DNA from: Eubacteriaceae bacterium
Lineage (GTDB): Bacteria > Bacillota > Clostridia > Eubacteriales > Anaerofustaceae
Direction of reading: 5' to 3'
DNA: 64,000 bases
Assembly: GCA_009782515.1 (NCBI GenBank)
Contig: WRIY01000004.1
Span: 62,001 to 126,000, forward strand
The notes below the pieces were generated by a model that worked only from the letters and a program-made list of their open reading frames with translations, was not told where the DNA came from and made no database searches. Made by a program: the position numbers and the translations under genes. Each line of letters starts with the position of its first letter. The stretch's first letter is position 1. Shown here one piece after another: positions 1 through 64,000 of the stretch.

Positions 1-267
1 ACAATACCTATCAAAATAGGCTTAACCCTTAGAGGCGTTGTAGTGCCAATAATCCTTTCAATGGTCAACTTTGATGCAAGCATCGCTCCGGCTGATGCAA
101 CAATGGAGCTAAAGAGGGGCATTGTTATAATGCTCAGATGGCTGCCAGCCATTGGAACTACGATATATTCAATAATTTTGTTCTTTGGATTCAGGATGCT
201 TAACAGAGAAAAAGTTGAGCAAATGCAACTTGAGATCAATGAACGCGAAGCTGCTGCCCAAGCATAG
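1..267 (+). CDS. C-terminal end of an MFS (GPH-type) transporter, partial
   Basis: The frame is open from base 1, so the 5' part of the gene lies outside the window; about 88 residues remain. The fragment has two hydrophobic membrane segments (one ending near the internal Met, one around LPAIGTTIYSIILFFGF) followed by a charged tail (NREKVEQMQLEINERE), which is the usual end of glycoside/pentoside/hexuronide:cation symporter family proteins in Firmicutes. The substrate cannot be read from this fragment. Other major facilitator subfamilies are possible. Confidence 0.55.
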   Translation, partial: TIPIKIGLTLRGVVVPIILSMVNFDASIAPADATMELKRGIVIMLRWLPAIGTTIYSIILFFGFRMLNREKVEQMQLEINEREAAAQA

Positions 268-297
268 CCTAAAGCAGCAATAAACGAACAAAAAAGC

Positions 298-327
298 GCA
301 GGTGCCTATTGGCATCCTGCACTTTTT
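298..327. terminator. Bidirectional rho-independent terminator
   Basis: A nine-pair stem (298-306 with 311-320, one bulge at 315) is followed by a T run on the + strand and preceded by an A run, so it can end both the transporter transcript and the convergent zinc-ribbon gene at 341-862. Confidence 0.8.
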
Positions 328-340
328 ATTTGAACCCTAT

Positions 341-862
341 TTATAGCTTCTGGCCGCAGTTTGAGCAGAACTTGGAGTATGTGGATATCGACAGCCCGCA
401 GTTAGGGCACTTTGCAGCTTCGCTCTTTCGCTGCGGGGCTGCTTCGTCTTTTATTCCGTAAATGCTTTCTATATGCCTAAACACTCTGTCCGGCAGGCTG
501 TATAAATCCAGTGCCCCAAAAGCTGAGAACCCGACCAGCGCTATGCCCAATAGCCCGGTGCTCATCAGTCCAATCACGCCGGCAGCCGCCTTGCTAGCCC
601 ATTTTCCGCTGCCTATCTCAACATGGGCATACTCCCCAAGGCTTACAATGTTGATTTGGACAGCATTGTCAAGCATCACGTATTTTTTCCATTCATCTGC
701 TTTGCGCGCCTGAATGACAAAGCCGCTATCAGTTTCAAAGCTTTGGCAGGCCATGTCTTCCTGATCTGCTAAAAACGCTTCAATGCTCCTGGCCAAAGCT
801 TCGGCGCTGCTTATATCTGTTGTGCTGTATATTCTGGTTTTTGTACCAAACTCCTGTGCCAT
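341..862 (-). CDS. Zinc-ribbon membrane-associated protein of unknown function
   Basis: 173 residues, well-placed SD (aaggag) before the ATG. Residues about 1-100 are soluble and carry no motif I recognise. Residues about 110-135 form a Gly/Ala-rich hydrophobic stretch (two short segments) that could insert in the membrane. The C-terminus is a zinc ribbon with two Cys pairs (CPNCG ... CSNCG). Such C-terminal zinc ribbons are common in Firmicute proteins of unknown role. It is monocistronic and convergent with the preceding transporter. No function is assigned. Confidence 0.75.
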   Translation of the reverse strand: MAQEFGTKTRIYSTTDISSAEALARSIEAFLADQEDMACQSFETDSGFVIQARKADEWKKYVMLDNAVQINIVSLGEYAHVEIGSGKWASKAAAGVIGLMSTGLLGIALVGFSAFGALDLYSLPDRVFRHIESIYGIKDEAAPQRKSEAAKCPNCGLSISTYSKFCSNCGQKL

Positions 863-977
863 TTTGTCTCCTTTGCTCTATTATACAATTTTAGCACCAA
901 ACAGCAAGCCTGCAAAGCGCTTGGCGCGCCTAAAAGGAATATGCACACAATAAAGCGCCTAAAATAGCCAAAAAGCA

Positions 978-1006
978 TTGACAATGAAGCTATTCGGCAA
1001 TAGAAT
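978..1006 (+). promoter_or_regulatory. Sigma-A-type promoter of rplM-rpsI
   Basis: TTGACA at 978-983, 17-nt spacer, TAGAAT at 1001-1006. Transcription would start about 1013, giving a leader of some 70 nt before rplM; the leader contains a possible hairpin (gcgtt/aacgc). Confidence 0.75.
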
Positions 1007-1086
1007 AGGAATGCTGTCATCGCGTTTTGATTAGCCCCAGAACGCAAATGGCTTTTTCTAGTTAAGCAATTTCCAGGAGGGACAAA

Positions 1087-1530
1087 ATGCTGACAAGAAC
1101 TACGGCGACTGCCAAACCAGAGCAAATAAAGCACAACTGGCATGTCATCGATGCTGAAGGAGTGGCATTAGGCCGCTTGGCAAGCGAAGCAGCTTCGCTT
1201 ATCCGCGGCAAGCACAAGCCCTACTTCAGCCCGCATTTAGATACAGGCGACTTTGTAATAGTAATTAATGCTGAAAAAGTAAAGCTTACAGGCGACAAGC
1301 TTAATAAAAAGCTGTACTTCAGGCATACAGGATACCCGGGCGGAGTAAAGCTCACACCTTATAAGGATCTAATGGAAAAAAAGCCAACTTTTGCAGTGGA
1401 AAAGGCTGTAAAAGGCATGCTGCCAAAGAACCGCCTTGGAAGAAAGCTGTTTAAGAAGCTAAAAGTATACGCTGGGCCAACCCACAACCACCAGGCGCAA
1501 ATGCCTGAGCCTTATGTAGTGAAAGGTTAA
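1087..1530 (+). CDS. rplM: 50S ribosomal protein L13
   Basis: 147 residues, about the normal length. It is a primary assembly protein of the large subunit. Recognised by the [16 protein letters not shown] start region, the [10 protein letters not shown] segment and the [14 protein letters not shown] segment, all typical of L13. A strong SD (aggaggg) precedes the ATG. It is followed after 3 nt by rpsI, the usual rplM-rpsI operon, and is driven by the promoter at 978-1006. Confidence 0.97.
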
Positions 1531-1533
1531 GAC

Positions 1534-1923
1534 ATGACCAACCAAATATTAGCCACAGGAAGAAGAAAAAAAGCTGTTGCACGAGTGCTGCTTAGGCCGG
1601 GCAGCGGCAAATTCACAGTAAATAAGCGCGAGCTAAGGGAATACTTCCCTCTGGAAACGCTCGTTATTATATCCATGCAGCCTATGGAGCTGACAAACAC
1701 AGCTGAAAAGTATGATGTATCAGTGAATGTATATGGCGGCGGCTATACAGGCCAAGCCGGAGCAATTAAGCACGGCCTGGCAAGGGCTTTAATTGAAGCT
1801 GAGCCCAACCTGAGGCCGGAGCTCAAGAAAGCCGGCTACCTAACCCGCGATCCAAGAATGACGGAGCGCAAAAAGTACGGCCTTAAGAAAGCAAGGAGAG
1901 CGCCACAATTTTCAAAGCGCTAA
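1534..1923 (+). CDS. rpsI: 30S ribosomal protein S9
   Basis: 129 residues, full length. The N-terminus [11 protein letters not shown], the [19 protein letters not shown] segment and the C-terminal [17 protein letters not shown] tail, whose last Lys-Arg reaches the P-site tRNA, are diagnostic of S9. It is translated from the same message as rplM with only a weak SD of its own, so translational coupling to rplM is likely. A terminator follows immediately. Confidence 0.97.
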
Positions 1924-1945
1924 GCGAATTTTATACGGGCTTTGC

Positions 1946-1971
1946 GGGGGGAGCAATCCCTCCCTTTTTTT
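1946..1971 (+). terminator. Rho-independent terminator of rplM-rpsI
   Basis: Seven-pair G/C stem (1946-1952 with 1957-1963), GCAA tetraloop, then a run of seven T. Confidence 0.9.
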
Positions 1972-2092
1972 ATGCCATATGGCTCAAATCTTCTTTTATC
2001 TGCATAAAACATCACGGATTCCCGCTTAAATACTGGCATATTTGCCAAAGATTTGGTATCATTTATCTAAACATCAATTAACGGAGCAGTAG

Positions 2093-2881
2093 ATGCCTGA
2101 TAAGAAGATTGTAAGCAGCGAAGTAACATCACTGCTTCTTGAGCTGTTTTTTCCCTTTTGCATGTCAGCAAACCTTGACGAAAACCATTATGATGTTATA
2201 AACGGCGCTTCTTTTTTTACAAGCGGCGTGAGCGAAAGCGGCAATTACGAGGTTTTTTTAGAGAAGGTTGCCTCCGCCATTCATCCTGAATACCGGGGCC
2301 ACTTTATAGGAATGTATGCAAGAGAGAGCCTGTATACCTCAATTGCCCGCCAGGAGAAGAGCCTAAGCCTTGACTGCACTCTGTTTGGCCATGACGAAGT
2401 CTACCACTGGATAAGAGTAAGCTTAGTGTTCATCAACCCGAAAGAGCGCAACAGCGTTCAGTTTGCCATGTTTATCAGAGCAATTGACGATGAAAAGCGC
2501 CAGGAATTCGAAGCAGCCAACCTTAAAAAAGTGTTTGAAATGCTTATTGGCGAGTCTTTTGAGTACATTGCGCTTATCAATACTACCAGCGGCATATACG
2601 AAATGATTGCGCGCTCCTCTACAGGGGTTCATAGCAGCCTTCCTCTTTTGGGCGATTATATGGGCATTTCTGAAATGATCGCTGAGCTGATTCCAAAGGG
2701 GCCGATGCGCAATAGCTTTATGCAAAAAGCGAATATAAGCGATCTGCTTAAGGCTATAAAAAGCCCGTCTGATGTATACCGCTTTAGCTACAAAATCAAA
2801 GGCGACGATGCATACGAGATAAGCTATAGGCAGTTTAACGCCGAAAAAACACAGCTGTTGATGTCAATATGCATGAAATAA
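2093..2881 (+). CDS. PAS-like sensory-type protein without visible output domain
   Basis: 262 residues, cytoplasmic. Residues about 60-135 contain a pattern typical of the second half of PAS domains attached to bacterial GGDEF proteins (IHPEYR, then GHDEVYHWIRVSLVFI), and residues about 140-260 look like a second, more diverged PAS-like unit (FEYIALINTTSGIYEMIAR). No GGDEF, EAL, kinase or helix-turn-helix follows, so the protein ends where an output domain would usually start. It may be a stand-alone sensor or a remnant. It is followed 9 nt later by the zinc-ribbon/TPR protein, so the two are probably co-transcribed. Confidence 0.55.
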   Translation: MPDKKIVSSEVTSLLLELFFPFCMSANLDENHYDVINGASFFTSGVSESGNYEVFLEKVASAIHPEYRGHFIGMYARESLYTSIARQEKSLSLDCTLFGHDEVYHWIRVSLVFINPKERNSVQFAMFIRAIDDEKRQEFEAANLKKVFEMLIGESFEYIALINTTSGIYEMIARSSTGVHSSLPLLGDYMGISEMIAELIPKGPMRNSFMQKANISDLLKAIKSPSDVYRFSYKIKGDDAYEISYRQFNAEKTQLLMSICMK

Positions 2882-2890
2882 GGTGATTTT

Positions 2891-4096
2891 TTGAAGTGTA
2901 TTGAGTGCGGGGCAACTATTGAAAGAGATGATGTATTCTGTCCGGAATGCGGCATCCTAATAGAATGGAAAAGGGTTGACTTGCCTGAAGTCCCCCGCAA
3001 ACGAAGCAAGAAGGCAGCAGCTATGTTTGCTATGCTGCTATTAATTGCTGTATCTTCAATCGCTATTTATATATATTTCGCAAAAGGCAAAATCGAAGCT
3101 TATGATTCATATATGCGCCTGGCAAACATGGGCATGTATGATGAAGCAGCTGACGGCTTTAAATCGCTTGGCAGGTTCAGGGACTCAAGCGAGCAGGCTT
3201 TGCGGTGCGAAGAAGGAATTATATATAACAGCGCTGCCCTGAAATACGAGTCAGGCGATATTGAGGGGGCATATGAGGATTTTAAGCGCGTTGAAAGCTT
3301 TAAGGACTCAAAAACATACCTTGACTCAATCGATTACGCTGCGGCAGAGGAGCTGGAAGCAAACGGGGAGCTAGTGAAAGCCCAAGCGGCCTACAGCGCC
3401 CTTGGCAGCTACAGGGACAGCCCATCGCGCTCTGAATCGCTTGTTGCTGCTATTGAAAAGCATAATAGCGAAAGCTACAGCAAAGCGAGCGAAGACATGG
3501 CAAGCGGCCGCTACAGCGATGCTGCAGCAATATTGGCTTCTCTTGGCGGCTATAAAGACTCCGTGGAATTATTGGAGCAAGCGCAAAATGGCATTGAATA
3601 TGAAAGAGCCCTTACGCTTTTTAATAACGGCCTATATTATTCAGCGCGCACAGCGTTTCGTGCCCTTGGCGCGTTTAAGGACTCAGAAGCCCAGGCGCAA
3701 AGCTGCTTGCGCACTGTGCCAAGCACCAGCGAAATATTCAGAGGCGACTACAGATCGCAAGGCTACTGCCAATTAAAGCTATTACTGCCCGGCAGTGTTA
3801 GCTGCAACTGCTTTGTAAAGGTATACAGCGAAGGCCAAAACCTTATATCAGGCGTTTTTTTAAGGGTAGGGGAGGAATGCACAATATCACTGCCTCCGGG
3901 CAAGTATGAAATAAAGGTAGGCTATGGCAGCGACTGGTACGGCATAAACGAAGCTTTCGGACAGGACGGATCATATGTAATATTGCTTAACAGCGGAGCA
4001 AGGCAGGTAAGCCTGGACAATGGCAAGCTTTATACGATATCGCTGTTTACCCAAGGCGAGCTCTCATCGATTTCAGAAAACATGAGCCTGTTCTAG
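2891..4096 (+). CDS. Zinc-ribbon, single-TM protein with TPR-like repeats
   Basis: 401 residues, TTG start with SD aaggtga directly upstream. Order: zinc ribbon (residues about 3-20, CIECG ... CPECG), basic linker (KRSKK), one transmembrane helix (about 40-62), then about five helical repeats of the form A..LF..G.YxxA...F..LG.FKDS (about 70-275), and a C-terminal beta-rich domain (about 285-401). The KDS-containing repeat is common in Firmicute membrane-anchored proteins with TPR-like solenoids. The ribbon would be cytoplasmic and the repeats extracellular if the single helix spans the membrane. Function unknown. Confidence 0.7.
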   Translation: MKCIECGATIERDDVFCPECGILIEWKRVDLPEVPRKRSKKAAAMFAMLLLIAVSSIAIYIYFAKGKIEAYDSYMRLANMGMYDEAADGFKSLGRFRDSSEQALRCEEGIIYNSAALKYESGDIEGAYEDFKRVESFKDSKTYLDSIDYAAAEELEANGELVKAQAAYSALGSYRDSPSRSESLVAAIEKHNSESYSKASEDMASGRYSDAAAILASLGGYKDSVELLEQAQNGIEYERALTLFNNGLYYSARTAFRALGAFKDSEAQAQSCLRTVPSTSEIFRGDYRSQGYCQLKLLLPGSVSCNCFVKVYSEGQNLISGVFLRVGEECTISLPPGKYEIKVGYGSDWYGINEAFGQDGSYVILLNSGARQVSLDNGKLYTISLFTQGELSSISENMSLF

Positions 4097-4182
4097 GCTT
4101 TTGCAGACAGTTTGGCAAGAATTTGAATGCCATTTATGCAACTATTTGCGTAAGTGGCTATTATTTTTAATGGCAGAGGCAT

Positions 4183-5022
4183 ATGAAAAATTCGAAAACT
4201 CTTTTTATTGCTGATCTTGACGGAACACTGCTTGGCAACGGGGCTGAACTGTCGGAGTACTCAAAAGCCTCCCTAAATGAGATGATAGGGCAGGGGCTTT
4301 ATATTTCAGCCGCTACAGCCAGGACATATGCGACAGCCGCAAAGATCGTAAGTGAAGTAAACTGGAATGTCCCTTTGGCACTGTTTAACGGGGCGCTTAT
4401 CTATGATATGGGCCGCAGCCAGAGCGCATTAATACATGAAATAAATGAAATAGCGATCAAAGCCGTTCTGAAAGTGCTAAAAAAGCATAGCGCATCAGGG
4501 ATTCTGTACAAATTTGAAAACAATGCGCAGATATCATACTATGAAACGCTTGGCAGCAGCGCAGTCAGGCAATTTATTGCGTACAGAAATGCCAGATACA
4601 ATAAAGAATTTATAAAGGCAAACAGCTTTCAGGCCATTGTGCCAAAATGCATTGCCTGCTTTGCTGTACTGGGCCAATATGATGAGATAGTGGCTGTACA
4701 AAGCGATCTCTTGAGTGTTGCTGATATTAGCGCGATTGCATATAAAGAGCGCTATATCGAAAGTGTTTGGTGCCTGGAAATTTATAGCGAACAATCATCA
4801 AAGCAAAATGCAATAAATTGGCTTCGAGAGCAATACGGATTTGGCTGTGTCGTTGGCTTTGGGGACAGCGCTAATGACTTGCCTATGCTTAAGGCGTGTG
4901 ATGTGCGCGTTGCAGTAGGAAATGCAGATCCCGAGCTTAAGCGGGCTGCACATTATATTTGCGAAACTAATGAGCGCGATGGCGTTGTTCGCTGGATTAG
5001 CTCATATACAAAAAATATATAA
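4183..5022 (+). CDS. HAD-superfamily hydrolase, Cof-type (IIB)
   Basis: 279 residues. Motif I is DLDGTLL (residues about 11-17), motif II the SAATART segment, motif IV GFGDSANDLPMLKACD near 225-240, followed by the usual VAVGNADPELKRAAHYICETNERDGV end of Cof proteins. Cof-family enzymes dephosphorylate small phosphometabolites such as sugar phosphates or FMN; substrate specificity lies in the cap (about 85-190) and cannot be read here. Monocistronic, ended by a bidirectional terminator. Confidence 0.88.
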   Translation: MKNSKTLFIADLDGTLLGNGAELSEYSKASLNEMIGQGLYISAATARTYATAAKIVSEVNWNVPLALFNGALIYDMGRSQSALIHEINEIAIKAVLKVLKKHSASGILYKFENNAQISYYETLGSSAVRQFIAYRNARYNKEFIKANSFQAIVPKCIACFAVLGQYDEIVAVQSDLLSVADISAIAYKERYIESVWCLEIYSEQSSKQNAINWLREQYGFGCVVGFGDSANDLPMLKACDVRVAVGNADPELKRAAHYICETNERDGVVRWISSYTKNI

Positions 5023-5073
5023 TGGCGCTCCAGCCTCTTGCCGATGCGCATGTTTAAGGCTTTCTTTACGAAA

Positions 5074-5106
5074 AAGCGATGCAGCTATATCTGCACCGCT
5101 TTTTTT
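5074..5106. terminator. Bidirectional terminator between HAD gene and UROD-type genes
   Basis: Eleven-position stem with one mismatch (5074-5084 with 5091-5101), six-base loop, T run on the + side and A run on the other side. It lies between the convergent genes. Confidence 0.85.
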
Positions 5107-5141
5107 AAGCCAAGCGAAATTAAGGGTATCGGCTATGGCAT

Positions 5142-6137
5142 TTAGTAGTACTTATATTTATTCTTCTCGTACTCGTCTGTTATCCAGCCATTGCGCTTTT
5201 GGACTTCAGGATTGTCCATAGCTCCAAGGATGTTTCCACCGAAAGCAAAGCCGCCATTTGGCGCAAGGGTATCAAGGGCTTTCTTGACTTCAGCGCGAAC
5301 CTCTTCCTCAGTTGTCTCAGGCCATGAAACGTAGCCATTGCTCTCAAAGCCGCCGCATATTGCCAGCTTCCTGCCAAACCTTTCCTTTACAGCTGGCAGA
5401 TCGTTAAACTTTGGCTGGGCTGGATTCCAGGAGTTAAACCCCATATCTACAATATGAGGCAAAAAGCTCTGGAATGCACCGCAGTTGTGGTGCTCGGCAT
5501 ATAAGCCTGCTTCTTTGTACAGCTTCGTTTGGGCGCGCCACATAGGCTCAAAAATATCAAGGAACACTTCTTCAGAAATGAACGTGTCGCGTTCATGGGC
5601 TATGTCATCGCCCATATGAAAGACGTCAGGCTTGAAGAACTCAATGAACTTTCTGCCCAGCTCGAGATTGAGCTCCAGGATAAAGTTGAGCAGCTCTTTT
5701 ACTTCCTCTGGCTCTTCCATAATGGCAATCAAAGCGTTGTTGAAGCCCATGAAATATGTAAGAATCATGAAGTAGCCGTTGCCAACGCTGGCTCCGCCAA
5801 ATTTCATTAAGTCTGGATCACGGTTGTCAAGTACTGCTTTAGCGCTCATTTCCCAGTTAATCTCATCAAGAACTTTTGGCCTTTTTATAATGTCACGCCA
5901 TTTTCTTATGTCTTCAAGCAAGAACTCTCCTGGTTTTGGTATAGGGCCGCTATTCGGCTCAACGATCATGGGAACGCCGAATATATCGCTGAATTCCAGG
6001 ATTCCTGGCTCTGGGAAGATAAAGAGATCCCGTGGGCCTACAGTGCAAGCGAAGCCCATTGTTCTTGGAACAAATTCAGGAACGTCGCCAGCAAGCATGC
6101 GCAGGTAGTTTTCTTTGTCTGTTAGATGGGCTGCCAT
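5142..6137 (-). CDS. Uroporphyrinogen decarboxylase-family protein (methyltransferase type), copy 2
   Basis: 331 residues. The family includes heme-pathway HemE but also corrinoid:coenzyme and substrate:corrinoid methyltransferases (MtaA/MtbA and relatives of acetogens). Catalytic-type HemE motifs for porphyrin binding near the N-terminus are not evident; the C-terminal half has HHNCGAFQSF and AICGGFES, where His/Cys/Glu could form the zinc site used by methyltransferases of this superfamily. It lies 123 nt downstream of a close paralogue at 6261-7259; most residues from about 40 to 300 are identical by eye. A role in moving methyl groups to or from a corrinoid is an inference from the corrinoid genes elsewhere in the window. 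Confidence 0.75.
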   Translation of the reverse strand: MAAHLTDKENYLRMLAGDVPEFVPRTMGFACTVGPRDLFIFPEPGILEFSDIFGVPMIVEPNSGPIPKPGEFLLEDIRKWRDIIKRPKVLDEINWEMSAKAVLDNRDPDLMKFGGASVGNGYFMILTYFMGFNNALIAIMEEPEEVKELLNFILELNLELGRKFIEFFKPDVFHMGDDIAHERDTFISEEVFLDIFEPMWRAQTKLYKEAGLYAEHHNCGAFQSFLPHIVDMGFNSWNPAQPKFNDLPAVKERFGRKLAICGGFESNGYVSWPETTEEEVRAEVKKALDTLAPNGGFAFGGNILGAMDNPEVQKRNGWITDEYEKNKYKYY

Positions 6138-6260
6138 GTTATATTCTCCTATAGTTTAATCGAGCACTCGTTATGCCAATAGCTGCCGTTTGCGCGAGAA
6201 ACAGCAGCTTGGCATTTCAACAGCTTGCAGCAAAAGCTAACCCCAAGTGAGGCTAGCTTT

Positions 6261-7259
6261 TTAGCTGTAATATTTATATTTATTCTTCTCGTACTCTTCG
6301 TTTATCCAAACATTCCTTTGCTTAGCGTCTTCATTGTCAGGGCCGCCCATGATGAAGCCGCCAAATGCAAAACCTCCGCCTGGGGCAAGCTCGTCCATTA
6401 CGCGATTGACTTCGGCGCGAACTTCCTCTTCAGAAGTCTCTGGCCATGAAACAAACCCATTGCTTTCAATGCCGCCGCAAATAGTAAGCTTGTTGCCATA
6501 TTTTCTTTTTACTGCAGGAAGGTCGTTATATGTCGGCTGTGCCGGGTTCCATGCATTAAAGCCCATGTTAACAATATGATCGCAAAAGCTTTGGAAAGCT
6601 CCGCAGTTGTGGTGCTCTGCCAAAATCCCTTCGTCTTTGTATATTTTAGTCTGCGCTCTCCACATTGGCTCGAAGATATCGAGGAACACTGCTTCTGAAA
6701 CGAAAGTTCCACGCTCATGAGCTATATCATCTCCCATATGAAAGACATCAGGCTTAAAATACTCAATGAACTTTCTGCCTAGCTCCAGATTGAGTTCCAG
6801 GATAAAGTTGAGCAGCTCTTTTACTTCCTCAGGCTCTTCCATTATGGCGATTAGGGCGTTGTTGAAGCCCATGAAATATGTGAGCATCATGAAGTAGCCA
6901 TTTCCTACGCCTGCCCCGCCAATCTTAATCCATTCAGGATCTCTGTTGTCAAGAGCCTCTTTTGAGCTCATTTCCCAATTTATTTCATCTAAAACTTTTG
7001 GCCTTTTTATTATGTCGCGCCATTTGCGGATATCTTCCAAGATAAATTCGCCTGGCTTGGGGATGGGGCCGCTGTTTGGCTCAACGATCATTGGAACTCC
7101 AAACATATCGCTGAATTCCAGTACGCCTGGCTCCGGAAAGACACGAAGGCCGGGTATGCCAATTCCACGCTGGAAAGCCAGCATTGTCGGCACGTACTCT
7201 GGCGTGCCGCCAGATAGCGTGCGCATGTAGTTTTCTTTTTCGGTAAGATGTGCTGCCAT
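6261..7259 (-). CDS. Uroporphyrinogen decarboxylase-family protein (methyltransferase type), copy 1
   Basis: 332 residues, same family and same start (MAAHLT.KENY) as its downstream neighbour. The N-terminal 45 residues and the segment around the GGG FAFGG loop differ most between the copies, while the central part (PNSGPIPKPGEF, GYFMMLTYFMGFNNALIA, HMGDDIAHER) is nearly unchanged. Many third positions differ between the copies, so the central similarity is held at protein level. It is the promoter-proximal gene of the pair and has an SD (aaggag) upstream. Substrate not known. Confidence 0.75.
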   Translation of the reverse strand: MAAHLTEKENYMRTLSGGTPEYVPTMLAFQRGIGIPGLRVFPEPGVLEFSDMFGVPMIVEPNSGPIPKPGEFILEDIRKWRDIIKRPKVLDEINWEMSSKEALDNRDPEWIKIGGAGVGNGYFMMLTYFMGFNNALIAIMEEPEEVKELLNFILELNLELGRKFIEYFKPDVFHMGDDIAHERGTFVSEAVFLDIFEPMWRAQTKIYKDEGILAEHHNCGAFQSFCDHIVNMGFNAWNPAQPTYNDLPAVKRKYGNKLTICGGIESNGFVSWPETSEEEVRAEVNRVMDELAPGGGFAFGGFIMGGPDNEDAKQRNVWINEEYEKNKYKYYS

Positions 7260-7584
7260 TGCTTATTCTCCTTTGTTGATTAGTGTAGCCGATCATGCAT
7301 AAAAATGCATGCGGCATAGAGAGAGATCTTTTTGAAAGTTATTTTTTATATTATAACATATATTTAAGATTTTTTTCCTTTTTGCAATCTCCCCCGCCAA
7401 TAAATGATATTTCGCGAGTGCACATATATTATCTGCGTTTCATGCAAAAGATTGGCATGCATAAAGCGAATCAACAGCATCTCAAGCGCAGCCTAATTTT
7501 ATAAAAAGCAATTGCGCTCTCTTCAGCATAATTGCTTGCCCACTGCATATAGATTAATTAGCATGATCAGGAGGTGATATGCCT
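7260..7584. other. Divergent intergenic region
   Basis: Separates the minus-strand UROD-type pair from the plus-strand SPOCS-LysM gene. It is AT-rich with an inverted repeat atgcat/atgcat near 7294-7309 and a TA-rich stretch at 7340-7370 that could hold the minus-strand promoter. No open frame or structured RNA was convincing. Confidence 0.4.
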
Positions 7585-9105
7585 ATGGCATTGGATCTGA
7601 TAAAGAATTCAGTAGCCCTAAGCGGCGAAGGCGAGTCGATAGTTGGAGAAATAACAGTTTCTGAGACAATCCGCTTAAGCGACAACATGTCTTCAATAAG
7701 AAAGGTCCTATATTCTGATGAAGACATACTAATTCGTTCTAATGAATCTTTTCTCGGCGGCATCGCCATAAAAGGTGATATATACTCTACTGTTTTGTAC
7801 ATGGGTGATAATGATAAAATCGATTCAGTCAAGGCAGTCCTCCCTTTCGAGTATATAACTGACTCAACAATCCAGAACAGTGGCGCTGTTGTTATCAAGT
7901 GCGCAATCACACGCTCTGAGATACTCCCGATGAAACAGAGGCGAATGGATATCAATTATGTCGTCTCAATTAAGGGTTTCTGCACCGATGAGATTGATTA
8001 TGCCCCTCTAGCCAGCATCGAAGGCGCAGAAGGCATGAACTATCTGCGCGAAGAAAACCAATCGACCCTTATTCGCACAAAGCTCGCAGAAAAAGAATTG
8101 GAGCACAGCTTCAAGATAGGCCAGCAAAGGCCCGGCAAGATCATATACACCGGAGCCAACCTCACAGAGCTTACAAGCAACACATCCCCTTCAGGCATCC
8201 TTATAAACGGCATGGTGAACTTAAGCGTTATCTACACTACATACGATGAAGATGATATCGCAATATACCATACCTATAACGATTCTATAGCGCTTAACCA
8301 ATTTATTGAGACAGATTACGGAACCTCATTTAGCTCCTTTGAAACCCTGCCATATATATCAATGAACGATGCAGTATTTATTACAAACGAAGCAGGCGAG
8401 GTGGAGGTATCTGCAAGTGGCTCTATTGTTACAAACATTGTGCTTATCAAAGAGGTCTTTTACCCTGTCGTAAGCGATCTTTTCAGCACAGCATATGACA
8501 TAAGCCTTTCAGGGGAAAAGGTAATACTAAGCAGGCTGAACGATGTCAGAAAAGTCAAGAGCAATGTTGTAGCCTCAGCAGGCTTCAAGCCTAGCGGGAT
8601 AAACAGGATAGCAGCAGGCAAAGCGAGCGCTAACGCCAACCTTGCAGTAGACAGCGATGCGATCGGCGTCTATGGCGAGTTCAAAGCGCAAGCGCTAATT
8701 CTTAGAAGCGTCGCCGGCGAAGCAGATACAGTGGACTGCAAGACAGACTACGCTTTTGATTTTGACGGAAATCCGGATTCGCGCTACTTTGCCCATACAA
8801 TGATCGACTCTATAACTTACGATATCAATGGTGAAGACCTGGTAATAAGAGCAGATCTAATAACCTATATTTTCGAGCTCGAAGAGGAAGAGGCAGAGCA
8901 GCCTGTAAGCGCAAGCGTTGCAGAGTATACAGCCGAAGACGATAACTTCGTCACAGTTAAAGTCCGCTTCCTTAGCGATGCTGACAGCCTATGGGCTATT
9001 GCCAAGGAGAACAGGGTTAGCATTGAGCAAATCCTTGCGGAAAACAACATGGAAACAGAGCAGTCAATCAAGGCTAACCAGCCTATAGTAATACGAAATT
9101 ATTAG
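7585..9105 (+). CDS. SPOCS (DUF3794)-LysM protein, SipL-like
   Basis: About 506 residues. Contains three SPOCS/DUF3794-type segments (about 1-140, 160-290 and 300-430) and a C-terminal LysM domain (about 460-506, SLWAIAKENRVSIEQILAENN). In Clostridia this architecture is SipL, which binds the coat scaffold SpoIVA during spore engulfment; SafA/SpoVID-like roles are related. The start at 7585 is preferred over the ATG at 7579 because the SD aggaggtgat ends at 7578 and would leave no spacing for the earlier ATG. Monocistronic. It is the only sporulation-linked gene in the window. Confidence 0.82.
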   Translation: MALDLIKNSVALSGEGESIVGEITVSETIRLSDNMSSIRKVLYSDEDILIRSNESFLGGIAIKGDIYSTVLYMGDNDKIDSVKAVLPFEYITDSTIQNSGAVVIKCAITRSEILPMKQRRMDINYVVSIKGFCTDEIDYAPLASIEGAEGMNYLREENQSTLIRTKLAEKELEHSFKIGQQRPGKIIYTGANLTELTSNTSPSGILINGMVNLSVIYTTYDEDDIAIYHTYNDSIALNQFIETDYGTSFSSFETLPYISMNDAVFITNEAGEVEVSASGSIVTNIVLIKEVFYPVVSDLFSTAYDISLSGEKVILSRLNDVRKVKSNVVASAGFKPSGINRIAAGKASANANLAVDSDAIGVYGEFKAQALILRSVAGEADTVDCKTDYAFDFDGNPDSRYFAHTMIDSITYDINGEDLVIRADLITYIFELEEEEAEQPVSASVAEYTAEDDNFVTVKVRFLSDADSLWAIAKENRVSIEQILAENNMETEQSIKANQPIVIRNY

Positions 9106-9121
9106 CTCGGCCAGCACATGA

Positions 9122-9150
9122 AGCCAGGCAGCCTATCTGCCTGGCTTTGT
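9122..9150 (+). terminator. Rho-independent terminator after the SPOCS-LysM gene
   Basis: Ten-pair perfect stem (9122-9131 with 9137-9146), five-base loop, followed by tttgtattgttt. Confidence 0.85.
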
Positions 9151-9185
9151 ATTGTTTGGCTATTATTATTTAACTTGCGTTAAAT

Positions 9186-11669
9186 CTAGTCGAGCATTCC
9201 AAGCTCGCCTTCGATTATTTCGACAGCGCCGCCATTTTCAGCATAGATATTCAAGTAATATTGCGCATTAAGCGGATCGCCCATTTTTTTATATAGCTGG
9301 TATAGGTTAGAGTACGCGCTTAGAGTGTTCTTGTCAGTCTTGCCAAGCGTTCCTTCTTTGATTCTCAGCGCAGCAAGGTAATAAGACGCTGCGTTTTCAT
9401 ATTCGTTGGCATTCTGGTATGCAAGGGCAAGATTGCTAAAAACCACAGCGCATGAGACATCATCCTCGCCGTATGCATTTGAGAATATCATAAGCGCCTT
9501 ATGAAAGCTGGCAATCGAATCTTTGTTGTCCCCAAAGTACATATAGGCAAGAGCGAGGTCATTATAGGCTCCGGCCAGCATAGGGTCAAATGCCAAATCT
9601 GTGTTGAGCGCTTGCTCGAGAGCCTTTTTGTAGTATTTTATTGTCTGGGCCTTATTGCCAAGCTCCATGTATACGCTTCCGATATTTTTATATGCCTGTG
9701 CAGGCGTATTTTTGTTAACTGCTTTTTCTTTAATCGAAATATAGCGTTTAAAATAATTCTGCGCTTTTGCTTCATTGGAAAGATTCCTTTGCGTATAAGC
9801 AAGCAGCTTTAATATTTCAGAATTCTCCGGGTGCTCTCTGGGCAAAAACTTCCATAGCTCACCCAAAGCGCGCTTTAGAAAGGCATTTGCTTCAGAGTAG
9901 TCGCCGATAGAAAAAAAGTATTTGCCTATCGAATAGAAAGCTTTGGCCTGTATTGTTCTGCCTTCGCCTTTGAGCTGCTTTAAAGCTTTCATTGAATATG
10001 AATGGCTTAATGAATAATCGCCTGCTTCAAGCATCGCCTGGGCGTAGCTGAGGTATATGCTGCCTGCGGCAATGCTGTTTTTGCCTGTATGCCTGTCAAT
10101 AATGCCTGCCGCTTTTTCCAGGCAGCTGCCGGCACTGCTGACAAGGCCAATGCTCAGGCTCGCCAGGCCTGCCTTTTCCAGCGCGATAGCGCTCTGCGGG
10201 CTTTCGCTGCCTAAAATTCCGGTATAAATGCTGTAGGCAGCGTTAGCTTTGTCTAATGCCTCTGCGCTTTCATCAAGGTAAACCATAACATCTATCGAGT
10301 CTATATATATGTTTGCCAGCAGTATGCTCTCTGAGCCGTACTTGGCTATGCAAGTTTCAGCTGCTTTATAAAACAGCTGGCATGCCTTAATGTAATTGCC
10401 GCTTTGCTTCATGCACATAGCGTAGTTATGGTAAATGGCTACAGCAGAAGAATGGCCGGGCCCGTGCTCGCTTCGAATTATCCCGAGCGCCTTTTCATAA
10501 GCTTCTTCGGCTTCGGCAAAGCGCCACATCAATTCATTCATGTAAGCAATGTTGGTAAACAGCCGGGCTTTCTGTGTGTTTGAGCTCTTAATCCAGCGCG
10601 CCACTGAAACTGCATGGCAAAAAAGCTCCCTGCTATTGCTCTCGCCAACAGCTCCGGGGCTTGTTGCGACAATAACTTTTGAGATCAGGCTGCTAAGGGT
10701 TTCCTGGCTAGCCAGAGCTTGCGGCCTCACAGCATCAGCAAGCAATTGGTGCATTTCGATGCTTTCGTAATTTCTGTTAAAAAACCTCAAGTCAGCAAGA
10801 TCAAAGATATCGCTTGCGCCATCTTCGCCAAATACTGTCTTCAGCACTGCAACTGAAACAGGCTCACTGGAGAAGAGAGACAGCTTTTGCGCAATCTTTT
10901 GGCTTTTGCCTGGGTAGAAAAGCCTTAGTATCTCAGCGAGCTTCTTTGGCAGTTCCAGCGGCTCAAAACTGCTTGAGGCAATCAGATCGAACGCTTCTGC
11001 AAGGCTTGGCTGCTTGCCGCAAGCCCCCCTGGCAAAGAATTCGCACAGCATTGTATTTTTGCTTAATGCCTTTTGTATTTCAAGGGCAAGGCCCTTTTCA
11101 AGGCTGTCTGCTCCGAAGTGCAGCGCCATCAGTTCAGCAATGCAATCAGTGCTAAGCGGCTCTACATAAAAGTATGGCACTTTGCCCGATTTGTATTGCG
11201 AGACAAAGATGCATTTGCATTCAAGCCCTCTGAGAAACTCCAGGAAACCGTCAAAACCTACGCTGTCAATTTCGTAGTTGTCAATTATAAGCAGCAGGCT
11301 CGCACCCATGCGCTTTATAAGCTCGATGTTTCTGTGAAGCTGGTAATTGGAAGAGAGCACCTTTTTTGACTTTTTTAATTGGTTATAGAGCGTGAGCTCC
11401 ATGCTTTCATTAAAATTTAGCCAGCCAATGTATTTAATCCCAAGCTCGTTGCCTTTAAGCATGCCATGGGCCAGAGCGCCGCATAGCGAGCTTTTGCCAA
11501 TGCCATCCGGCCCGCATACAAGCAAAATGTCTTCTGTAGCAAGCAGAGCCTTTATTGAGTCTATATCGCCTTCGCGGCCAAGAAAAGGCTTTGGCGGCAT
11601 GGGAGGTTGGTATGTGGTGATAGTCTTAACTTTGCTCATAATCAAAAGCGCGCTTCGCGCATCCCTCAT
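9186..11669 (-). CDS. STAND/NB-ARC-like ATPase with TPR repeats
   Basis: 827 residues. N-terminal NTPase: PFLGRE box (about 27), Walker A GPDGIGKSS (about 54-62), Walker B LLLIIDNYE (about 125), then an arm region to about 330. From about 360 to 810 there are many tetratricopeptide repeats of about 42 residues (for example AYNDLALAYMYFGDNKDSIASFHKAL). This is the NB-ARC-TPR layout of signal-transduction ATPases, in which a ligand sensed by the repeats controls oligomerisation. No effector domain (HTH, nuclease, TIR, protease) is present at either end. Start is uncertain: the Met at 11639 gives 817 residues, and neither start has a clear SD. Alone in its transcript. Confidence 0.8.
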   Translation of the reverse strand: MRDARSALLIMSKVKTITTYQPPMPPKPFLGREGDIDSIKALLATEDILLVCGPDGIGKSSLCGALAHGMLKGNELGIKYIGWLNFNESMELTLYNQLKKSKKVLSSNYQLHRNIELIKRMGASLLLIIDNYEIDSVGFDGFLEFLRGLECKCIFVSQYKSGKVPYFYVEPLSTDCIAELMALHFGADSLEKGLALEIQKALSKNTMLCEFFARGACGKQPSLAEAFDLIASSSFEPLELPKKLAEILRLFYPGKSQKIAQKLSLFSSEPVSVAVLKTVFGEDGASDIFDLADLRFFNRNYESIEMHQLLADAVRPQALASQETLSSLISKVIVATSPGAVGESNSRELFCHAVSVARWIKSSNTQKARLFTNIAYMNELMWRFAEAEEAYEKALGIIRSEHGPGHSSAVAIYHNYAMCMKQSGNYIKACQLFYKAAETCIAKYGSESILLANIYIDSIDVMVYLDESAEALDKANAAYSIYTGILGSESPQSAIALEKAGLASLSIGLVSSAGSCLEKAAGIIDRHTGKNSIAAGSIYLSYAQAMLEAGDYSLSHSYSMKALKQLKGEGRTIQAKAFYSIGKYFFSIGDYSEANAFLKRALGELWKFLPREHPENSEILKLLAYTQRNLSNEAKAQNYFKRYISIKEKAVNKNTPAQAYKNIGSVYMELGNKAQTIKYYKKALEQALNTDLAFDPMLAGAYNDLALAYMYFGDNKDSIASFHKALMIFSNAYGEDDVSCAVVFSNLALAYQNANEYENAASYYLAALRIKEGTLGKTDKNTLSAYSNLYQLYKKMGDPLNAQYYLNIYAENGGAVEIIEGELGMLD

Positions 11670-11784
11670 TTATTGCAATAGCTTAAGGCAGTATGCCTTA
11701 AGCTAAAGGCTATTATGATAATATGCTTTCCAAGAAAGCTTGATTTGCTGTTTGCTTGATGCAATCCATTGTAAAACAAACGCC

Positions 11785-11825
11785 GCCTTGCATTGCGCAA
11801 GGCAGTTCCCACGCTTCCAGCGTGG
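11785..11825. repeat. Pair of adjacent perfect hairpins in an intergenic gap
   Basis: gccttgc/gcaaggc (11785-11791 and 11797-11803) and ccacgct/agcgtgg (11809-11815 and 11819-11825). No T run follows either, so they are not ordinary terminators. Either a REP-like palindromic unit or part of a small RNA; the rest of 11670-11956 shows nothing recognisable. Confidence 0.4.
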
Positions 11826-11956
11826 TGGCTATGGTTTAGGTTATTGGCAAGCATTGACAGAAGGCAGCAGATCAGCTTTGAAGTAGGGCAGCTTTTTAAA
11901 TATCTTTGATTATTGTACAGCTTATTGGCATTAGAATCAATAGGTGGAGCTTACCG

Positions 11957-12844
11957 TTAAGCAGAGCTTCCCTCTTTTGAAAGAGATGCTCCAAAAATCC
12001 CGATAATCAGAGCAATTGAGCCTACATAAGTATGCCAGCCTACGCGCTCGCCCCTGACAAAGACCGCAACTGCAAGCGTAAACAGGAAAGTTGCATTTGC
12101 CATCACGCCCCCCATGCTTGCTGATACTTGGTTTAGCAGAATATTGTTTAAAATATATGAAGATGAAATGCTAATGAGGCTTAAATACAATAGCCATAAA
12201 ATGCCCTTAAGGCCAAGAGAAGCTGCGATTTCCGGCAAAGCTCTAAATTGGCCTGTGAACAATGCAGCGCAGCTATAGGCAACAGCTCCAAAAAAGCACT
12301 GGAATGCTGCGACTTCATAAGGCTTTGCGCGTTTTGCCTCTTCCCGCGCAAGGGATGAGTATATACCCCTGCATACAAGGGACGCAAGAGTAAGGCAAAC
12401 TGCAGCAAATGAAGCTTTTCCTGACGACTCTCCATTGTATACAGCGACGATGCTGCCTGCTATTGAGAGGGCCAGGAACGCAAGAAACTTTTTGCTAGCC
12501 TTTTCCTTAATCATAATTCGGGCGATGATATGGGTGATAATAGGGCCCAGAGCGGTTACATAAGCAATGAGGGAGACATCAGATATTCTGGCTGCGTATG
12601 TCTGCGTAATTAAATTTATGCCTGGCTGGACCAGGCATAAGGCAAGAGTGCTTTTAGCAAACTTTATGAACTGAATGCGCTTTGCAAAAAGTAAATACGG
12701 CAAGCTTGCTATTATTAAGCGAATGCTTAGCATAGCCATAATATTGCCGCCAAAAAGTTCAACCATCTCTTGGTAATATATATATTGGCAAGCTGCAATC
12801 GCAGCTATAATAAACCCTGGCAGTATATCACGAAATTTTTTCAT
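11957..12844 (-). CDS. EamA/DMT-family transporter
   Basis: 295 residues with about ten predicted hydrophobic segments arranged as two five-helix halves, the EamA (drug/metabolite transporter) fold. The second half contains the usual VSASMGGVMANATFLFTLAVA and YVGSIALIIGIFGASLS ending. Substrates in this superfamily are metabolites such as amino acids or nucleosides and cannot be read here. A second EamA gene is at 59767-60621; the two are distant from each other in sequence. Confidence 0.85.
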   Translation of the reverse strand: MKKFRDILPGFIIAAIAACQYIYYQEMVELFGGNIMAMLSIRLIIASLPYLLFAKRIQFIKFAKSTLALCLVQPGINLITQTYAARISDVSLIAYVTALGPIITHIIARIMIKEKASKKFLAFLALSIAGSIVAVYNGESSGKASFAAVCLTLASLVCRGIYSSLAREEAKRAKPYEVAAFQCFFGAVAYSCAALFTGQFRALPEIAASLGLKGILWLLYLSLISISSSYILNNILLNQVSASMGGVMANATFLFTLAVAVFVRGERVGWHTYVGSIALIIGIFGASLSKEGSSA

Positions 12845-13019
12845 AGCTATTTTAGCGCGGTAAAGCGGCTAATGCGGAAAACGCGCACCTCCCCATACAA
12901 TTAAAACGTATGCCGGAAAGCAAGGGCAAGAAGCTTTCAAAGCCCTTCCATTACGCCCGTAGCCGGCGTATTCGTGCTAAAGCTATTATTGCCAAAAAAT
13001 ATAATATTAACTGCGTTTT

Positions 13020-13226
13020 TTATTCTTCGCGGTATTCAAGTATATCTGCAGGCGTGCAGTTAAGCGCCTTGCATATCTTTTCAAGCGTTGAAAAGCGTAT
13101 TGCTTTTGCCCTTCCGTTTTTTAATACAGACAAGTTGACAGGAGTGATGTCAATTATTGCAGCCAATTCAGCTACCCCAATCTTCTGTTTTGCCATTATA
13201 ACGTCTAGATTAACAATAATAGGCAT
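13020..13226 (-). CDS. Small XRE/Cro-type DNA-binding protein
   Basis: 68 residues, almost entirely a helix-turn-helix: IMAKQKIGVAELAAIIDITPVNLSVLKNGRAKAIRFSTLEKICKAL, followed by NCTPADILEY, which is the typical end of YozG-like regulators. The gene follows the DUF2975 gene by 4 nt. The DUF2975 + YozG-like pair is a common Firmicute two-gene unit in which the small protein is thought to control the operon. Confidence 0.9.
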   Translation of the reverse strand: MPIIVNLDVIMAKQKIGVAELAAIIDITPVNLSVLKNGRAKAIRFSTLEKICKALNCTPADILEYREE

Positions 13227-13230
13227 CCCT

Positions 13231-13710
13231 TCACACCGTCAAATCGTTTTCTGCCTTTATAAGCCAAGCTTTCATGACCAAGTGCGACAACGCTGCGCAT
13301 GAAACGCTCACAAGAAAGCAAATGGAAATTATTACAGCTGCGCATATAAGTATCGGCACATACAGCAGGTGGGCTATAAGCAGCAAAACAATGCCGATAA
13401 AGTAGTAAGCAGCTATAAACAGGCTAAGAAGGCTGATATATTTTAAATACCGGGCGTTTTTTTCGCAAAAAGAGTTGTCTCTTCCCATCTCTGAAAAGAT
13501 AGCCCATGAGAGAGGGACAGCAGCTGCTGCAGGAATCACTGACACCCATACAAAGACGACAAACGGCGTGCTTAAATAGGCGTAATATGTTTTTTCCTCA
13601 GCTAAGTCCTTTGCTACGCTTGGAACAACAAAAAAGGTTAAAAAGACTATTATTGTGCTTGCCAAAAGCACTGAAGCTTTTAGCCATAAAGCCATTTCCT
13701 TTTGTTTCAA
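13231..13710 (-). CDS. DUF2975 membrane protein
   Basis: 159 residues with four transmembrane helices (about 10-30, 48-70, 90-115, 120-145), matching the DUF2975 family in size and topology. Its partner is the downstream XRE protein. Function of the pair is not established; a membrane-linked regulatory unit is the usual guess. Confidence 0.85.
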   Translation of the reverse strand: MKQKEMALWLKASVLLASTIIVFLTFFVVPSVAKDLAEEKTYYAYLSTPFVVFVWVSVIPAAAAVPLSWAIFSEMGRDNSFCEKNARYLKYISLLSLFIAAYYFIGIVLLLIAHLLYVPILICAAVIISICFLVSVSCAALSHLVMKAWLIKAENDLTV

Positions 13711-13935
13711 TTTTTTATACGAGAGGCGTTTTGAGCGCTCCCCCCTTCGGAAAATATTTATTTTGCATTGCTTTTGCCCATACGCAACGGGCGCAAGCTG
13801 CTCGGTGGCTCAATGAAACGAGTATACCATTGAATAATTGCATGTGCAAAGAAAAAGCCCATTAGCGCAATTTCAGCGCCTGGCGCATGCACATGCAGGC
13901 ATTCTGGGGCTTATGCAATGTGAATGTGCGACATA

Positions 13936-13965
13936 AAACAAAAAAGAGCAAGGCGCAAGCCTTGC
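13936..13965 (-). terminator. Rho-independent terminator of the penicillin-binding protein gene
   Basis: On the minus strand a seven-pair stem (13965-13959 with 13954-13948) with a four-base loop is followed by a T run (13945-13938 read on the minus strand). Confidence 0.8.
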
Positions 13966-13990
13966 CCTCAATGCCATTTACGGCACTTAT

Positions 13991-16666
13991 TTAGTCGTTC
14001 ACATAAAATATCTCATCAGCGTTCTGGCCCCCGTCTGCCGGCGGGCTCATTGTTGGCGGCGTTACAATCGGATAATTCGGCCTATTGTTGTACCGATCAT
14101 CAGGCAAGTCGATAATTACATCCGGCGGGTTCCAGAACCCGCCTGCGTGCAGTGTGCAAACGGATGTTGGCTTTATAACCCCGGCTTCCCATGAGGATAC
14201 ATATCCAGGGTTGGCCGGCTTGCAGCCCCAGGCGTAAAGCTTGCTTGGATCTTTGTCTATGCACACTCTTCCGACTGCCGGGCAGTAGCTGCTTGGAAGC
14301 ATGCCTGTTACAGAGCATACTGATGCAAGCACGTGCAAGTCATCTTTCTGGGATGGGGTTGTATTTCTAATGAAGTACTCGCTTATAACCTGAGATCCTC
14401 TCGGGTCCCTATATGAGAGCTCAGTTGGCGCTTTGCCTGAAACGCTGTCAACTGTTGCTGTTATGACTCCATCTGGCTTTGAAGGAAGGTTTGCATTTGG
14501 CAGCCCCTTTGCTTCGTAGAAACCTCTAAACACCCTCTCCCAAAAGAATGCAGGGCTTCTGGTTTGGCCTGATGTTGTGTTTATAAACAGCTTTGTATTG
14601 CCTACTTTCAGATAGTCGTACCCAAACCAGAACGCGCCGGTGTACTCTTTGGTAAAGCCTGCAAACAAAACGTTCTGGCTTTCATTGGTGGTTCCTGTTT
14701 TCCCGCCTATCTGCTGGCCAGGCACGCTTATCGTAGTGGTCCCTCCACGCACAACCTGCTTGAGGGCGTCTGTTGTGATGAAAGCCGCTTCAGGCGATAT
14801 TACGCTGACAGTCCTAGCGTTTATGCTGTCAGGCTTGCATAGCTCCTGCCCGCTGGGGCTGGTGACTGAGGTGTAAAATACTGGCTTTACACGGTTGCCC
14901 GCATTCGGGAATGTGCTGAATGCGCTGGCCAGCGCAAGTGGAGTCTGGCCATATGTGAAGCCTCCCAGTGCCAATGCCCCTGGAGCGCTTTCGTCTTTTG
15001 GATCAATGTCGAATCCAAATTTTCTGCCATATTCAACACTTGTCTCAAAGCCAACCTTATACAGGGCATGCACAGCAACAATGTTTATTGATTCCCGTAT
15101 GCCTGCCCGGCATGTAGTCATACCGTTGTAGACGCCAGGCGAATTTGTAGGGTTAAACCCGTTAAAATTCATTCTTACATTATCAAAGGTAGTGGCTAGA
15201 GTCAGCGCGCCGGTATCAAACCCGGGCGCGTATACAGTGATCGGCTTTGTCGTAGAGCCTGTCTGGAACTTTGTCACGCCCCGGTTGAGCTGCAGGTTTC
15301 CTGTCTTTTTGCCTCTTCCGCCGGTGATAGCGACTATATAGCCTGTTTCGTTCTGAATAATCGCGCCGCCTATTTGGGGGATAAGATCGATCTCTTCGCC
15401 TGAGCGATCAGAGAGGATGCTGCTTGCCGTTCGGGCTGCAGATGTCTGTGCGGGGAAGTTCGAATCATTTTCGACCTCTTTGTCAAGCGTCGCCTGAATT
15501 ACAGGATCAATAGTGCTGTGTATTGTGTAACCGCCGCTTAAGAGCGTGCTGACAGCAAGCTCTCTTGATATCCACCCTGATGAAATCATGTCTTCTATTA
15601 CTGCATTAAAGCAAGCGTCAGTAAAATAGGAGTAGATTTCAAGCGAAGTAGGAAGCTGTAAATCTACTTCATTGTTTTCCAATTCAGCTTTGGCAATCTC
15701 ATACTCCCTGTCAGTAATGTTGCCCAGCTCAAGCATTTTGGCGAGCACCAGAATTGCTCTATCCCTGTTTTTGGGATTAAGGTTTACCCGAACGATCCCA
15801 TTATCGTTTACAACGCGGGATATTACCCTGTTGCCGTCTTCGTCTGTCTCATATGCATAAGGATCATATACCGTTGGCAAGTTTACGATTGATGTGAGTA
15901 TGGCAGCTTGGGAAAGGTTAAGCTCACCTACGCTCTTGTTGAAGAACAGGTTGGATGCAGACTCAATTCCCCAGGCATGCTTCATGTTAACTTCATTTAG
16001 GTAGGCTTCGAGTATCTGCCTTTTCGAATACTGTTTCTCAAGCAGGTATGCGAGCTTCCACTCCTGGGCTTTGCGGGCGATCCGCTTTTCGCTTGTTAGG
16101 TGCGTGAGCTTGATGAGCTGCTGGGTAATTGTCGAGCCGCCAGGGCCATCGGTTTCGCCTGTTGCCAAAACATTGGTTACAGCTTTGAATGTGCCTCTTA
16201 CATCTATGCCAAAATGGTTGTAAAACCTCTGGTCTTCGATAGCTACAAAGCAGGACTGCACCAGTTCAGGAATCTGATCGATGCTTACCGGAACGCGCTT
16301 TTGCGTGCTCTCAAGCTCCTGGTAGAAGTCTCCGTTGATATCGACAATTTTCGTTGCGCTCTTGTAAATATTAATCTTTCCAAGCGGCGGGGCGTCTGAC
16401 ATCCAGCTTGCAAGCACAGCTATGCCGGCTACGCCTACTATCACGCCGAAAATCAGAAAGACCAGGGCAAACTTAACCCAAAGCCTTATTGCCTTGCGCT
16501 TCGTGCTGCGCTTTGCAGACCCTACCCCTTCGACATGCTCTGCCGGAAGTGGGTTGCGCAAATAGCGCTTGTCGCCTTTTTTAGGCTGGTTTATTGAAGA
16601 ACCCTCTTTTCCTACAGGAAGCATCGGGTTTTTTTTGCCGTCTCCATTATCGTTTCTAGAACTCAT
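13991..16666 (-). CDS. Class A penicillin-binding protein (PBP1A-type)
   Basis: 891 residues, membrane-anchored peptidoglycan glycosyltransferase/DD-transpeptidase. Cytoplasmic basic N-terminus, one transmembrane helix (about 65-90), GT51 domain with AIEDQRFYNHFG and GGSTITQQL (catalytic Glu in the first), then transpeptidase domain with SxxK (GSTTK), SxN (ESIN) and KTG (GGKTGTTNE) motifs all intact. The C-terminal 130 residues after the transpeptidase domain are Pro/Gly-rich and contain four Cys (CSVTG, YCPAVGRVC, GCKPANPG), a tail seen in several Firmicute PBP1 proteins. Gene is monocistronic with its own terminator. Confidence 0.95.
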   Translation of the reverse strand: MSSRNDNGDGKKNPMLPVGKEGSSINQPKKGDKRYLRNPLPAEHVEGVGSAKRSTKRKAIRLWVKFALVFLIFGVIVGVAGIAVLASWMSDAPPLGKINIYKSATKIVDINGDFYQELESTQKRVPVSIDQIPELVQSCFVAIEDQRFYNHFGIDVRGTFKAVTNVLATGETDGPGGSTITQQLIKLTHLTSEKRIARKAQEWKLAYLLEKQYSKRQILEAYLNEVNMKHAWGIESASNLFFNKSVGELNLSQAAILTSIVNLPTVYDPYAYETDEDGNRVISRVVNDNGIVRVNLNPKNRDRAILVLAKMLELGNITDREYEIAKAELENNEVDLQLPTSLEIYSYFTDACFNAVIEDMISSGWISRELAVSTLLSGGYTIHSTIDPVIQATLDKEVENDSNFPAQTSAARTASSILSDRSGEEIDLIPQIGGAIIQNETGYIVAITGGRGKKTGNLQLNRGVTKFQTGSTTKPITVYAPGFDTGALTLATTFDNVRMNFNGFNPTNSPGVYNGMTTCRAGIRESINIVAVHALYKVGFETSVEYGRKFGFDIDPKDESAPGALALGGFTYGQTPLALASAFSTFPNAGNRVKPVFYTSVTSPSGQELCKPDSINARTVSVISPEAAFITTDALKQVVRGGTTTISVPGQQIGGKTGTTNESQNVLFAGFTKEYTGAFWFGYDYLKVGNTKLFINTTSGQTRSPAFFWERVFRGFYEAKGLPNANLPSKPDGVITATVDSVSGKAPTELSYRDPRGSQVISEYFIRNTTPSQKDDLHVLASVCSVTGMLPSSYCPAVGRVCIDKDPSKLYAWGCKPANPGYVSSWEAGVIKPTSVCTLHAGGFWNPPDVIIDLPDDRYNNRPNYPIVTPPTMSPPADGGQNADEIFYVND

Positions 16667-17368
16667 TGCGTTAACTCGCTTTCTTATATTTTGAAATAGC
16701 TATAAAACGCTGCTTTTATTATAATTGCAGTTACCAATGAAACCAACAATCAGGCGATAAAATATGATGATTCGCGCGCGCAAAGCTGGCCATCTGTCAT
16801 TTGCAATAATCGCCGGTAGCATTAATTTATTCCTTAGATTATATTATAGTTGCCATACTTGTATGCCATAAGGCTGCTTTGCCATCGGCAGTAAGCGGCA
16901 GAGGCTTGGCTAATAGGGGGAAGAAATGCTAAACTGGAAAAAAATTGAGAAAGCCCATGAGAGCTCATAGCGCTGGAATGGGCTTTGGCAGAAAAACGTT
17001 TTCCAGCCCGCGCCTTGTTCTCCCTTGCATCAGCAAGAGCCTGTCGAAATTATCTGGCAAAAAAAGGGAGATGCCTTCCTAACAGCCGCATATATGTTTG
17101 CCAATATGCAACAAAAAGCTGCTATTAAGCGCTTTTGCTGCGCAAAATAACTTACACAACTGCCCTTTTGCTATGCTCCCCTTCGGGAGCCATATTGATG
17201 CAATGAAGATGCAGTGTATAGTTTATTTCAAAGATTTAAAGCTGTAATACTAAACTCAGCCCAAATCCTTGCTGCCCCTTTCTTTCGGCCAAACTTAACA
17301 GAATTTGCGTTTTCGGGCCTTTTTTGCCTAAGCGCCTGGAGCGCTCTAATGCTGCCGTTTTAGCGAGC
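16667..17368. other. Long non-coding region with possible structured RNA
   Basis: About 700 bases without a credible gene. A stem aagcccat/atgggctt (16951-16958 with 16978-16985) read on the minus strand is followed by ttctcaattttttt, so a minus-strand transcript could end there. There is also a strong small hairpin (gctcccc ttcg ggagc) near 17175-17191. I looked for RNase P RNA, tmRNA and 6S RNA signatures and did not find convincing ones. Confidence 0.35.
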
Positions 17369-17402
17369 AAAAAAAAACGGCAGGCTCTTAAAGCTTGCCG
17401 TT
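17369..17402 (-). terminator. Rho-independent terminator of the RACo gene
   Basis: Eleven-pair stem with one G-T pair (17402-17392 with 17386-17376), five-base loop, and a nine-base T run on the minus strand. Confidence 0.9.
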
Positions 17403-17432
17403 ATGCAATCAGGTTCCTTTTATATAAAATGC

Positions 17433-19232
17433 CTATTCGTCAGCGTCAGCAGCGTTTCTGAACTCCATCTCGCCAAAATAAGTGTCTTTGAACTCCTCTT
17501 GGAAGTTTAGCTCTGTATGCACAGTGTTTTTTTGAATTTTACGGCACTTTGCTGCTGTTGAGTTGTCCAAAAGGTACATCTGCACGCCGGTTCCTGCGCC
17601 GTTTCCAATTGATCTTACAGGCACGCCTTCATACTCGGGGATAAGGCCTATGTACTGGGCGTTTACAACATCAAGGTAGTTGCCGAAGGCTCCAGCGAGC
17701 ACAACTTCTTTGATATTTTGCTTTTGAATGCCATAGTTGTTGACAACAATTTCGCATCCGGTAGCTATTGCAGCTTTGGCTAGCTGAATCTGGCGCGCGT
17801 CATGCTGCGAAAAGAACACAGCTTCGCCGTTTCCGCTTTCTGCAGCATTCGCCAGGATGTATGCGTTTATCCCGTCTATCTTCATTAGCCTCTCAGAAAT
17901 GGCGTCTTCGCCATTTTCTGCTATGTACTCCTCTTTCGAGTACATCTTGCCCCTGCTGTTAATGACGTTCTCCCTTATCAGGCATGCAAGAATGTCAATT
18001 ATTCCAGAGCCGCAGATCCCTGTAGCGGCTACATCGCCGATAACCTGCAGCGAATGGACTTTCTCGCTGTTAAAGGCAAAGTGCTCAATTGCCCCATCCG
18101 CAGCCCTCATTCCACATGAGAGTCCAGCCCCTTCCAGTGCAGGCCCGCAGGCAGTAGAGGCTGTTATATAGCGATCAGGCGATCCTATTGCTATTTCCCC
18201 ATTTGTGCCCAGGTCAAGTGCCAGCCTTACTTCGCCGTCATCCGGCAGCCCTGTAAGCACTGCTGTTGTGTCCGCCCCGACAAAGCCGCCGAGCAGAGGA
18301 AGGAATGTAACCCTTGCTCTCGGATGAACGTCAAGCAGGCTGTCCTGGCCCAGTATCTCCACAAAATCATGAGTTGCTGATACAAACGGATGTTTGCCAA
18401 GGCTTTCCGGATAGATGCCCAGGAACAGGTGCTGCATCGTTGAGTTGCCGCAAATTGACGCTTGGTATATCATGCTTGTGTCAATGCCATCTGCTTTGGC
18501 CAGAGACAGAATGTAGTTAAGCGTTGAGCATATCATCTGGCGCATAACTGCAGTGCCGTTAGGCTCATGTATGCAATAGCCTATCCTGCTGATTACATCA
18601 GCTCCGAGCGAGGTTTGCTGGTTTAGCGAGGAGTATACCCCGGCCATTTCAGCTTTTTCCATATCGTATATATATGCAGCTACAGTAGTGGTCCCTATGT
18701 CTACAGCAAGCCCGTAGAGCTTCGGGTTGCCTCCAGCCTGCACATCTATGATAGTGTTTTTGAAAATTATGAACGTGACTTCCTTGTCTGGCTCATGCGT
18801 AGAAACTGCGCTTGCAAGCTTGTTTAGAGCTGAAGGATCGACAAGCAGCTTGAATTTCGCCTTAATCTTTGACATAAAGCTGCCGCAATGATCAGGCATA
18901 AAGTCAGCAACACTCGCTGTTAGCGATTTTAAGGAGGGGTTTATGGCACAGTCTAGTGTCGTATTTGATGTAAGCACATTTACTTTTCTGTTTGCAAGAT
19001 TGCTTATCTTGGTAACAGTTATGTCTTCTTCTACAGGGTATTGGCATGCAAGCACAGTGCTTGTATGCCCATTTATTAAAATCTGGACTGCGCACTTGCC
19101 GCATTTTCCATGGGCGCCGCAGACTAAATCCTGCGGAAAGCCTGCGTCAGTGCAAATATCATACAGCTTCGATCCCTTTTCAGCTTCATATACGCTATCG
19201 TCCAATGCGAAAGATACTTTTACTGTTGGCAT
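17433..19232 (-). CDS. RACo-type corrinoid activation protein (copy 1)
   Basis: 599 residues. N-terminal [2Fe-2S] ferredoxin domain with Cys at about 38, 44, 47 and 63 (CGAHGKCGKC ... CQ), a linker, then an ASKHA-type ATPase domain with GLAVDIGTTTVAAYIYD (about 173), CGNSTMQHLF, LDLGTNGEIAIG and CGSGIIDILA, as in AcsV/RACo and the DUF4445 family. RACo uses ATP and a low-potential electron to return the Co(II) corrinoid of a corrinoid protein to Co(I). The gene stands alone, so its partner (AcsCD, or the corrinoid protein at 31390-32010) is not fixed by context. A second homologue is at 51314-53239. Confidence 0.9.
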   Translation of the reverse strand: MPTVKVSFALDDSVYEAEKGSKLYDICTDAGFPQDLVCGAHGKCGKCAVQILINGHTSTVLACQYPVEEDITVTKISNLANRKVNVLTSNTTLDCAINPSLKSLTASVADFMPDHCGSFMSKIKAKFKLLVDPSALNKLASAVSTHEPDKEVTFIIFKNTIIDVQAGGNPKLYGLAVDIGTTTVAAYIYDMEKAEMAGVYSSLNQQTSLGADVISRIGYCIHEPNGTAVMRQMICSTLNYILSLAKADGIDTSMIYQASICGNSTMQHLFLGIYPESLGKHPFVSATHDFVEILGQDSLLDVHPRARVTFLPLLGGFVGADTTAVLTGLPDDGEVRLALDLGTNGEIAIGSPDRYITASTACGPALEGAGLSCGMRAADGAIEHFAFNSEKVHSLQVIGDVAATGICGSGIIDILACLIRENVINSRGKMYSKEEYIAENGEDAISERLMKIDGINAYILANAAESGNGEAVFFSQHDARQIQLAKAAIATGCEIVVNNYGIQKQNIKEVVLAGAFGNYLDVVNAQYIGLIPEYEGVPVRSIGNGAGTGVQMYLLDNSTAAKCRKIQKNTVHTELNFQEEFKDTYFGEMEFRNAADADE

Positions 19233-19920
19233 TTGGCCTCCTAAATTTTATGTTTGTTTGCAGGCAATTCCCGCGGCTAAGCGAAAATGCGCCGCATTGA
19301 ATAAACAACTAAAATGCTGGCAATACATGCTATGGCTGCCGCCATAGGCAAATATTGCTGTTAATAATTCTACAGCTTTTCGATAATTATAACACAAATT
19401 CTAAGTTTGTGTGCATAGGGAATGCCGGCTTGCAGCCTTTGGGCCCCATAGCGCAATGCCCATCATGTCTTGAAGGCATAATATGCGCAGTAAATGCAGC
19501 ATCAAAGCCAAGCTGCAGCCCGCTTGCGCTTTTGGGTGCACATATTTTAAAGCCCGCGCCAAAGGCAAAAATTCCTAGGGAATTCTTTGAGGGGAATGCT
19601 GCTATGGCTTGTATTTTTGGATGTATCTTGCATCTTGGCGAGCCAGAGCCATGCGGGTGTTTTGCACCATGCCAAATTGCCTGAAAATTATCCGGTTCGG
19701 GCTAACAATTTGAACAAATCAGCCAAAATAAAACAACTTTGTTTTAAAATCGCCAAATTCGTATGTTTGGATGCAGCAGCCCTAGAAAATCGTTGCATAT
19801 GAAATTTACTTTTGATATCATAATTTGAGATATTAGAGTTTAATAGAACGCTGAAGATTGCACGCAAAGCAGACAATATAATACTGAATATGTACCATAT
19901 TTTATAAAAAGTGTATTTAT
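19233..19920. other. Divergent intergenic region, no convincing gene
   Basis: 688 bases between the minus-strand RACo gene and the plus-strand methyltransferase. A 109-codon frame at 19355-19684 has no SD and no recognisable domain and is not called. A TATAAT box at 19877-19882 lies about 38 nt before the methyltransferase start. No cobalamin riboswitch motif was seen on either strand, although both flanking genes act on corrinoids. Confidence 0.4.
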
Positions 19921-20736
19921 ATGATAATCATTGGCGAAAAAATAAATGGCGCAATCCCTAAAGTAAGAAAAGCAATAGACGAAAGGGATGAGGCCTTCAT
20001 AGCCGGCTTGGCTTTAAAGCAGGAGCAGGCAGGAGCAAGCTATATAGACTGCTGCGCCGGGGGGGATCCCAATAAAGAGCTTGATTCCATGAAATGGCTT
20101 ATTGGCGTGATTCAGAGAGCAACCAGCGCGCCCTTGGCCATAGACAGCCCGAATGCAAGGCTGCTGGCGCAAATTCTTGAAAGCGGAATAATCAAGCAGG
20201 AAGGCATTGTAAATTCTGCCAGCGAAGAGGGCGACAAATGCGAAGTCCTGTTCTCAGCAATTGCGGGATCAGGCTGGCAGGCAGTAGCGCTGTGCTGCGA
20301 TGAGAGCGGCATCCCGCAGGATGCCGAAAAGAGAATAAGCATTGCCCTCAGCATTATAGAAAAAGCCGAAAGCTATGGAATCAGCCAAAGCAGGCTGCAC
20401 ATAGACCCTGCAGTAATGGCGCTATCTGCGCTAGGCAGCGCCATGTCTGATTTTGAGCTGTGCATAAAAAGAATAAAACAGGCTGCCCCAAACGCCACTG
20501 TCACCGGCGCGATAAGCAATATCTCATTTGGGATGCCTTATAGAAAAGCTGCCAACCAGGCTGCTATTGCTTTGGCAATAGCAGCAGGCCTTGGATCTGC
20601 GATCCTGGATCCTACAGATCAGGGCATGCAAGCGGCTATCTATGCTGCCGAAGCATTGTGCGGCATAGACAAAGGCGGCAGAAAATACAACCGCGCGTAT
20701 CGCCAGGGAAGGTTTGGAAGAAATGCGCGGAATTAA
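19921..20736 (+). CDS. Methyltetrahydrofolate:corrinoid methyltransferase paralogue
   Basis: 271 residues, pterin-binding TIM-barrel family (AcsE, MtgA, MetH domain). Signature parts: IIIGEKINGAIPKV at the N-terminus, AGASYIDCCAG (folate site), APLAIDSPNA, GIVNSASEE, and TGAISNISFGMP. It is most like the gene at 30525-31328 and more distant from AcsE at 43149-43934. It has no corrinoid protein next to it and is followed by the THF riboswitch. No SD is visible before the ATG, so translation may be weak. Confidence 0.85.
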   Translation: MIIIGEKINGAIPKVRKAIDERDEAFIAGLALKQEQAGASYIDCCAGGDPNKELDSMKWLIGVIQRATSAPLAIDSPNARLLAQILESGIIKQEGIVNSASEEGDKCEVLFSAIAGSGWQAVALCCDESGIPQDAEKRISIALSIIEKAESYGISQSRLHIDPAVMALSALGSAMSDFELCIKRIKQAAPNATVTGAISNISFGMPYRKAANQAAIALAIAAGLGSAILDPTDQGMQAAIYAAEALCGIDKGGRKYNRAYRQGRFGRNARN

Positions 20737-20757
20737 GCCATGGCACTAAAAAAATAT

Positions 20758-20852
20758 ATAGAGTAGGCAATACGCGTTAAGTAGCAAAGGATGGGATGTT
20801 GCCTTTGCACGAAAGCCCTGCCGGGCTGCGGTGTATTCGCTGCTTCCGCTAA
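20758..20852 (+). ncRNA. Tetrahydrofolate (THF) riboswitch
   Basis: Primary sequence follows the THF-I consensus: gagtag, cgcgttaagt, atgggatgttg, acgaaa, gcggtg and cttccgct in the right order and spacing. Stem P3 is caaagg/cctttg and P4 is agccc/gggct. It precedes the folate ECF S-component gene. A tgtggc/gccaca hairpin (20856-20871) without a T run sits between the aptamer and the SD (aaggag, 20896-20901), pointing to control of translation and not to termination. Confidence 0.95.
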
Positions 20853-20906
20853 TGCTGTGGCATACGCCACAATTACGGGAGTGTTACTTAAATACAAGGA
20901 GAAAAA

Positions 20907-21677
20907 TTGAAAAGTAATGCTACCAAATCTGTCCAACGACAGAAAGAAAGTGTCCAGAAACTTGTTTTCGCAAGCTTGTTCGCCGGCCTAAGCGTTGCAC
21001 TAAAGCCTTTTGAATTCTATTTTTCCAACGATCTACGCTTTAATCTTATCGAAGTGCCAATAATCATGTCTGGCATCGCCCTTGGCCCTTTTTGGGGCGC
21101 AGCAGTAGGGGGGGTGGCTGACATTATAAACTACCTCATAAAGCCAGCTGGCGCTTTCAATGTTGGATTTACAATTTCACTGGCTCTGTGCGGGGCGCTG
21201 CCGGGTGTCATGTACAGCTTTATGAGAAAGCAAAAGGGGAAATCCCAAAGAGCTGCATCAATTGCCGTGTTTATTGCAGTCTTTGCAGCAGCCTTCTTCT
21301 ACATGGGCAGATCGGGATTTTTCACAATTCAGGACGGCACGCTCTACTTGCGATCAAACCCTGTCAGCTGGGTTATTGTAGCTGTTCTGGCAGCAATAGT
21401 CGCAGGCAGCGGCATAGCCCTTGCCACGTTTTACCGCAGGTACGATTCGCCGGAAGTATTAATTAAGCCCCACAAGGTCCTCTTTTGTGTCGCTGCGGCA
21501 GAGATATGCACATCCCTTATACTAAATTCTCTGCTTTTGTACTATATGTACGGGCCCGGCACTGCAGTAACATTCCCAATCCGCGTTTTAAAAGTTGCAG
21601 TTGCCATACCAGTATTTACTACTATCTGCGTGGCCCTGCTAAATGCAATTGCCAAACGAAAGCTTATACGCTTTTAG
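20907..21677 (+). CDS. folT: Folate-type ECF transporter S component
   Basis: 256 residues, TTG start with SD caaggag. Six or so hydrophobic helices; the start (LVFASLFAGLSVALKPFEFYF) and the RFNLIEVPIIMSGIALGPFWGAAVGGVADI segment are typical of folate S components. The gene is directly under the THF riboswitch, which supports folate as substrate; the energising ECF ATPases and T subunit are not in the window. A source of folate fits the heavy folate demand of the downstream C1 genes. Confidence 0.88.
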   Translation: MKSNATKSVQRQKESVQKLVFASLFAGLSVALKPFEFYFSNDLRFNLIEVPIIMSGIALGPFWGAAVGGVADIINYLIKPAGAFNVGFTISLALCGALPGVMYSFMRKQKGKSQRAASIAVFIAVFAAAFFYMGRSGFFTIQDGTLYLRSNPVSWVIVAVLAAIVAGSGIALATFYRRYDSPEVLIKPHKVLFCVAAAEICTSLILNSLLLYYMYGPGTAVTFPIRVLKVAVAIPVFTTICVALLNAIAKRKLIRF

Positions 21678-21799
21678 GCCAAAACCGCAAATGCCGCAAG
21701 CGCCCTTTGCGGGCGCAAGCATAACAATATGGCAATAAAAGCCAGCAAAATTTAAACATGCCAGTCAAGGCATGCAACACAACCATTCGGAGGTTCAAA

Positions 21800-23476
21800 T
21801 TGAGTAAGTCAGACATCGAAATTGCACAAGAGGCAACGCCTGCCGACATTAGGGAGATAGCAAAAAAGCTAAATCTCAACGAGGAAGATCTTGAGCTTTA
21901 TGGAAAGTACAAAGCGAAGCTGGACTACAACCTGCTTAAGACTACTCCAGGCTCAGGAAACCCTGCAAAGCTTATCCTGACAACGGCCATTAACCCAACC
22001 CCTGCCGGAGAAGGCAAAACAACAACAACTGTTGGAGTTGGGCAAGCATTGGCAAAGCTCGGAAAGAACACGATAATTGCGCTTCGCGAGCCATCTCTTG
22101 GCCCTGTTTTCGGAGTTAAGGGCGGCGCTGCCGGCGGTGGGTATTCACAGGTTCTTCCTATGGAAGACATCAACCTGCACTTCACTGGCGATTTTCATGC
22201 TATAGGGGCAGCAAACAACCTCCTAGCAGCAATGATCGACAACCACATTTACCAAGGCAATGAGCTTGATATCGATCCTAGAAGAATCGTATGGCGCAGG
22301 GCAGTAGACATGAACGACCGCCAGCTGCGCAAGATCATTGACGGCCTTGGCGGCCGCAGCGAAGGCTGGCCGCGCGAAGACGGCTTTGACATAACCGTCG
22401 CCAGCGAAATCATGGCAGCTTTCTGCTTGGCAGAGTCAATAACTGACCTTAAAGAGCGCTTTGCAAGAATAGTGGTTGCATACACGCGCAAAGGCGTTCC
22501 GGTAACAGCCGGGCAGCTAAAAGCCCAAGGCGCTATGGCAGCTCTTCTAAAAGACGCCCTTAAGCCAAACCTTGTCCAGACGCTTGAAGGCACGCCTGCA
22601 TTCATCCACGGGGGCCCATTCGCAAACATCGCCCATGGCTGCAACTCTGTTATAGCTACAAAGATGGCTATGCACTTTGCAGACTATGTCGTTACAGAAG
22701 CCGGGTTCGGAGCTGACTTGGGCGCAGAAAAGTTCATCGACATCAAATGCCGCCTGGCAGAGCTTAAGCCTGACGCTGTTATTATCGTTGCTACAATCAA
22801 GGCCCTTAAATACAATGGCGGCGTGGCAAAAGCCGATGTGCAGATCGAGAACCTCGATGCGCTCGAAAAAGGATTGCCAAACCTGCTTAAGCATGTTGAG
22901 AATATTACCCAGATATTCAACCTGCCAGCTGTTGTAGCCCTCAACAAGTTCGATTCCGACACTGATGCAGAAATTGATCTTGTAACACGCAAGTGCGCTG
23001 AGCTTGGCGTTAACGTTAAGCTTTCTGAAGTATGGGCAAAAGGCGGCGAAGGCGGAATAGACCTGGCTGAGGAAGTAATTCGCCTATGCGATCAGGAATC
23101 AGAGCTCAAATTTGCCTATGATCTTGATGAGCCAATCAAGGACAAGATCGAGGCTATATCAACAAAAGTGTACGGAGCTGACGGAGTTGACTTCTCAGCC
23201 CAAGCGCTTAGGGAAATGAACAACCTGACAAAGCTCGGATACGCAAGCCTGCCTGTATGCATGGCCAAAACCCAGTATTCCTTAACAGATGATCAGGATA
23301 TTCATGGCAGGCCGGAAGGCTTTAGAATTACAATCCGCGAAATTACGCTCTCAGCAGGCGCAGGCTTTATAGTTGCTGTCTGCGGCGCTATCATGAAAAT
23401 GCCCGGATTGCCTAAAGTTCCGGCAGCTGAAATCATCGATGTTGATGAATTCGGCAAGATTGCAGGATTATTCTAA
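21800..23476 (+). CDS. fhs: Formate-tetrahydrofolate ligase
   Basis: 558 residues, the standard length. ATP + formate + H4folate to 10-formyl-H4folate, first folate step of the methyl branch. P-loop-like [33 protein letters not shown], and [16 protein letters not shown] are diagnostic. The TTG at 21800 is preferred over the upstream frame start at 21758 because ggagg lies seven bases before it and the conserved family start ([13 protein letters not shown]) begins there. First enzyme gene of the fhs-fchA-folD-metV-metF order. Confidence 0.98.
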
Positions 23477-23549
23477 ATATTACACATGACTTTTGCGCGC
23501 TGCCCTGGCAGCAAGCAAAAAAAAGGCTAATTCTAGCCACAAGGAGATC

Positions 23550-24176
23550 ATGCTTTATTCAGATTTAAGCATAAGCGGGTTTGCCCGCGAAACATTTTCC
23601 AAAGCGCCAGTTCCCGGGGGCGGCGGCGTTGCCGCCGCCTCAGGCGCACTAGGGGCCGCTCTTGCCGGCATGGTTTGCAACCTGACTTCAGGCAAGAAGA
23701 AGTATGCCCAGTACGAAGAAGACATCCAGGCAATAGCCGCAAAGGCCAAAGATGCCATGGAAGCGCTTGTGTCGCTTATTGACGAGGACGCTGAGAATTT
23801 CATCCCTCTCTCAAAAGCGTATTCGCTTAAGGCTTCAACCCCGGAGGAAAAGGAGAAAAACACCCAAATTCTCCAGGATGCCCTTAAGCAGGCGGCCAAG
23901 GCCCCTATTGAGATCGCAAGAATCAGCTACAGAGCAATAGCGCTCCACGAGGAGCTCCTCGACAAAGGCTCATCGCTGGCTATTTCTGATGTCGGCTGCG
24001 GCGTAGCTTTGCTCAGGGCAGCGCTCGATTCAGCATGGCTAAACATTCTAATAAACGTAAACGCGATTACAGACGAAGAATATACAAAAGCAGTAAAAGA
24101 CGAAATATCTGCCTTAGTTGAAGATGGCGGCAAAAAATGCAGAGAAATCTTCGAAAAGGTTGCGCTCAAACTATAA
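23550..24176 (+). CDS. fchA: Methenyl-H4folate cyclohydrolase, FchA type
   Basis: 208 residues, the cyclodeaminase/cyclohydrolase (FTCD C-domain) family: FARETFSKAPVPGGGGVAAAS, LGAALAGMV, all-helical remainder. It interconverts 10-formyl- and 5,10-methenyl-H4folate. The ATG at 23550 has an aaggag SD; the open frame extends upstream to 23493 but without SD or conservation. FolD downstream has the same cyclohydrolase activity, so the operon carries two enzymes for this step, as in other acetogens. Confidence 0.93.
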   Translation: MLYSDLSISGFARETFSKAPVPGGGGVAAASGALGAALAGMVCNLTSGKKKYAQYEEDIQAIAAKAKDAMEALVSLIDEDAENFIPLSKAYSLKASTPEEKEKNTQILQDALKQAAKAPIEIARISYRAIALHEELLDKGSSLAISDVGCGVALLRAALDSAWLNILINVNAITDEEYTKAVKDEISALVEDGGKKCREIFEKVALKL

Positions 24177-24208
24177 ACAGCCGGCTTTTTAGCTTGGCAA
24201 CCATGAAG

Positions 24209-24242
24209 AGAGGTGAATACAGCTGCTATATTAAATAGCAGC
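24209..24242 (+). promoter_or_regulatory. SD separated from the folD start by a hairpin
   Basis: SD agaggtga at 24209-24216. Between it and the ATG at 24252 is a perfect eight-pair stem (24222-24229 with 24235-24242). A TAA at 24246-24248 in the folD frame excludes any earlier start. Linear distance 35 nt; about 14 nt if the stem is folded. Confidence 0.6.
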
Positions 24243-24251
24243 GCTTAAGCA

Positions 24252-25157
24252 ATGGCAGCAAAAATACTTTCAGGCAACGAGGTCAGCGAATCCATACTCG
24301 CAGACGTTACAAACCAAAGCAATGAGCTTCGCGAGAAGGGAATTGTGCCAACCCTGGCAGTTTTTCGCGTAGGCGACGATCCGGGATCTTTGTCTTATGA
24401 GAAAAGCATTATCAAGAGGATGGCAGCCACAAACATCGAAGTGATCACATATGAGTTCGCTATGGATGTCACCCAGGAGGATTTCATTCTAAAGATCCGC
24501 GAAGCAAACGCTGACAGCTCTGTGCACGGCATATTAATATTCAAGCCGCTTCCCGAGCAGCTTGACGAAGAAGAGATTAAATATGCCCTAAGCCCGGAAA
24601 AAGACCCTGACGCCATGAACCCGACAAACCTTGGCAAACTCATGATATCAGATGACAAAGGCTTCTACCCATGCACCCCTGAGGGCGTTATGGAGCTGTT
24701 TAAGTTTTATGAGATCGATGTAAAGGGCAAAGACATAACAATAATCAACAACTCAAATGTCTTTGGCAAACCGCTGGCAATGATGCTCACTGATCAATTT
24801 GCCACAGTAAGCATAACCCATGTCTTCACAAAAGACGTGCAAAGCTATACCTTAAATTCTGATATAGTCATTACAGCCGCCGGCATTTACGGCCTTGTTA
24901 AGCCGGAGCAGCTCCGTGAAGACTGCATCCTCATAGATGTAGCCATGGCCCAGATGAGGGATGAGAACAGGGAGTTTGTGCTTGATGAAAACGGCAAGAA
25001 AATCCGCACTGGCGATGCGCATATAGACTGCAAAGACAAAGTCGCAATGATAACTTCTGCAACGCCTGGCTGCGGCGGCGGGACCGGCCCGATAACAACA
25101 GCCCTTCTTGGCAAGCATGTGATCAAGGGCTGCAAGCTTCAAAACGGCATACAATAG
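24252..25157 (+). CDS. folD: Bifunctional methylene-H4folate dehydrogenase/cyclohydrolase
   Basis: 301 residues. Recognised by SYEKSIIKRMA (catalytic Tyr/Lys region YxxxK), HGILIFKPLP, ATPGCGGGTGPITTALL (usually TPGGVGPMT) and the central DITIINNSNVFGKPLAMML nucleotide-binding segment. Oxidoreduction of 5,10-methylene- to 5,10-methenyl-H4folate with NAD(P). The C-terminal loop has extra Cys/Gly residues compared with the common TPGGVGPMT. The start is fixed by an in-frame stop just upstream. Confidence 0.95.
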   Translation: MAAKILSGNEVSESILADVTNQSNELREKGIVPTLAVFRVGDDPGSLSYEKSIIKRMAATNIEVITYEFAMDVTQEDFILKIREANADSSVHGILIFKPLPEQLDEEEIKYALSPEKDPDAMNPTNLGKLMISDDKGFYPCTPEGVMELFKFYEIDVKGKDITIINNSNVFGKPLAMMLTDQFATVSITHVFTKDVQSYTLNSDIVITAAGIYGLVKPEQLREDCILIDVAMAQMRDENREFVLDENGKKIRTGDAHIDCKDKVAMITSATPGCGGGTGPITTALLGKHVIKGCKLQNGIQ

Positions 25158-25168
25158 CCCTTTTGAGG

Positions 25169-25199
25169 AAAGGAGAAAGCCAAAATAATTTTTTTGGCT
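25169..25199 (+). promoter_or_regulatory. SD separated from the metV start by a hairpin
   Basis: SD aaaggaga at 25169-25176. An eight-pair stem agccaaaa/ttttggct (25178-25185 with 25192-25199) lies between it and the ATG at 25210. No ATG, GTG or TTG occurs in frame after the stop at 25186-25188 until 25210. Linear distance 33 nt; about 11 nt when folded. Confidence 0.6.
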
Positions 25200-25209
25200 A
25201 TGGCAATTT

Positions 25210-25866
25210 ATGATAATATCGCAAAAAAAGCCTCGCGAAGAGCTGTTAGCCATGCTTAGCGGCGTAAAAAAGGCAGTGCTGGTCGGCTGCGGAGAATGCG
25301 CAACAGTATGCATGACAGGCGGCGATGAGCAGCTTGAGGAGATGAAAGCCTTTCTTGAAGAAAACGGCATCAGCGTTCTGGCTTCCCTCGTATCAGGGAC
25401 AAGCTGCAACAAGCTGCTGGTGAAAAAGGAGCTTAAAGAATACAAAGACGCTATTGCTGAAGCCGACTGCATCATATCCATGTCATGCGGCGACGGGGTG
25501 CAGACAGTTGCCTCGAATGTCAGCATAGCGGTGTACCCTGCAAACAATACAATGTTTTTGGGAGAAGTCGAGAGGGTTGGGCTGTTCACAGAGGCCTGCC
25601 GCTTCTGCGGAGACTGTGTGCTGGCCAACACCGGCGCAATATGCCCGATTACAAAATGCGCAAAATCGCTGACTTCAGGCCCGTGCGGAGGCGCAAAGGG
25701 CGGGCATTGCGAAGTCAACCCTGACAACCGCTGCGCATGGATAATGATATATGAGAAGCTTCAAAGCTTAGGCACGCTGGAAAAGCTTGACATCATGACA
25801 GAGCCCAAAGGGTTCTCAGACAGCGCATACCCAAGAACAATTAGCCTAAGGGGGAGCAAGGAATGA
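25210..25866 (+). CDS. metV: MetV, zinc/iron-sulfur partner of methylene-H4folate reductase
   Basis: 218 residues, MTHFR C-terminal-domain family. Cys-rich: CGECATVC near the N-terminus and CRFCGDCVL ... CPITKCAKS ... GPCGGAKGGHCEV near the C-terminus, which bind a [4Fe-4S] cluster and zinc. MetV forms a complex with MetF and passes electrons to its flavin, which distinguishes acetogen MTHFR from the NADH-only E. coli enzyme. It overlaps metF by an ATGA. Confidence 0.93.
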   Translation: MIISQKKPREELLAMLSGVKKAVLVGCGECATVCMTGGDEQLEEMKAFLEENGISVLASLVSGTSCNKLLVKKELKEYKDAIAEADCIISMSCGDGVQTVASNVSIAVYPANNTMFLGEVERVGLFTEACRFCGDCVLANTGAICPITKCAKSLTSGPCGGAKGGHCEVNPDNRCAWIMIYEKLQSLGTLEKLDIMTEPKGFSDSAYPRTISLRGSKE

Positions 25867-26741
25867 GCAAGCTAAAAGACGCGCTTGAAAGCAAAAAATT
25901 TGCTGTTACAGCCGAAGTTGCGCCTCCTAAGGGCATAGACTTTTCCCACCAGCTGCACTGCGCAGAAGCATTGGTAGGCAGGGTAGAGGCATGCAATGTA
26001 ACTGACTTTCAGTCTGCATCGCTAAAAGCAGCCTCACTAGGCATGTGCATAAAGCTTCAGCAAATGGGAATGGAGCCTGTCTTCCAGATAACAGGCCGTG
26101 ACAGAAGCCGCCTGGCAATCCAGGGGGACATGCTTGCCGCCTCAGCTTTCGGGATCGAAAACATCCTTACGCTGACAGGCGACCACACATATGTTGGCGA
26201 CAACAGGGACTCAAAGCCGGTATTCGATCTTGACTCTGTCGGCATACTTCAGGCTGGCGAAATACTTATGGGCGGAAATGATATGGGCGGCAACGCTTTA
26301 AGCGGCGATGCTCCTTACTATTTCATGGGATCATCTGCTACTCCTGAATATGAGCCGCTTGATCTTCACCTCATGAAGATGCGCAAGAAGATAGATGCAG
26401 GAGCAAAATTCTTCCAGACTCAGGGCGTTTACTCAGCAGAGCCGTTCATTCGCTTTATGGATCAGGCTGAAAAGTACGGCGCTTACATACTCGCAGGGAT
26501 AATCCCTCTAAAGAGCGCCGGCGCCGCCCGCTACATGAACAAGAATGTGCCCGGCATAAACGTTCCTGATGATATTATTGCAAGGATGAAAGAAGCAGAA
26601 AACCCTGTAGCAGAGGGCATTCAAATTGCTGCTGAAATGATACGTGAGCTAAAAGACAAACAGCTGTGCCATGGAGTGCACATCATGGCGATCGGCGCTG
26701 AGGAAAACGTTCCACTAATCCTTGATGCTGCCGGGCTGTAG
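25863..26741 (+). CDS. metF: 5,10-methylene-H4folate reductase
   Basis: 292 residues, flavin TIM-barrel. AEVAPPKGID at the start, ACNVTDFQSA, QITGRDRSRLAIQGDML, NILTLTGDHTYVGD and KFFQTQGVY are family signatures. It reduces methylene- to methyl-H4folate. Its start overlaps the metV stop, consistent with a MetVF complex made in fixed ratio. No RnfC2-like or HdrA-like partner gene is nearby, so the electron donor is not evident. Confidence 0.95.
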   Translation: MSKLKDALESKKFAVTAEVAPPKGIDFSHQLHCAEALVGRVEACNVTDFQSASLKAASLGMCIKLQQMGMEPVFQITGRDRSRLAIQGDMLAASAFGIENILTLTGDHTYVGDNRDSKPVFDLDSVGILQAGEILMGGNDMGGNALSGDAPYYFMGSSATPEYEPLDLHLMKMRKKIDAGAKFFQTQGVYSAEPFIRFMDQAEKYGAYILAGIIPLKSAGAARYMNKNVPGINVPDDIIARMKEAENPVAEGIQIAAEMIRELKDKQLCHGVHIMAIGAEENVPLILDAAGL

Positions 26742-26751
26742 GAGCATAAAA

Positions 26752-28131
26752 ATGAAAATTACTATTATCGGCGCAGGCCCGGGCGGCTATGAAGCAGCTA
26801 TATACGCTGCAAAAAAGGGCGCCGAAGTCGTATTGGTCGAAAAAGGCGAAGTAGGCGGAACCTGCCTGAACAGAGGCTGCATCCCAACAAAAGCAATGCT
26901 CGCTTCATATGAGGCGCTTGAGGCTGTTGAGGAAGCTTCCAGCTTTGGAATTGAGCTGTCCGGAGAAATATCAGTAAATTACGAAAAGATAATCGCCAGA
27001 AAAGACAAGATAGTAGCAGGGCTTGTTAAGGGCATTGGCATGCTTTGCGACAAAGCCGGAGTAAAAATCATCAAAGGGTTTGGCAAAGTTGCCTCAGCCA
27101 ATACAGTTGAGGTAGACAAAGGCAATGGCGACATAGAGTCTATTGAATCAGACTATATAATTCTGGCCATGGGCAGCGTGCCTATAACTCCTGGCATGTT
27201 TAAATATGACGGCATCAGAGTCATCACCAGCGACGAAGTGCTGGAAATGAAAGAAGCGCCCAAGTCTATGGTATTAGTCGGCGGAGGCGTTATCGGCACT
27301 GAGATAGGCCAGTTCCTGTCAAAGATGGGCACAGATTTGACCATCGTTGAGATGATGCCACAGCTTCTGCCAACTATGGATGAGGATGTAGGCAAACAGC
27401 TCGCAAGGCAGTTTAAGAAAGAAAAGATCAACACTATTGTCGGTGACGGAATTGCTGAAGTCAACCCGGCCGAGGACTCTGTGTCTGTAACGCTTCAAAG
27501 CGGCAAAGAGCTCACAGCAGACTATTGCCTGGTTGCTATAGGCAGAATGCCATTTACTGCCGGCAGCGGCATTGACGAGATTGGCCTTGAAATGGAAGAG
27601 CGCGGAGGCAAGATCAAGGTTGATGAATACCTGAGGACATCAATCCCGAGCATCTATGCAATAGGCGATCTTATAGACTCGCCGTTCCTGGCCCACGTTG
27701 CAAGCAAGGAAGGCCTTATCGCTGTAGACAATATTTTTGGCGCACAGAAAAAGGCTGTCTACCATGCAGTTCCGGCTGCTGTGTACACAAACCCGGAAAT
27801 TGCAACAGTCGGGTATTCTGAGGCTGATCTAATTAAAGCCGAAAAACCATACAAAAAGGGAACCTTTGAATTCAGAGGCCTCGGAAAGGCCCAGACCAGC
27901 GGCCAAATACAGGGCTTCGTCAAAGTGCTAACTGACGAAGAAGGCACGCTAATCGGCGCTGCGATTGTAGGGGCACACGCTTCTGACATGCTGCAAGTGC
28001 TTACCACAGCAGTGCAGCTTGGCCTTAAGGCAGATGACGTAGCTGATTCAATATTCCCGCACCCATCAATGAGCGAAGCCATTTTGGAGGCTTTGCACGA
28101 TCTGCATGGCTTAAGCATAAACAAGCTTTAA
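26752..28131 (+). CDS. lpdA: Dihydrolipoamide dehydrogenase
   Basis: 459 residues, class I flavoprotein disulfide reductase. FAD fingerprint IIGAGPGGYEAAIYA, redox-active pair GGTCLNRGCIPTKA, NAD site LVGGGVIGTEIG, FAD-phosphate IYAIGDL, and C-terminal His-Glu dyad HPSMSEAI. The ATG at 26752 has an SD (ggagc) and begins at the conserved KITIIGAG start. Next to the gcvH-like gene. The pair without GcvT/GcvP within the C1 operon resembles the arrangement in known acetogen clusters; its exact role is open. Confidence 0.95.
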   Translation: MKITIIGAGPGGYEAAIYAAKKGAEVVLVEKGEVGGTCLNRGCIPTKAMLASYEALEAVEEASSFGIELSGEISVNYEKIIARKDKIVAGLVKGIGMLCDKAGVKIIKGFGKVASANTVEVDKGNGDIESIESDYIILAMGSVPITPGMFKYDGIRVITSDEVLEMKEAPKSMVLVGGGVIGTEIGQFLSKMGTDLTIVEMMPQLLPTMDEDVGKQLARQFKKEKINTIVGDGIAEVNPAEDSVSVTLQSGKELTADYCLVAIGRMPFTAGSGIDEIGLEMEERGGKIKVDEYLRTSIPSIYAIGDLIDSPFLAHVASKEGLIAVDNIFGAQKKAVYHAVPAAVYTNPEIATVGYSEADLIKAEKPYKKGTFEFRGLGKAQTSGQIQGFVKVLTDEEGTLIGAAIVGAHASDMLQVLTTAVQLGLKADDVADSIFPHPSMSEAILEALHDLHGLSINKL

Positions 28132-28156
28132 ACGCTGCTTAAGCCCTATTTTATTT

Positions 28157-28198
28157 AAGAGAGGTGAAGCAAGGCCAGCTGGCGTGCAGCCAGCTAGC
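28157..28198 (+). promoter_or_regulatory. SD separated from the gcvH start by a hairpin
   Basis: SD aagagaggtga at 28157-28167. Stem agctggc/gccagct (28177-28183 with 28189-28195), extended across one mismatch by gc/gc to 28174-28198. A TGA at 28200-28202 in the gcvH frame forces the start to 28206. Linear distance 38 nt; about 13 nt when folded. Confidence 0.55.
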
Positions 28199-28205
28199 GT
28201 GAATT

Positions 28206-28577
28206 ATGAGCAACCCAACTGAACTAAAGTACACTTCTGATCACATTTGGATCAAAGAAAACAGCGGCAACCTGCTTATTGGCATTACCGACTATGCCCA
28301 AGAGCAGCTAGGCGACATTTTATTCGTAGACCTGCCGGAAGCCGGCAAAGCTTTTGAAGCAGGCGAAGCGTTCTTTGAAATAGAGTCGCAGAAGACAGCC
28401 CAGGAATTGTCACTGCCCTTTGGCGGTGAGGTAATAGCTTCAAACGACGCTCTTGACGATTCGCCGGAGCTCATCAATGAAGACGCTTTCGAAGCCTGGA
28501 TTGTCGAAATTAAGCCATCAGGCGCTGTTGAAGGCGTGATGGGATCAAGCGAGTACGAAGAGAGCATACAGGAATAA
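28206..28577 (+). CDS. gcvH: Glycine cleavage H-like lipoyl protein
   Basis: 123 residues, single lipoyl domain. The modification site context ESQKTAQELSLPFGGEV corresponds to the canonical ESVKAASDVYSPVSGEV, so the lipoyl Lys is kept. HIWIKENSGNLLIGITDYAQEQLGDILFVDLPEAG is the standard N-terminal half. Follows lpdA. GcvP and GcvT are not in the window, so whether it serves glycine synthesis/cleavage or another lipoyl-dependent job is undecided. Confidence 0.9.
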   Translation: MSNPTELKYTSDHIWIKENSGNLLIGITDYAQEQLGDILFVDLPEAGKAFEAGEAFFEIESQKTAQELSLPFGGEVIASNDALDDSPELINEDAFEAWIVEIKPSGAVEGVMGSSEYEESIQE

Positions 28578-28585
28578 GCTAAAAA

Positions 28586-29446
28586 GTGCTCTCAGGCTGC
28601 TTTGACTGCCATATACACATAGGCTTAAGCGGCGAGCGCATGCCTGCCGGCAGGGCGTTTGACCCGGCTAGCGTACGCTCCAGGCTAAAAGCATACTCCG
28701 AGGCCGGGGTTTCGTTTCTGCGCGACGGAGGCGACAATATAGGCGCAAGCCTGTATGCTGCGAGCATTGCCGAGGAGTATGGCATAGACTTTCGCACGCC
28801 GGCTTTCGCTATTCATAAAAAAGGCTGCTATGGAAGCTTTATAGGCTACAGCTTTTCTGATGAGGCTGAGCTAAGGGCGCTTATTGCAAAAGCCAAAAAT
28901 CTCGGATGCGACTTCATAAAGATTATGGCAACCGGCATCCTCGACTTTAGCCGGTATGGCAAGTTTGATGAAGCCCTTACGCGAAAAGAGATTTATGCGG
29001 CTGTTGAAATGGCCCATGGGGAAGGCTTTGCTGTAATGGCGCATGCCAATGGGGATGAGGCTGTTTACAGCCTCGTGCAAGCCGGCGCTGACAGCATTGA
29101 GCACGGATTTTACGCTTCCAAGGGCGCTATTGAGGCTATAGCGGGATCAGGCGCTGTTTGGTGCCCGACGCTGTCTCCAATTGCCAGCGCCCTGAACAGC
29201 CCCCCAAGCGGCAACAACGCGCTGCAGCGCATTTATAGCAGCCAGGCACAAGCAGCAGCCTATGGCGCAGCGCTGGGGGCTGTGATTGCCGTTGGCAGCG
29301 ATGCCGGCAGCCTAGGCGTGCCCCATGCCATTGGCACTAAAACAGAATACGAATACTTGGCTATTGCCTTAAATGGATCAATTGAAACGCTGCACAAAGG
29401 CAACAATAAAGCCAAAGAGAAATTTAAGAGGTTTGTATGGAAGTAA
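28586..29446 (+). CDS. Metal-dependent amidohydrolase of unknown substrate
   Basis: 286 residues, shorter than most members of the superfamily (about 400), with the small beta-sandwich missing at the N-terminus. The metal site is complete: HIH (DCHIHIG, about 8-10), Lys in DFIKIMATG (about 113), His in MAHANGDEAV and IEHGFYAS, and Asp in AVGSDAGSLG. GTG start. It sits between gcvH and the formate channel inside the C1 operon and overlaps the next gene by 10 nt, so it is co-expressed. Imidazolonepropionase-like and related hydrolases are the nearest families I recognise; a role in folate or formimino/formyl chemistry is only an inference. Confidence 0.75.
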   Translation: MLSGCFDCHIHIGLSGERMPAGRAFDPASVRSRLKAYSEAGVSFLRDGGDNIGASLYAASIAEEYGIDFRTPAFAIHKKGCYGSFIGYSFSDEAELRALIAKAKNLGCDFIKIMATGILDFSRYGKFDEALTRKEIYAAVEMAHGEGFAVMAHANGDEAVYSLVQAGADSIEHGFYASKGAIEAIAGSGAVWCPTLSPIASALNSPPSGNNALQRIYSSQAQAAAYGAALGAVIAVGSDAGSLGVPHAIGTKTEYEYLAIALNGSIETLHKGNNKAKEKFKRFVWK

Positions 29447-30252
29447 AGACATCGCCTCCAAGCGAAATAGCACAAACATGGATAGCAACCGGCGTTGCCA
29501 AAGCTAAATCCCCTGCACTTAAGCTGTTTATACTCGGCATATTCGCCGGGGTGTTTATCGGTCTGGGCGGCACAGGCTATCTGTATATTATGGGAATGTG
29601 CGACATACCCGGCATAAACAAGCTGCTGGGCGCATCTGTATTCCCTTGCGGCCTTATGCTGGTCATTTACTGCGGAGCCGAATTATGGACAGGAAACAAC
29701 CTGCTCACCCTGGCGCTTATGGACAAAAAGATAACGCTCAGCGAAATGCTGTATAATTGGGGGCTGGTGTATCTGGGCAATATCGTTGGATCATATCTGC
29801 TGGCCTGGGCCGTAACGGCAAGCGGGCTATTTTCATCTGATCCAATACTTACCGTTGTCCAAAACGTTGCCGCTGCCAAAGTCGGCTTGACCCTGGGCAG
29901 AGCTGTTATTCGCGGCGTGCTGTGCAATATTCTTGTTGTGCTGGCCTGCTGGATGCAGGCGGCATCAAGGGATCTTATAGGCAAGCTTATAGCCGTGTGG
30001 TTCCCGATCATGCTTTTTGTACTCATAGGCTTTGAGCATTCGATCGCAAACATGTTCTTTATACCTTTAGGCCAATTCTTGGGAGCGAGTGTGACATTTG
30101 CAGACGCTTGGCTGCGCAACATTCTGCCCGTAACTGTCGGGAATTTTATCGGGGGCGCATTAATAGTTCCCTGCGCTTACTATATTTGCTACGTTAACCA
30201 ATCAACTTCGCAAAAGCCGGCGCCGCCCCAGCAGCAGAAGAAGAAAAAGTGA
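29437..30252 (+). CDS. Formate/nitrite-family channel (FocA-like)
   Basis: 271 residues, six transmembrane helices of the FNT fold. Recognised by LGGTGYLYIMG, GAELWTGNNLLTLALM (the conserved TGN loop), NWGLVYLGNIVGS, RGVLCNILVVLACW and the GFEHSIANMFFIPLG segment with the pore His. It should move formate in or out; with fhs in the same operon, formate is the most likely substrate. Overlaps the amidohydrolase stop. The C-terminus is a Lys-rich tail. Confidence 0.92.
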   Translation: MEVKTSPPSEIAQTWIATGVAKAKSPALKLFILGIFAGVFIGLGGTGYLYIMGMCDIPGINKLLGASVFPCGLMLVIYCGAELWTGNNLLTLALMDKKITLSEMLYNWGLVYLGNIVGSYLLAWAVTASGLFSSDPILTVVQNVAAAKVGLTLGRAVIRGVLCNILVVLACWMQAASRDLIGKLIAVWFPIMLFVLIGFEHSIANMFFIPLGQFLGASVTFADAWLRNILPVTVGNFIGGALIVPCAYYICYVNQSTSQKPAPPQQQKKKK

Positions 30253-30370
30253 CTTATTTAGCCTTTTTGGCATAAAAACCATTAAAAGAAACGCTTATTA
30301 GCAAAAATAACTGCATATTATAGATAATATACAATTATAATACAATATATGCTTTTTGCTTAGCATTTAG

Positions 30371-30399
30371 TTGACAAACGCTATTCAGTCTAATATAAT
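30371..30399 (+). promoter_or_regulatory. Consensus sigma-A promoter before the methyltransferase-corrinoid pair
   Basis: TTGACA (30371-30376), 17-nt spacer, TATAAT (30394-30399): a perfect match to both hexamers. The expected leader is about 120 nt. It marks a separate, probably strong transcription unit for 30525-32010. Confidence 0.88.
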
Positions 30400-30524
30400 C
30401 GCATTATGGACTTGGGTACAGATTCACAAATCTATTGCTAAATGTCAGTTGCTTTCGGCTATATGCTAAGATTTGCTTACTATAAGCATCCATTAAAAAC
30501 TATATTTGGAGGATAACTGACAAT

Positions 30525-31328
30525 ATGATCATTATCGGTGAAAAAATAAACGGATCTATCCCCTCTGTAGCAAAAGCTATTGCTGAAAAGAATGCAGAGC
30601 ACATTAAAAAGCTGGCTGTTGCACAAACAGAAGCTGGCGCCAACTTTATTGACTGCTGCGCATCAGTAGACAACGATGTCGAAGTCGAAACATTAAAGTG
30701 GCTCATAGAGCTCATTCAAGAGGCAACAGACGTGCCTATCGCTATTGACAGCCCAAATGCAGACGCTCTGGCAGCAGTAATGCCATTCGTAAAAAAAGAA
30801 GGCTTAGTCAATTCAGTTTCAGGCGAAGGCAACAAGATAGATTTAATATTCCCAGCCATTGCCAATACAAACTGGGAAGTAGTCGCTCTTCTCTGCGATG
30901 ACACCGGAATATCAAAGACTGCAGAAAAGCGCCTCGAAGTTTTCGCTGACATCATGGCTCGCGCAAAGGAATTTAATATAGACCCAAGCCGCATCCATAT
31001 TGATCCAATGGTCGAGATGCTATGCACATCTGATGATGGCATCAACATGATCATTGATGTTATGAAGCAAATAAAGGCCGAGTACCCTACAATTCACATA
31101 ACTGGCGCAGCAAGCAATATCTCATTCAACCTTCCAGTTAGAAAGATTGTAAACATGGCATTCGTGGTCCTGTCTATGGCAGCCGGCCTTGACAGCGCAA
31201 TTCTAGACCCGCTTAACCAGGACATGATGGGCATGATATTCGCAACTGAAGCTCTCCTGGGCTTAGACGAAATGTGCATTGAGTACATTACAGCTTACCG
31301 CGAAGGGATCTTCGGGCAGAAGAAGTAA
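30525..31328 (+). CDS. Methyl-H4folate:corrinoid methyltransferase (MtgA/MTII type)
   Basis: 267 residues, pterin-binding TIM barrel. IIIGEKINGSIPSV, AGANFIDCCAS, VPIAIDSPNA, GLVNSVSGEG, TGAASNISFNLP are the folate-binding and barrel signatures. SD ggaggata precedes the ATG. The corrinoid protein gene follows after 61 nt, so this is a methyltransferase II that passes a methyl group between that corrinoid protein and H4folate. It belongs to the MtgA/MTII side of the family and is a closer match to 19921-20736 than to AcsE. Confidence 0.9.
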   Translation: MIIIGEKINGSIPSVAKAIAEKNAEHIKKLAVAQTEAGANFIDCCASVDNDVEVETLKWLIELIQEATDVPIAIDSPNADALAAVMPFVKKEGLVNSVSGEGNKIDLIFPAIANTNWEVVALLCDDTGISKTAEKRLEVFADIMARAKEFNIDPSRIHIDPMVEMLCTSDDGINMIIDVMKQIKAEYPTIHITGAASNISFNLPVRKIVNMAFVVLSMAAGLDSAILDPLNQDMMGMIFATEALLGLDEMCIEYITAYREGIFGQKK

Positions 31329-31389
31329 GGCTTAAATTGATAATATTGACAAGTTAATATTATAAAAAACCACATAGGAGGATATCTAT

Positions 31390-32010
31390 ATGTCAAAGAT
31401 TCAAGAACTTTCAGATGCCGTCATCGGCGGAAAATCAAAACAAGTTGCAGCTCTCGTAAAAGAGGCTTTAGCAGAAGCTCCTGCTTTAGATCTTCTTGAT
31501 GCGATGATCGCCGCTATGGCTAAGATCGGTGATCAGTTCTCAGCTGGTGAAATCTTCGTTCCTGAAATGCTAGTCGCAGCACGCGCTATGCAGAAGGGCG
31601 TTGAGGAATTAAAGCCAGAGCTTGCAGCAGCAGGCAGAGAGCCTCTCGGCAAGTGCATAATCGGAACAGTTCAGGGCGACCTTCACGATATCGGCAAAAA
31701 CCTTGTTGCTATCATGATCGAGTCAGCTGGATTTGACGTTATTGACCTTGGCGTTGACGTATCAACAGACAAATTTGTAGAATGCATCAAAGCTAACCCA
31801 GACGTAAACATTGTTGCACTCTCAGGCCTACTTACGACAACTATGCCTTCAATGGAAGCAACAGCAAAAGCTATCAAAGAACTCGGCGGAGCTTTCAAAG
31901 TTCTCGTCGGCGGCGCTCCAATAACTCAGGAGTTTGCTGATCAAATTGGTGCTGACGCTTATGCTATCGATGCAGGCGCGGCTGCAATCACAGCTAAAGA
32001 TCTCGTCTAA
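31390..32010 (+). CDS. Corrinoid (cobalamin-binding) methyltransferase protein
   Basis: 206 residues, MtaC/MtgC/OdmA-type. N-terminal four-helix cap (about 1-85), then a B12-binding Rossmann domain with the base-off GDLHDIGKN motif (His ligand to cobalt), DVIDLGVDVS, LSGLLTTTMPSM and VGGAPITQEFADQIGADAYA. Strong SD aggaggata. It accepts a methyl group from a substrate-specific methyltransferase I, which is not adjacent; the UROD-type genes at 5.1-7.3 kb are candidates only by family. Ends at a strong terminator. Confidence 0.95.
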   Translation: MSKIQELSDAVIGGKSKQVAALVKEALAEAPALDLLDAMIAAMAKIGDQFSAGEIFVPEMLVAARAMQKGVEELKPELAAAGREPLGKCIIGTVQGDLHDIGKNLVAIMIESAGFDVIDLGVDVSTDKFVECIKANPDVNIVALSGLLTTTMPSMEATAKAIKELGGAFKVLVGGAPITQEFADQIGADAYAIDAGAAAITAKDLV

Positions 32011-32030
32011 TTCGAAATTTTCGAGAAAAG

Positions 32031-32055
32031 AGGCAGGGCAACCTGCCTTTTTTTG
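32031..32055 (+). terminator. Rho-independent terminator after the corrinoid protein
   Basis: Seven-pair stem aggcagg/cctgcct (32031-32037 with 32042-32048) followed by seven T. Confidence 0.9.
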
Positions 32056-32166
32056 ATATCATAATCACAAAACCAACATTATGCTTTAAGGAGGGAGAAG
32101 CTACGCCAAAGCTTATAACCTACTAACAGCCTGGGCCCAAGGCTGCATGAATTGAGAAAAGAAGCT

Positions 32167-32817
32167 ATGACAAAATATAAAACAGGAATCCAAACGAAAC
32201 AGCATATTTACAATGCAGCAGAAAAGCTCTTTTATGAGAAAGGCTATACTTCAACCAGCATCGCTGAAATAAATGTGCAAAGCCAGACAAACAAAAGCTC
32301 ATTTTACCACCACTACCACAATAAGCTGGAGCTGGGAACTGAAATATTTGCCAATTTTTCTCGCAGCAACACATCAACTGCGGCTCTTTTCGCAAGCTCA
32401 ATTGACAACATCACTGGCGTAGCGCTTGATCTCAAAACATTTTGGTACCTGTTTTACTTTGATGAGAATGTAAGGCGGTTTGCAATAGAGCTGGCAGCTG
32501 ACAATGTTTTGAAGATAACCGACAAATCCTATATATTCGATGTCTGCTTTGATCTCAGCGAGAATGTTTATACCCCATATGAAAAAAATATCATTATTAT
32601 GGCTGCTGTAGGGCTTACAAAGCAATTCAACCAGGACGCGTTTAGCGTCAGTGACAGCTATGATGACGTTAGCGACTATTTTTTTCGCTTTTTGCTGCGG
32701 CTTTTTGACATCAACCGCACAAGCATCGAAAGAATACTCGACAATGCCAAAGCTTTGCTGGCGCTGTGCCAGATAAGAAACAAAGGCTTTATCGCCAAAA
32801 GCGCCTTGAAGCATTAA
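32167..32817 (+). CDS. TetR-family transcriptional regulator
   Basis: About 216 residues. Residues about 8-50 form the TetR helix-turn-helix (TKQHIYNAAEKLFYEKGYTSTSIAEIN, then NKSSFYHHYHNKLELG). The rest is a helical ligand-binding domain with no recognisable specificity. ATG at 32167 and TTG at 32152 are both possible. A good SD (aaggagggag, 32088-32097) lies far upstream, with two potential hairpins in between. Position directly after the methyltransferase-corrinoid unit suggests, but does not prove, that it controls it. Confidence 0.85.
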   Translation: MTKYKTGIQTKQHIYNAAEKLFYEKGYTSTSIAEINVQSQTNKSSFYHHYHNKLELGTEIFANFSRSNTSTAALFASSIDNITGVALDLKTFWYLFYFDENVRRFAIELAADNVLKITDKSYIFDVCFDLSENVYTPYEKNIIIMAAVGLTKQFNQDAFSVSDSYDDVSDYFFRFLLRLFDINRTSIERILDNAKALLALCQIRNKGFIAKSALKH

Positions 32818-32852
32818 ATGCGGCTTGGTTTTTCAAAAAGCTTAAATGCCTT

Positions 32853-32880
32853 TTGAAGCGCCATGCCCGTATAGTATAAT
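32853..32880 (+). promoter_or_regulatory. Promoter of rplI-dnaB
   Basis: TTGAAG (32853-32858), 16-nt spacer, TATAAT (32875-32880). Confidence 0.65.
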
Positions 32881-32903
32881 ATTAAACTACATGAAAGCGC
32901 ATC

Positions 32904-32934
32904 CCGGCAGCTTTTATTCGGCGAATGCTGCCGG
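32904..32934 (+). promoter_or_regulatory. Stable leader hairpin before rplI
   Basis: Eight-pair stem ccggcagc/gctgccgg (32904-32911 with 32927-32934) with an inner attc/gaat stem. No T run follows. Could stabilise the message or be a site of control; nothing more can be said. Confidence 0.4.
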
Positions 32935-32967
32935 CAATAAAGCATGTACCAGAAAGGCAGGAATGCT

Positions 32968-33414
32968 ATGAAAGTTATATTAACCCAAGATATAGACTCT
33001 CTAGGAAAGGCGAGGGAAGTGGTAAATGTCAAAGCAGGCTATGCCAATAACTTCCTGATAAAAAAGGGCTTTGCCCTGGCTGCAACTGACAAAAACATGG
33101 CATCGCTTAACGAAGAAATCTCGCGCATCGAGGCAGAAAACCTGCGCATCAAGGACGAAGCTGAGAAGCTTCAGAGCCAGATCAACCTGAAGACCATAAA
33201 AATCACCCAGGCTGAAGGGCCGGACGGAAAGCTATATGGCTCTGTAACCTCCAAAGACATTGCTGAAGCGATAATGTCTGAACACAGCGTGCTAGTTGAC
33301 AAGCGCAAGATAACCGTTGAGCCGATTAAGCAGGCTGGCACTTATACACTTTCAATTAAGCTGCACCCGGAAGTCGAAGCAGAGGTGTACCTCATAGTAT
33401 CAAGCAAGCAGTAA
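32968..33414 (+). CDS. rplI: 50S ribosomal protein L9
   Basis: 148 residues, normal length. MKVILTQDIDSLGKAREVVNVKAGYANNFLIKKGFA is the N-terminal L9 domain; a long helix (about 40-75) and the C-terminal domain LYGSVTSKDIAEAI follow. The ATG at 32968 is the conserved start; the open frame extends eight codons upstream. dnaB follows with 1 nt between them, a common order in Firmicutes. Confidence 0.97.
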   Translation: MKVILTQDIDSLGKAREVVNVKAGYANNFLIKKGFALAATDKNMASLNEEISRIEAENLRIKDEAEKLQSQINLKTIKITQAEGPDGKLYGSVTSKDIAEAIMSEHSVLVDKRKITVEPIKQAGTYTLSIKLHPEVEAEVYLIVSSKQ

Positions 33415-33415
33415 A

Positions 33416-34753
33416 ATGGCTGAAGACACTATTTACAAACAGCCTCCATACAGCGCTGAAGCAGAAGCAAGCGTTCTTGGCTGCATGCTGCTTGACAGGG
33501 AATGCGCAGCAAGCGCATTTTCGCTTTTATCCGATGAGGATTTCTACATTGGCGAAAACAGGGCTGTCTATGCTGCAATGATGGAAATTGCGGGCAGGAA
33601 CCAGACAATCGACATTGTAAGCGTGCTTGAGCGGCTTCAGGCTGAAGAAAATGAGGCAAAGAGAGTGCCAATGGCATATCTTGCAGACCTTACGCAGGGC
33701 GTAGTGCATCTTGGCCACATTGAAGAGCATTGCCGCATAGTGTACGAAAAGTCTGCAATGCGCAGGCTCATAGCCGGCTTTTCCGAGCTAATCGCAGACT
33801 GCTATGCAAGCGCCCTTCCCCTAGGCGATATAATTGAAAAAGCTGAGAGGTTCATTTATGCAATGTCTACTGCCCAGCACCATTCGGACTTCGTCTCGCT
33901 AAGAGAGGCTATTGTCGGAACTTTGGCCAAGCTTTCAGAGCTCTACCAGTCTGATGACGCTCTAAGCGGCGTGCCGACCGGCTTTACGGCATTAGACTCG
34001 ATAACAAACGGGCTGCAGCGATCTGATCTTATAGTGCTTGCTGCAAGGCCCTCAATGGGCAAAACCGCCCTTGGCCTTAATATAGCCCAAAACGCTGCTA
34101 TACGATATGGCAAGGTTGCCGCTTTCTTCTCGCTTGAAATGTCAGCAGAGCAGCTGGTCATGCGCGTTATATCAAGCGAGGCGGATATATCTAATACGGC
34201 CCTCAGGATAGGCCTTGAGCGAAACGACCATTGGTCAAGGGTAATTAAGCTGAATTCAGAGCTGACTGAAAAGCAGGTAGAGCTTTACATAGACGACACG
34301 TCAGCTATAAGCGTTGGGGAAATGAGATCCAAGCTGCGCAAGCTCAAAAGCAGGGTAGGCCTTGATTTGGCTGTCATAGACTACTTGCAGCTGATGAGCG
34401 CGTCTGAGCGCACAGACAACCGCAACCAGGAGATTTCAGCAATAACAAGGCAGCTGAAGGCAATAGCCAAGGAGCTTGACATACCAATGCTGTGCCTGTC
34501 TCAGCTGTCCAGAAGCCCTGAAGGGAGGAAAGACAGAAGGCCAATACTTTCTGATCTGCGCGAATCAGGGGCAATAGAGCAGGATGCTGACATTGTTATG
34601 ATGCTTTACAGGGAGAACTATTATGACAGGGAGCTTCAGACAAATGAGACTGAAGTGATTTTTGCCAAGCACCGAAACGGGCCTGTTGGAACGGTAAAGC
34701 TTCTGTTTTCGAGCGAGTTTACTAAGTTTAAGGATTTGGACTACACTATATGA
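33416..34753 (+). CDS. dnaB: Replicative DNA helicase
   Basis: 445 residues. N-terminal helical domain starts PPYSAEAEASVLGCMLLD; RecA-like domain has Walker A ARPSMGKTALGLN, Walker B LAVIDYLQLM, then LSQLSRSPEGR and LRESGAIEQDADIVMMLYR with the arginine finger region. Hexameric helicase at the replication fork. Overlaps the next gene by ATGA. Confidence 0.97.
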   Translation: MAEDTIYKQPPYSAEAEASVLGCMLLDRECAASAFSLLSDEDFYIGENRAVYAAMMEIAGRNQTIDIVSVLERLQAEENEAKRVPMAYLADLTQGVVHLGHIEEHCRIVYEKSAMRRLIAGFSELIADCYASALPLGDIIEKAERFIYAMSTAQHHSDFVSLREAIVGTLAKLSELYQSDDALSGVPTGFTALDSITNGLQRSDLIVLAARPSMGKTALGLNIAQNAAIRYGKVAAFFSLEMSAEQLVMRVISSEADISNTALRIGLERNDHWSRVIKLNSELTEKQVELYIDDTSAISVGEMRSKLRKLKSRVGLDLAVIDYLQLMSASERTDNRNQEISAITRQLKAIAKELDIPMLCLSQLSRSPEGRKDRRPILSDLRESGAIEQDADIVMMLYRENYYDRELQTNETEVIFAKHRNGPVGTVKLLFSSEFTKFKDLDYTI

Positions 34754-35508
34754 GCGAATCTGAATATAAAAGGATCTATGGGCGCAACCCTGTAAGGGAG
34801 GCGATAAAATCCGGCCGCAATATTAATCGCATAATGCTGGCAGAAGGAAATACTGACTATGCCCTGGCCAATATAGCCAAGCAGGCTAAGGAAAGGGGCA
34901 TAAGCGTGCAATACACCAACAGGCACAAGCTGGATCTTGCAACTGGAGGCCAAAGCCACCAGGGTGTTGTAGCCTACGTTTCGCCAGTAGCTTTTATCGA
35001 GCCGCTGGAGCTGCTTGAAATAGCAAAAGAGAGGGGCGAGAAGCCATTCATCGCAATCTTAGACTCTATTACTGATCCATACAATACAGGCGCGATAATT
35101 CGATCAGCATACTGTGCCGGCTGCCATGGGGTCATAATACCCAAAAGGCGATCATCAGCCATAACGGAAATAGTTGAAAAAGCTTCAGCGGGAACAGCCC
35201 AATTGCTTGCAATAGCGCAGGCGCCGAACCTTAACCAGGCCGTTGAGGAGCTCAAGAAGAGAGGCGTTTTCGTTGTGGCAGCAGACAAGGGCGGCAGCCA
35301 TTATGCCGAGATAGACTATGATATGCCGCTTGCAGTAGTAATTGGCTCAGAGGGCTCCGGAATCAGCAAGCTTTTAAAATCAAAGTGCGACTTTATAGCA
35401 ACAATACCAATGAAAGGAAGCATAGATTCCCTTAACTGTTCAGTTGCTGCCGGTATAATATTGTTTGAAGCAGCAAAGCAGCGTGGTGCAAGCATGCTTT
35501 TACAATAA
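34750..35508 (+). CDS. rlmB: TrmH/SpoU-family rRNA 2'-O-methyltransferase
   Basis: 252 residues. N-terminal substrate-binding domain (IYGRNPVREAIKSGRNINRIMLAEG), then the SPOUT knot with FIAILDSITDPYNTGAIIRSAYCAGCHGVII (motif 1), AVVIGSEGSGIS (motif 2) and IPMKGSIDSLNCSVAAGIILFE (motif 3). Most like RlmB, which methylates G2251 of 23S rRNA; other TrmH members are possible. Confidence 0.9.
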   Translation: MSESEYKRIYGRNPVREAIKSGRNINRIMLAEGNTDYALANIAKQAKERGISVQYTNRHKLDLATGGQSHQGVVAYVSPVAFIEPLELLEIAKERGEKPFIAILDSITDPYNTGAIIRSAYCAGCHGVIIPKRRSSAITEIVEKASAGTAQLLAIAQAPNLNQAVEELKKRGVFVVAADKGGSHYAEIDYDMPLAVVIGSEGSGISKLLKSKCDFIATIPMKGSIDSLNCSVAAGIILFEAAKQRGASMLLQ

Positions 35509-35568
35509 GACTCTTAGCAAAGGAAAGCAGGGCGCTGGCTACAAACCTTGCTGTTTGGTGCTCTTGGC

Positions 35569-35799
35569 ATGGCCTATCGAACTTCAATTGACATACACGG
35601 CATGAATGCTTATGAAGCAGAGATTGCGCTGGAAGACTTTTTGGATCTTTTAGATGATGATATTCAGGAAGTAGAGGTGATTCATGGCTACAAAAGCGGC
35701 ACAGTGCTCAGGGACATGGTTCGTTCCAGCTTTCACCACCACCGCATAAAAAAGAAAATTATTTCTATGAACCAGGGCATAACTGTTTTTTTGACATAA
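35569..35799 (+). CDS. Small Smr-domain-like protein
   Basis: 76 residues. SIDIHGMNAYEAEIALEDFLDLL and VEVIHGYKSGTVLRDMVR match the two conserved blocks of Smr domains (DLHG and HGxGxGxL). Smr domains bind or cut nucleic acid. The ATG at 35569 matches the domain start; a TTG at 35548 is in frame. An SD (aaagga, 35519-35524) is again far upstream with possible hairpins between. Confidence 0.7.
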   Translation: MAYRTSIDIHGMNAYEAEIALEDFLDLLDDDIQEVEVIHGYKSGTVLRDMVRSSFHHHRIKKKIISMNQGITVFLT

Positions 35800-35810
35800 A
35801 TTGCTTCAAA

Positions 35811-35847
35811 CAAAAAAGCTTTTAGCTGCGGCTACAGCTAAAAGCTT
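35811..35847 (-). terminator. Terminator of the SPFH gene
   Basis: Perfect 13-pair stem (35847-35835 with 35828-35816) followed on the minus strand by a T run (35817-35812). Confidence 0.85.
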
Positions 35848-35931
35848 GCTGACAAAGGCCAAAACCCGCCGCATCGCAATCAGCTTCCGCATCTGGGTTT
35901 GTTTTATATATGGCTGCCAGCCAGCGCCAGG

Positions 35932-36738
35932 CTACCTGAGCGGCAATCCAAAGACCATTCCCTCTCCTGCCCAATACTCTGGAAGCTGGCCGTTCCATTT
36001 TTTTATTGCTTCGAGCATTACCATGTTTTCTGTAACTTGCTGGCTTTTCAGCCTGTAGGCTTCAGCCTCTGCTTCAGCTTCGACCATCTTTTGCTCTGCT
36101 TCTATGCGGATTCTAGCCAAATCCTGCTCTGCTTTCAGCGCGCTTTGCTGTGCGATAAGCTTGGCTTCCACTGATTTGTTGAATTCGTCGCCAAAAGAAA
36201 AGTTTACGACATTAAAAATTTCCACTCTAAGGCCATACGGACGAATCTTCTCCTGCATCAGGCTGCTCATCTCATCGCCAACAAGCTGGCGTTTTGTGAC
36301 AAGCTCCTCAGCAGTGTACTTTGAGGTTACCGCTTTCACGCATTCCTGGATAGCAGGGGTTATTAAGATGTTTTCATATTCCTGGCCGACGCTTGTGTAC
36401 ATAAGCGCTGATTGCTCCGGCACAAGCCGGTAATTAATCGATACGCTGGACTCGATTGTCTGCAAGTCTTTTGAGACAGAGTCTGCTTTGGCTTCTACAG
36501 ACTTAAGCCGGTTGTCCATCTCAATAACTCTGGTTATAAATGGAGTGACAACCGACATGCCAGGCTTTAGCGTTCTTTCGCTGACAGCGCCAAATACTGC
36601 GATAACGCCTGTATGGCCTGATGGCACCTGTTTAAAAGTTGCCAACGCCAGAGTGATAGCCAGCGCTGCAAAAATAATTACAGTTATGTATTTTCTCATT
36701 GATAGTGCTGTTTTTCGAAATCTTGAATTTTCTGCCAT
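35932..36738 (-). CDS. SPFH/Band 7 (prohibitin-like) membrane protein
   Basis: 268 residues. One N-terminal transmembrane helix (about 18-38), SPFH domain (GHTGVIAVFGAVSERTLKPGMSVVTPFI to about 170), then an Ala/Glu-rich coiled coil (about 180-240). Such proteins oligomerise in membranes and organise microdomains or proteases. The ATG at 36738 is chosen because the SD ggggtga lies six bases before it. Monocistronic. Confidence 0.9.
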   Translation of the reverse strand: MAENSRFRKTALSMRKYITVIIFAALAITLALATFKQVPSGHTGVIAVFGAVSERTLKPGMSVVTPFITRVIEMDNRLKSVEAKADSVSKDLQTIESSVSINYRLVPEQSALMYTSVGQEYENILITPAIQECVKAVTSKYTAEELVTKRQLVGDEMSSLMQEKIRPYGLRVEIFNVVNFSFGDEFNKSVEAKLIAQQSALKAEQDLARIRIEAEQKMVEAEAEAEAYRLKSQQVTENMVMLEAIKKWNGQLPEYWAGEGMVFGLPLR

Positions 36739-36865
36739 GTAGATCACCCCTTCCTTTCATTCATCGCACCAAAATATCTGCTTGCTATAATTATACTATT
36801 CACACGCCCAGATTTTGCCATGTAGTTGTGTGGCAATGAATGCAGCGCATGCTGCAGTTGCTATG

Positions 36866-37894
36866 CTATATCGGCTTGCCAGCCATTATTTCCTTGTAGT
36901 CCTTGAGGTTGAGCTTAAGCAGTTCAGGCGTGTTGATGCCATACGGGCAAGCCTCTATGCACTGGCCGCACTCAGCGCAGCTTTCTACATCCTTCATCAT
37001 CTGTGCAAACTCTTCTTCAAAGAACCTGGCCGGAGGCATCCTTCTGACCATCTGGGAATACCTGGCGCATTCATTTATGATTATGCCTTGAGGGCATGGC
37101 ATGCAATACCCGCACGCTCTGCAGAAGTTGCCGCTGAGCTCTGCCCTGTCTTTATCTATAAGCGCCTGGCTCTCCTCATTATATTCGGGCGGCGCGTCCA
37201 TAAATGACAAAAATTCATCAAGCTCGCTTTCCCTTTGCACTCCCCATATGGGCAGCACATTCTCAAAGCGCGAAGCCCAGGCGTATGCAGCTGCAGCGTT
37301 AGTGATAAGGCCTCCGCTCAGGGATTTCATGGCGATAAATGCCACGCCGTTTTCCTTGCATTTATTCACAAGCTCTATTTCGCGATCGCCGCTCAAGTAT
37401 GAAAATGGGAACTGAAGGCTTTCATACAGCCCGCTCTCAGCTATTTGCATGCCCATATCAATGCTGTGGCTTGTTATGCCAATGTGCTTAATCATGCCCT
37501 GCGCTTTTGCATCGAGCATGGCTTCATAAAGGCCTGAGCCATCTTCAGGCTTTGGCATAAATGAAATATTGTGGAACTGGTATATGTCTACGTAGCTGCT
37601 CTTCAAATAAGAAAGGCTTGTTTCAATATCGCGCCAGAACCTGTCTTTGCTTTCTGCCTGTGTTTTGGTGGCTATTACGACTTGATCGCGCTTGCCTTCG
37701 AAAGCATTGCCAAGTTTTTCTTCGCTGTCAGAGTATGCCCGTGCAGTGTCAAAATACCTGAAGCCGCCATCATATGCGCGAAGCAGCAAAGCCAGCGCGC
37801 CATCCATGCCAACCCTCTGTATTGGAAGCGCGCCGAAGCCATTTTTCGGCACGGTTATGCCTGTTTTGCCAAGATTTACTTTATGCATTTTCAC
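36866..37894 (-). CDS. Aldo/keto reductase with C-terminal ferredoxin domain
   Basis: 342 residues. TIM-barrel AKR (GFRYFDTARAYSDSEEKLGNAF with catalytic Asp and Tyr, then VIATKTQ with Lys) to about 250. Then a Cys-rich region CRACGYCMPCPQG and, near the C-terminus, CAECGQCIEACPYGI, a [4Fe-4S] ferredoxin-type motif. This fusion is common in anaerobes; electron donor is probably ferredoxin or NAD(P)H, and the substrate is unknown. Confidence 0.9.
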   Translation of the reverse strand: MKMHKVNLGKTGITVPKNGFGALPIQRVGMDGALALLLRAYDGGFRYFDTARAYSDSEEKLGNAFEGKRDQVVIATKTQAESKDRFWRDIETSLSYLKSSYVDIYQFHNISFMPKPEDGSGLYEAMLDAKAQGMIKHIGITSHSIDMGMQIAESGLYESLQFPFSYLSGDREIELVNKCKENGVAFIAMKSLSGGLITNAAAAYAWASRFENVLPIWGVQRESELDEFLSFMDAPPEYNEESQALIDKDRAELSGNFCRACGYCMPCPQGIIINECARYSQMVRRMPPARFFEEEFAQMMKDVESCAECGQCIEACPYGINTPELLKLNLKDYKEIMAGKPI

Positions 37895-38151
37895 CTCATT
37901 GCCAGTTGTTTTTTATATGCCATTATATCGCAAAGCCTATTCATTGATAAGCCTCCCCTCGCAATAGAAAAAGCTTTCCTTATATGACCAAATATATATA
38001 CTATTATTCAATTCTCCAGGAGGCAGCTGTGATGAGTTAAGCGCATCATCGATTAATGAAAACTGGCCTTACTGCACCTCGTTCGAACTTCCCCTTGCAG
38101 TAGCTTCTGTTTAGGGAATTATTTAACAAGCAACAATGCCAGTGTCTATAA

Positions 38152-38242
38152 ATACAAAAAAGAGGCTTTCTATTATGAATAGTAGCATAAATAATGCCGA
38201 AACGAAACAGCCAGCTGCTGCCCAAGCGGCTAAACTGGCACT
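38152..38242 (+). mobile_element. Left-end fragment of the same insertion sequence as at 62.9 kb
   Basis: From 38152 to about 38239 the sequence matches 62927-63012 (atacaaaa, gaggctt, then the first 22 or so codons, starting MNSSINNAETKQPA against MNNSINNAETKQPA) with few differences. The ATG at 38175 would give only 35 codons before a stop at 38280-38282, because unrelated sequence follows. This is a truncated IS end, not a functional gene. Confidence 0.75.
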
Positions 38243-38776
38243 TACTACGTTGAAATACGGGTTTATGCAAGTGCAGGTTTAACTAAGTCCGATATATGCT
38301 ACTTCAAATGTATAAAAACATGTGGCATAACAGGAAACGCTAATTCTTCTTATAATAGAGACGCAGCAAAAGCTTATGCAGCCAAATGGTGGGATAGTAG
38401 AAACCCAGACTACCCAAATTTTGGCTCTACAAGCTCAGACTGCACTAACTTCGTTTCGCAATGCTTAAAAGCAGGCGGGCTTCAGGAAATAGGAAGCGAT
38501 TGGGAGGCTCAGGGATCATGGTTTTGCAACACCACTAGCGTTAATAAGCCTGAAGATTGAGCAATAACTTGGCGTGCAGCAAACTACTTTACCGCGCATT
38601 GGGGCACTAACAGTAATGGGGGTGGCTACAAGCGCGCACGCGCATATGAGTGCAAATATCATATTGGCCAAGATATACTAAGCAACTTTGAAGCGATAAG
38701 GGAAGCAACGAACATCCTACTTGCTGGCAGATCGCATTTTGGGGCATTTAAAAGGGTGCGGAATGTGCCTGCTTAA
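38234..38776 (+). pseudogene. Broken amidase-domain (Amidase_6-like) gene
   Basis: An open frame without a start codon runs from 38234 to a TGA at 38558-38560, then in the same frame to a TAA at 38774-38776. The segment YNRDAAKAYAAKWWDSRNP, FGSTSSDCTNFVSQCLKAGG is characteristic of the putative amidase domain found in secreted Firmicute proteins, with the catalytic-type Cys in DCTNF. After the TGA the frame continues AITWRAANYFTAHWG. The start and any signal peptide are missing, replaced by the IS scar, so the gene is taken as inactivated. Confidence 0.7.
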
Positions 38777-38839
38777 TTGGGCGCCAAGAATGGCGCCCAC
38801 CGCAGCCACGCTGCGAAAAAAATTCACTCTTCAAGACTG

Positions 38840-39463
38840 CTAATCTGCAGCCTCGCATATGCTGTTTAAGCCGCATTCGCCGCATTTCGGGTTTCTTGCA
38901 GTACAGACATTGCGCCCATGAGCAATTAGCAGATGGTGCGAAATGCTCCACTTGCTTTTGGGAATGATTTCATTCAGGCGCTTTTCAGTTCCTTCTGGCG
39001 TTGGGCTGTTTGAAAGCCCAAGCCGGTTTGACACCCGCTGCACATGCGTGTCAACTGCAATGGCATCCTGGCCGAATGCATTTGAGAGTATAACATTGGC
39101 TGTCTTTGGGCCGATTCCCGGCAATGCAGTAAGCTCGCTGAATGTATCAGGTACCTTTCCTTCATGCCTTTGAAGCACCAGAGAGCTCATCGCAATAATA
39201 TTCTTTGCTTTGCTGTTAGACAGCCCGCATGGCCTGATTATTTCTTTTAGCCGGCTTTCGCCAAGCCTAAGCATTTCACCGGGCGTTTTTGCCTGGGAAA
39301 ATAGCTCCTTGGTTGTTATATTTACTCTTTTGTCTGTGCATTGGGCTGAGAGCATAGTTGCAACAGCTAGCTCATACACAGATCCAAAGTCAAGGCCGCA
39401 CTTCGCGTCAGGGTACAGATCGCCTAAGATGCCAATTGCCAAAACCGCACTCTTTTTGTCCAT
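38840..39463 (-). CDS. nth: Endonuclease III
   Basis: 207 residues, base-excision repair DNA glycosylase/AP lyase. Helix-hairpin-helix LPGIGPKTANVILSNAFG with the catalytic Lys, then DAIAVDTHVQRVSNRLGL with the catalytic Asp, and C-terminal [4Fe-4S] ligands in C-x6-C-x2-C-x5-C spacing (CTARNPKCGECGLNSIC). The start MDKKSAVLA at 39463 is where the family begins; an 88-codon upstream extension of the frame overlaps the oppositely oriented gene at 39555 and is rejected. Confidence 0.95.
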   Translation of the reverse strand: MDKKSAVLAIGILGDLYPDAKCGLDFGSVYELAVATMLSAQCTDKRVNITTKELFSQAKTPGEMLRLGESRLKEIIRPCGLSNSKAKNIIAMSSLVLQRHEGKVPDTFSELTALPGIGPKTANVILSNAFGQDAIAVDTHVQRVSNRLGLSNSPTPEGTEKRLNEIIPKSKWSISHHLLIAHGRNVCTARNPKCGECGLNSICEAAD

Positions 39464-39554
39464 ACTGCAATTGTAGCAAAAGCTCAATTGATTGTATAGT
39501 TTAGCAATTCGGGCTAAAGATAATACAGAAAAACCATAGCACATTGGAGGATAT

Positions 39555-39785
39555 ATGGATAGGCGTGAAAGAACCGTAATTAGCGCTATTGCCGCATCAG
39601 CAGCTGCCGCCGGCGCTGTTGCAGCAGGAGTTGGCTTTCTCACTAGCGCAAAAGGCGAAAGATATGTTAATAAGAGCAAGAGGGCAATATCAAGGGCAAT
39701 GTCAAACGGAGTCGAAAAAACAGCCAAAGGAACCTCAGAAACACTTCACAATGTAGCCGACAAAATATCTAAAACATTCACCTAG
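39555..39785 (+). CDS. Small YtxH-like protein
   Basis: 76 residues, SD ggaggata. Ala/Gly-rich hydrophobic N-terminal segment (about 10-30) followed by a Ser/Lys-rich amphipathic helix (SKRAISRAMSNGVEKTAKGTSETLHNVADKIS). Resembles short YtxH/general stress-type proteins; no defined function. Own terminator. Confidence 0.6.
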   Translation: MDRRERTVISAIAASAAAAGAVAAGVGFLTSAKGERYVNKSKRAISRAMSNGVEKTAKGTSETLHNVADKISKTFT

Positions 39786-39797
39786 GAATTAAGTGCA

Positions 39798-39824
39798 AAG
39801 CCTGCTTATGCAGGCTTTATTCTA
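39798..39824 (+). terminator. Terminator of the small YtxH-like gene
   Basis: Perfect eight-pair stem aagcctgc/gcaggctt with a four-base loop, then tattctatt. Confidence 0.75.
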
Positions 39825-39921
39825 TTGCAGCATAAAATAAGCATAATTTTGAAAATTGCAAGAAATATATAGTTATAAAGGCGTGATTATCACTTTTTTT
39901 TGCTGCCGGCCTAATCTAAGC

Positions 39922-39950
39922 TTGCTAAAAAGCACAAAAAAACATATAAT
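39922..39950 (+). promoter_or_regulatory. Promoter of the cooC-acsDCE operon
   Basis: TTGCTA (39922-39927), 17-nt spacer, TATAAT (39945-39950), 63 nt before the cooC start. Confidence 0.65.
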
Positions 39951-40013
39951 TGTGATCGGTCGGCAGGATATTTGCCGTATATTTGTGCGTAAAGACAATA
40001 CGAGGAGGTAAGC

Positions 40014-40784
40014 ATGGCCTACACAATAGCTGTCGCTGGCAAAGGCGGTACAGGAAAAACAACTATTTGCGGCATGATAATAGACTATCTATGCTCTAAT
40101 AGCAAAACGCCAATCCTCGCAGTAGACGCTGATGCCAATTCAAACCTAAATGAAGTTTTAGGCGTAGATATAGAGACTACACTCGGCGAAATACGCGAAG
40201 AAGTAGCCAGAGCCGAGCTAGCAGCTGTTAGCCCAATCCCAGCAGGCATTTCCAAAATGGACTATATGGAGACAAAGTTTGCCAATGCATTAATTGAAGA
40301 GAAAGACTTTGACATGCTTGTTATGGGTAGAAGCCAGGGCGAAGGCTGCTATTGTTATGTAAACGGGATTTTAAAAACCCAAATAACCAAGCTAGCCCAA
40401 AATTATAAATATATCGTTGTTGACAATGAAGCGGGAATGGAGCACATTTCACGCGGAATAGTTAAAAAAATCGATGTTCTTCTTTTAGTCTCTGATGCCT
40501 CTCGCAGAGGGGTGCAAGCGGCTGGAAGAATAGCTGAGATTGTTAGGGAGATGGGCCTGAACCCAACCGTTATGGGCTTAATAATCAACCGCGCGCCCAA
40601 CGGCTTTGTGCCGCAGGGGCTTGGCGATGAGATTGAAAAGCAGGGTTTATCGCTTCTTGGCGTTGTTCCCCACGACGAGCTTGTATATGAATATGACTCG
40701 CAGGGAATGCCAACATCCCAGCTGCCGGAGGGCTCTGTGTCAAAAAAAGCCATACATGAAATCATGGCAAAACTTGGCGCCTGA
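40014..40784 (+). CDS. cooC: CO dehydrogenase/acetyl-CoA synthase maturation ATPase
   Basis: 256 residues. Deviant Walker A GKGGTGKTT at residues 10-18, the Cys pair in GEGCYCYVNG (about 104-113) that binds nickel at the dimer interface, and YKYIVVDNEAGMEHISRG. CooC/AcsF supplies nickel to CODH or ACS. Strong SD cgaggaggt. First gene of the carbonyl-branch operon. Confidence 0.95.
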   Translation: MAYTIAVAGKGGTGKTTICGMIIDYLCSNSKTPILAVDADANSNLNEVLGVDIETTLGEIREEVARAELAAVSPIPAGISKMDYMETKFANALIEEKDFDMLVMGRSQGEGCYCYVNGILKTQITKLAQNYKYIVVDNEAGMEHISRGIVKKIDVLLLVSDASRRGVQAAGRIAEIVREMGLNPTVMGLIINRAPNGFVPQGLGDEIEKQGLSLLGVVPHDELVYEYDSQGMPTSQLPEGSVSKKAIHEIMAKLGA

Positions 40785-40824
40785 GCGCTTCTGAGCAAAA
40801 TTCTAGGAGGAAAAAAACAAAGGT

Positions 40825-41766
40825 ATGCCATTCAAAAGTTCGCCACAGAAATTTAACGCATCCATAAAAACTGTAGAAATTGGCACAGGCGACAAAAAAA
40901 TTGCCCTTGGAGGCGAAAATGTCTTGCCATTCTATTCTTTTGATGGCTCAGCGGAAAATTTAAAAAAGGTGGGCATCGAGATCCTCGACACAGGACTTGA
41001 AACTTTCTCGCCTGAGCTTGCTGAATTCTACGGCAATGAAACTGAGATAGCAGCGATTGCCAAGAAGGCAGCGCAAGCCGAAGGCGCGGATTTTTTATGC
41101 CTTCGTTTCGAGGGGGCTGATCCAAACGGCCTAGACAGGCCTGTCGAAGAATGTGTAGCAATAGCAAGCGCTGTATGCGATGCCATCGATATTCCGTTAG
41201 TAATCTATGGCTCGAAAAACGGCGAAAAGGACATAGCACTATTTGGCGCTATAGCTGAAGCATTGCAAGGCAAGAATGCTCTGTTTATGTCAGCCAACGA
41301 AGAAAATTACAAAACATTGGCTGCATCTGTTGGTCTGGCTTATGGCCAAAAGCTCTCAGCTGAGTCGGCAGTCGACATAAACCTTGCCAAACAGCTAAAC
41401 GTTCTGATTGGCCAAGTAGGCGTTGCGCCAGAATCTATAGTCATGAACGTAGGCGCGGCAACCGCCGGCTACGGCTTTGAATATGTTGCTTCAACAATGC
41501 AGCGCACAATTATGGCAGCATTGCAGCAAAATGATGTAATGATTCAAATGCCAATAATTACTCCAGTTTCAAGTGAAACATGGTATGTAAAAGAGTCTGT
41601 TGCCGCTGAAGCGGATGTTCCCGAATGGGGAAGCGCCAACGAGCGCGGAATTATGAACGAGATCGCTACAGCCGCCGCATGCCTCGCAGCCGGGTCACAT
41701 GCCGTTATCTTAAGGCACCCAACTTCTGTAAAGGCAGTTTCAAACTTAATACAAGCACTTGCTTAA
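40825..41766 (+). CDS. acsD: Corrinoid iron-sulfur protein small subunit
   Basis: 313 residues, full length, TIM-barrel delta subunit. Segments IALGGENVLPFYSFDG, ADFLCLRFEGADPNG and MNVGAATAGYGFEYVASTMQRTI identify it. With AcsC it carries the methyl group from AcsE to acetyl-CoA synthase. SD aggagg. Located 40 nt after cooC and 15 nt before acsC. Confidence 0.96.
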   Translation: MPFKSSPQKFNASIKTVEIGTGDKKIALGGENVLPFYSFDGSAENLKKVGIEILDTGLETFSPELAEFYGNETEIAAIAKKAAQAEGADFLCLRFEGADPNGLDRPVEECVAIASAVCDAIDIPLVIYGSKNGEKDIALFGAIAEALQGKNALFMSANEENYKTLAASVGLAYGQKLSAESAVDINLAKQLNVLIGQVGVAPESIVMNVGAATAGYGFEYVASTMQRTIMAALQQNDVMIQMPIITPVSSETWYVKESVAAEADVPEWGSANERGIMNEIATAAACLAAGSHAVILRHPTSVKAVSNLIQALA

Positions 41767-41781
41767 ATCGGAGGATATAAT

Positions 41782-43122
41782 ATGGCACTAACAGGCATTC
41801 AGATTTTTAAAGTAACACCAAAAACCAACTGCAAAGACTGCGGAAGCCCAACATGCATGGCATTTGCTATGAAAGTTGCCCAAGGCGCTGTTGAGTTGGA
41901 AAAATGCCCGCACCTTTCCCCTGATGTCATTGCAGAGCTGTCTGATGCAACAGCCCCTCCGATGAAAACAATTAAAGCCGGAGAGTCTGATCAGTATAGC
42001 CTTGGCGGGGAGACAGTCCTTGAAAGGCATGAGAAAACATTTGTCTCAAAACCCCTGTTTGCTCTTTCTGTATGCAATGCAGCCAGCGATGAGCACAACA
42101 ATTCTGTATTTGAAACAGCAAATGAAGTAGACTATTTGCGCATTGGCGAGCGCATGTTTGTTGAATTCATATATGTAAACTATGTTGACGGCAAAGGCGA
42201 AGATCGCTACCTCGATTTAGTCACAAAAGCTGTTGGCACAGGAAAAGACATAATCTTAAGCGTTCGCGATGCTGCTGTTGCTGAAAAAGCGCTTGAGATT
42301 GCAAAAGCCAAAAAGCCAATGCTCGTTGGCGCAAATGCTTCCAACTATGAAGCAATGAATGCGCTTGCCAGCGCAAACGGCATTGTTCTTGGTGTTGGCG
42401 GAGCAGACCTTAATGAATTGCACGACACAGTAGAAAAGCTAGAAAAGCTTGGCAACAAGAACCTAATCCTTGATGTAGGGTTTGCCTCAGCTGCACAGGC
42501 TTTCCGCAATTCAGTCGAAATCCGCCGCGCAGCAATAAAAGGGGAAGACAGGCCATTTGGGTATCCGTCGCTTGTAAATATCGAGCGCTTAGCTCCCGGA
42601 GACGAGTACCTGCAGACAGCATTCGCTTCCCTGTTTATTTTAAAGTATGGCTCAATCCTGGTAATGGAGAGCATGAGCTATGCCCAAGCGCTGCCTTTGT
42701 TCGCACTTCGCCAGAACATCTACACAGACCCTCAGAAACCAATGAGAGTCGAGCCTGGCATCTATCCGCTTAATGGCGCAGATGAAAATGCAGTAGTCGC
42801 AATTACAGTTGACTTTGCCCTTTCATACTTTGTCATCAGCGGCGAGCTTGAGAGATCAGGCGTGCCTGTCAACCTTGTAATTCCAGATGCCGGAGGGTAT
42901 TCAGTCCTGACATCCTGGGCAGCCGGAAAATTCAGTGCAGGCAGCATAGCAAGTTTCTTTGAGGAGTTTGGCATAGCAGACAAAATTAAGTCCCGCAGGC
43001 TGGTGCTTCCAGGCAAAGTTGCTGTCCTTAAGGGAGAGCTCGAAGACAAGCTTCCTGACTGGGAGATAATAGTAGGGCCCAACGAAGCTATGCAGGCTGT
43101 TAAGTTCTTTAAAGAGCTATAA
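41782..43122 (+). CDS. acsC: Corrinoid iron-sulfur protein large subunit
   Basis: 446 residues. N-terminal [4Fe-4S] domain with Cys 17, 20, 25 and 42 (CKDCGSPTC ... KCP), TIM barrel in the middle, and a C-terminal corrinoid-binding domain (VNLVIPDAGGYSVLTSWAAGKFS at about 378). The cluster takes part in reductive activation of Co(II). The SD is ggaggata. Confidence 0.96.
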   Translation: MALTGIQIFKVTPKTNCKDCGSPTCMAFAMKVAQGAVELEKCPHLSPDVIAELSDATAPPMKTIKAGESDQYSLGGETVLERHEKTFVSKPLFALSVCNAASDEHNNSVFETANEVDYLRIGERMFVEFIYVNYVDGKGEDRYLDLVTKAVGTGKDIILSVRDAAVAEKALEIAKAKKPMLVGANASNYEAMNALASANGIVLGVGGADLNELHDTVEKLEKLGNKNLILDVGFASAAQAFRNSVEIRRAAIKGEDRPFGYPSLVNIERLAPGDEYLQTAFASLFILKYGSILVMESMSYAQALPLFALRQNIYTDPQKPMRVEPGIYPLNGADENAVVAITVDFALSYFVISGELERSGVPVNLVIPDAGGYSVLTSWAAGKFSAGSIASFFEEFGIADKIKSRRLVLPGKVAVLKGELEDKLPDWEIIVGPNEAMQAVKFFKEL

Positions 43123-43148
43123 GAATAACCTAAGGAGCACAATCTTTC

Positions 43149-43934
43149 ATGAGCAAATTTATCGTCATTGGCGAGCGCATCCACGTTATTTCGCCCGTGA
43201 TCCGCGAGGCGCTGGACAAAAGGGATCCTGAGCCTATTTTACAAAGAGCCAAAGATCAGATAGCTGCCGGAGCTACCTATATCGATGTCAACATAGGCCC
43301 TGCTGAATCGCAAGGCGTTGATATTATGAAATGGGCAGTAACAACAATTCAAGAAGCTTGCGATAATATACCGCTGGCACTTGATACAGCGAATAAAGCT
43401 GCTATTGAAGCAGGAATATCTGTTTACAACCGCTCAAAAGGCAAGCCGATAGTCAATAGCGCAGATGCTGGCGACAGAGTCGAGTACATTGACTTGGCGG
43501 CTGCCAATGATGCAATCATTATTGCCCTTTTGTCAAAAGACGGCATACCATCAGACAATGATGAGAGAATGGAATACTTGCAGGAAATGCTGGAGCGCGG
43601 AATGGGCTTAGGCATGGAGCCTGACGATATGTGGTTTGACCCTCTGTTCCTCGTTATTAAAGGGATGCAGGAGAAACAGCTTGAGGTGCTGGAAGCCATC
43701 AAGATGGTCACAGACATGGGCCTTATGACAACTGGCGGGCTGTCAAATGTCTCAAATGGCATGCCCAAGAATATTAGGCCGATAATTGATGCAGTATTTA
43801 TTGCCAGAGCTATTCAGGCTGGCTTCACATCAGCTATTCTCAACCCCAATGACGAGCAGATGATGCAAACAATTAAGTGCTGCGACATTATCAACAACGA
43901 AGTCCTATATGCCGATTCGTTCCTAGATCTGTAA
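43149..43934 (+). CDS. acsE: Methyl-H4folate:corrinoid iron-sulfur protein methyltransferase
   Basis: 261 residues, full length. VIGERIHVISPVIREALDKRDP at the start, AGATYIDVNIGPAE, PLALDTANKAAIEAG, VNSADAGD, MTTGGLSNVSNGMP are AcsE signatures, including the Asp and Asn residues that hold the pterin. It joins the methyl and carbonyl branches. Last gene of the operon before a terminator. Confidence 0.96.
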   Translation: MSKFIVIGERIHVISPVIREALDKRDPEPILQRAKDQIAAGATYIDVNIGPAESQGVDIMKWAVTTIQEACDNIPLALDTANKAAIEAGISVYNRSKGKPIVNSADAGDRVEYIDLAAANDAIIIALLSKDGIPSDNDERMEYLQEMLERGMGLGMEPDDMWFDPLFLVIKGMQEKQLEVLEAIKMVTDMGLMTTGGLSNVSNGMPKNIRPIIDAVFIARAIQAGFTSAILNPNDEQMMQTIKCCDIINNEVLYADSFLDL

Positions 43935-43955
43935 AAATCATTGTAAAATCCTTTG

Positions 43956-43998
43956 TGCCTTGATTTTTGGGTTTCGCCAAAGGTCAAGGCATATTGTT
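43956..43998 (+). terminator. Terminator after acsE
   Basis: Eight-pair stem tgccttga/tcaaggca (43956-43963 with 43984-43991), inner gg/cc pairs, followed by tattgtttt. Confidence 0.75.
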
Positions 43999-44096
43999 TT
44001 AAGGCGCTATGCTCGCTGGCATTTCGGAGGATTCCAGCGAAAGGCTCAGCTAAATTGCATGAATTTAATGCACTATTATGCCCTCATATTGAATAA

Positions 44097-44125
44097 TTGA
44101 AGCTATAACCAAATTGTCTTATATC
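44097..44125 (+). promoter_or_regulatory. Possible promoter of the hydantoinase-like gene
   Basis: TTGAAG (44097-44102), 17-nt spacer, TATATC (44120-44125). Confidence 0.45.
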
Positions 44126-44227
44126 GACAAGCAATGCTGAGCAGCTTAAATAGCAAAGATAGGAATTGGCTCATGCCCGGCAAAAAATGAAAAACCAGGC
44201 ATATCAACATTAAAGGAGACTACTTTC

Positions 44228-46264
44228 ATGAAAATTGGTATCGGCATCGACACAGGCGGCACATGCACAGATGCTGTCGCGTATGATTTTGATACATCTA
44301 CCTTAATTGCTAAGGGAAAAGCACTGACAACCAGAGAGAACCTTTCTATAGGGATCGGAAACGCTCTTGACCAGCTCCCTCCGGAGCTTATCCGCGATGC
44401 GCAGGTTGTTTCTTTATCGACAACTTTGGCAACCAACGCCTGCCTTGAAGGCAAAGGCGGAAGGGCGAAGCTGGTGATTTTCGGCCTAACAGACGAGATA
44501 ATAATACGGTTCGATGCCGAGGCTAGATATGGGATAAAAAGAGACAGCGTTCTTACAATCGACAAGCCTGCAAGAGCTGAAGGGCTTGAAGATGTAGAGC
44601 TTGATTGGGAGGCCATTCTTGAAAAGCATGGCTCATGGCTTCAAGACGCAGATGCGCTCTCTACTGCTGAGCTTTATTCTATGAACAATGGCGCGCCAAG
44701 CGAAAAGCGCTTAAAAGAGCTTGCAGACGAATACTTCAAGCTTCCATGCGTTAGCGCAAGCGAGTTTATAAGCGACGTTAACGTGCTTACCCGCAGCGCC
44801 ACTGCCCTGCTCAATGCCAGAATGTTCCCGATAATCCAGGAATTCGTTGAAACCGCCATTGCAGACTTTGAACAGCGCGAATGCACAGCTCCGGTGATGG
44901 TAGTTCGAAGCGACGGAAGCATGATGTCATCAGATTTATCTATGTCACGGCCTGTTGAGACTATATTGTCAGGCCCGGCTGCAAGCGCGCTTGCCGGAAA
45001 GGCTTTCTGCGAAGACCAGGACTTCGTCATAATTGACATGGGCGGAACAACAACTGACATATCAGTTGTCCATAAGGGAAAACCAGTCATGGTTGAAGAG
45101 GGAATCCTTCTAGCCGGGTGGAGAACAGCTGTAAAGGGTGTTTTGGTTTCACCGTTTGCGCTTGGCGGAGACAGCACTGTCAGACTGGTAGAAGGCCGCA
45201 TGCGCCTGTTTGACCGGCGTTCTACACCTATATGCGTTGCAGCAACACGCTGGCCAGAAATCAAGGACATGCTCAGAAACCTTCTTAAAACAAAGCATGT
45301 CAACAAGTTCCCGCTCCATGAGTTCCTATACTTGGTCCGCGAGCCGGCTGAGCAAAAGAGCTATAATGATGATGAGCTTGCCCTCCTTGAGCGCCTGCGC
45401 AAAGGCCCCTGCATTCTTGAGAACTTAAAAGACGAAGCCGGAATAGACCTCTACAGCTTCAGCAGCGAGCGTTTGGAGGAAGAAGGCATTGTAATGCGGT
45501 GCGGTTTGACTCCAACAGACTTTATGCATCTTAAAGGCGATTATGTGGAGTTCGACACAGAGGCTTCAGAGATTGCTGCCCGCTATATCCTATACAGCCT
45601 TAAAAGGACCCATGATGTAGCTACTGACGAAGAGATTGCAGAGCTTGCTGACAGCGTTTATGACCTCGTTCAAGGCCGCATGTATGAAAATTTAGTGCGC
45701 GTCATGCTTGCCAGGCAGTATCCGAAAGCTTTCAAAGAAGGGGTTGACGCACAGACAGATTTCCTTATTAAGGAGGCATGGGCGACTCGCGATTCTGAGC
45801 AAGGCTCTATATTTAAGCATACATTTACAACAAAAGCCGCTCTCATTGGCATTGGCGCCCCAACCCATATATTCCTTCCGGCAGTAGCCAAAGCACTGGA
45901 TGCCCCTTGCATACTGCCTGAGCACGCCGAAGTAGCAAATGCCCTTGGAGCGCTGAAAGCAAGCATAAATGTTGTACAGCGCATTGAGATATCGCATATC
46001 ATGTCACTCACAATTGGGCCGTACTACATCGTGCATACTCCGAAAGGCAGCCGCCAATTCAAAAAGCTCGATGAAGCAATTGAGCTGGCAAAAGCAGAAG
46101 CTGAAGAAGCCGCAATTATTGAGGCGAGATCAAGAGGCGCAGTTGGCGAGTTAGTTGCCAATACTTATGTTGAAAACCAAAATGTTATAAATAAGGAAGG
46201 CGCCAGCGTAAACTTCGGCCATGCAGTTATTTCAGAAGTAAATGTTATAGACATGAAAATCTAG
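44228..46264 (+). CDS. Hydantoinase/oxoprolinase-family (HyuA-like) ATPase
   Basis: 678 residues, ASKHA fold. GIGIDTGGTCTDAVAYD at the N-terminus and FVIIDMGGTTTDISVV (about 268) are the two phosphate-binding motifs; LSTTLATNACLEGKGGRAKL is the HyuA block. Family members hydrolyse ATP to open cyclic amides, but many are linked to corrinoid methyltransferases without known substrate. No HyuB partner is present. It follows acsE by about 290 nt with its own probable promoter. It shares its fold with RACo, so a corrinoid-related ATPase role is possible; this is inference. Confidence 0.82.
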   Translation: MKIGIGIDTGGTCTDAVAYDFDTSTLIAKGKALTTRENLSIGIGNALDQLPPELIRDAQVVSLSTTLATNACLEGKGGRAKLVIFGLTDEIIIRFDAEARYGIKRDSVLTIDKPARAEGLEDVELDWEAILEKHGSWLQDADALSTAELYSMNNGAPSEKRLKELADEYFKLPCVSASEFISDVNVLTRSATALLNARMFPIIQEFVETAIADFEQRECTAPVMVVRSDGSMMSSDLSMSRPVETILSGPAASALAGKAFCEDQDFVIIDMGGTTTDISVVHKGKPVMVEEGILLAGWRTAVKGVLVSPFALGGDSTVRLVEGRMRLFDRRSTPICVAATRWPEIKDMLRNLLKTKHVNKFPLHEFLYLVREPAEQKSYNDDELALLERLRKGPCILENLKDEAGIDLYSFSSERLEEEGIVMRCGLTPTDFMHLKGDYVEFDTEASEIAARYILYSLKRTHDVATDEEIAELADSVYDLVQGRMYENLVRVMLARQYPKAFKEGVDAQTDFLIKEAWATRDSEQGSIFKHTFTTKAALIGIGAPTHIFLPAVAKALDAPCILPEHAEVANALGALKASINVVQRIEISHIMSLTIGPYYIVHTPKGSRQFKKLDEAIELAKAEAEEAAIIEARSRGAVGELVANTYVENQNVINKEGASVNFGHAVISEVNVIDMKI

Positions 46265-46326
46265 GCAAAAGCGTTTGAAATATTAGCCAATACGGAAAGT
46301 CTGCATTTGCATGAGCTAAAAATATC

Positions 46327-46355
46327 TTGACAAAACCAAAATTCAGTCATATTAT
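46327..46355 (+). promoter_or_regulatory. Promoter of the T-box/trpB2 unit
   Basis: TTGACA (46327-46332), 17-nt spacer, TATTAT (46350-46355), a few bases before the T-box RNA. Confidence 0.8.
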
Positions 46356-46367
46356 AAGAAAAACCGC

Positions 46368-46631
46368 TGATCGGAAGTGAGTAACGCTGCTTATGTCGCT
46401 ATAGAGAGCTGCAGAGGGTGAAAATGCAGTGCGAGTGGCAACGTGAATGGGTCCGTGAGGGCAACCTGAAAAGCACTATGCACAGTAGGGAAGACAGAGG
46501 CGGCGCTCTGTTAGCAAACGCCAGCGTATGATAGTACGCATTGAGAGGGCGCTAAATGCGCCAAGCCGGGTGGCACCGCAGGAGATTATGCTCCTGTCCC
46601 TGCAATAAAAAGCAGAGGCAGGGGCTTTTTG
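46368..46631 (+). ncRNA. T-box leader, tryptophan-specific
   Basis: AGTGA element at 46376-46380, the GA-rich stem I region, specifier loop gtgaaTGGgtcc with codon TGG (Trp) at 46448-46450, T-box gggtggcaccgc at 46568-46579, and a terminator stem tccctgc/gcagggg (46597-46603 with 46618-46624) followed by T5. Uncharged tRNA-Trp would pair with the specifier and the T-box to open the terminator, so trpB2 is made when tryptophan is scarce. Confidence 0.95.
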
Positions 46632-46674
46632 TATATAAAATATCCCCTGATCCTCAAAGAAAGGAATACTAAAA

Positions 46675-48051
46675 ATGGCAAACAGTCAAATCCCATACAA
46701 GACCTATCTTTCTGAGGAGGAGATCCCGAAGGCGTGGTACAACATTCGCGCTGACATGAAAACCGCCCATAGGCCCATCCTTAATCCGGGCACCCTTGAG
46801 CCCATGAGCGCTGAGGACTTAAGCCCTGTGTTTTGCAGTGAGCTTGCAGCGCAGGAATTAAATGACACAGATCGCTTTATTGAAATTCCGGACGAGGTTC
46901 GCGAGCTTTATAAGATGTATAGGCCATCCCCTGTAATGAGGGCATATGCGCTTGAAAAGGAGCTCGGCACTCCAGCAAAAATTTACTATAAGTATGAAGG
47001 CGGAAACACATCAGGAAGCCATAAGCTAAATTCAGCCATTGCCCAAGCATATTATGCCAAAAAGCAGGGGCTGAAGGGCGTGACAACTGAAACCGGAGCA
47101 GGCCAATGGGGCACTGCCCTTGCTATTGCCTGCGGGTTTTTCGAGCTTGACTGCAAAGTTTTTATGGTTAAAATATCCTCTGAACAGAAGCCGTACAGAA
47201 AAGCAATTATGGAAACATATGGAGCAACAGTCACTCCATCCCCTTCAAATACTACGAATATCGGCCGAAAGATTCTTGAAGAGAACCCGGGCACAGGTGG
47301 AAGCCTTGGATGCGCAATCAGTGAAGCTGTTGAAGTTGCTGTCAGCACTGAAGGCTACAGATATGTTCTCGGCAGTGTTCTCAACCAGGTTCTTATACAC
47401 CAGTCAATTATCGGCCTTGAAACAAAGGCTGCGCTTGATCGCTATGATGTGTACCCTGACGTGCTGATCGGATGCGCCGGAGGGGGCTCAAACTTCGGCG
47501 GCCTAATGGCGCCTTATATGGCTGACAGGCTTGCAGGAAAGAAGTCTCCGTATTTTATAGCAGTTGAGCCGGCTTCATGCCCGTCTATGACGCGAGGCAA
47601 GTTTGCATACGATTTCTGCGATACAGGAATGGTAACGCCTCTAGCCAAGATGTACACCTTAGGCGCTTCATTTATACCTGCGCCCAACCACGCGGGAGGC
47701 CTTCGCTACCATGGCATGAGCCCGATACTCTCGCAGCTGTACTATGATGGCTATATAGACGAAGCAAGGGCTGTACCCCAGCTAAGCGTATTTGATGCTG
47801 CCACACTTTTTGCCAGGGTAGAGGGGATATTGCCCGCCCCTGAATCTTCGCATGCCATTCGAGTGGCTATTGACGAAGCTTTAGCGTGCAAAGAGTCCGG
47901 TGAAAGCAAAACAATAGTGTTCGGGCTCACAGGCACAGGCAACTTCGATCTTGGCGCCTACATGCAGTACGCTGACGGGACCCTAAATGACTATATCCCT
48001 ACAGATGAGGATTTGGAAATAGGGTTTGCCGGAATTCCAAAAGTCGAGTAG
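46675..48051 (+). CDS. trpB: Tryptophan synthase beta chain, TrpB2 type
   Basis: 458 residues, the longer TrpB2 class (TrpB1 is about 400). PLP Lys in EGGNTSGSHKLNSAIAQAYYA, ETGAGQWGTALA, GCAGGGSNFGGLM (phosphate of PLP), EGILPAPESSHAI and GLTGTGNFDLGAY. It makes Trp from Ser and indole (or phosphoserine in some TrpB2). No trpA or other trp genes are near, so indole salvage is likely. Under the Trp T-box. Confidence 0.94.
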   Translation: MANSQIPYKTYLSEEEIPKAWYNIRADMKTAHRPILNPGTLEPMSAEDLSPVFCSELAAQELNDTDRFIEIPDEVRELYKMYRPSPVMRAYALEKELGTPAKIYYKYEGGNTSGSHKLNSAIAQAYYAKKQGLKGVTTETGAGQWGTALAIACGFFELDCKVFMVKISSEQKPYRKAIMETYGATVTPSPSNTTNIGRKILEENPGTGGSLGCAISEAVEVAVSTEGYRYVLGSVLNQVLIHQSIIGLETKAALDRYDVYPDVLIGCAGGGSNFGGLMAPYMADRLAGKKSPYFIAVEPASCPSMTRGKFAYDFCDTGMVTPLAKMYTLGASFIPAPNHAGGLRYHGMSPILSQLYYDGYIDEARAVPQLSVFDAATLFARVEGILPAPESSHAIRVAIDEALACKESGESKTIVFGLTGTGNFDLGAYMQYADGTLNDYIPTDEDLEIGFAGIPKVE

Positions 48052-48086
48052 CTTAACCCGTGCAAGTTTTATATATACAGACAAAT

Positions 48087-48123
48087 GCCGTTATTATGCC
48101 GCATGCAGCGGTATAATAACGGC
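48087..48123. terminator. Long hairpin after trpB2
   Basis: Fifteen-pair stem with one G-T pair (48088-48102 with 48108-48122), five-base loop. Followed by AT-rich sequence without a clean T run, so termination is probable but not certain. Lies between convergent genes. Confidence 0.55.
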
Positions 48124-48170
48124 TAATATAAGAGTTTAATTTTCGGGCTGTAATTGCGCTCTTTTCAATT

Positions 48171-48491
48171 TTAGCGCTTTTCAAGCCAGCCCCATATCAA
48201 GAAGAAAACATATGTTAAGGCAGCATGCCATACAGGCAAAAAACTCGCAAAGGCTATTTCTTTGCTCTTAATCGTTTTTGCCAGGGAATAAACGTATGTA
48301 ATAGCATATGTGCCTGCAAGCAGCATGGTAGCCAGCGATGCAACCAGCAGCATCCAATCTTTGGCGTTGTTGAGCTCTGCCTTGCCAAGTGAAGCCATCT
48401 GCATGACAGTGCCAATCCATGATGCTACAGATATTGGTATTGGAATTGCCAATACCACGAATAAAGCGATAGCTAGCAATGTTTTTTTCAC
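48171..48491 (-). CDS. Small three-helix membrane protein
   Basis: 106 residues from the GTG at 48491, which has aaagggg nine bases upstream; the frame is open further upstream to 48593 but without SD. Three hydrophobic helices (about 4-33, 45-70, 80-102). It follows the Ro gene by about 100 nt on the same strand and may be co-transcribed. Family not recognised. Confidence 0.6.
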   Translation of the reverse strand: MKKTLLAIALFVVLAIPIPISVASWIGTVMQMASLGKAELNNAKDWMLLVASLATMLLAGTYAITYVYSLAKTIKSKEIAFASFLPVWHAALTYVFFLIWGWLEKR

Positions 48492-48595
48492 AGCGGTTTT
48501 CCCCTTTCGCACGGCGCCTGTGTATTTTATATGAAAGCGGCTTATTGCCTTTGCGGCTGAATGCCCAAAACTGCAAGCTGCCGGCAGCAACAAAT

Positions 48596-50038
48596 CTAGT
48601 GCGCGCTGTAGCTTTCTATGGCCTGCACCAGGCTTCCAATGCCGCTTTCAGCCATGCTTATGAAGCTTAGGGCTTTTTCAGACCAGCCGCTTATGATGTT
48701 GGTATATTTGCCGTGAAACTGCTGAGTGCCATAGCCTTGCAGATCGATCGCATGCACCCACGCTTGAGGCTGGAGCATTTCTTTTCTGTACATGTCAGCA
48801 AGGCTTTGGACAGGATTGCTCCATTGGCTATTAATCTGGTTGTCTGAGATCACTATAATGCGATCTGCAGGGATTTTATTGTCAATAAGGTATTGGAAAG
48901 GCAGCTCCATAGCTGTCCCGCCTCCATTGACAGGTATTGCCCTGGCTTGAGCCAAAATCCCGCCTTTTGAAGCAATTGCCTGGGGATACAGGCCAGTGTC
49001 AAATGTCAAAAATATGCTTTCCTCGCATACTTTTGACAGCGCAACGCCTAAAACCAAACCAATCTCAGCGCATGTAATTTTGCTTCTGCGGCTGATTGGC
49101 GCAGTCATTGATCCCGATACATCCACTGCGATTACGCTCATGCCCTTAACAGCAGGGATATTTGAAACAGAGATGTTGATAGCTGTTTCAAGGGCATTAA
49201 ATGCCTTTGATGTCGCTGCAGGAAGCTGCTCAAGCTCCTTGTATGCCGACAAAAACCGGAAAGGCAGCTGTTTAGAGTTGAGCACCCGGCCCTCATCGCT
49301 TATATGATCATATACAATGCCGATATTTAAAGGTTTGGCATTGATTATGTTTCTGAGGTTTCTGAGCATGGCCATATATCCAAGCTTGCCTGATGCAATA
49401 AGGCCCTCCCAAACTTCCTTGGTGCTGCCTTTTGATGAAAGCTCTGTTTCCCATGTATAAGGCGTTTTGAGATCGCCGCTCAGCACGCGGCTAAACAGAT
49501 CTGACTGTTCATCAGTTTCAGGCTTTGGATGGCACAGCCTCAGCACATCCCTAAGCTTTAAAGCGTTTTGCTCACCCTTGTACTTAGCCAGCTCATATTC
49601 ATCAAATGATTTTATCGAATCGCTTATGCCCTTTTTCAGCGCATTTGGAATAGGCTTGCCAAACATTGTAATGTACGCAGCCAGGATTTCAGCAGGATCG
49701 TCTGCACGAGGCGTTATGGCAGGAAACATGCCTCTTATGTAAGGCTTTCCGGCAGGCTCGCTAGCCAGCACTGCTGTCAGGGCATGCGAAACAGAGCGCA
49801 TGTTAAACTCGCGCCTTGCGTATAAAGCAAGCTTGGCAATGAATTGAGGATCATCCTTTGCCAGCTCAGCTGCGCCCTTTACTATATCGCTGCTGTTGTC
49901 AGAGTAAAATTTCGGCTCATTGAAGAAAGTTGTCAGCACCTGAGTGAGCAGGCGCTCTTTGCCTTCCATTAAGTAGGCTGCATGGCCTTCTTCGTTTGTG
50001 CCTATGATAGATGCTTTTGGCTTGTTGAATCTTGCCAT
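48596..50038 (-). CDS. rsr: Ro60/TROVE-domain RNA-binding protein (bacterial Rsr)
   Basis: 480 residues. N-terminal TROVE ring of helical repeats (about 20-290; KLALYARREFNMRSVSHALTAVL and GYMAMLRNLRNII are typical), C-terminal von Willebrand A domain (about 305-480) with the MIDAS DVSGSM (about 311-316), a Thr in NGGGTAME and Asp in ISDNQ. Ro proteins bind Y RNAs and the ends of misfolded RNAs, and in bacteria act with PNPase in RNA decay and rRNA maturation under stress. SD ggaagtga. A candidate Y RNA is directly upstream on the same strand. Confidence 0.93.
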   Translation of the reverse strand: MARFNKPKASIIGTNEEGHAAYLMEGKERLLTQVLTTFFNEPKFYSDNSSDIVKGAAELAKDDPQFIAKLALYARREFNMRSVSHALTAVLASEPAGKPYIRGMFPAITPRADDPAEILAAYITMFGKPIPNALKKGISDSIKSFDEYELAKYKGEQNALKLRDVLRLCHPKPETDEQSDLFSRVLSGDLKTPYTWETELSSKGSTKEVWEGLIASGKLGYMAMLRNLRNIINAKPLNIGIVYDHISDEGRVLNSKQLPFRFLSAYKELEQLPAATSKAFNALETAINISVSNIPAVKGMSVIAVDVSGSMTAPISRRSKITCAEIGLVLGVALSKVCEESIFLTFDTGLYPQAIASKGGILAQARAIPVNGGGTAMELPFQYLIDNKIPADRIIVISDNQINSQWSNPVQSLADMYRKEMLQPQAWVHAIDLQGYGTQQFHGKYTNIISGWSEKALSFISMAESGIGSLVQAIESYSAH

Positions 50039-50111
50039 AATTTCACTTCCCTATTTTTTGTCTGCCAATGATCAATAAGCTGCCAACAAGCAATTTGTCA
50101 GCAGGCGAATA

Positions 50112-50290
50112 GCAGTGCAAATCCAGTCTCCAAGTTTGATACAAGATGAAAAATATCTGCCTGTTTGTGCAACAGGCAATAAAGGCAGATATAAAGCCAT
50201 TTCCATGCGAAGAATCATCGAATAGCGGCAGCAGGATTCGAACCTGGTATGTAAATATTCAGCCAATGAAGTAGCCGCTATCTGCACTGC
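50112..50290 (-). ncRNA. Candidate Y RNA with tRNA-like module (YrlA-type)
   Basis: Read on the minus strand, outer 5' and 3' ends pair perfectly (gcagtgca at 50290-50283 with tgcactgc at 50119-50112). Inside, an eight-pair acceptor-like stem atagcggc/gccgctat (about 50281-50274 and 50229-50222) encloses a D-loop-like cattggctga and a T-arm cagg-ttcgaat-cctg, with no anticodon arm. Next is a hairpin atatctgcc/ggcagatat (about 50191-50183 and 50160-50152). This matches the plan of bacterial YrlA RNAs, which bind Ro. Ends are approximate; a degenerate tRNA is the alternative. Confidence 0.6.
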
Positions 50291-50338
50291 CACACAGAAA
50301 TATTACCATTGCTGTTCTGGGAGAAAAATCGCAAACAC

Positions 50339-50440
50339 TAAAATGCCCAGCGAACTGAGCGAACTTTACGCTGCCAAGCAGGCCTTTTGGGCCTGTTGCC
50401 AGGCGCAATCTAAGCGAAGAAAGTGTCTGCTGCACTGCCC
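50339..50440 (-). ncRNA. Possible second structured RNA upstream of the Y RNA
   Basis: On the minus strand it begins with ggcagtgcag, the same ten bases that open the Y RNA candidate, and contains a strong hairpin caggcc/ggcctg extended by caa/ttg and ctg/cag (about 50400-50370). No coding frame. Could be a second Y-like RNA or the 5' part of one longer RNA. Confidence 0.3.
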
Positions 50441-50628
50441 AGCTATTCATTATAGCATGCATTGGGCGCAAAGCAACAAGAGTTGCCATTATATTGCATG
50501 AATAGCATTTTGGCAATTTCCACTAAAGCTTGCGTGGCAAGCAGGCCAAACGGGCTTTAAAAAAATTTCGCCAAGCCTGATCATCCCTCATGGGCCACAA
50601 AGCAAGTTGAGGCAAAAGGCCTTAAATG

Positions 50629-51042
50629 CTAGCTAAAACTATAGCTTTCAGGCACGGCTTCAACAGCGAAAAGCTCGTAATGCGAAGCGTTTATTATGGC
50701 CTTTTGCATTTCGTTTCGATCAAGCCCTTCTGCATTGAGCCCTTTATAGACAAGGCGAACGCTTTTGCCGGTTGCCCTGTTTAGCAATGAAAACGCCATG
50801 TCGCCAGTCAAATTGACGAAGAGGCTGTTTTTTTCCTCATTGCAGCCGAATGCAGCCTTAATAGCGTCAATCGGGCATTTGTCAGTTTCAGAAATGCATA
50901 CAGCTACATTGCTGTCCTGAAAGCTTAGATCAAGCAGCTCTTTTGCATATAAGGCTGCTTTGTAGCCAATAGACAGCCCGGGGCATATATGGCCGTGAAA
51001 TTCGGCTGTTTTTTCCCATAGCTCTAAATCAGTGGGTTCCAT
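50629..51042 (-). CDS. FmdE-like protein
   Basis: 137 residues. EFHGHICPGLSIGYKAALYA is the FmdE signature (His and Cys metal ligands), with ETDKCPIDAIKAAFGC in place of the usual C.VDAIQ...GC block. The C-terminal zinc finger of longer FmdE proteins is absent. FmdE is named after a subunit of formylmethanofuran dehydrogenase, but most bacterial copies are unlinked to it and of unknown function. Good SD (ggaggtga) upstream. It lies 270 nt downstream of a RACo gene on the same strand, beyond a strong terminator. Confidence 0.85.
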   Translation of the reverse strand: MEPTDLELWEKTAEFHGHICPGLSIGYKAALYAKELLDLSFQDSNVAVCISETDKCPIDAIKAAFGCNEEKNSLFVNLTGDMAFSLLNRATGKSVRLVYKGLNAEGLDRNEMQKAIINASHYELFAVEAVPESYSFS

Positions 51043-51234
51043 TTAGGCATCACCTCCAACTTTTAGTTCTTGCCTATTTACAATACACAAATCCGCCACA
51101 AGCTTCAAGCTTTGTTTTATATTGGCCGTTAATAGCCCTTCTCAGGGCTCACTGTATCGCAAAACAGCCTTTTGCAATAGTTTGTCTGATGCACATGGGA
51201 GCTGCAGCCAGGCTTTTTAGCAGATGAAATTGAA

Positions 51235-51289
51235 TAAAAAAACGCCGGCAATACAGCCGGGGCGAAATGGCCCAGCTGTATTGCCGGCG
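51235..51289 (-). terminator. Strong terminator of RACo copy 2
   Basis: Perfect 15-pair stem (51289-51275 with 51257-51243), 17-base loop, then a T run on the minus strand (51242-51236). Confidence 0.9.
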
Positions 51290-51313
51290 CGCAATCTTAG
51301 AAGCGCCAGCGCT

Positions 51314-53239
51314 TTAGCCGAAAACGCTTGGGAACAATGACTCATCGGTATGCGGTAAAAAGCATGCCGCAACAAATTCCTGCATATAGCTTGAAATATT
51401 TGACAGCTCGATATAGGTCATGTTCTCGGCTATGTCGAATATTTTATCTCTTGATTCATTCGAATGCGCCATGCAGTAAGTGCCTGACAGGCTGGAGTTG
51501 CCTATATAGTGGTAATTGGCTAAATCGATATCAGGAAACAGCCCAATCCTTATTGCATTTCTCATATTTATGCCGGAGCCTATTCCTCCGGCAACGTAAA
51601 CATTGCTTACATAAGACATGTCCATGTCAACAGAATTAAGCATAACCCGTATAGCGGAAAATATAGCGCCTTTTGCCCTGATGAAATTGTCAATGTCAAC
51701 TTCGTTTATCGAAATTTCTTTTCCTTCTGCTGATTCGCTGCTTGAAGCGAGTATATACCTGCCTATCCCGTAGCTGTCGCGCTCAACCCGGCTATGCCCG
51801 TCATGAAGCCTGCCTTTGGGGCTCATTATATTGCGCCTGAACATTTCAGCAATAAGGTCGATAATGCCGGAGCCGCAAATGCCAACAGGCTTGCCTCCTC
51901 CAATAACGCTCAGCTCAGGCGCTCCATTCGGATCGGGTATGGCGACCTTCTCAATAGCCCCGTCTGTTGCCCTCATGCCGCAGGAGATTTCCCCGCCTTC
52001 AAATGCCGGCCCTGCAGAGCATGCGCATGTTAGCAGGAAATCACGGTTGCCAAACACGAGCTCCCCGTTAGTGCCCAGGTCGAGGAACAAAGAGAATTCT
52101 TCTTTATCCCAAATCATGCTTGCAAGCGTTCCGGCAGTTATGTCTCCGCCAACATAGCTGCCTACATTCGGTGCAAGAAGCACTTCGGCAGCAGCATTTG
52201 CATACAGGCCCAGATCGCCCGCCTTTATGTTTGCATCTTTGAAAAAAGCGGTTACAAATGGCTCTTGCCTTAAATAGTCGGCATACACTCCGGTAAACAG
52301 GTGCTGCATTGTAGTGTTGCCGGCTATGTCAATCTCATAAATGCTCTCAGCGCTTATGCCTGCAGACTGGCACATAGAAACAAGCAGCGGATTGATAGTC
52401 TCTTCAATAACAGCATCCATAAGGCGCTTTTGCCCGCCGGCTTTTGAAGACTCGATTATGCGGTTTATTACATCGGCGCCATAGCGTATCTGGCCATTGC
52501 CTGAAGAGGCTTTGGCGTATATTCTGCCGGTCATAACGTTTGATACTATTGCAGATACTGTAGTTGTGCCTATATCTATAACGGCACAGTATGCCCTAAC
52601 TTTTTCCGAGGCAGGGAAGATGTCAAGAACATGCGCAACAGCATTTTCAAGCTTAACAACTGCTTTGGCCCTAAAGCCATCAGAGCGAAGCGCAATAGGA
52701 AGCTTTTTTAGCGTATGGTATGAAATGATCGCCTGTGAGGTGCCAAAATGCGCATTTACAGCTCGCATAAGGCGCTCGTTGTCAGGCATAGTATCATCAA
52801 ATGTTGGCTCTGAAAGGCTTAGCTCAGCGATTCGGTATCCATTTTCAAAGCTTAAGCCGGCGCTTAGCACTTCCCTCCATGTGTTGTTGAAAATCTCAAC
52901 TTCGCTTTTGCTGCTTAAATCCGCAATTTTCATGCGAGACTTGTATGCTCTTGCTATGTCAGGGACAAGCACAGTTATATCGCTTGCAGGGTAGCTTGAG
53001 CACGCCAGGCGCATGCCTTCAGCGTAGCTCTCATCATCGATATGGCGCGTCTTTAGCCCGGTAGCGCTGCCGGAAAGAATTTTGACCTTGCACTTGCCGC
53101 ATGAGCCGTTGCCGCTGCAAGGCGCGTCGATGGCTACATTGGCTTTTCGCGCAATGGATAAAAGGTTTTCGTCGTCATTTGCCTCAATAACTACAGGCCC
53201 GGTATCCTGGCCTTCAAAGATATAGGTAATTTTATGCAT
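51314..53239 (-). CDS. RACo-type corrinoid activation protein (copy 2)
   Basis: 641 residues. [2Fe-2S] ferredoxin domain with Cys 41, 47, 50 and 80 (CSGNGSCGKC ... ACSS), linker to about 205, then the ASKHA ATPase domain with CAVIDIGTTTVSAIVSN, AGNTTMQHLFTG, LFLDLGTNGELVFG and CGSGIIDLIAEMF. It has the same architecture as 17433-19232 but is longer and differs over most of its length, so the two probably serve different corrinoid proteins. No methyltransferase gene is adjacent. Confidence 0.9.
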   Translation of the reverse strand: MHKITYIFEGQDTGPVVIEANDDENLLSIARKANVAIDAPCSGNGSCGKCKVKILSGSATGLKTRHIDDESYAEGMRLACSSYPASDITVLVPDIARAYKSRMKIADLSSKSEVEIFNNTWREVLSAGLSFENGYRIAELSLSEPTFDDTMPDNERLMRAVNAHFGTSQAIISYHTLKKLPIALRSDGFRAKAVVKLENAVAHVLDIFPASEKVRAYCAVIDIGTTTVSAIVSNVMTGRIYAKASSGNGQIRYGADVINRIIESSKAGGQKRLMDAVIEETINPLLVSMCQSAGISAESIYEIDIAGNTTMQHLFTGVYADYLRQEPFVTAFFKDANIKAGDLGLYANAAAEVLLAPNVGSYVGGDITAGTLASMIWDKEEFSLFLDLGTNGELVFGNRDFLLTCACSAGPAFEGGEISCGMRATDGAIEKVAIPDPNGAPELSVIGGGKPVGICGSGIIDLIAEMFRRNIMSPKGRLHDGHSRVERDSYGIGRYILASSSESAEGKEISINEVDIDNFIRAKGAIFSAIRVMLNSVDMDMSYVSNVYVAGGIGSGINMRNAIRIGLFPDIDLANYHYIGNSSLSGTYCMAHSNESRDKIFDIAENMTYIELSNISSYMQEFVAACFLPHTDESLFPSVFG

Positions 53240-53439
53240 AGTATTCGTCGCCCTTTATTTATTCATAGACATGCCTAAATGGCACAAAAATGGCAAAACT
53301 TATTGCTTAAGTTTATCCTATAGCCTGGCTAAAGACAATACATGGGCCCTGATGGCTGCAAAGGATGCAATTACAGCCTATATTGCGCATATAATTTATA
53401 GCTTAATAATCTTTGCCACAATAGGAAATGGGGTTAGCA

Positions 53440-53604
53440 ATGAAGAATATACATGGGAAACTGCTGGAAATGCTGCTGTTTCTTATCTGCCTGATACTTT
53501 TTGTGAACCTTCTGCCAGATTGGGTGCTGCTCACTTCATTGTCAGCGCTGTTCATTGTATGCGTAGTTGCCATGGCCAAATCCGGCTTTTTTGGGAAATT
53601 TTGA
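53440..53604 (+). CDS. Small two-helix membrane peptide
   Basis: 54 codons, ATG preceded by aggaaatgggg. Two hydrophobic stretches (LLEMLLFLICLILFVNLL and LLTSLSALFIVCVVAMA) flanked by charged ends (MKNIHGK and KSGFFGKF). It is in a different frame from the longer frame at 53271-53678, which is less gene-like. The match of SD, topology and length is suggestive only. Confidence 0.45.
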   Translation: MKNIHGKLLEMLLFLICLILFVNLLPDWVLLTSLSALFIVCVVAMAKSGFFGKF

Positions 53605-53638
53605 GCAATAAAAAATCCACATTCAGTAGCCATGTGGA
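53605..53638 (-). terminator. Terminator of rpmB
   Basis: Seven-pair stem tccacat/atgtgga (53638-53632 with 53622-53616 on the minus strand), then a T run. It also sits just after the small + strand frame. Confidence 0.8.
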
Positions 53639-53648
53639 AACTTTATTC

Positions 53649-53837
53649 TTACGCCCTGGTGACTCTGCCAGCCCTTAAGCAATGGGCGCAGACTTTTACG
53701 GTCTTTATAGTGCCATTCTCATTAATCTTTACTCTTCTTAAGTTTGGCTTAAAGACTCTTTTTGTATGAATATTTGAATGGCTGATATTATTTCCAGCCA
53801 CTGTCCTTTTATCGCAAACATAGCATCGGTAAGGCAT
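53649..53837 (-). CDS. rpmB: 50S ribosomal protein L28
   Basis: 62 residues, full length. CYVCDKRTVAGNNISHSNIHTKRVFKPNLRRVKI and the second Cys pair CAHC make this the zinc-binding form of L28. Transcribed divergently from the asp23-fakA-recG genes, an arrangement usual in Firmicutes. Confidence 0.96.
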   Translation of the reverse strand: MPYRCYVCDKRTVAGNNISHSNIHTKRVFKPNLRRVKINENGTIKTVKVCAHCLRAGRVTRA

Positions 53838-54008
53838 GCTGATTAACCCTCACTTTCGCTCAAAATATGTCACGCAAACAATTCTATCACAAAGCGCCTA
53901 TCCATGCAACAAAAAAGATATTTGGCGCTCTCATCCAGCCTTCACGGCCAGCTGAAAGCATAACATGGCTAAAAAGCCGGCAATGCCTCAAGTAGCCGGC
54001 GGCATTAA

Positions 54009-54017
54009 TGCTATAAT
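54009..54017 (+). promoter_or_regulatory. Extended -10 promoter element before asp23
   Basis: TGC followed by TATAAT (54012-54017). No good -35 is visible at 17 nt, as expected for an extended -10 promoter. The remaining bases between rpmB and asp23 (53838-54139) show nothing else recognisable. Confidence 0.45.
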
Positions 54018-54139
54018 ATTTAGACAAATTGGAGTTTGCTGCTTAGTGCATATTTCTTTCAGCATAATATGCCCAAAAATGAAAGTCTTATGCTCAAATG
54101 GGCACAATATCAATAGATAAGTATTGGGAGAAGAAAAAA

Positions 54140-54493
54140 TTGAGCGATAAAAACAGTGAACTTAAGAGCGTAGCAACATTTTCAAGCGCTTTTATTAAGC
54201 AGACGGCGGCAGTGGCAGCAATGGGATGTTTTGGGGTAATCGGCTTAACATACAAAAACTTGTTTGATGAAATCCTTTCTACCCTGCGCTTCAGGTACCC
54301 TGGCAAGGGCGTAAAGATCAAAAGCCTGAGCGGCAACAGGATAGAAATAGACTTATATGTAATAATGGAATTTGGCACGAGGCTTGTGGCAGTTGCTGAC
54401 AGCCTTATCGATGTTGTGAAATATTCAGTTGAAAAGCAAACAGCTGTTGATGTGGCAAGGGTAAATGTCCATGTCCAGTATGTCAGAGTATAG
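54140..54493 (+). CDS. Asp23/Gls24-family protein
   Basis: 117 residues. The TTG at 54140 has gggagaag upstream and gives the usual family length; the ATG at 54098 adds 14 residues without SD. FLSTLRFRYPGKGVKIKS-like region, IDLYVIMEFGTRLVAVADSLIDVVKYSVEKQT and VNVHVQYVRV are typical. The family is a cell-envelope stress protein group; in this position (YloU) it is always followed by fakA. Confidence 0.88.
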   Translation: MSDKNSELKSVATFSSAFIKQTAAVAAMGCFGVIGLTYKNLFDEILSTLRFRYPGKGVKIKSLSGNRIEIDLYVIMEFGTRLVAVADSLIDVVKYSVEKQTAVDVARVNVHVQYVRV

Positions 54494-54502
54494 GAGCGAC
54501 GA

Positions 54503-56152
54503 ATGCCAAGTATAATCACAGCGCAATTGTTTGTTGATGCCATAGAAAGCGCATATGCCAACCTCGACAACAACAAACAGGCAGTTAATGACCTTAATGT
54601 ATTTCCTGTGCCTGATGGCGATACAGGAACCAATATGTCGCTAACCCTTAAATATGCCGTGAAAGAAGCCAAGTCCCAGTCAGGGATGTCTATAAGCGAA
54701 GCTGTTTCAGCAGCTTCCAATGGCGCGCTTATAGGCGCCAGGGGAAATTCAGGCGTTATTCTCTCGCAGCTGTTCAGGGGGTTTTCAAAGCACTGCAACG
54801 GCATACAGGAACTTGACTGCGCTAACCTTGCTGAAGCTATAGCAAGCGCTTCAAGCATGGCATACAAAGCGGTAATCAAGCCAACAGAGGGCACTATTCT
54901 AACTATTTCCCGGGAAATTGCTGAGAAAGCGCAATCAGAGGAATTCAGCAGCGTCGAAAGCATGCTGGAGGCTCTCATAGAGCATGGCAGGATCGCTCTG
55001 AGCAAAACTCCCGAGCAGCTTGCTGTCCTCAAAGAAGCCGGCGTTGTTGATGCCGGCGGCGCCGGGCTGATACTCATATTGGAAGGCGCGCTGGCAGCCA
55101 TTGCGGGCAACCCTGTTTCGCTGGCCGAGGCCGGCACAGCCAGTGCTTCCTTTGCCACTGAGCAAATTCCCAATATCCAAAGCGCAATAGAATATGCATA
55201 CTGCACTGAATTCCTTGTAACAGCGCTGGATGGCCAGCAGCATGACAAGTTCCTGATAGAGCAGTTCGTAAAGCTTGGCGATTCATTGCTTGTTATACAG
55301 GACGGAGCCATAATAAAGATCCATGTCCACACAAATGAGCCTTGGACAGTGATGAAAACAGCCTCCAGCTGTGGGGAGCTGACGCAGATAAAGATTGACA
55401 ATATGCGCGAGCAGCATAAGGATCTATTCACGCAGCAGCATGCGCCTTCCAGCCCAAACAGCTATCAGATGGGAGTTCCCGCTATGCAGCGCTATGAATA
55501 CTACACGATTGCTGTTTCAAGCGGCAGCGGCCTTTCAAACATCCTAATGGACCTTGGGGTCAACCATGTAATTGAAGGCGGCCAGTCTATGAACCCGTCA
55601 ACAGAGGAATTTCTCAGCGCAATTAATGCAGTTGACGCTGATAGCTATATATTGCTGCCTAACAACAAAAATATAATAATGGCAGCCAGCCAGGCTTCCG
55701 CTATGACAGAAAAGGATGCAAGCGTCGTTGAGTCACGCTCGATACCCCAGGCAATCAGAGCGCTAATGGAGTTTAATCCCGATGAGGGCAAGGATTCCAA
55801 TGTGGATCGCATGAGGGGATCCCTTAAGTCTGTGGCAACAGCTGAAATTACATATGCTGTGCGGGACACAAAGCTCAACAAAAAGTCGATCAAAAAGGGC
55901 GATATCATCGCTATGATTGACGGAGACATGAAGGTAGCCGAAAAGAGCATTGACAAAGCGGTTGTCGAAGCAGTTTCCATCATGGCAAGCCAAAACCCCG
56001 TAGAGCTTATCACGCTGTATTATGGAAACGGCATTAAGGAATCAGACGCTATGAAGCTTCAGCAGGGGCTTCGCGGAATGTGGCCAGATCTTGATATTGA
56101 GGTCTTCAACGGAGGCCAGCCAGTATACTATTACATTGTTAGCGCGGAATAA
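54503..56152 (+). CDS. fakA: DAK2-domain fatty acid kinase
   Basis: 549 residues. N-terminal DAK2 kinase domain (FPVPDGDTGTNMSLTLKYA, ATP/Mg site; GARGNSGVILSQLFRGF; GVVDAGGAGLILILEG), a middle domain, and a C-terminal domain related to DegV-partner regions (LPNNKNIIMAASQA, ITLYYGNGIKESDA). FakA phosphorylates fatty acids bound to FakB/DegV proteins for phospholipid synthesis. No FakB is next to it. Confidence 0.93.
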   Translation: MPSIITAQLFVDAIESAYANLDNNKQAVNDLNVFPVPDGDTGTNMSLTLKYAVKEAKSQSGMSISEAVSAASNGALIGARGNSGVILSQLFRGFSKHCNGIQELDCANLAEAIASASSMAYKAVIKPTEGTILTISREIAEKAQSEEFSSVESMLEALIEHGRIALSKTPEQLAVLKEAGVVDAGGAGLILILEGALAAIAGNPVSLAEAGTASASFATEQIPNIQSAIEYAYCTEFLVTALDGQQHDKFLIEQFVKLGDSLLVIQDGAIIKIHVHTNEPWTVMKTASSCGELTQIKIDNMREQHKDLFTQQHAPSSPNSYQMGVPAMQRYEYYTIAVSSGSGLSNILMDLGVNHVIEGGQSMNPSTEEFLSAINAVDADSYILLPNNKNIIMAASQASAMTEKDASVVESRSIPQAIRALMEFNPDEGKDSNVDRMRGSLKSVATAEITYAVRDTKLNKKSIKKGDIIAMIDGDMKVAEKSIDKAVVEAVSIMASQNPVELITLYYGNGIKESDAMKLQQGLRGMWPDLDIEVFNGGQPVYYYIVSAE

Positions 56153-56153
56153 C

Positions 56154-58190
56154 ATGCTAAATGAGAATAGCAGCATCAATGAGCTTAAGGGTATCGGGGC
56201 AAAAACCGAAGCCCTTTTTTGCGAATTGGGCATAAGCAATGTGGGAGAGCTTTTGCGCTTCTTTCCAAAAGCCTATAAAGAGCGTATTGCGATTCCGCTC
56301 CGGCATGCGGAAAACGGGACAAGCATTATAGCCAAAGCAACTCTTAAGCAAATCTCAGCAACAACTTATCACGGAAATTTGAGCAGAACAGCAGTTGCGT
56401 TTTCCCAGGACGGCTATGAGTTCGACTGTGTTTTTTTTAACCAGCCATTCAGAGCGAATATGAAGCCCGGCACGGAATATATAATCTATGGCAAGATAAG
56501 AAAAGAAGGGCGATGGAAGCCTAACTTTGTAAACCCTGAGCTGCAGGAAGCTGCAGAGGGGCAGTACCTCAGAGAGGGGATCTTTGCTGTATACCCTGTG
56601 CCGGTGAAGTCAGCGCTTACGCAAAAAAAGGTTGCTCAAACAATGCAAAATGCGCTGGAGCTAGCTGAAATTTGCGATGACATGCCATTTTGGCTGCTTA
56701 GCAGCCTGGATGTTGTGCCCTTGGGAAAGGCTTATCAGCTGGCGCATATGCCGCATACGGAAGAGGAGCTGGACATCGGCCTTAGAAGATTTGCAGCTGA
56801 AAGGCTTCTTGCGCATGCTGTTGCGCTTGATAGGCATAAACAGAATTACTCCCGCCCGACAGCAGGCAAGCCGTCTGATGAAGCAATAAACGAGCTTGAA
56901 AAATTCATGCCGTCATTTGGCTTTAGCTTTACTCCGGGGCAGCAGGAAGCATTAGGCGATATAATACAGGATCTTTATAGCGGCTACCAGATGAACAGGA
57001 TCATTCAAGGCGATGTGGGCTGCGGAAAAACTGCTGTGGCAATATGCGCAGCATTTATTGTTGCATCAAGCGGCAAGCAAGCCGCATTTCTTGCCCCGAC
57101 GGAAGCGCTTGCAAGGCAGCACTACGAAAAGCATGCGCCAAGCCTTCAAAGCCATGGAGTAAAGAGCGCCCTGCTTTATTCATCAATGGGCGCAAAGCTT
57201 AAGAGAGAGGCCCAAAGAGACATCCAAAGCGGCCAGGCAAAAGCTGTATTTGGCACACATGCCCTGTTCTCGGAATCAACTGTTTTTGACAGCCTGATGC
57301 TGGCAATTATTGACGAGCAGCAGCGATATGGCGTAGCGCAAAGAGCAAGCCTTGCAGCCAAGGCGCAAGGCGCTGTGCACACCCTAAGCATGTCGGCAAC
57401 GCCTATTCCAAGATCGCTTCTGCTTTCAATCACAGGCGATGTTAACATAACAGAGATTAGAAGCATGCCGGAGGGCAGAATTCCAATTCAAACATTCACA
57501 GTGGACGAATCGTATTCAGAGCGGCTGTATTCCTTTTGCGCACAGAGAATCAGCGAAGGGGAAAGGATATTCATTGTTTGCCCTGCAATCGACGCTGAGG
57601 ACTATGAAAGCGTGGATGATGCATTCAAGCAGGCAGCCAAAGCGTTCGGCAAAAAGAGCGTTGCAATGCTGACAGGCCAAATGAAAGAGCCTGAGCGCCA
57701 AAAGAGCATTAGCGCTTTTGCCACCGGAGAATGCAAGGTGCTTGTTGCTACGACTATTATAGAGGTTGGCATCGATGTCGCTGAAGCGACAGTAATGTGG
57801 GTCAAGGACGCGCATCGCTTTGGCATGGCGCAGCTGCACCAGCTGCGGGGCAGGGTAGGCAGAAGCTCAAAACAGTCCTGGTGCATACTGCAAGCCCCGT
57901 CAAGCGTTTCTGATCAGGCAGCCGCCCGCCTGGCAGCAGTTGCCGGCGAAACCGACGGATTTGAGATTGCCAGGGAAGACTTGCGCCTTCGCGGCGGCGG
58001 AGATCGCTACGGGCTTCGGCAAAGCGGCAAGCTTTCATCAATCACGGATGATGCGATGGATTACCCGGATCTGCTTGTTTTGTGCCAGCAGGCATCACAG
58101 CAAATCCTGGCCGAAAGCGAAGGGAGCCAGTTTTTAAAAAGGATTGAAGCCCAGGAAGGCCTTGGCATGCAAGAGGTGGTGATGAATTGA
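56154..58190 (+). CDS. recG: ATP-dependent DNA helicase RecG
   Basis: 678 residues. Wedge/OB domain first (about 1-250), then SF2 helicase motifs: QGDVGCGKTAVAICAAF (I), DEQQRYGV (II), SMSATPIPRS (III), VATTIIEVGIDVAEAT (V) and QLRGRVGR (VI). It remodels stalled forks. The frame is open upstream to 56091 inside fakA; the ATG at 56154 directly after the fakA stop matches the family start. Confidence 0.96.
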   Translation: MLNENSSINELKGIGAKTEALFCELGISNVGELLRFFPKAYKERIAIPLRHAENGTSIIAKATLKQISATTYHGNLSRTAVAFSQDGYEFDCVFFNQPFRANMKPGTEYIIYGKIRKEGRWKPNFVNPELQEAAEGQYLREGIFAVYPVPVKSALTQKKVAQTMQNALELAEICDDMPFWLLSSLDVVPLGKAYQLAHMPHTEEELDIGLRRFAAERLLAHAVALDRHKQNYSRPTAGKPSDEAINELEKFMPSFGFSFTPGQQEALGDIIQDLYSGYQMNRIIQGDVGCGKTAVAICAAFIVASSGKQAAFLAPTEALARQHYEKHAPSLQSHGVKSALLYSSMGAKLKREAQRDIQSGQAKAVFGTHALFSESTVFDSLMLAIIDEQQRYGVAQRASLAAKAQGAVHTLSMSATPIPRSLLLSITGDVNITEIRSMPEGRIPIQTFTVDESYSERLYSFCAQRISEGERIFIVCPAIDAEDYESVDDAFKQAAKAFGKKSVAMLTGQMKEPERQKSISAFATGECKVLVATTIIEVGIDVAEATVMWVKDAHRFGMAQLHQLRGRVGRSSKQSWCILQAPSSVSDQAAARLAAVAGETDGFEIAREDLRLRGGGDRYGLRQSGKLSSITDDAMDYPDLLVLCQQASQQILAESEGSQFLKRIEAQEGLGMQEVVMN

Positions 58191-58720
58191 GGGTTATTGC
58201 AGGCCAATATAAGGGCATGAAGCTATATGCGCCGCCAAACGATAAAATCAGGCCTACAACAGACAGGGTTCGCGAGGACATTTTCAATATTATTTCCCAT
58301 AAAGTATATGAGAGCGTTTTTCTTGACCTGTATGCCGGCACAGGCGCAATTGGCATAGAAGCAGTATCAAGGGGCGCGAAAAGCGCATTGCTTGTCGATA
58401 ATTCTCGAATTGCTATTAATCTTATTGAAAAGAATATTGAGAAGACAAAAGCTGAAAATATCAGGGCTATCAGATATGATGTTGGCAAATTCCTATATAA
58501 TTCAAAAGGCTCCTATGATATAATTTTTATGGATCCCCCTTATTTAAAGCAAACAGCAAGCCATGACATAAAAACGATTGTACAAAGAAGCTTGCTTGCC
58601 AAAGGCGGGATTGTTGTTGCTGAAGCTGCCCTTGCTTGTGTGTTGCCTGAAAATATCGGGCATTTGGCTAAAACAAAATATAAAGCCTATTCACAAACAG
58701 CAATATCTATTTACGAATAA
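58187..58720 (+). CDS. rsmD: 16S rRNA m2G966 methyltransferase
   Basis: 177 residues. RVIAGQYKGMKL at the start, RPTTDRVREDIFNII, LDLYAGTGAIGIEAVSRGA (SAM site) and IIFMDPPYL (catalytic DPPY). TTG start overlapping the recG stop. Followed by coaD in the usual order. Confidence 0.95.
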   Translation: MRVIAGQYKGMKLYAPPNDKIRPTTDRVREDIFNIISHKVYESVFLDLYAGTGAIGIEAVSRGAKSALLVDNSRIAINLIEKNIEKTKAENIRAIRYDVGKFLYNSKGSYDIIFMDPPYLKQTASHDIKTIVQRSLLAKGGIVVAEAALACVLPENIGHLAKTKYKAYSQTAISIYE

Positions 58721-58755
58721 AGCAGCCAATAAGAAAGGAAGCGGCAGTTGTAATT

Positions 58756-59238
58756 ATGGATCCTGTATTTTACCCGGGAAGCTTTGATCCCATAACTTAT
58801 GGCCATATAGACATCATTGAAAGGGCAATAAAAGTATTCGGATTTGTTCGCGTTGTCATCATGGACAACCCCAAAAAGAGCACGCTCTTTACCGTTGATG
58901 AGCGCATCGATCTGATTCGCGAATGCCTCAGCCCTATAACAAGCAATTTTGAAGCTGAAAAGCACGATGGCTTGCTTGTCGACTACTGTGAAAAGACAGG
59001 AATATATACAGCAATACGTGGGCTCAGAGCGCTCACTGACTTTGATTATGAGTTTCAGATGGCGCTAACCAACAAGGCGCTTAACGACAAGGTAGAAAGC
59101 GTTTTATTTATTGCAAATGTCAAACATACTTTCCTAAGCAGCAGCTTGGTAAAAGAGATTGCCCAATTCGATGGAGATATATCAGAGTTTGTGCCGCCGC
59201 TTGTGGCGCAAAAGCTCAAAGCAAAGCTAATCATATGA
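58756..59238 (+). CDS. coaD: Phosphopantetheine adenylyltransferase
   Basis: 160 residues, full length. YPGSFDPITYGHIDIIERA with the T/HxGH-type nucleotidyltransferase motif, AIRGLRALTDFDYEFQMALTN and the FLSSSLVKEIAQFDGDISEFVPP end (SSS/VKE block). It makes dephospho-CoA, the penultimate step of CoA synthesis. Confidence 0.97.
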   Translation: MDPVFYPGSFDPITYGHIDIIERAIKVFGFVRVVIMDNPKKSTLFTVDERIDLIRECLSPITSNFEAEKHDGLLVDYCEKTGIYTAIRGLRALTDFDYEFQMALTNKALNDKVESVLFIANVKHTFLSSSLVKEIAQFDGDISEFVPPLVAQKLKAKLII

Positions 59239-59271
59239 TTGCGAAAGGAAATGCTGCGGCAGTTTCAAGTT

Positions 59272-59742
59272 ATGAAAGCATATGAATTAATAGAAAAATT
59301 GCAAAGCGAGATAGAAAACGCATCTAGCGTTCCGCTTCTCTCCAATAAAATCATGCTCGAAAAAGAAGACATTCTCGATCTGCTGGACGATCTCAGGACA
59401 AGCATGCCGGAAGAGATCAAGGAAGCAAAAAAGGTTCTTGAGAATGAAGACAGAATAAAGCAGACTGCAAAGCGCAAGGCTGACAGCCTGATTGAAGAGG
59501 CAAGGCAGCAAAAGCAGCTTATGATTGATTCGAACAATATTACTAAGAATGCCAATGAAGAAGCAGAGGCCATTTTAAAGGCAGCCAGAAACGAATCAAG
59601 CAAAATGCGGGCTAAAACCATGGAATACATAAACAGCCTGATAAACAAAGCCCAAGACGATTTGCGATCAGTTATAGCAACGCTTGACGAAAACAAGGCT
59701 GAGGTAAAAGACAAAAGAAAAGCCCAGGCAAGCGCGCAATAG
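59272..59742 (+). CDS. Coiled-coil protein downstream of coaD
   Basis: 156 residues from the ATG at 59272, where the conserved family start (KAYELIEKLQ.EIENASSVPL) begins; earlier starts at 59251 and 59239 are in frame but without a usable SD. Nearly all helical, Glu/Lys-rich (about 60-150), like proteins annotated as ATPase or V-ATPase subunit H-like that follow coaD in Clostridia. Function unknown; a membrane-cytoskeleton role similar to DivIVA is only a guess. Confidence 0.7.
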   Translation: MKAYELIEKLQSEIENASSVPLLSNKIMLEKEDILDLLDDLRTSMPEEIKEAKKVLENEDRIKQTAKRKADSLIEEARQQKQLMIDSNNITKNANEEAEAILKAARNESSKMRAKTMEYINSLINKAQDDLRSVIATLDENKAEVKDKRKAQASAQ

Positions 59743-59766
59743 CATCCCCCTGCTTTCGTATCCTAT

Positions 59767-60621
59767 TTATAATTGCGCAACAATTTCCGCAGCAAAAATC
59801 AGCACAAAGCCTATGCCAATGCCTAGGCTCATTTTTTCCATGCCATAAGCAAGCGAGAAGATTACTCCGAAGACTCCCTCAAGGCTCATAATGATCGCAG
59901 CAGGCGCAGGGTGGGTGTGTTTTTGCCCAATTACCTGAAAAAGCAGCGCTATTGCCGTTCCCGGCAGCGCAAGGTACATAAGCGGCCAAAACGCGGATGG
60001 CGAAATGGCAGACGGCCAGGGCTCGCTTACTAAGGCGGCTGCAAGCGACAAGGCTGCAGTTGTTATAAATTGGAGTATTGTCAACAGAATTGCATCGCTC
60101 TCAAACGTTCTTGCAAATCGCCCTACAAAGACTACATGCAGCGCATAAAAAACGCCGCATATAAGCGTTAGCAAGTCTCCGATGTTTATCGCCAGGCTGT
60201 CGTTTGACGATACAAACCATATGCCTGCAAGGCAAACAGCAGCAGCAAAAAAATGGTTGGCTGCAGGCTTTGATTTTTCAACTGCCCAGTATATGAAAGG
60301 CACCAGCACGCAATACACGGCAGTCAAAAAAGCATTCTTGCCCGGTGTAGTGTAGACTATGCCTACAGTTTGAAACGCATAAGCTGAAAAGAGCAGCACC
60401 CCGAGGAAAATGCCCTGTTTGGCGTAATCCTTGTTTATAAGCTTAAATTTTCTAAAAAAAGCTATGCTTAGCACAGCACCCGCTATGCTAAAGCGAAAAA
60501 AAAGCAAATAAAAGGGCCCGATCTCATTAATGGCGTTTTTTACGGCTACGAAACCGTAGCCCCATATCAGGGTTGCAATTAGAAGCGCTGCTTTGCTTTG
60601 GCGTGCTTGTTTCTTTTCCAT
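59767..60621 (-). CDS. EamA/DMT-family transporter
   Basis: 284 residues, ten hydrophobic helices in two EamA repeats. LLIATLIWGYGFVAVKNAI and FYLLFFRFSIAGAVLSI at the start and IMSLEGVFGVIFSLAYGMEKMS near the end are typical of the YicL/RhaT-like group. Substrate unknown. Convergent with the coaD transcript. Confidence 0.87.
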   Translation of the reverse strand: MEKKQARQSKAALLIATLIWGYGFVAVKNAINEIGPFYLLFFRFSIAGAVLSIAFFRKFKLINKDYAKQGIFLGVLLFSAYAFQTVGIVYTTPGKNAFLTAVYCVLVPFIYWAVEKSKPAANHFFAAAVCLAGIWFVSSNDSLAINIGDLLTLICGVFYALHVVFVGRFARTFESDAILLTILQFITTAALSLAAALVSEPWPSAISPSAFWPLMYLALPGTAIALLFQVIGQKHTHPAPAAIIMSLEGVFGVIFSLAYGMEKMSLGIGIGFVLIFAAEIVAQL

Positions 60622-60787
60622 GTATTCACTTGAGTATTATAATAGCATAAAATGCACTCAAATATAGGATGCCTCGACAATTGCCGGCTTATTCATTGCT
60701 TGCCTGATGCAAAAAAAAGCGGAAAGCTGCGATATTTCGGCTAAGAGAGCGCATTTTATGATAAAGTGGGCTTGGGGAAACATACAT

Positions 60788-61549
60788 ATGGATAAAAATG
60801 ATGCACGGCAACTGCTAATTGGTGTGCGCGACGGCAGCATAGATATCGAGGAAGCGATTATTGCGCTAAAAGCTGCGCCGTTTGAAGATCTTGGATATGC
60901 AAAAGTGGACATGCACCGGCAATTAAGGCAAGGCGTCGGCGAAGTCATATATGGCGAGGGCAAGACGCCAGAGCAAATTATTGGCATTTGTAAAGCCCTG
61001 TATATAAACAATAGCACTGTGCTTATAACCAGGCTGGGCCGCCAGGCAGCGCAAGAGGTCAAAATGCAGCTGGAAATAGACTATGACGAAGTCTCAAAAA
61101 CAGGGATTTTATGGGGAGATCCAAAGCCGCAAAGCGTCGGCAACATCATTATTGCAACAGGCGGCACCAGCGACATGCCTGTTGCGGAAGAAGCAGCCCG
61201 CACCGCTGAAGCGCTGGGCAACAGCGTCAGCCGAATCTATGATGTTGGCGTTGCCGGACTTCACAGGACGCTGGCCCATTTGGATGAGATAATGTCTGCA
61301 AATGTGCTTGTGGCTGTAGCCGGAATGGAAGGGGCACTGGCCTCAGTACTGGGCGGCCTTTGCGACTGCCCTGTTATAGCAGTGCCTACAAGCGTTGGCT
61401 ATGGCGCCAGCTTCGGGGGCCTTGCAGCCCTTTTGTCAATGCTTAATTCATGCGCCAGCGGCGTATCAGTAGTCAACATAGACAATGGCTTTGGAGGCGC
61501 CTATATGGCAAGCCTCATAAACCACCTTGCAGCAGGGAGGGCCGAATGA
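60788..61549 (+). CDS. larB: Nickel-pincer cofactor biosynthesis protein LarB
   Basis: 253 residues. AIR-carboxylase-like domain at the C-terminal part (IATGGTSDMPVAEEAARTAEALGN, AGMEGALASVLGGLCDCPVIAVPTSVGYGASFGGLAALLSMLNSCA). LarB carboxylates nicotinic acid adenine dinucleotide. The ATG at 60788 has ggggaa about nine bases before it and matches the family start. larC overlaps it by ATGA. Confidence 0.93.
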   Translation: MDKNDARQLLIGVRDGSIDIEEAIIALKAAPFEDLGYAKVDMHRQLRQGVGEVIYGEGKTPEQIIGICKALYINNSTVLITRLGRQAAQEVKMQLEIDYDEVSKTGILWGDPKPQSVGNIIIATGGTSDMPVAEEAARTAEALGNSVSRIYDVGVAGLHRTLAHLDEIMSANVLVAVAGMEGALASVLGGLCDCPVIAVPTSVGYGASFGGLAALLSMLNSCASGVSVVNIDNGFGGAYMASLINHLAAGRAE

Positions 61550-62745
61550 AAGGTATATACTTTGACTGCTCTATGGGCGCTGCCGGAGATATGCTTTCCG
61601 GGGCAGTATACAGCCTTTTAAGCGAAGGCCAGCAAGAAGAGTTCCTTAGAACGCTAAACGGCCTTGGCATAGGCACATCAGTATATATAACATCAGAAAG
61701 AAAGCAAGGGATCCTGGGAGTTCGCTTTCATTGCGAAATAGGCGGCAAGAGCGAAGGCGAAGAAGCAAGCAGCCCGAATAGCCACTCGCATTCCCGCCAT
61801 GCAGCTGAGATAGACAGGATAATCGAAAGCTTTGATATAAGCGAAACCGTTAAGGCAAATGCCTTAAAAGCATTTAAGCTGCTTTATGAGGCGGAATCGC
61901 ATGTGCACGGCCAAGACATAGGCAATATTCACCTGCATGAAGTTGGATCGCTTGATGCGATAGTGGATATATGCGCTTTTTGCTTGGGCATAGATATGCT
62001 TGGCGTTGGCAAAATCCTGTCATCGCCAATAAACACTGGCCAAGGCCATGTCAAAACTGCCCATGGAATCCTGCCTGTGCCAGCGCCTGCGACTGCATAT
62101 ATACTCAGAGGGGCAAAAATATACTCTGACGGCATTGAATCTGAGCTGTGCACCCCAACCGGCGCCAGCCTGCTGAAAGCGTTTGCTGCCAGCTATGGGC
62201 CAATGCCGGTTCTCTCGCCTATAGCAATCGGCTACGGTTTCGGCTCCAAAGACTTTGAGCGCGTAAATGCCGTGCGGGCAATACTCTTCGAGGAAGCTGG
62301 CGCGAAAGGCTCAAGCGACGGGCAAGTTGCCGAGATAAGCGCCAACATTGACGATATGACTCCTGAGGATCTGGCGTTTGCATGCGAGGCAATTCTCGCT
62401 GAAGGCGCACTCGACTGCTTTGTAGCGCCAATAGCAATGAAGAAATCGCGCCTTGCTTTTTTGCTTACTTGCATTGCAAAGCCGGAAGACGCGCACAGGC
62501 TTGCTCAATTCATACTTAAGCACACCACCACAATAGGCCTAAGGTTTGCCATAAAGGATCGAATTACGCTTGATCGGGCTGAAGAGGAACTCAGCACAGA
62601 ATATGGAACTGTTCGAGTGAAAGTTTCCCAAGGGTTTGGCATTGCGCGAAAAAAGCTTGAATTTGACGATCTTCGCAAAATTGCCATTGAAAAAGGGTTT
62701 ACGATCGCCCAGGCAAGAAGCCTTATCGGCGAAAGCCAGCTCTGA
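61546..62745 (+). CDS. larC: Nickel insertion protein LarC
   Basis: 399 residues. YFDCSMGAAGDMLSGA at the start, the His-rich stretch NSHSHSRH (about 83-90) that handles nickel, HLHEVGSLDAIVDICA, CTPTGASLLKAFA and IDDMTPEDLAFACEAIL. It is a CTP-dependent cyclometallase that puts nickel in the pincer cofactor of lactate racemase. In some species larC is made by frameshift as two parts; here it is one frame. LarE and LarA are not in the window. Confidence 0.93.
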   Translation: MKGIYFDCSMGAAGDMLSGAVYSLLSEGQQEEFLRTLNGLGIGTSVYITSERKQGILGVRFHCEIGGKSEGEEASSPNSHSHSRHAAEIDRIIESFDISETVKANALKAFKLLYEAESHVHGQDIGNIHLHEVGSLDAIVDICAFCLGIDMLGVGKILSSPINTGQGHVKTAHGILPVPAPATAYILRGAKIYSDGIESELCTPTGASLLKAFAASYGPMPVLSPIAIGYGFGSKDFERVNAVRAILFEEAGAKGSSDGQVAEISANIDDMTPEDLAFACEAILAEGALDCFVAPIAMKKSRLAFLLTCIAKPEDAHRLAQFILKHTTTIGLRFAIKDRITLDRAEEELSTEYGTVRVKVSQGFGIARKKLEFDDLRKIAIEKGFTIAQARSLIGESQL

Positions 62746-62882
62746 AATGTTCGACAACTATTCGATCAAGATATTGCCAATCGCACAGTGAACAAAAATG
62801 CTTGTCTGGATAGCGCATAGAACCGCAATCGATCCCATAGAACGCCTAGAAATATAAATATTGGAATATAAAAATGGAAGCC

Positions 62883-62916
62883 TTTCTATGATTGCCCTAA
62901 TGGGATATCATAGAAA
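62883..62916. repeat. Inverted repeat before the transposase gene
   Basis: Ten-base perfect arms tttctatgat/atcatagaaa (62883-62892 and 62907-62916) with a 14-base centre. Either the IS left terminal region or an operator. It is not present before the truncated copy at 38.15 kb. Confidence 0.5.
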
Positions 62917-62948
62917 TAAAACAGTTATACAAAATGAGGCTTCCTTAT

Positions 62949-64000
62949 ATGAATAATAGCATAAATAATGCCGAAACGAAACAGCCAGCTATTGCCCAAG
63001 CGCCTAAACTGTCTGAGCCATGCACCGAGTCAGGCCTTCTCGCGCAAGAAACTGCCCTTGCCGCCATGGGCTGGCGGGGCTTTAGCCGCCAGGCCAAGCG
63101 GCGGCTTAGAAAAATCATCAGATCATGCCCCATCCTTGCTGAGGCAATAGAAGAATACATGCCTGATCTGGCTGGCATGCTTTGCGATATAGAAAGCCTG
63201 GACAAAAGGAAAGGCGCAAGGCGCTCTATGGCGTGCATATTGGCAAAAATCATCCTTGGCTTTGCCCTTAGGGCCGAATCAAGCCGGGACATGGATGAAA
63301 GGATCTTTGAAGGGGAGGGCGCTTGCGCATTAATCTATGAGCTTGTTGGCGAGCCGCCGCAGGAGTTTTTGCCCCACTGGAAGGCATGCCTGAATGCCAT
63401 TAAGCTGAGCCTCAGCCCTGAAGCCATATCAGAAATAAAAACTGCCCTTGCCAGAGAGATTATGGCCAACCCCGCAATAAGGCGAATGAGGAAGGGCCCG
63501 TTCTGGGAAGTGGCAATAGACGGCACCCAGGAGCGCTCATACGGCAGCAAAAGGCACTGCGATCGCTGCCTAACGAAAGTGCACAGCAAAAAGAATGGCA
63601 AGCAGGAATGGACAGAATACTATCACAGCGTGCTGGAGGCAAAGCTGATAATTGGCGGGATGGCTATAAGCCTGATCTCAGTCCAAATGAGGGGCCCAGA
63701 CGGCGATGGCAAGCAAGAGTGCGAGCTTTCAGCGCTTGAGAAAATGCTTGCGTGCCTTGCTTTCTATTTCCCTGGCGAGCAGTTTGCGCTCTTAATGGAC
63801 GCTTTGTATGTTTCAAGGCCAGCCATAGACGAGATAGAGCATTACGGCTATAAGTACATCATCAGATTTAAAGACGCCGCAGCAGCAACGATTGAGCGGC
63901 AGTTCAGGGACAGGGCCGATGCTGAGCGCTTCGAGCCAACGCTTCCACTGCAAAAATCCAGCAGCCAAGCGCCTCCCGTGTGCGGCTTTGCAAACAATAT
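62949..64000 (+). CDS. DDE-type transposase, partial (runs off the window)
   Basis: The frame is open from 62949 to the last base, giving about 350 residues without the C-terminus. Features: basic region WRGFSRQAKRRLRKIIR (about 42-58), first catalytic-type Asp in VAIDGTQERSYG, then KHCDRC..TKVHSKKNGK-like Cys/His segment, and second Asp in FALLMDALYVSRP. The order matches IS transposases of the DDE group; I cannot place it in a named IS family. The first 22 or so codons match the scar at 38175-38242. Not translated in full here because it is cut by the window edge. Confidence 0.8.
   Translation, partial: MNNSINNAETKQPAIAQAPKLSEPCTESGLLAQETALAAMGWRGFSRQAKRRLRKIIRSCPILAEAIEEYMPDLAGMLCDIESLDKRKGARRSMACILAKIILGFALRAESSRDMDERIFEGEGACALIYELVGEPPQEFLPHWKACLNAIKLSLSPEAISEIKTALAREIMANPAIRRMRKGPFWEVAIDGTQERSYGSKRHCDRCLTKVHSKKNGKQEWTEYYHSVLEAKLIIGGMAISLISVQMRGPDGDGKQECELSALEKMLACLAFYFPGEQFALLMDALYVSRPAIDEIEHYGYKYIIRFKDAAAATIERQFRDRADAERFEPTLPLQKSSSQAPPVCGFANN

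Follow-up and report, generated by a model that had tools for sequence, protein, structure and literature searches.

Two putative tandem Y RNA genes with reduced tRNA-like parts upstream of a clostridial Ro60 gene

Y RNAs encoded beside Ro60/Rsr genes are known in bacteria, where the basal stem of the RNA binds the Ro60 orthologue (PMC8394870, PMC4726728). In Deinococcus radiodurans, a Y RNA tethers this orthologue to PNPase, forming RYPER, and the RNA doubles as a gate (PMC8394870, PMC4726728). In the Rfam YrlA model (RF02553), the acceptor hairpin stands between the T arm, which comes first, and the D arm, and both arms lie inside a closed stem. Chen et al. 2014 (RNA 20:1715) reportedly found a tRNA-like domain in one or more of the Y RNAs of each species. 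The locus we describe here resembles these known bacterial systems in that several elements lie beside the Ro60 gene on the same strand and carry tRNA-like parts, and in that each has a closed basal stem with a conserved internal loop and a variable insert.

The locus lies in a 64-kb stretch of DNA (the window). An initial annotation had placed a single 179-nt RNA at 50112-50290 and likened it to YrlA. We read the candidate on the minus strand because the Ro60 gene (ro) is on the minus strand, and we found that there is indeed a structured element in that interval, although it is one of two, and the upstream element, Y-A, had been missed. The second element, Y-B, overlaps the proposed interval with different ends: the earlier limits cut off the 5' strand of its closing stem and took in a terminator together with some of the ro leader. 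The features of the locus, in the predicted order of transcription, are as follows.

50516-50488, minus strand: second promoter-like pair, TTGCCA-17-TATAAT, 11/12
50457-50449, minus strand: putative extended -10 element TGC-TATAAT, 7 nt upstream of where Y-A begins
50442-50317, minus strand: Y-A, 126 nt, directly upstream of Y-B
50442-50438/50321-50317, minus strand: closing stem of Y-A, 5 pairs
50437-50430, minus strand: CAGUGCAG of Y-A
50429-50423/50338-50332, minus strand: inner helix of Y-A, 7/7 pairs by descriptor
50422-50339, minus strand: insert of Y-A
50404-50416, minus strand: weak anticodon-arm-like hairpin of Y-A, CGC-UUAGAUU-GCG, present in 2.8% of shuffles
50344-50362, minus strand: D-arm-like hairpin of Y-A, GCUC-AGUUCGCU-GGGC, 14/19 identity to the D arm of relatives
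50302-50198, minus strand: Y-B, 105 nt
50302-50290/50210-50198, minus strand: closing stem of Y-B, 13 pairs by descriptor
50289-50282, minus strand: CAGUGCAG of Y-B
50281-50275/50228-50222, minus strand: inner helix of Y-B, AUAGCGG/CCGCUAU, 7/7 pairs by descriptor
50274-50229, minus strand: insert of Y-B, 46 nt
50258-50270, minus strand: weak short hairpin at the site of an anticodon arm in Y-B, UUC-AUUGGCU-GAA
50232-50246, minus strand: canonical T arm of Y-B, CAGG-UUCGAAU-CCUG
50192-50149, minus strand: terminator-like hairpin with U run, downstream of Y-B, z -3.06
48596-50038, minus strand: ro (Ro60/Rsr), 480 codons, TROVE and vWA domains

Judged from its sequence, the TROVE-vWA gene is a real Ro60 gene. 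Its product matches the Pfam families TROVE (1.7e-41) and vWA_Ro60 (1.7e-13), and among PDB entries it matches the TROVE proteins 9l5y/9kop at 3e-36 and human RO60 at 5e-7. The gene occurs once in the 2.67-Mb assembly, and Ro60 is scarce in the host's order (2/67 genomes). The same genome has a PNPase gene, so that ro, Y RNA and PNPase genes are all present as in D. radiodurans, a gene-level likeness to RYPER. The closest Ro60 proteins, about 50-53% identical, belong to a Eubacteriales metagenome-assembled genome (L003) and to clostridial genomes of the same class (L023-L028, L047 and L048), and that of L029 is more distant. A search of viral contigs found no close Ro60 relative, and phage records hold many distant ones. 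At one related locus (L030 / L037, G637:C1:2002473-2003526), the Ro60 gene is broken over two reading frames and has a Y-like element upstream. Elsewhere in the window, on the plus strand, we noted a THF riboswitch aptamer at 20757-20853 (66.8 bits, threshold 36).

The clostridial relatives share a Ro-stem module, which runs through a closing stem, CAGUGCAG, a 7-bp helix, UACUUCR and a variable insert before returning through the other helix strand, CGAUUUUCU and the other strand of the closing stem. Such elements lie upstream of ro in L003, L023-L029, L047 and L048, with two to three per locus in most. In a gapless alignment of 17 modules from relatives, with the insert trimmed to 12 nt, 13 of 14 pairs showed double-sided changes and 95% of cells were paired, a result to which none of 500 shuffles and no slid register was comparable. 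For most elements tested, unforced minimum-energy folds yielded the Ro stem, in which a bulged base usually occurs together with an AG:CU step and an asymmetric internal loop. The paired bases conserved near ro in related species are those of the Ro stem. The third Y RNA of L025, L026, L028, L047 and L048 carries a conserved GGUACGUGAAAACGUGUGCAGGUGNNAAUCCUGC-like insert without a canonical T loop.

We searched the window with a descriptor of the Ro-stem module, in which an insert of any length was allowed, and with two covariance models. The descriptor matched exactly twice in 64 kb, at Y-A and Y-B, both on the minus strand before ro, while 400 dinucleotide-shuffled 64-kb windows gave one match in total. 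The first model (R1), built from the excised Ro stem, bridges long inserts poorly, and its only two matches in the window were the 5' halves of Y-A and Y-B, which were weak (E 0.37 each). The second (R2) was built from 12 full-length tRNA-like Y RNAs of relatives with the window sequences held out, and it matched just Y-A (37.9 bits, E 1.8e-8) and Y-B (25.5 bits, E 4.7e-5). Across the whole 2.67-Mb genome, which is 94% complete, R2 ranked Y-A first and Y-B third; the matches ranked second and fourth (contigs C31 and C2) lie at ordinary tRNA genes and were dismissed. The 5' pattern occurs without mismatch three times in the genome, twice at Y-A and Y-B, and the third copy (contig C28) has no 3' half by the descriptor. 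Searches of this genome with the 5' motif and R2 found no third Y RNA, and no sequence closely related to Y-A or Y-B was found for a within-lineage covariation test.

ARAGORN found no tRNA in the window, and Rfam gave no YrlA (RF02553) or vertebrate Y_RNA match there at either gathering or lax thresholds, which was the outcome of the proposed covariance search with the YrlA and Y RNA models. The proposal of a Y RNA-type element beside the Ro60 gene and on its strand was nonetheless borne out by the Ro-stem descriptor and by R2. Both elements lie on the same strand beside a Ro60 gene and have a long basal stem that joins their ends and carries the conserved Ro-stem motif, as described for bacterial Y RNAs. 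On the basis of these predicted features, we conclude that Y-A and Y-B are Y RNA-type elements, additions to the known bacterial Y RNAs. In their Ro stem, with CAGUGCAG, UACUUC and CGAUUUUCU, they agree with the clostridial Y RNAs of L003, L023-L029, L034, L047 and L048, and relatives arranged in the same way exist in several other clostridial genomes.

The two elements differ in their inserts. Y-A folds better than its shuffles (z -3.74; 0/200 equally good), and in the R2 alignment it matches the permuted consensus end to end. The identity of its hairpin to the relatives' D arm was attained by 33 of 5000 shuffles, and we found no T loop in its insert. Y-B is the lowest-energy fold, without forcing, of the transcript that stops at the terminator, and it is closed by 13 bp, although its fold on its own is no more stable than those of shuffles (z -1.24). 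Its 3' motif, CGAUGAUUCU, is a drifted form of CGAUUUUCU. The T arm with the ttcgaa loop, recognized in the initial annotation, is genuine: when the 46-nt insert was dinucleotide-shuffled 100,000 times, one of that quality arose in only 7 cases, and the T loop lies 31 nt from UACUUC, where relatives mostly have 28-32. L034 and L010 have T-arm-only elements as well, next to complete ones, and that of L034 is Y-B-like. The R2 model favors a longer Y-B that ends at 50164, within the terminator loop (about 145 nt); we rejected this version because its helix is poorly paired, whereas 50302-50198 has 7/7 inner and 13 closing pairs.

Several parts of the proposed YrlA plan take on other roles in this comparison. 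The supposed acceptor-like stem, AUAGCGG/CCGCUAU, lies where relatives have the covarying Ro-proximal 7-bp helix, and the extra long hairpin is the terminator. We found neither an acceptor hairpin nor a D arm in Y-B; the D-arm-like hairpin lies in Y-A instead. Where an anticodon arm would stand, Y-B has the weak short hairpin, whose geometry is that of UUC-AUUUCAC-GAA in L003. The YrlA order is thus not reproduced by the window pair: Y-B has only the T arm, Y-A aligns with the permuted consensus but lacks a T loop, and neither matches RF02553. As regards the tRNA-like domain reported by Chen et al. 2014, neither element contains a complete one, Y-B having the T arm and Y-A the D-arm-like hairpin, and no complete module was found elsewhere in the 94% complete genome.

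Most clostridial relatives have one Y RNA per locus whose insert matches the YrlA model below threshold, the best at 50.9 bits (E 1e-8; threshold 69). These inserts begin with an anticodon-like hairpin, which is followed by the T arm, the acceptor hairpin and the D arm. As in YrlA, the T and D arms lie inside the closed stem, but an anticodon arm, absent from the Rfam model, is present in the relatives' Y RNAs. When the inserts were rotated back, ARAGORN called 23 of 30 as tRNAs (Lys, Asn, Glu, Arg, Leu and others), compared with 0/30 in genomic order, 0/600 shuffles and 0/150 random rotations. Half of the distinct inserts (12/24) have a 7-nt loop with U33, a purine at 37 and at least 3 bp closing it, where 1.2 were expected. 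It is well supported that the relatives' insert is a circularly permuted tRNA that includes the anticodon arm. Complete inserts of this kind occur in L023-L029, L034, L003, L005, L008, L010 and L022. Because review text on YrlA names only D, T and acceptor arms (PMC8394870), an anticodon arm in Y RNAs may be undescribed, as judged from that text.

Three further observations concern these inserts. The Ro60 genes of the Bacteroidota L005, L010, L011, L013 and L022 lie inside dense tRNA gene clusters with many Y RNA elements. In L022 (L022:945, plus strand), one Y element, which has a long variable arm, resembles a class II tRNA-Leu(UAA) in permuted form. At L004:5201 (plus strand), a Y insert has an anticodon-arm-like hairpin on its own, UUAGA-CUGGAAA-UCUAA (Ser GGA), and no T arm.

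Most relatives' loci carry a complete permuted tRNA-like Y RNA in addition to the shared Ro stem, whereas the window locus has none. The inserts of Y-A and Y-B are most likely eroded forms of the permuted tRNA that is still whole in relatives. The window pair represents the reduced end of a range of tRNA mimicry, with the T arm in Y-B and the D-arm-like hairpin in Y-A. A broader reading, which we consider doubtful, is that the inserts of Clostridia and Bacteroidota are complete permuted tRNAs of various isotypes, opened between the D and anticodon arms, and that the Ro60 ribonucleoprotein displays the anticodon arm so as to lure or sense enzymes that cut or bind tRNAs; the window pair would then be this mimicry eroded and split between two RNAs.

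Given these data, the locus very probably consists of two tandem Y RNA genes before ro, each predicted to combine a Ro-binding stem with an effector-handle insert derived from an eroded permuted tRNA. Alternatively, one RNA of 179-187 nt might be closed by GCAGUGCAGAU/AUUUGCACUGC around a tRNA-like module in normal order without an anticodon arm, as the claim of closed outer ends implied. The 187-nt segment does beat its shuffles in folding (z -3.27; 1/200 equally good), and in the full leader its outer stem of 11-14 bp is marginally lower in energy than the Y-B helix (-75.5 versus -74.7 kcal/mol). However, this outer stem pairs the conserved Ro motif (CAGUGCAGAU) with the ro leader beyond the terminator, thereby sequestering the motif and requiring read-through, while the terminated transcript folds as Y-B. 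In relatives the leaders are too short for the outer stem, and nothing corresponds to it there; it also leaves Y-A unexplained against a comparative stem with 13 of 14 covarying pairs; we regard a single long RNA as extremely unlikely.

The leader segment AUUUGCACUGC (window 50107-50123) shows complementarity with the Ro motif of Y-B and, in part, with that of Y-A, which may reflect a switch or chance. In read-through transcripts it could pair with CAGUGCAG of Y-B (or Y-A) in competition with free Ro60, which would so control its own expression. The near-equal energies of the two folds and the position of the anti-motif between the terminator and the ro start are consistent with such a switch, yet it is absent from relatives and is a post hoc proposal from a single sequence, and we think it improbable. 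It is also conceivable that the elements are decaying relics of Y RNAs that this lineage no longer uses, as the incomplete tRNA-like modules and the drifted 3' motif of Y-B might suggest. Decay is very unlikely, though, when all inner pairs are kept despite helix sequences that differ from each other and from those of relatives, when CAGUGCAG is exact in both elements, when promoter and terminator sequences flank them in register, and when ro is intact.

Under the reading of two tandem Y RNA genes, transcription would be driven by the promoter at 50457-50449, whose TGC-TATAAT would place the start at the first base of Y-A, and would run through Y-A and Y-B to the terminator. Each Ro stem would comprise a closing helix, a bulged C, AG:CU pairs, an asymmetric internal loop, the 7-bp helix and UNCUUCR. 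By analogy with Deinococcus and Salmonella, the stems of Y-A and Y-B would bind the host's Ro60, holding the Ro60 ring and covering part of its RNA-binding surface, and the RNAs would serve as scaffold and gate. The insert atop the stem may act as an effector handle that recruits a partner, either PNPase or a protein that recognizes tRNA arms; Ro60 and this partner could then act jointly on defective or structured RNA. Unlike in RYPER, the effector module is reduced in the window elements, and Y-A and Y-B would offer two different handles.

These results map two previously unannotated Y RNAs of a clostridial lineage precisely and provide a covariance-backed Ro-stem model that detects Y RNAs missed by the Rfam YrlA model. 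The permuted tRNAs with anticodon arms in relatives are the more striking side result. Mimicry of tRNA in Y RNAs appears to be graded, from a whole permuted tRNA with an anticodon arm to a lone T arm, and this gradation makes it testable which tRNA-like part recruits the partner of Ro60.
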